From an archaeon (GTDB lineage Archaea; Thermoproteota; Nitrososphaeria; Nitrososphaerales; UBA183), in the NCBI GenBank assembly GCA_021807225.1, contig JAKAPI010000023.1, positions 1 to 10,257 on the forward strand: a stretch of DNA of 10,257 nucleotides, in the 5' to 3' direction. The notes under the pieces were generated by a model, which saw only the letters and a list, made by a program, of their open reading frames with translations, was not told the origin of the DNA and ran no database searches. Both the position numbers and the translations under genes were made by a program. Shown in pieces: positions 1-10,257 of the stretch. Positions within the stretch are counted from its first letter, which is position 1. Each line of letters opens with the position of its first letter.

Positions 1-569
1 GAGTGCTTCCCATCATAGTCACGGTGGTCATCGCAGAGCTCGTCGGCGAAGCCCTGATGGAGGACTCGATCATGACGGAGAGGCTCAGCAGGCGGGGGCT
101 CAGGGTCAGGAACATCTACGAGTACAACCCGCTCAGACAGATCAGGGTTGGCTCGATCATGTCGGCGCCCGTGGCGAGCGTCGACGTCGGCCAGCCTGTG
201 GTCGAGATCTACAAGCAGATGACCAGTCATGACCACCCGTTCAACCTGAGGAAGAGGTTGATCGTGACGAGCGCAGGCAAGGCAGTCGGCGTCATAGGCA
301 GAGACCAGGTGTTCGCGGGTGCTGCGAGCGCGAACAGCGAGATGACCGCCGGGGAGGCCTGCTCGAAGAAGTTCGAGTCCATGCGTCAGGAGGAGTTCGC
401 CTACGACGCCCTGAGGCGGATGACGTTGCGCGACGCGTCGTTCATCGTCGTGACAGGGGAGGGCGGAGAAGTCGTGGGTTACCTCTCCCGGGGGGACCTG
501 GTCCGGGCCCTGAGGCGGAAGATCGAGGACGAGACCATCGTCGAAAAAGGGGGCGGGAGTGGGACCTAG
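1..569 (+). CDS. ClC-type chloride channel/transporter, C-terminal part with two CBS domains (5' partial)
   Basis: The reading frame is open from the window edge, so this is the 3' end of a longer gene; the first in-frame GTG at base 3 is probably internal. The first 15 or so residues are hydrophobic (PIIVTVVIAELVG) and fit the last membrane helix of a ClC channel. They are followed by the typical linker (SIMTERLSRRGLRV, then NPLRQIRVGSIMS) that connects ClC membrane domains to cytoplasmic CBS domains. CBS1 runs from about residue 48 to 105 (VGSIMSAPVASVDVGQP to VGVIGRDQVF) and CBS2 from about 118 to 175 (ending VVGYLSRGDLVRAL). ClC proteins move chloride across the membrane as channels or proton antiporters, and their CBS pair usually binds nucleotides and gates transport. 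The selectivity-filter region lies outside the window, so transport mode cannot be judged. A different CBS-bearing membrane protein is less likely. The stop codon overlaps that of the convergent neighbour. Confidence 0.8.
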   Translation, partial: VLPIIVTVVIAELVGEALMEDSIMTERLSRRGLRVRNIYEYNPLRQIRVGSIMSAPVASVDVGQPVVEIYKQMTSHDHPFNLRKRLIVTSAGKAVGVIGRDQVFAGAASANSEMTAGEACSKKFESMRQEEFAYDALRRMTLRDASFIVVTGEGGEVVGYLSRGDLVRALRRKIEDETIVEKGGGSGT

Positions 570-844
570 ATTGTCTGTGTGTATATCCTGTCGAATTCAG
601 AGACCGTATGCTTTGTCGGAGGATTGACGGATGAGAGGAGCCCTTCGAGCGAAGCCTTGCTCTCTGACTGCCACAGGCAGTACGCCTTTGGGGCCTCCTT
701 CGACAGCATCACGCCCAGCAGGTTGAACCCCGCAGGGAGCTTCCCGGAGCGGGCACTCTCGATGATCTTCGAGACCACCGGGACCACCTGGTCCGTCTTC
801 GCGCTGTCCCACTCGTGTTGCACGACGAATGTCTTCGTGTTCAC
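566..844 (-). CDS. Small conserved-looking hypothetical protein (92 aa)
   Basis: A minus-strand frame gives a plausible compact protein from a GTG at 844: it opens NTKTFVVQHEWD and contains KLPAGFNLLGV, KAYCLWQSES and SVNPPTKHTVSEFDRIY. The pattern of beta strand, long helix, beta strand, Cys-Trp strand, helix and final strand resembles small ferredoxin-like alpha/beta proteins of about 90 aa known from archaea. I do not recognise a characterised family, and no catalytic residues stand out. The frame stays open upstream to 1561, but that part is antisense to the HTH_10 gene and reads as low-quality sequence. The GTG at 844 is preferred because a TATA-like TTTACA (minus strand, 867-872) lies 23-28 nt upstream, fitting a leaderless mRNA. 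An in-frame ATG at 901 would add 19 unconvincing residues. The gene is convergent with the ClC gene, and the two stops share CTAG. Confidence 0.66.
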   Translation of the reverse strand: MNTKTFVVQHEWDSAKTDQVVPVVSKIIESARSGKLPAGFNLLGVMLSKEAPKAYCLWQSESKASLEGLLSSVNPPTKHTVSEFDRIYTQTI

Positions 845-866
845 GGTCGTCAGGCACCCTGGTCGG

Positions 867-872
867 TGTAAA
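867..872 (-). promoter_or_regulatory. TATA-like box for the small protein at 566-844
   Basis: TTTACA on the minus strand ends 23 nt before the GTG at 844. This is the normal archaeal TATA-to-transcription-start distance, so the start of transcription would coincide with the start codon. The match is weak by sequence; the spacing is the main support. Confidence 0.35.
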
Positions 873-909
873 GGAATTCTACCGGCAGGCGCCGGCATCA
901 TGGCGAAGC

Positions 910-915
910 AATTTA
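910..915 (+). promoter_or_regulatory. TATA-like box for the HTH_10 regulator
   Basis: AATTTA lies 26-31 nt before the GTG at 941, in otherwise GC-rich sequence. A purine run (GGCAGGAGGGG, 916-925) sits too far from the GTG for a normal Shine-Dalgarno pairing, so a leaderless transcript is the more economical reading. Confidence 0.4.
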
Positions 916-940
916 GGCAGGAGGGGCACAGAGCGCGGGC

Positions 941-1645
941 GTGTTCGACGTCTCGCTGAAGCTGGACCACTCGCTCCCCTTCTGCGGGCTGTCGAAGCTC
1001 TTCCCTTCCGCCAGCATCCAACGGTGGTGCAACCTGGAGGTGGACATCCTGGAGATCCAGGTGCCAAGGGAGGAAGACGTGATGATGGTCGAACCGGCCC
1101 TCAGGAAGATGGTGAAGGGGCTCGGCGCCCGACTCATCAGGTTCAACCGGTATTCTTCGAAGAACCTGGAAGCCGTCGTCGGGTGCAGGTGCGCCGTCGA
1201 CAATTCCACTGTCGCCATGATCGAATGGGCTGGGTGCATACCTGTGATGCCGGTCAACTACCGTGGCGGGCTCGAGTACTGCAGGCTGCTGGCGTTCACC
1301 AAGGAGGCGTTCGACTCCGCCATCGCCGGCCTGTCGAAGGTCTCGAAGCTCGAGATTGAGAGCAAGGCCGTAGTGTCGCGGGAGTCTGCGAGGGGAGCCA
1401 TCACCGTTCCCGTCGACGAGTTCCTGAGCACCCTGACGAAGAAGCAGCTCGCGGCGTTCACGGCGGCCATGCAGTCCGGCTACTACGAGATGCCGAAGGG
1501 GGCGACCATAGATGAGATCGCGGCCAAGCAGAGGATGAAGCGGTCCACCTTCGAGGAGCATCTCCGCAAAGCCGAGCTCAAGATACTCCAGGCGGTCAGG
1601 CCCTACGCCAGGCTCGCCTATGTGACTTCGAAGGGCGAAGACTAA
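941..1645 (+). CDS. HTH_10 (bacterio-opsin activator type) archaeal transcriptional regulator
   Basis: The 234-aa protein has a C-terminal helix-turn-helix at about residues 162-220. It reads LSTLTKKQLAAFTAAMQSGY, then MPKGATIDEIAA, then RSTFEEHLRKAELKI, which is the HTH_10 signature: a 'LT.rQ..a...A...GYye.Pr..t..eiA......s..t..ehLRkaE.ki' pattern. Family members are archaea-specific DNA-binding regulators, first known from the haloarchaeal bacterio-opsin activator Bat. The N-terminal 155 residues form an alpha/beta sensor-like region with several cysteines (C15, C30, C82, C84, C99, C114). The CRC pair and the repeated cysteines could respond to redox or metal, but no ligand is proven. The GTG start is supported by a TATA-like box about 29 nt upstream. 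Convergent thioredoxin begins only 4 nt after the stop. The targets are unknown. Confidence 0.82.
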   Translation: MFDVSLKLDHSLPFCGLSKLFPSASIQRWCNLEVDILEIQVPREEDVMMVEPALRKMVKGLGARLIRFNRYSSKNLEAVVGCRCAVDNSTVAMIEWAGCIPVMPVNYRGGLEYCRLLAFTKEAFDSAIAGLSKVSKLEIESKAVVSRESARGAITVPVDEFLSTLTKKQLAAFTAAMQSGYYEMPKGATIDEIAAKQRMKRSTFEEHLRKAELKILQAVRPYARLAYVTSKGED

Positions 1646-1649
1646 GAGC

Positions 1650-2090
1650 TCACTGATAGGGCGACGGCTTGGTCGAGCCGATGTGGGGCCTTATCCTTGC
1701 CTCTATCATCTGCTTGGGCGCAGCTCCCACGAGCCCGTCCACCGGCTCCCCGTCCTTGAAGACCATTATCGTCGGGATCCCCTGGATTCCGAACTGCTGT
1801 GACGTCGCGGGGTTGTCGTCGACGTTGAGCTTCCCGAAGGTCGCCTTGCCAGCAAGCTCTCCCGCCAGCTCCTCGAGGACAGGGGACACCGCTCTGCACG
1901 GTCCGCACCAGGGAGCCCAGAAGTCGACCACGACAAGGGGATGGCTCGCAATCACGTTGCTGAAGTTCGCGTCGGTCAGCTCGACGGGCGTCCCTGACGG
2001 GGCGGGGGGCGCAGCCGGCTTGGACTGCTGCCTGAGCATCTCTTCGTACTTCTTCTGATTGATCTTTTGCACTTCGTCGTCGAAGGTCAT
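1650..2090 (-). CDS. Thioredoxin with an N-terminal extension
   Basis: The 146-aa protein carries the classic thioredoxin fold. VELTDANFSNVI begins at about residue 36, the active site WCGPC is at 61-65 after VVVDFWAP, and the cis-proline segment GIPT is near 104-107, followed by FKDGEPVDGLVGA. It would reduce protein disulfides in the cytosol using electrons from a thioredoxin reductase. A charged, Pro/Ala-rich extension of about 35 residues (MTFDDEVQKINQKKYEEMLR, then a PAAPPAPSG linker) precedes the domain. It has no signal peptide character and may mediate an interaction or simply be a tail; similar extensions occur in archaeal thioredoxins. The ATG at 2090 is chosen because TATATCC on the minus strand lies 23-29 nt upstream; the frame upstream of it is not protein-like. 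The stop is 4 nt from that of the convergent regulator. Confidence 0.93.
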   Translation of the reverse strand: MTFDDEVQKINQKKYEEMLRQQSKPAAPPAPSGTPVELTDANFSNVIASHPLVVVDFWAPWCGPCRAVSPVLEELAGELAGKATFGKLNVDDNPATSQQFGIQGIPTIMVFKDGEPVDGLVGAAPKQMIEARIRPHIGSTKPSPYQ

Positions 2091-2112
2091 TGACGAGGCC
2101 GGCTCGGCCCAT

Positions 2113-2119
2113 GGATATA
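2113..2119 (-). promoter_or_regulatory. TATA box for thioredoxin
   Basis: TATATCC on the minus strand lies 23-29 nt before the ATG at 2090. This is a clear AT-rich island in GC-rich sequence at the spacing expected for a leaderless archaeal mRNA. Confidence 0.6.
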
Positions 2120-2259
2120 GGATTAGAGCCGGCGGATGCCGGCCCGGGATCGGCAGTGCCGTACTGGTGTATGAGACGTCGCGGCGAGGTAAGGTTTCAT
2201 AGGAGAGGTGATGCCCGCTGCGTCGGTTTCCATTGGGCAGAATCCGCGAGAAGACCGGG

Positions 2260-2409
2260 ATGGGGGTATGCGACTGCAGGCACCTGGCGGAGGCCCACGA
2301 GGTGCTGTTCCAGACGATATATGCGACGAAGCGGGGGAGATGCACCGTAGCAGGCTGCTCGTGTCAGGCGTACGCCAGGAATCCGAACTACCACGTGGTC
2401 AGCACTTGA
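2260..2409 (+). CDS. 49-aa Cys/His-rich microprotein, probable zinc-binding
   Basis: This short frame encodes a compact cysteine/histidine-rich protein beginning MGVCDCRHLAEAH. Candidate ligands are C4, C6, H8, H13, C28, C33 and C35, in the arrangement C-x-C-x-H-x4-H then C-x4-C-x-C (RCTVAGCSCQAY). Short archaeal and actinobacterial proteins with a CxCxH...H...C..CxC layout are known to me as a recurring uncharacterised zinc-ribbon-like type; membership here is inference from pattern. Codon third positions are mostly G or C, as in neighbouring genes, while the competing longer frames give no sensible protein. The ATG at 2260 is preferred; an in-frame TTG at 2233 would add nine residues. No convincing promoter was seen. 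It lies between thioredoxin and the left attachment copy, so it belongs to the chromosomal flank rather than the integrated units. Confidence 0.6.
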   Translation: MGVCDCRHLAEAHEVLFQTIYATKRGRCTVAGCSCQAYARNPNYHVVST

Positions 2410-2452
2410 AGTCCTGCCCGCGAGTCGGCGGCGAAATCGGCTCTTCGGTAGT

Positions 2453-2477
2453 AATTGAGTGGGGTCGGCCGGATTTG
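2453..2477. repeat. Left attachment copy (att-L) of the tRNA-Pro 3' end
   Basis: This 25-nt direct repeat is identical to 7244-7268 inside and just beyond the intact tRNA-Pro gene; the identity extends one further base left (T at 2452 and 7243). It corresponds on the minus strand to tRNA positions 56-73 plus 7 nt of 3' flank. Sequence to the left is unlike the other two copies, so this is the outer boundary of the array. Confidence 0.8.
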
Positions 2478-2579
2478 CCCACCTCACTTTTGACGGGGGC
2501 AGAGAGACTCTTGCGGCCTCTTTCTTACCCAACGTCTGACCACTCGATTTCAGTATCTTTTGGTTTGTATTAAAGCGCC
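2453..2579. repeat. Left-end arm repeat of unit 1 (core plus 102 bp)
   Basis: This stretch aligns without gaps to 5594-5720 over 127 bp with about 14 mismatches by hand count (about 89% identity). The last 49 bp (2531-2579) differ at only about two positions. It contains the att core, the G-rich motif GGGGGCAGAG (2495-2504) and a conserved AT-rich stretch (TGTATTAAAG, 2566-2575) that could be a TATA element in either direction. The role is probably recombinase recognition, promoter, or both. From here to the end of the FAD-oxidase gene (2580-2683) nothing further was recognised. Confidence 0.8.
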
Positions 2580-2683
2580 GCTCCAGTCACTAGACCCTGG
2601 GTGGGTCGTCCCGGCGACCGCATCCGTCTTCTTATCCGGCTAACTGCTATGCCAGCGTAGCGTTTTCGTTGTGTAGAAATATA

Positions 2684-4048
2684 CTAGCCCGGCCTTATGT
2701 TCTGGTTAACCCTGAACAGGTTCGTCGGGTCGTACTTCTTCTTCAACTCGACGAGCCGGGGGTAGTTATCCCCATAGGCCGTCCTCACCTGATCCGCCCC
2801 CTCGGCGCCAAGGAAGTTCAGGTAAGGGACTCCGGTGGAGTAGGGCCTGACCGCTTCCCAGGTCTCTCGAACCCATGTGATATTCCTCTCGGCTCCCGTG
2901 GGTTCCATCCAGAACCCTATGACATTCAGAACGTATGGAGAGTCTCGGTGCGGGAAGGCGCCGGCGTCTTTGCCGGCCCGCTTGACCGCTCCCTCGAGGT
3001 GATGGATATGGAGCTGCGAAAAGGGGGACTGGAACTTTGATGCTTGGTTGACTAGAACGTCGATGGCCCGGTCGTCGAGCTCTTGAAGGTATGAAGTTTT
3101 CCAGTATGCGTTTATCCCCCTCGGGGCCGCCGCGTCGAACATTCCCTGAAGTGCGACATAGGGCATGGGACCGAGGAGGTCGACTGCTGGCTTTAGCTCC
3201 CTGAAAGGGGCGACCAGTCTCTTGCCGTCTTCCTCTTTGCCCGTATAGCAGAGGGCCAGTGCGACCATTTTGGTCCCCTGAAGAGGTCCAGGGATGAAGG
3301 GCGCTGGAGGGGCGGTGAGCAACACGACCAGTGGCGTGTAATCATCCGGCATGCTCCGATCCTCGCTGACAATCGCTTTCATAACCTCCTTCGCCCTTTC
3401 GAGCGGGTAGAAGGCGGCCCCGCCGAAGATCATAGGTCCGACATCATGGAGTTGAAACTCAAATTCCGTCACGATTCCGAAGTTCCCGCCTCCCCCTCTC
3501 ACGCCCCAGAAGAGGTCGGGGTTATCGGTGTGGCTCGCCCTCACCTTGTCGCCCGCGGCAGTCACCATCCTAACGGAAAGGAGGTTGTCTACGGTCAGGC
3601 CGTATTTGCGCACCAGCCATCCGATGCCCCCGCCGAGGGTGAAGCCTGCTATCCCGGTGGTGCTGACCAAGCCCCCGGTCGTTGCGAGCCCTTGCTCCTG
3701 AGTGGCCTTGTCGAACTCTCCCCAAGTCAACCCTGGCTGTGCTCTTGCCGACTTCGACTTTGTGTCAACGTCGATTCTCTTCATATTGGACAAGTCGATC
3801 ACCAAGCCGCCGTCGCATGTTCCGAATCCGGCGACGTTGTGTCCGCCCCCTCTGACCGCCAACAGCATCCCGTTTTCGCGGGCGAACCTCACCGCGGTGA
3901 CAATGTCGTCCTCGTCTAGAGGGCGGGCAACGGCGACGGGGTGCTTGTCAATCATCCCGTTCCAGACTCTTCTTGCTTCGTCATAACCGGAATCTCCCGG
4001 CAGAATCACGTCTCCCTTGATCTTACCCTTCAGTTGGGATGCCAGCAA
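2684..4048 (-). CDS. FAD-linked (berberine-bridge-enzyme-like) oxidoreductase
   Basis: The 454-aa protein is a full-length member of the FAD_binding_4 plus BBE family, flavoprotein oxidases or dehydrogenases acting on alcohols, sugars or secondary metabolites. The FAD-binding region shows RPLDEDDIV (about 42-50), then RGGGHNVAG (66-74), where H70 is the usual covalent flavin attachment residue, then GGLVSTTGIAGFTLGGGIGW (125-144). The Cys that forms a second flavin link in berberine-bridge enzymes is absent from that last motif, so single attachment is expected. The C-terminal BBE motif is complete (KYDPTNLFRVNQNIRPG). No signal peptide is visible, suggesting a cytosolic enzyme. The substrate cannot be read from sequence. 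The TTG start at 4048 lies 3 nt after the DsbA-like gene's stop, so the two form an operon. It is cargo of integrated unit 1. Confidence 0.88.
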   Translation of the reverse strand: MLASQLKGKIKGDVILPGDSGYDEARRVWNGMIDKHPVAVARPLDEDDIVTAVRFARENGMLLAVRGGGHNVAGFGTCDGGLVIDLSNMKRIDVDTKSKSARAQPGLTWGEFDKATQEQGLATTGGLVSTTGIAGFTLGGGIGWLVRKYGLTVDNLLSVRMVTAAGDKVRASHTDNPDLFWGVRGGGGNFGIVTEFEFQLHDVGPMIFGGAAFYPLERAKEVMKAIVSEDRSMPDDYTPLVVLLTAPPAPFIPGPLQGTKMVALALCYTGKEEDGKRLVAPFRELKPAVDLLGPMPYVALQGMFDAAAPRGINAYWKTSYLQELDDRAIDVLVNQASKFQSPFSQLHIHHLEGAVKRAGKDAGAFPHRDSPYVLNVIGFWMEPTGAERNITWVRETWEAVRPYSTGVPYLNFLGAEGADQVRTAYGDNYPRLVELKKKYDPTNLFRVNQNIRPG

Positions 4049-4051
4049 GGG

Positions 4052-4723
4052 CTACGGCCTCAACCTACCGGGTGCGGCATATTTGGGCAATCCGGGGACC
4101 AACCTGTCTATGGTGCTCTCGACCGCGCCAGCGTCGAAGGCCTCCGGAAGCTTCTCAACGTGGCCATCTGAGGTAACGACGACCAGGTCTAGGAAGCTCG
4201 CACCGTCCCTCCCCATTGCCTTTGAATCAGCCTCGACCCTCTCCTTGACGCCCTTGGAACGCATCTCCCTGGCCAGGCGCTTCTCGTCCAGTCCCGCTCT
4301 GCGGGCCAGCCTGACCAGAGCGTCCTCGGTGAACGGCTGGGCCTTGACCAGGAATGCGTCCATCATCTGGCTAAGGTACTTCCCTGCTGCTTCTTCACTC
4401 TGCAGCTGGGCAGCCTTGAAGGCGAGGCAAGCGGGGAGCGAGTTCTTCAGGCCGGTCTTCCTCAGGAAATCATGGTCGAAGTCTGTCCCCGTCTGTCTTG
4501 CGACCTGGTCGTGGAATTTGGCGACGCTGTCATAGTCAAATCCATATTCCTTCATCCATCCTTTGATTTCTGAGACGGCCACCCCTGTCCTGTATTCGAC
4601 ATGCAGCCTGTCGCGATAGGAGTCTTTCAACCTCCTCAACGGCTCCTCAAGCCCGAGGCTCCATGGGCAGAGAGGGTCGACGTAATGGATGACGGTTACC
4701 GACGGAACGCTGACCCGAGACAT
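4052..4723 (-). CDS. DsbA-family (FrnE-like) thioredoxin-fold protein with CPWS motif
   Basis: The 223-aa protein begins with a thioredoxin strand and active-site-like segment VTVIHYVDPLCPWSLGLEEP (residues 9-28). It continues with the long helical insertion of DsbA/FrnE proteins and a C-terminal thioredoxin half (ASFLDLVVVTSDGHVEKLPE). C19 is the attacking-cysteine position, but the second cysteine of CxxC is a serine (S22), so a dithiol exchange reaction is unlikely. Glutathione-transferase-like, monothiol or chaperone roles are possible. There is no signal peptide, so it is probably cytosolic. ATG at 4723 has TATA-like CTTAATA on the minus strand 25-31 nt upstream, and also GGGAG a few bases before the start. 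It is the first gene of a two-gene operon with the FAD oxidase and is divergent from the ribbon-helix-helix gene, which may control it. Confidence 0.82.
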   Translation of the reverse strand: MSRVSVPSVTVIHYVDPLCPWSLGLEEPLRRLKDSYRDRLHVEYRTGVAVSEIKGWMKEYGFDYDSVAKFHDQVARQTGTDFDHDFLRKTGLKNSLPACLAFKAAQLQSEEAAGKYLSQMMDAFLVKAQPFTEDALVRLARRAGLDEKRLAREMRSKGVKERVEADSKAMGRDGASFLDLVVVTSDGHVEKLPEAFDAGAVESTIDRLVPGLPKYAAPGRLRP

Positions 4724-4747
4724 GGGCTCCCTGCGTGCTCAGTTCGG

Positions 4748-4754
4748 TATTAAG
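4748..4754 (-). promoter_or_regulatory. TATA box for the DsbA-like/FAD-oxidase operon
   Basis: CTTAATA on the minus strand lies 25-31 nt before the ATG at 4723. Together with the plus-strand box at 4766-4772 it forms a compact divergent promoter in a 72-nt intergenic region, a likely place for regulation by the adjacent ribbon-helix-helix protein. Confidence 0.55.
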
Positions 4755-4765
4755 CCGGACGTACA

Positions 4766-4772
4766 CTTATAG
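4766..4772 (+). promoter_or_regulatory. TATA box for the ribbon-helix-helix gene
   Basis: CTTATAG lies 24-30 nt before the GTG at 4796 and supports that GTG as the start of a leaderless mRNA. Downstream, TATCACAATGTAATAC (4774-4789) has a loose inverted character (GTAT...ATAC around 4773-4789) and could be an operator; this is weak. Confidence 0.5.
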
Positions 4773-4795
4773 GTATCACAATGTAATACAAGAGC

Positions 4796-5329
4796 GTGCC
4801 GGGGCCTCCCAGAAAGACCGCACTGAGGAGCTTCAGAATAAGCAGGGAGGCAGACGAAATCCTGCAGAAGGAAGCGGCGGCCAGGGGGCTGAGCGTCAAC
4901 GCCCTAGTATCCCAGATCTTCCAGAAGTTCGTCGAGTGGGACAGGTTCGCCGAAAGGTACGGTTTCGTTTCAATCCAGAGAGATGGCTTCCAGGCGATGC
5001 ACGAAGCCTTGGGTGACGAGGGGCTCATCAAGATGGCCAAGGAAATCGGGTCAAGAAATCCAAGAGAGGCGTCGCTCTTCTGGTTCAAGAGGGTCGACTT
5101 GGAGTCTTTCCTCTCCTGGCTCTCTTTGCAGTGCAGGTATGCGAAGATAGCCGAGTATGAAATGGAGAGGAACGGAAAGCAGTGCTCGATTACACTCCAT
5201 CATGCCCTCGGGGAGAGATACTCCCTGTTCCTCGGGACCTGGTGTGATCAGGCGCTCAGGACCATCGCCCATGTGATTCCAAAGTTCGAGACCACCAAGA
5301 ACTCAATCGTACTATCGTTCGAAGTGTGA
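4796..5329 (+). CDS. Ribbon-helix-helix (CopG-like) DNA-binding protein with uncharacterised C-terminal domain
   Basis: The 177-aa protein starts with a ribbon-helix-helix pattern: a basic N-terminus (PGPPRKTALRSFRISREADE, strand at about 9-14), helix 1 (ADEILQKEAAARG), a turn, then helix 2 (SVNALVSQIFQKFVEWDRFAERYG). Such domains dimerise and insert a beta strand into the major groove. Residues from about 60 to 177 form an alpha/beta domain I do not recognise, containing FWFKRVDLESFLSWLSLQ, ITLHHALGERYSLFLGTW and the final strand NSIVLSFEV; two cysteines (C115 and C127 or nearby) and His pairs are present. It could sense a ligand or act as a partner domain. It is transcribed divergently from the DsbA-like/FAD-oxidase operon with 72 nt between the start codons, so local regulation of that operon is the simplest hypothesis. 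It is not an integrase. Confidence 0.75.
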   Translation: MPGPPRKTALRSFRISREADEILQKEAAARGLSVNALVSQIFQKFVEWDRFAERYGFVSIQRDGFQAMHEALGDEGLIKMAKEIGSRNPREASLFWFKRVDLESFLSWLSLQCRYAKIAEYEMERNGKQCSITLHHALGERYSLFLGTWCDQALRTIAHVIPKFETTKNSIVLSFEV

Positions 5330-5490
5330 CTGCGGCCTAAAGAGGAAGATGCTAGGAATCTGACACGACCTGCGCCCGCCGGCAATATCTCGCGCGGCGT
5401 GCGCCTCGTCCGCCAGTTTGCACGTGGTGTTGAATGAGCGGAGGAAACGAACCTGGTCTGAAATCCTGGCTGCCGCATCGGAAGTACAGT
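5330..5490. other. Intergenic stretch before the right-end repeat of unit 1
   Basis: This stretch follows the ribbon-helix-helix stop and precedes the conserved right-end repeat. No convincing coding frame, RNA or promoter was seen. It contains CTAGGAATCTGA (5351-5362), which resembles CTAGGAATCCGA at 7196-7207 in the right end of unit 2 at a different offset, possibly by chance. Confidence 0.4.
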
Positions 5491-5618
5491 ATGCTTATGA
5501 TGTCAAACCGCGTCCGAAGTTGAGAAGGATTAGCGGGGGCAGATGCCCGGTGTAGGGCCTGAAATAGCTGGGACAACAGCGACTGAACCAGTTAATTGGG
5601 TGGGGTCGGCCGGATCTG
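5491..5618. repeat. Right-end arm repeat of unit 1 plus middle att core
   Basis: This stretch aligns without gaps to 7141-7268 over 128 bp with about 25 mismatches by hand count (about 80%). The last 58 bp (5561-5618) differ at only about three positions. It includes ATTAGCGGGGGCAGAT (5529-5544), close to the G-rich motif in the left arms, and the conserved AAATAGCTGGGACAACAGCG (5562-5581). No counterpart lies left of the first att copy, as expected if this is the right end of an element. Confidence 0.75.
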
Positions 5619-5720
5619 CCCACTTCACTTTTGACGGGGTCAGAGAGGCTTTTGGAGCCTCGTCTTTGCCCATCGTCTGACCACTCGATTTCAGTATCTT
5701 CTGGTTTGTATTAAAGCGCC
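5594..5720. repeat. Left-end arm repeat of unit 2 with middle att core
   Basis: This is the counterpart of 2453-2579 without gaps. The core differs from the other two copies at two positions; one changes the base equivalent to tRNA A58 to G. It contains a GAGGCT/AGCCTC hairpin (5645-5661) and the conserved TATA-like TATTAAAG at 5709-5716. On the minus strand an ATG at 5673 opens a short frame across the core (see findings). Confidence 0.8.
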
Positions 5721-5774
5721 ACGCTGCACGTTCATCATCATGCACATGGTGTCAAATGACGCAGAGAAGCAGGA

Positions 5775-5783
5775 ACTAAATAG
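5775..5783 (+). promoter_or_regulatory. Putative TATA box for the saccharopine-dehydrogenase-like gene
   Basis: ACTAAATAG lies 37-45 nt before the GTG at 5820. That predicts a short leader with GAGGCGAC (about 5808-5815) as a weak Shine-Dalgarno. The conserved TGTATTAAAG in the left arm (5707-5716) is an alternative, more distant promoter. Confidence 0.4.
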
Positions 5784-5819
5784 TCTGAATAGAAGCGACG
5801 AAATCCAGAGGCGACAGGC

Positions 5820-6839
5820 GTGAAATCGGCGGTTGCCGTCTACGGTGCGCACGGTCACACGGGCCGGTTCGTCGTGAAGGAACTCTACCGTCGAGGCATC
5901 CCGACAATCCTTTCGGCCCGAGACGGGACCAAAGAAACCGAGGGACCCGCCGGGCAGCGAGCTGAGGTGCGTGCCGCATCCGTGGGGAATCCAGGGGAAG
6001 TAGATTCGGCCATTTCGGGCGCATCGGCGCTAATCAACTGCGCCGGCCCCTTCATCGACACGGCGGCTCCACTGGTTGAAGCCGCAATCCGTGCTGGTAT
6101 CTCTTATGTGGACATCGCAGCGGAACAGCAGTCAGTGTTCAATGTCTTCAAGAGATTCTCCGAAACTGCGAGACAGGCCAAGGTCGTAGTGACCCCGGCC
6201 CTGGGCTTCTACGGAGCCCTCGGTGATTTGCTCGCGACGGCCGCAATGGGCGACTGGGACAAAGCCGATGGTATCTCGATCGCGGTCGCACTCGACAGCT
6301 GGCGCCCCACTCGTGGGACGCGACGGACCGGAGAGCGTAACCCAGGAGCACGATTCGTACTCACCCATGGGGCGTTGGAGCTGATGGACCCGCCGTCTGG
6401 TCCGCCATGGACCTTTCCCCAGCCGTTCGGGAGCCAGCAGGTTGTGGGACTCGCCCTCTCGGAGGCGATACTCATCTCCCATCATCTCCGCGTCCCTGAG
6501 GTTCGTGGATTCATCAACCAGGCGCCGATGAATGACCTACTCGATCCAACCACCCCTGCGCCCACGCCCTCCGACGAGTTCGGTAGATCGTCCCAGATTT
6601 TCGTCATGGATGTCGTCGTGAGGAATGGTAGTCAACAACGACGGACGGTGGCCCGCGGACGTGACATCTACGCAGTGACCGCGCCAATCGCGGTGGAAGC
6701 TGTCCAACGAATCGTCGACGGAAGGACGAAGGGCGTCGGTGTTCTGGCCGCAGGGGAGGCCTTCGACGCCAGAGAGTTCCTCGACGCTCTCCAGGCAAGA
6801 TATCCCGGATTGGAAATCTCCGAGACTCCTCCGGTATAG
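5820..6839 (+). CDS. Saccharopine-dehydrogenase-like NAD(P)-binding oxidoreductase
   Basis: The 339-aa protein opens with a Rossmann strand and dinucleotide loop AVAVYGAHGHTGRFVVKEL (residues 4-22; GxxGxTG at 9-15). This is typical of saccharopine-dehydrogenase-like and trans-acting enoyl-reductase-like proteins. ALINCAGPF (about 72-80), AAIRAGISYVDIAAEQ (about 90-104) and VTPALGFYGALGDLLA are also family hallmarks. Family members reduce or oxidise varied substrates with NAD(P)H; true lysine-pathway saccharopine dehydrogenase activity is not implied. GTG at 5820 follows a weak GAGG ribosome site. Arg codon use is unlike the chromosomal genes: by hand count 20 of 27 are CGN, with seven CGT and seven CGA, whereas the aminotransferase at 8159 has 11 AGR, no CGT and one CGA. 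This suggests recent transfer, probably from a bacterium. It is the sole cargo gene of unit 2. Confidence 0.83.
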   Translation: MKSAVAVYGAHGHTGRFVVKELYRRGIPTILSARDGTKETEGPAGQRAEVRAASVGNPGEVDSAISGASALINCAGPFIDTAAPLVEAAIRAGISYVDIAAEQQSVFNVFKRFSETARQAKVVVTPALGFYGALGDLLATAAMGDWDKADGISIAVALDSWRPTRGTRRTGERNPGARFVLTHGALELMDPPSGPPWTFPQPFGSQQVVGLALSEAILISHHLRVPEVRGFINQAPMNDLLDPTTPAPTPSDEFGRSSQIFVMDVVVRNGSQQRRTVARGRDIYAVTAPIAVEAVQRIVDGRTKGVGVLAAGEAFDAREFLDALQARYPGLEISETPPV

Positions 6840-6881
6840 ATCAGTCGTCTACGCTCTTGCTCGGCCCAGTCTAGCACCCAA

Positions 6882-6905
6882 TTGACACCTTGCACACTGT
6901 GTCAA
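6882..6905. repeat. Inverted repeat TTGACAC-N10-GTGTCAA
   Basis: Perfect 7-bp arms (6882-6888 and 6899-6905) are separated by 10 nt, 43 nt after the saccharopine-dehydrogenase-like stop. It may be an operator or a recombinase/replication protein site. No T-run follows, so a terminator role is not favoured. Confidence 0.5.
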
Positions 6906-6916
6906 ACGGAGGAGCA

Positions 6917-6930
6917 GATATTCGAATATC
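6917..6930. repeat. Perfect 14-bp palindrome
   Basis: GATATTCGAATATC reads the same on both strands. It is AT-rich within GC-rich surroundings and resembles the binding site of a dimeric regulator. No convincing gene follows within 300 nt. Confidence 0.5.
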
Positions 6931-6992
6931 GTTTCTGCCATGAGCCCGAATCGAGTCTATCTAGTTGATCGAAGTCATTCTGAGCTATTACT

Positions 6993-7011
6993 GGCGGCGA
7001 CGGTCGCCGCC
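6993..7011. repeat. GC-rich inverted repeat
   Basis: GGCGGCGAC and GTCGCCGCC flank a single central G, giving 9-bp arms able to form a cruciform or a tight hairpin. No oligo-T follows. Confidence 0.5.
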
Positions 7012-7140
7012 GAATGGCGTACCGGGCTAGAACTTACCTCGGTTTTGGCTGGGGAAACCGATTATCGGCTTACGTGGCAGTCTTATCCGATCGCAGGCGG
7101 TCTCGCGAATCAGAGACGGGGATGACCCTCCTCAAACTTC

Positions 7141-7268
7141 ATACTTATGATGTCGAATGTCACTTGAAGTTGAGAAGAATTAGTGGGGGCAGAGACTAGG
7201 AATCCGATTTGAAATAGCTGGGACAACAGCGAGTGAACCAGTTAATTGAGTGGGGTCGGCCGGATTTG
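7141..7268. repeat. Right-end arm repeat of unit 2 plus tRNA-borne att core
   Basis: This is the counterpart of 5491-5618. The last 25 bp (7244-7268) are the 3' end of the tRNA-Pro gene and its flank. ATTAGTGGGGGCAGAGACT (7179-7197) carries the G-rich motif also found in the left arms. After 7268 the sequence continues into the intact tRNA instead of an element left end. Confidence 0.78.
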
Positions 7269-7326
7269 AACCAGCGATCTCAAGCGCCCGAGGCTTGAAG
7301 CCTAGACCAGACTAGCCGACGACCCC
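7251..7326 (-). tRNA. tRNA-Pro (anticodon CGG)
   Basis: The minus strand folds as a complete 76-nt tRNA. The acceptor stem is GGGGTCG paired with CGACCCC. The D-arm is GGCT paired with GGCT (two G-U pairs) with GG in the loop. The anticodon stem is CAAGC/GCTTG with loop CTCGGGC, giving anticodon CGG, which reads the proline codon CCG. The variable loop is AGATC, and the T-arm is GCTGG/CCGGC with loop TTCAAAT. The discriminator is A and CCA is not encoded. No intron is apparent. A TATA element lies 26-33 nt upstream. Its 3' portion is the integration target repeated at 2453 and 5594, and the present 3' flank is the right end of integrated unit 2, so the tRNA was rebuilt intact by the insertion. 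Confidence 0.95.
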
Positions 7327-7351
7327 TGTTTCGCGGCTCCGCCGGCCTCCG

Positions 7352-7359
7352 TTTATATC
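7352..7359 (-). promoter_or_regulatory. TATA box of tRNA-Pro
   Basis: ATATAAAC on the minus strand lies 26-33 nt upstream of the mature tRNA 5' end at 7326, as expected for an archaeal tRNA promoter. The region is shared with the divergent winged-helix gene at 7417. Confidence 0.65.
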
Positions 7360-7384
7360 CTATCCGAGGCGCTTGGGGCAGGTC

Positions 7385-7392
7385 AATAAATA
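7385..7392 (+). promoter_or_regulatory. TATA box for the winged-helix gene
   Basis: AATAAATA lies 25-32 nt before the GTG at 7417, supporting that start as a leaderless transcript. Confidence 0.55.
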
Positions 7393-7416
7393 GCCTGGAG
7401 GCGCTCTCGTGCCACC

Positions 7417-7647
7417 GTGTCCTGTTGCGCCGTCCCCACCTGCAACAGCCCCGGCTGCCTCCAACTCACCGAGCGAGAGACCCAGGTGTGCGCGACGATC
7501 TGCAGTAGCCCCGAACCAGTGGCGTTTTCAGCCATCAAGGAAGCGGTCGGGTTCCACCAAGAGGTCGTCTCGCGGATACTCAGGCGCCTCCTCAACTACC
7601 GCGCGGTCGAGAAGGTCGAAGGCAAATACAGACAGGTCGGTCAATAA
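7417..7647 (+). CDS. Small winged-helix DNA-binding protein with Cys-rich N-terminus
   Basis: The 76-aa protein has an N-terminal cysteine cluster (SCCAVPTCNSPGC, with C3, C4, C9 and C14). A winged helix-turn-helix follows from about residue 17 to 75: LTERETQVCATICSS, then VAFSAIKEAVGFHQEVVSRILRR as the recognition region, then LLNYRAVEKVEGKYRQVG as the wing. It would bind DNA as a small transcriptional regulator. The four N-terminal cysteines plus C25 and C29 suggest a metal or redox sensor, but this is inference. GTG at 7417 is chosen because an AATAAATA box lies about 28 nt upstream. A Cys-run microprotein follows 37 nt later on the same strand with a strong ribosome site, so the two probably share an mRNA. 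Confidence 0.78.
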   Translation: MSCCAVPTCNSPGCLQLTERETQVCATICSSPEPVAFSAIKEAVGFHQEVVSRILRRLLNYRAVEKVEGKYRQVGQ

Positions 7648-7672
7648 CTACCCGGCGCTGCTCTACTATGGC

Positions 7673-7679
7673 GAGGTGA
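7673..7679 (+). promoter_or_regulatory. Strong Shine-Dalgarno of the Cys-run microprotein
   Basis: GAGGTGA pairs fully with the 3' end of archaeal 16S rRNA (anti-SD UCACCUC) and sits 5 nt before the ATG at 7685. It is the clearest ribosome site in the window and is what identifies the following 20-codon frame as a gene. Confidence 0.65.
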
Positions 7680-7684
7680 GTCCG

Positions 7685-7747
7685 ATGGCGTGTTGTTGCT
7701 GCTGCTCCCCAGGGTGCTGCGGCGATGAGAAGAAAGGCGGAATCTAG
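7685..7747 (+). CDS. 20-aa cysteine-rich microprotein
   Basis: This very short frame encodes a peptide with seven cysteines in 20 residues: a five-cysteine run, SPG, two more cysteines, then a charged tail ending GDEKKGGI. ATG at 7685 has a near-perfect GAGGTGA ribosome site 5 nt upstream, which strongly favours translation; an upstream in-frame GTG at 7676 lies inside that ribosome site. The C-run plus SPGCC echoes the CNSPGC segment in the protein encoded just upstream. A metallothionein-like metal-binding role or a partner of the winged-helix protein is a reasonable inference, but I do not recognise a named family. It ends 40 nt before the Alba start, and Alba has its own TATA box, so it is probably the last gene of the winged-helix transcript. 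Confidence 0.6.
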   Translation: MACCCCCSPGCCGDEKKGGI

Positions 7748-7755
7748 GGCGACCA

Positions 7756-7762
7756 TTTATAA
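7756..7762 (+). promoter_or_regulatory. TATA box for Alba
   Basis: TTTATAA lies 25-31 nt before the TTG at 7787. It decides between two in-frame TTG codons (7778 and 7787) in favour of the second. Confidence 0.65.
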
Positions 7763-7786
7763 GCCAAAGCGGGGGCGTTGCTCCTA

Positions 7787-8071
7787 TTGTCTGAGGAGAC
7801 GAAGACGGTAATCGTCGGCCAGAGCAAGCCCCTCTTGAACTATGTGACTGCCTGCATCACCATGTTCAATGGCGGCGCTAGGAAGGTGGTCCTCAGGGCC
7901 AGAGGAGAAGCCATCAACATGTCGGTGGAGGTAGCACAGGTGCTCAGGAAGCGCTTCATGAGCAACGTCCAGATCTCCAACATAACCATAGACGGCGAGA
8001 GCGTCACCTCCAGAGACGGGAGGCAGCTGAACCTTCCTGTCCTCGAGATAGAACTCTCCATACCGGTCTAG
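7787..8071 (+). CDS. albA: Alba, archaeal DNA/RNA-binding chromatin protein
   Basis: The 94-aa protein matches Alba throughout. TVIVGQSKPLLNYVTACITM carries the first strand, the basic loop and helix 1. VVLRARGEAINMSVEVAQVL contains the conserved ARG.AI...V segment. ISNITIDGESVTSRDGRQLN is the beta hairpin that grips the minor groove, and LPVLEIELSIP is the last strand. Alba dimers coat DNA and RNA, and in some species acetylation of a lysine in the first loop weakens binding; here the loop reads GQSKP, with one lysine before the proline where well-studied homologues have two. TTG at 7787 is preferred over TTG at 7778 because of TATA spacing. It is transcribed from its own promoter and followed by a possible hairpin terminator. 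Confidence 0.93.
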   Translation: MSEETKTVIVGQSKPLLNYVTACITMFNGGARKVVLRARGEAINMSVEVAQVLRKRFMSNVQISNITIDGESVTSRDGRQLNLPVLEIELSIPV

Positions 8072-8084
8072 CGACAGTTTCTGC

Positions 8085-8101
8085 GCCGGGGACGGCCCGG
8101 C
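8085..8101 (+). terminator. Possible terminator hairpin after Alba
   Basis: GCCGGG and CCCGGC pair perfectly around the 5-nt loop GACGG, 13 nt after the Alba stop, and are followed by TTCTC. The T-run is poor, so termination is only a possibility. Confidence 0.35.
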
Positions 8102-8121
8102 TTCTCGAATTCGGGTAAAGG

Positions 8122-8128
8122 ATTTTAG
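8122..8128 (+). promoter_or_regulatory. Putative TATA box for the aminotransferase operon
   Basis: ATTTTAG lies 31-37 nt before the TTG at 8159. It would give a leader of only a few bases and drive both the aminotransferase and the RPA gene. Confidence 0.35.
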
Positions 8129-8158
8129 CCCCAAATCTCGACCGAGAACCAGGTTCCT

Positions 8159-9511
8159 TTGAAATCGAGAAAGTTCGCAAGGGTCGAGGGCAAGCTCCCG
8201 GGCCCCAAGGCCAGCGCCGTGGTCAAAGGCTCGGCCAAGGACATAGCGCCTTCGTTCGCGCGCTTCTACCCCCTGGTGGTGGAGTCGGCGCACGGCTCCC
8301 TCGTCAAGGACGTGGATGGGAACCAGTTCATCGACTTCGCGGCGGGCATTGCGGTGCTCAGCACCGGCTCGACTCACCCTCGCGTCGTCCAGGCGATAAA
8401 GAGCCAGGCCGACAAGTTCGTCCACTTCTCCTACACCGACTTCTACTACAGCAACCTGGTCGAGCTTTCGGAGAAGCTCTTCCCGCTTATCCCCGGCGGG
8501 AGGAAAATGGTGTACTACGGCAACAGCGGTGCCGAGGCCATCGAGGCCGCGATGAAGCTCACGAGGAACCACACCAAGAGGACGACGTTCCTGGCGCACT
8601 CCGGCGCCTTCCACGGGAGGACCATGGGGGCCCTCAGCCTCACGGCCAGCAAGCCGATGCAAAGGAGGGGGGCGCTGCCGCTGATCCCCGATGTGGTCCA
8701 CTTCCCGTTCCCGTACTGCTACCGATGCCCGTGGAAGCAGACCTTCCCCGAGTGCGACTACTACTGCGTCGACTACTTCAAAGAGCAGTACCTGGACAAG
8801 TTCGTCCCGGTCGACGAAGTCGCCGCGTACTTCTTCGAGCCCATACAGGGCGAAGGCGGCTATGTGCCCGCGCCTCCAGACTACTTCAAGAAGATGGAGT
8901 TCCTACGCAAGGAAGGGGTCCTCTTCGTCGACGATGAAATCCAGACGGGCGTCGGGCGGACAGGCAAGTTCCTCGGGATAGAGCACTACGAAGGCGTCGT
9001 CCCCGACGTCGTCACGCTGGCCAAGGGCATCGCGTCGGGTCTCCCCCTTGGCGCCACGGTCGCCAAAGCGGAGATAATGGAGAGCTGGAAGCCCGGCCAA
9101 CACGCGTCGACGTTCGGCGCCAACCCCGTTGCCGTGCAGGCAGCCCTGGCGACTCTTGATGTGATCAAGACGGAGAGGCTGATTGAGAACGCGAAGCGCA
9201 TGGGCGCCAAGGCGAAGAAACGGTTCTTTGAAATGAAGGAGAAATACGAGATCGTCGGCGACGTCAGAGGGATGGGGCTCTTCCTTGGCGTCGAAATCGT
9301 GAAGGACAAGAAGAGCAAAGCGAGGGGAGAGGAAGAGGCTCACAAAATCATCGACTACTGCTTCCAACACGGCGCCCTGGTGATCATGGCAGGCCGCAAC
9401 ACCCTCCGCTTCGTGCCCCCGCTCAACATCGCCGAAGACGTGATGGACGAGGGGCTGGACATAATGGAAGAGGGTATCGCGGCGGTCAACGCGGCTACTA
9501 AGAAAGCCTAG
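8159..9511 (+). CDS. Class-III PLP-dependent aminotransferase (GabT/ArgD-like)
   Basis: The 450-aa protein is a complete fold-type I class-III aminotransferase. Visible features are the substrate-side HFSYTDFYY (about 89-97), the PLP phosphate loop GNSGAEA (121-127), FHGRT (151-155), FEPIQGEGG (about 226-234), the pyridine-nitrogen aspartate in FVDDEIQTGVGRTGKF (256-271), and Schiff-base lysine K289 in TLAKGIASGLPLGA, then STFGANPV. It would transfer an amino group from a terminal (omega) amine such as 4-aminobutyrate, or from ornithine-like substrates, to 2-oxoglutarate. Related archaeal enzymes include amino-acid racemases, so the substrate is open. A four-cysteine insert (C187, C190, C199, C203) recalls Thermococcales homologues. 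TTG at 8159 gives the expected length and N-terminus. The RPA gene starts 2 nt after the stop, implying co-transcription. Confidence 0.9.
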   Translation: MKSRKFARVEGKLPGPKASAVVKGSAKDIAPSFARFYPLVVESAHGSLVKDVDGNQFIDFAAGIAVLSTGSTHPRVVQAIKSQADKFVHFSYTDFYYSNLVELSEKLFPLIPGGRKMVYYGNSGAEAIEAAMKLTRNHTKRTTFLAHSGAFHGRTMGALSLTASKPMQRRGALPLIPDVVHFPFPYCYRCPWKQTFPECDYYCVDYFKEQYLDKFVPVDEVAAYFFEPIQGEGGYVPAPPDYFKKMEFLRKEGVLFVDDEIQTGVGRTGKFLGIEHYEGVVPDVVTLAKGIASGLPLGATVAKAEIMESWKPGQHASTFGANPVAVQAALATLDVIKTERLIENAKRMGAKAKKRFFEMKEKYEIVGDVRGMGLFLGVEIVKDKKSKARGEEEAHKIIDYCFQHGALVIMAGRNTLRFVPPLNIAEDVMDEGLDIMEEGIAAVNAATKKA

Positions 9512-9513
9512 GC

Positions 9514-10257
9514 ATGTACGACTTCGAAGCGCTGCTCGGGGAACTGCTCCAGCAAAAACCTGAACTGAAAAGAGAAGACGTGCTGCGCCGCATCGACGAG
9601 AAGAAGAAGACGGTGGGCGCGGGCTATCTTACCGAGCAGGGAGCGCTCTTCCTCGTCGCGGGCGAGATGGGTGTCTCACTCCGCAAGGAGGAAATGTCGT
9701 CGGACCTGACGGTCAAAGACATCTACATCGGAGCGAATGATGTCACGGTGGTGGCGAGGGTCCTCGCCATCTACCCCGAGTCGAGTTACAACAAGAAAGA
9801 CGGAGGCAAGGGGAAGTACAGGCGGCTCGTCCTCTTCGACGGCAGGAACTCAGTCAGGCTCACCGTATGGGAGGAGGGATTGGAACCGCTTGCGAAGCTC
9901 GGCCTCGGGGTCGACACCCCCGTGAGGGTGGCCAACGCTTATGTCAAGCAGGGCCTGGACGGGAAGCCTAACCTGAACCTGGGGAAGCGGGGGCGGGTGG
10001 AGCTCCTCGCCGACGAGAAGCTCGTCGCGAAGCTCCCCTCCATCACGACTCTGGTTCAGAAGCTCCCAGCCCTGACCAAGGAAGAGCCGTTCGTCGCGGT
10101 GGAAGGCGTCGTGAGCTCCGAGCCCCGCTACAGCGAGTTCGTCAGGGGCGACGGGTCGGAAGGCTCGCTCTTCCAATTCGGGGTCGCCCGCGATGGGGGG
10201 AAGGAGACGCGGGTCGTGATCTGGAGCCCCGTCGAGCAGCCGCAGCTCAGGCGCGGG
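9514..10257 (+). CDS. Archaeal replication protein A (single-strand DNA-binding, OB fold), 3' partial
   Basis: The frame from ATG 9514 is open to the window edge (248 aa seen). The N-terminal region, with VLRRIDEKKKTVGAGYLTEQ then GALFLVAGEMGVSL (about 23-55), is the characteristic N-terminal module of archaeal RPA proteins. It is followed by a first OB fold at about 68-165 (LTVKDIYIGANDVTVVARVL, then YRRLVLFDGRNSVRLTVWEE, then VDTPVRVANAYVK) and the start of a second one near 190 (EPFVAVEGVVSSEPRYSEFV, then VVIWSP). RPA coats single-stranded DNA during replication, repair and recombination. A zinc finger often found at the C-terminus would lie beyond the window. Only 2 nt separate it from the aminotransferase stop and no ribosome site is obvious, so translation may be coupled. 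The pairing of the two genes is probably an operon of convenience. Confidence 0.88.
   Translation, partial: MYDFEALLGELLQQKPELKREDVLRRIDEKKKTVGAGYLTEQGALFLVAGEMGVSLRKEEMSSDLTVKDIYIGANDVTVVARVLAIYPESSYNKKDGGKGKYRRLVLFDGRNSVRLTVWEEGLEPLAKLGLGVDTPVRVANAYVKQGLDGKPNLNLGKRGRVELLADEKLVAKLPSITTLVQKLPALTKEEPFVAVEGVVSSEPRYSEFVRGDGSEGSLFQFGVARDGGKETRVVIWSPVEQPQLRRG

Follow-up and report, generated by a model that had tools for sequence, protein, structure and literature searches.

The literature already documents tandem, integrase-less units at RNA genes in bacteria (PMC5704250, PMC3146451, PMC10872708). CIMEs accreted with ICEs or IMEs are described from bacteria, with conjugative helpers (PMC5704250), and the ssrA islands of Dehalococcoides, bounded by a 20-bp direct repeat, comprise 15 islands without an integration module and 16 with one (PMC3146451). 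In Methylophilaceae, additive flexible genomic islands at tRNA-Lys range from 330 bp to 42 kb and hold 1–63 CDS (PMC10872708). As described for thaumarchaea, integrated MGEs occupy tRNA 3' ends and have short att sites (median 17 bp), and casposons and proviruses form tandem integrations, with one casposon located in tRNA-Pro (PMC6563490). Here we analyse a 10,257-nt stretch of DNA from a soil-type archaeon (contig JAKAPI010000023.1; hereafter the window), in which two tandem units of 3,141 bp and 1,650 bp, carrying ordinary metabolic genes, lie between direct repeats (three copies) of the tRNA-Pro 3' end. Its features are as follows:

2217..2408, plus strand: small ORF of the left flank (blast against L105, tblastn)
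2453..2477, plus strand: att core copy 1, distal array boundary (repeat comparison)
2478..2579, plus strand: left arm (LA) of unit 1, with motif GGGGGCAGAGA at 2495 (repeat and motif comparison)
2684..4048, minus strand: unit 1 cargo, berberine-bridge-type FAD oxidoreductase, 454 aa (Pfam PF01565 + PF08031)
4052..4723, minus strand: unit 1 cargo, DsbA/thioredoxin_5 family protein, 223 aa (Pfam PF13743/PF01323)
4796..5329, plus strand: unit 1 cargo, 177-aa protein with a weak N-terminal Arc-like match (E 0.02; Pfam)
5491..5593, plus strand: type A right arm (RA) of unit 1, with motif GGGGGCAGA at 5535 (repeat and motif comparison)
5594..5618, plus strand: att core copy 2, 23/25 identical (repeat comparison)
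5619..5720, plus strand: left arm (LA) of unit 2 (repeat comparison)
5820..6839, plus strand: unit 2 cargo, saccharopine-dehydrogenase-like NAD(P)-binding protein, 339 aa (Pfam PF03435/PF13460)
7141..7243, plus strand: type A right arm (RA) of unit 2, with motif GGGGGCAGAGA at 7185 (repeat and motif comparison)
7244..7268, plus strand: att core copy 3, tRNA side, 19 nt of tRNA 3' end plus 6 nt of flank (repeat comparison)
7250..7326, minus strand: tRNA-Pro(CGG), the integration target, 3' end at 7250 (ARAGORN; Rfam RF00005, tRNA 53 bits)
7784..8071, plus strand: alba, conserved right neighbour of tRNA-Pro and synteny anchor (homology)

Both units retain attL and attR, that is, cores and arms are present at both ends of each. 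The first-pass annotation had described three direct copies of a 25-nt tRNA-Pro 3' end and two units with shared ends. The copies are indeed present at 2453, 5594 and 7244, but the middle one is not identical (23/25, 92%), and although the repeat is tRNA-derived, only 19 nt of it are tRNA and 6 nt are the tRNA's 3' flank. The outer copies (2453-2477 and 7244-7268) are identical, and the identity extends to 26 nt (2452-2477/7243-7268). Together with the adjoining arms, the cores form two direct repeats of 128 nt each, one at 2452-2579/5593-5720 (89% identity) and the other at 5491-5618/7141-7268 (80% identity). With the core excluded, identity between the two units is 88.2% in the left arms and 77.7% in the right arms, which confirms the shared ends. 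Because the self-matches have E-values of 1e-42 and 2e-27 and the arms are found again in other genomes (E down to 5e-42), a chance origin is excluded. Where the units meet, RA1-core-LA2 (5491-5720) makes up an attP-like tandem junction. The left flank of the array recurs in another locus (79% over 171 bp, L105:14706-14876), where it again lies on the left side of the tRNA-Pro interval, which is a different one; the small ORF in this flank has no Pfam match.

Neither unit encodes a recombinase, as had been claimed at the outset: Pfam searches of the 25 ORFs of at least 60 aa in or across the units returned no recombinase-like, integration or transfer genes, and tblastn with three integrase queries found no integrase in the window. 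We considered the 177-aa protein of unit 1 as a cassette-specific recombination factor and rejected it, since it is a member of a large thaumarchaeal paralog family with relatives, often several, in 241/400 order genomes (E<=1e-10). At E<=1e-40, none of 46 family genomes has a match to the 339-aa protein of unit 2. Public contigs bearing SDH include some of 1.48-1.59 kb, near unit length; short contigs are common in the same list, so we do not count them as evidence. Defence functions were considered as cargo as well: in a PADLOC scan of 10 cargo proteins, a single one (the AAA-TPR protein of L116) weakly matches IetA in its ATPase part. We also considered a virus or plasmid origin and the satellite system mentioned in the first-pass annotation: exact arm patterns, a core pattern and Int have no match in IMG/VR, nor does the junction in the phage and plasmid collections as searched.

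The tandem junction of the window is matched in 8 of the 46 family genomes (E<=1e-3), one of them (G001) via the right arm only, and the cargo around these matches differs between genomes wherever it is readable. The first-pass annotation had anticipated further units in which these ends flank other cargo, as well as empty tRNA-Pro sites, and related genomes contain both. Two such units have both ends on one contig and no recombinase match: a 4.5-kb unit in G003 encoding CsoR, Nramp and MgtE_N-CBS, and a 3.4-kb unit in G021, encoding an AAA-TPR protein and an SCO4226-like protein, that sits exactly between tRNA-Pro and dinB. RA-core-LA tandem junctions are also present in G042 and G034. Among 14 loci containing tRNA-Pro and dinB, the two genes are adjacent in six (empty sites), three hold a core-bounded unit (3.4, 9.1 and 18.4 kb), and the remaining five contain 1.5-4.9 kb of other DNA without a recognised distal core. 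At the empty sites (L013, L014, L015, L018, L022 and L150) the tRNA 3' end lies 59-118 bp from the conserved dinB start; the distal cores of REEA66 (75 bp) and G021 (62 bp), and a tRNA-less 22-nt core copy in G016 (L094; 67 bp), lie at about the same distance from dinB.

Arms also occur elsewhere. Three left-arm copies in G034 and one partial copy in G018 lie away from tRNA-Pro, their cores degenerate or missing, and in G002 (contig C17) a core plus left arm lies beside non-dinB genes. The copies in G034 and G018, which partly match the pattern that the first-pass annotation had named as contrary to its proposal (arms at non-tRNA places without a core), count against strict tRNA-Pro specificity. 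A left-arm profile hit 9/46 family genomes and 8 of the 400; these hits lend weak support, because the profile was built from sequences that included all seven strongly hit genomes and the other hits (G005 and G030) are weak, with the core making up most of the match.

G042 has a XerA-like tyrosine integrase directly behind tRNA-Pro, and the far end of the integrase's element bears the same left arm (L114: tRNA-Pro 37-143; Int ORF 155-1456; left arm plus core 9515-9637). The tyrosine recombinase with matching arms that had been foreseen is thus found in a related genome, on an element that shares the left arm; having the same core as well, this element is a candidate autonomous element for the CIME-like units. 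R160, K189, H275, R278, H300 and Y308 are invariant in 23/23 aligned integrase sequences. Int homologs with 82-87% identity adjoin tRNA-Pro in L003, L004 and, frame-split, L101, and the genome G003 contains both a cassette (contig C3) and an uninterrupted Int at tRNA-Pro (contig C18).

The tRNA-side ends of the integrase elements are unlike type A right arms, leaving the core, the left arm and a single short motif as the basis for shared recognition. This motif, GGGGGCAGAGA, is found again in all four type A right arms, at -66/-67, and at -60 in the Int right arm of G042, compared with a best match of 7/11 in 10 control flanks. The Int-type arms of L003 and L017 reach 7/11 only, no better than controls, and by p-values that are uncorrected for a motif picked after inspection, significance is not reached in 5 of 12 element right arms. 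We regard GGGGGCAGA as a putative arm-binding site of the XerA-like integrase. A second candidate arm site, CTGACCAC, was dropped, as it matched at most 9/11 positions and was significant in one of 12 right arms. When the left arm is considered as an attC-like folded site, the covariation term of its RNAalifold consensus is unfavourable (+0.65 kcal/mol).

We also considered a suicidal (SSV-type) integrase, in which attP would lie inside the Int gene and the left arm would be the Int N-terminus. Of 13 left-arm copies, most keep an open frame that is in phase with Int, and 11 have an in-frame start codon near the core. We reject this arrangement because the Int start, MI(E/Q/G)WG, is called downstream of the core in 5/6 of the closest homologs, and because substitutions by codon position in the left arm (0.346/0.183/0.288; seven copies) are not coding-like, the third-position bias being absent.

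Matching ends around different genes in related archaea suggest swappable cassettes that borrow the recombinase of a related mobile element. The units are probably non-autonomous, site-specifically integrated cassettes whose recombinase is supplied by the XerA-like integrase of related elements. The original proposal that units lacking a recombinase but sharing a recombination module integrated site-specifically and in tandem at an archaeal tRNA is supported by both the repeats and the related genomes. Copies of the tRNA-Pro att core bound each unit, and the conserved left and right arms form an attP-like site around the core. In the mechanism that we envisage, the integrase, most likely that of full elements with the same tRNA-Pro and left arm, would reside outside the units and act in trans on the cassette arms. 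If the units entered successively at the tRNA-Pro 3' end, as we suppose, their order in the array should reflect the order of insertion, with the youngest unit usually nearest the tRNA. The cassettes may still excise and transfer.

Decay offers another origin for integrase-less units: full elements may have lost their integrase by deletion, the CIME decay route, leaving immobile cargo and att scars. Consistent with such remnants are the frame-split integrase at tRNA-Pro in REEA66 (L101), which is accompanied by a second integrase fragment, the remnant of an integrase N-terminus in L017, and the mismatches in several distal cores. The right arms, however, are not random deletion points, because those of type A are conserved (74/129 columns invariant, 58 of them outside the core; four units from three genomes) and distinct from the integrase-element end. 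The window cores still match at 25/25 and 23/25 positions, and nearly identical genomes differ in the cargo beside the distal core: the sisters G003 and G004 are 98.3% identical over 11,083 bp and have an identical 70-bp flank, yet their left arms are 83% alike and the adjacent cargo is different. The G003 left arm, in turn, is 92% identical to that of the window, although the two loci share 86% identity in alba and 74% in rpa. We therefore consider decay unlikely, if worth keeping in mind.

Less probable still is an additive island that grew as its arm-plus-core repeats underwent homologous recombination, and whose cassettes are at present not acted on by any recombinase. Repeats of ~128 bp are long enough for recA/radA-type exchange, and the arm difference at an identical flank (L102/L103) could be such an exchange. 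Against this stand the precise 26-nt att duplication at the tRNA 3' end, for which a site-specific first entry is the best explanation, and the existence of a fitting integrase within the family. The integron-like system of the first-pass annotation, if the tRNA is taken as its fixed array site, would suit short tandem cassettes, one of which carries a single sizeable gene; we judge it very improbable, since the core is a tRNA 3' end, the G042 integrase reaches 36.6 bits with the integron-integrase model TIGR02249, whose cutoff is 265, and the integrase element is itself a travelling unit inside the array rather than a fixed platform beside attI. An assembly artefact or segmental duplication, to which the break of a related MAG contig at the repeats (L102 ends in the core) might point, is hardly credible, because several separately assembled genomes have the same architecture and, in the window self-comparison, arms and cores alone are alike while the cargoes of units 1 and 2 have no similarity, which excludes a duplication that includes cargo.

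With cassettes mobilised in trans as the preferred reading, the empty sites, the several cassettes with different cargo and the integrase element with a shared left arm in related archaea make trans-mobilisation of archaeal metabolic genes directly testable with defined DNA substrates. They suggest one possible route by which uncultivated soil archaea could acquire and turn over metabolic genes. More tentatively, and at somewhat less than even chances in our estimate, the units could represent a dedicated lineage of miniature cargo cassettes in soil-type Thaumarchaeota, with conserved ends of their own and as small as one gene in 1.65 kb, served in trans at tRNA-Pro by the XerA-like integrase and exchanged between species; this would be an archaeal form of gene capture, integron-like in its working and unrelated to integrons or bacterial additive islands.

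Each described system shares part of this organisation. Thaumarchaeal MGEs likewise use tRNA 3' ends and have short att sites and a tandem arrangement, whereas the classes named in the available text of their survey are integrated viruses, casposons, ICEs, IS-like and cryptic elements, with no mention there of an integrase-less cassette family (PMC6563490); the words 'cargo' and 'group 1.1c' are absent from that text. Tycheposons, as described, are also tRNA-linked, with a tyrosine recombinase and metabolic cargo, but are transposons of 4-200 kb, those of Methylophilaceae having an internal recombinase (PMC10872708, PMC11389934). The Methylophilaceae islands resemble the cassettes in that the last 20 nt of the tRNA are repeated around variable islands; they are bacterial, and the pertinent sections mention neither conserved arms beyond the repeat nor a linked integrase element (PMC10872708). 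The Dehalococcoides islands share tandem placement downstream of an RNA gene, direct-repeat bounds and metabolic cargo, but use a serine recombinase (CcrB-like) and tmRNA in place of a tyrosine XerA-like integrase and tRNA-Pro (PMC3146451). CIMEs also keep attL and attR without an integrase, in tandem with integrase-bearing elements and also at a tRNA 3' end (PMC5704250); the cassettes differ in being archaeal and 1.65-4.5 kb long, with a conserved right arm that is not common to the integrase element. The units would thus best be read as non-autonomous integrative units, moved in trans, that resemble bacterial cis-mobilizable elements and additive tRNA islands.

The array at tRNA-Pro occupies the following parts of the window:

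7250-7326, minus strand: tRNA-Pro(CGG)
2453, 5594 and 7244: three copies of the tRNA-Pro 3' end (the core), in direct orientation
2453-5593: unit 1, encoding an FAD oxidoreductase of the berberine-bridge type, a member of the DsbA family and a 177-aa protein whose N-terminus is weakly Arc-like
5594-7243: unit 2, encoding a single saccharopine-dehydrogenase-like (SDH) protein

Beyond the core, the two units share both ends, as the first-pass annotation had described: the left arms (2478-2579 and 5619-5720) are 88.2% identical and the right arms (5491-5593 and 7141-7243) 77.7%. Arms and cores are the sole matches in a self-BLAST of the window, with no similarity between the cargos, which argues against a duplication that includes cargo. 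In line with the earlier description, we found no recombinase among the 25 ORFs of at least 60 aa in or across the units when all were scanned with Pfam (three had matches, all metabolic or thioredoxin-like), and three integrase queries matched no integrase in the window. The 177-aa protein (4796-5329) has no Pfam match of its own; its family is large and often has several members per genome, with relatives in 241 of 400 order genomes (E<=1e-10).

Units with the same ends and other cargo, proposed earlier as a check, were indeed present in G003 and G021. The units and junctions in related genomes are:

G003 (L102), 4.5 kb: AsnC remnant, CsoR, Nramp and MgtE_N-CBS, with window-type arms at both ends; the contig stops in the core
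G004 (L103): core and left arm, then GNAT, Nramp, a DtxR-type regulator, NUDIX, AsnC and CsoR; the contig stops before any right arm
G021 (L116), 3.4 kb, core-bounded: AAA-TPR and SCO4226-like cargo
G042 (L114): an integrase element and one more junction
G034 (L117): a junction next to an MFS transporter
REEA66 (L101), 9.1 kb, core-bounded
G030 (single-contig genome), 18.4 kb, core-bounded, with an integrase relative inside; 4 kb more separate core and dinB

The AsnC remnant of G003 was called by DNA similarity to L103 and itself has no Pfam match. G003 and G004 are 98.3% identical across 11,083 bp at tRNA-Pro, and the 70 bp flanking the distal core are identical, yet their left arms agree at only 83% and different cargo follows. 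The G003 left arm, by contrast, is 92% like that of the window, while G003 and the window show 86% identity in alba and 74% in rpa. We read this pattern as an exchange of ends and cargo. We observed no case of this SDH cassette moving within the family, since its cargo had no match at E<=1e-40 in 46 family genomes, a search made without a positive control and hence of little weight.

To compare empty and occupied sites, we scanned genome contigs with the window's neighbouring aminotransferase and gathered 80 loci. Twenty of these (L001-L019 and L022) show 71-89% identity to the query; nearly all come from MAGs labelled Thaumarchaeota, Nitrososphaerales or archaeon, and one is labelled 'bacterium'. 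We take group 1.1c to be the common name for soil lineages of this kind. Alba lies in 19 of the 20 and tRNA-Pro in 17, with none in the examined DNA of L008, L012 and L016. The cassette-side neighbour in empty loci is dinB (DNA polymerase IV), and our counts rest on the 14 loci with both a tRNA-Pro and a dinB match. Six are empty, with 59-118 bp between the tRNA 3' end and the conserved dinB start (L013, L014, L015, L018, L022 and L150); empty sites had been named at the outset as support. Three (REEA66, G021 and G030) hold a core-bounded unit, and five (L105, L005, L007, L009 and L010) a 1.5-4.9 kb insert without a recognised distal core. One of the latter, clean525 (L105), also carries the small ORF found left of the array in the window; the stretch from this ORF to tRNA-Pro encodes an alcohol dehydrogenase and a DUF7523 protein instead, and has a right arm next to the tRNA and no recognisable distal core.

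The site appears occupied in G016 too, because a perfect 22-nt tRNA-Pro 3'-end copy (L094:1502-1523) with no adjoining tRNA lies 67 bp from dinB; the tRNA-Pro itself is on a separate contig (L017). The sequence beyond this copy differs from the known left arm and may belong to a different type of element with the same target. Two tRNA-Pro loci of one type occur in the G042 bin: L150:9307-9385 is empty, next to dinB and alba, and L114:37-143 is occupied. The bin may thus mix two organisms. Several relatives carry an intron-like insertion in tRNA-Pro(CGG) that is absent in the window (L101:14098-14223, L003:1854-1964, L114:37-143), and integration is found at the gene both with and without it. 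An IS605 OrfB-type protein with a Cas12f1-like TNB domain (L101:14352-15806) lies between tRNA-Pro and alba in REEA66.

The window's inner junction (5491-5720) matched well past the core in five of 19 genomes; at E<=0.1 it matched 15 of the 19, the remaining ten in the core only, bar a 39-base left-arm piece in G015. At E<=1e-3, it matched eight of the 46 family genomes. A left-arm profile built from 10 copies matched nine of the 46, and eight of 400 order genomes (an even draw from a larger group), all eight being family genomes already found. All seven strongly matched genomes had supplied copies to the profile; thus, these searches mainly show that no sampled genome outside the family matches. 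The right-arm profile, built from four copies, matched five of the 46, including two training genomes (G003 and G034). Arms at non-tRNA places with no core, which the first-pass annotation had counted against its reading if seen in strains without cargo, were found in part: G018:C66 has a partial arm without a core, and in G034 the left arm occurs three times, each with a degenerate core and away from any tRNA-Pro(CGG), at distant places on one 1.1-Mb contig (L146:9468-9560, L118:9702-9796, L117:9245), while G002:C17 keeps core and arm in another context. These off-site arms may be relics or secondary sites or, in G034, products of rearrangement.

Directly behind the tRNA in L114 lies an ORF for a 433-aa tyrosine recombinase, and the far end of its element is the shared left arm. 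The protein has a Phage_integrase match and is most like archaeal XerA (74.8 bits, against a curated cutoff of 220). R160, K189, H275, R278, H300 and Y308, which we take to be the catalytic set, are invariant in all 23 aligned sequences. Homologs lie directly at tRNA-Pro in L003 (87%) and L004 (84%), and the copy in L101 is frame-split (82-87%). Relatives at E<=1e-6 are present in 16 of 46 family genomes. Of the six database homologs closest to it, five have their start called at MI(E/Q/G)WG, downstream of the core, so the gene would stay intact on integration. The recombinase element with the same arms that had been named as support was found with respect to its left arm, in a related genome; the right arm did not follow, as the integrase elements, including L101, end on the tRNA side in sequence unlike the type A right arm of the window's units. 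A short, inverted left-arm-like stretch (L114:144-172) lies between tRNA and integrase. The 9.1-kb REEA66 unit holds two integrase-like remnants, a 153-aa fragment (L101:5755-6216) and the frame-split tRNA-Pro integrase (L101:12282-13579), with an HNH-like ORF between the latter and the tRNA.

Probably, an integrase of this kind brings together the tRNA-Pro 3' end and an attP site made up of right arm, core and left arm. Integration would restore the tRNA and leave a core copy at the far end, and repeated entry at the tRNA would build the tandem array, the cassettes contributing arms and core and the enzyme coming from elsewhere. The left-arm motif GGGGGCAGAGA is a candidate arm-binding site. 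Each of the four type A right arms carries it at -66/-67 (shuffle p 0 to 0.05, uncorrected), as does the integrase right arm of G042 at -60 (shuffle p 0.009, uncorrected). It is not significant in five of 12 element right arms; two of these five, in L003 and L017, reach 7/11, the best value among ten control flanks. Read toward the core, the left arms (window:2478-2579 and others) keep a reading frame open, in 11 of 13 copies with a start codon in phase close to the core, and a TATA-like GTATAAAAG or GTATTAAAG is present in many; these may reflect a promoter, a leader or coincidence.

Going by the parts of the sources seen, elements of the same kind are known in bacteria: cis-mobilizable elements (PMC5704250), the Dehalococcoides ssrA islands, 15 of which are without an integration module (PMC3146451), and additive islands with tRNA-Lys 3' repeats (PMC10872708). 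A survey of thaumarchaeal integrated elements, likewise seen in part, describes tandem casposons and proviruses, with one casposon in tRNA-Pro (PMC6563490). Our literature search found no paper on mobile elements of group I.1c Thaumarchaeota, and none whose title or abstract opening names such cassettes. We therefore regard the archaeal form as new within a known kind.
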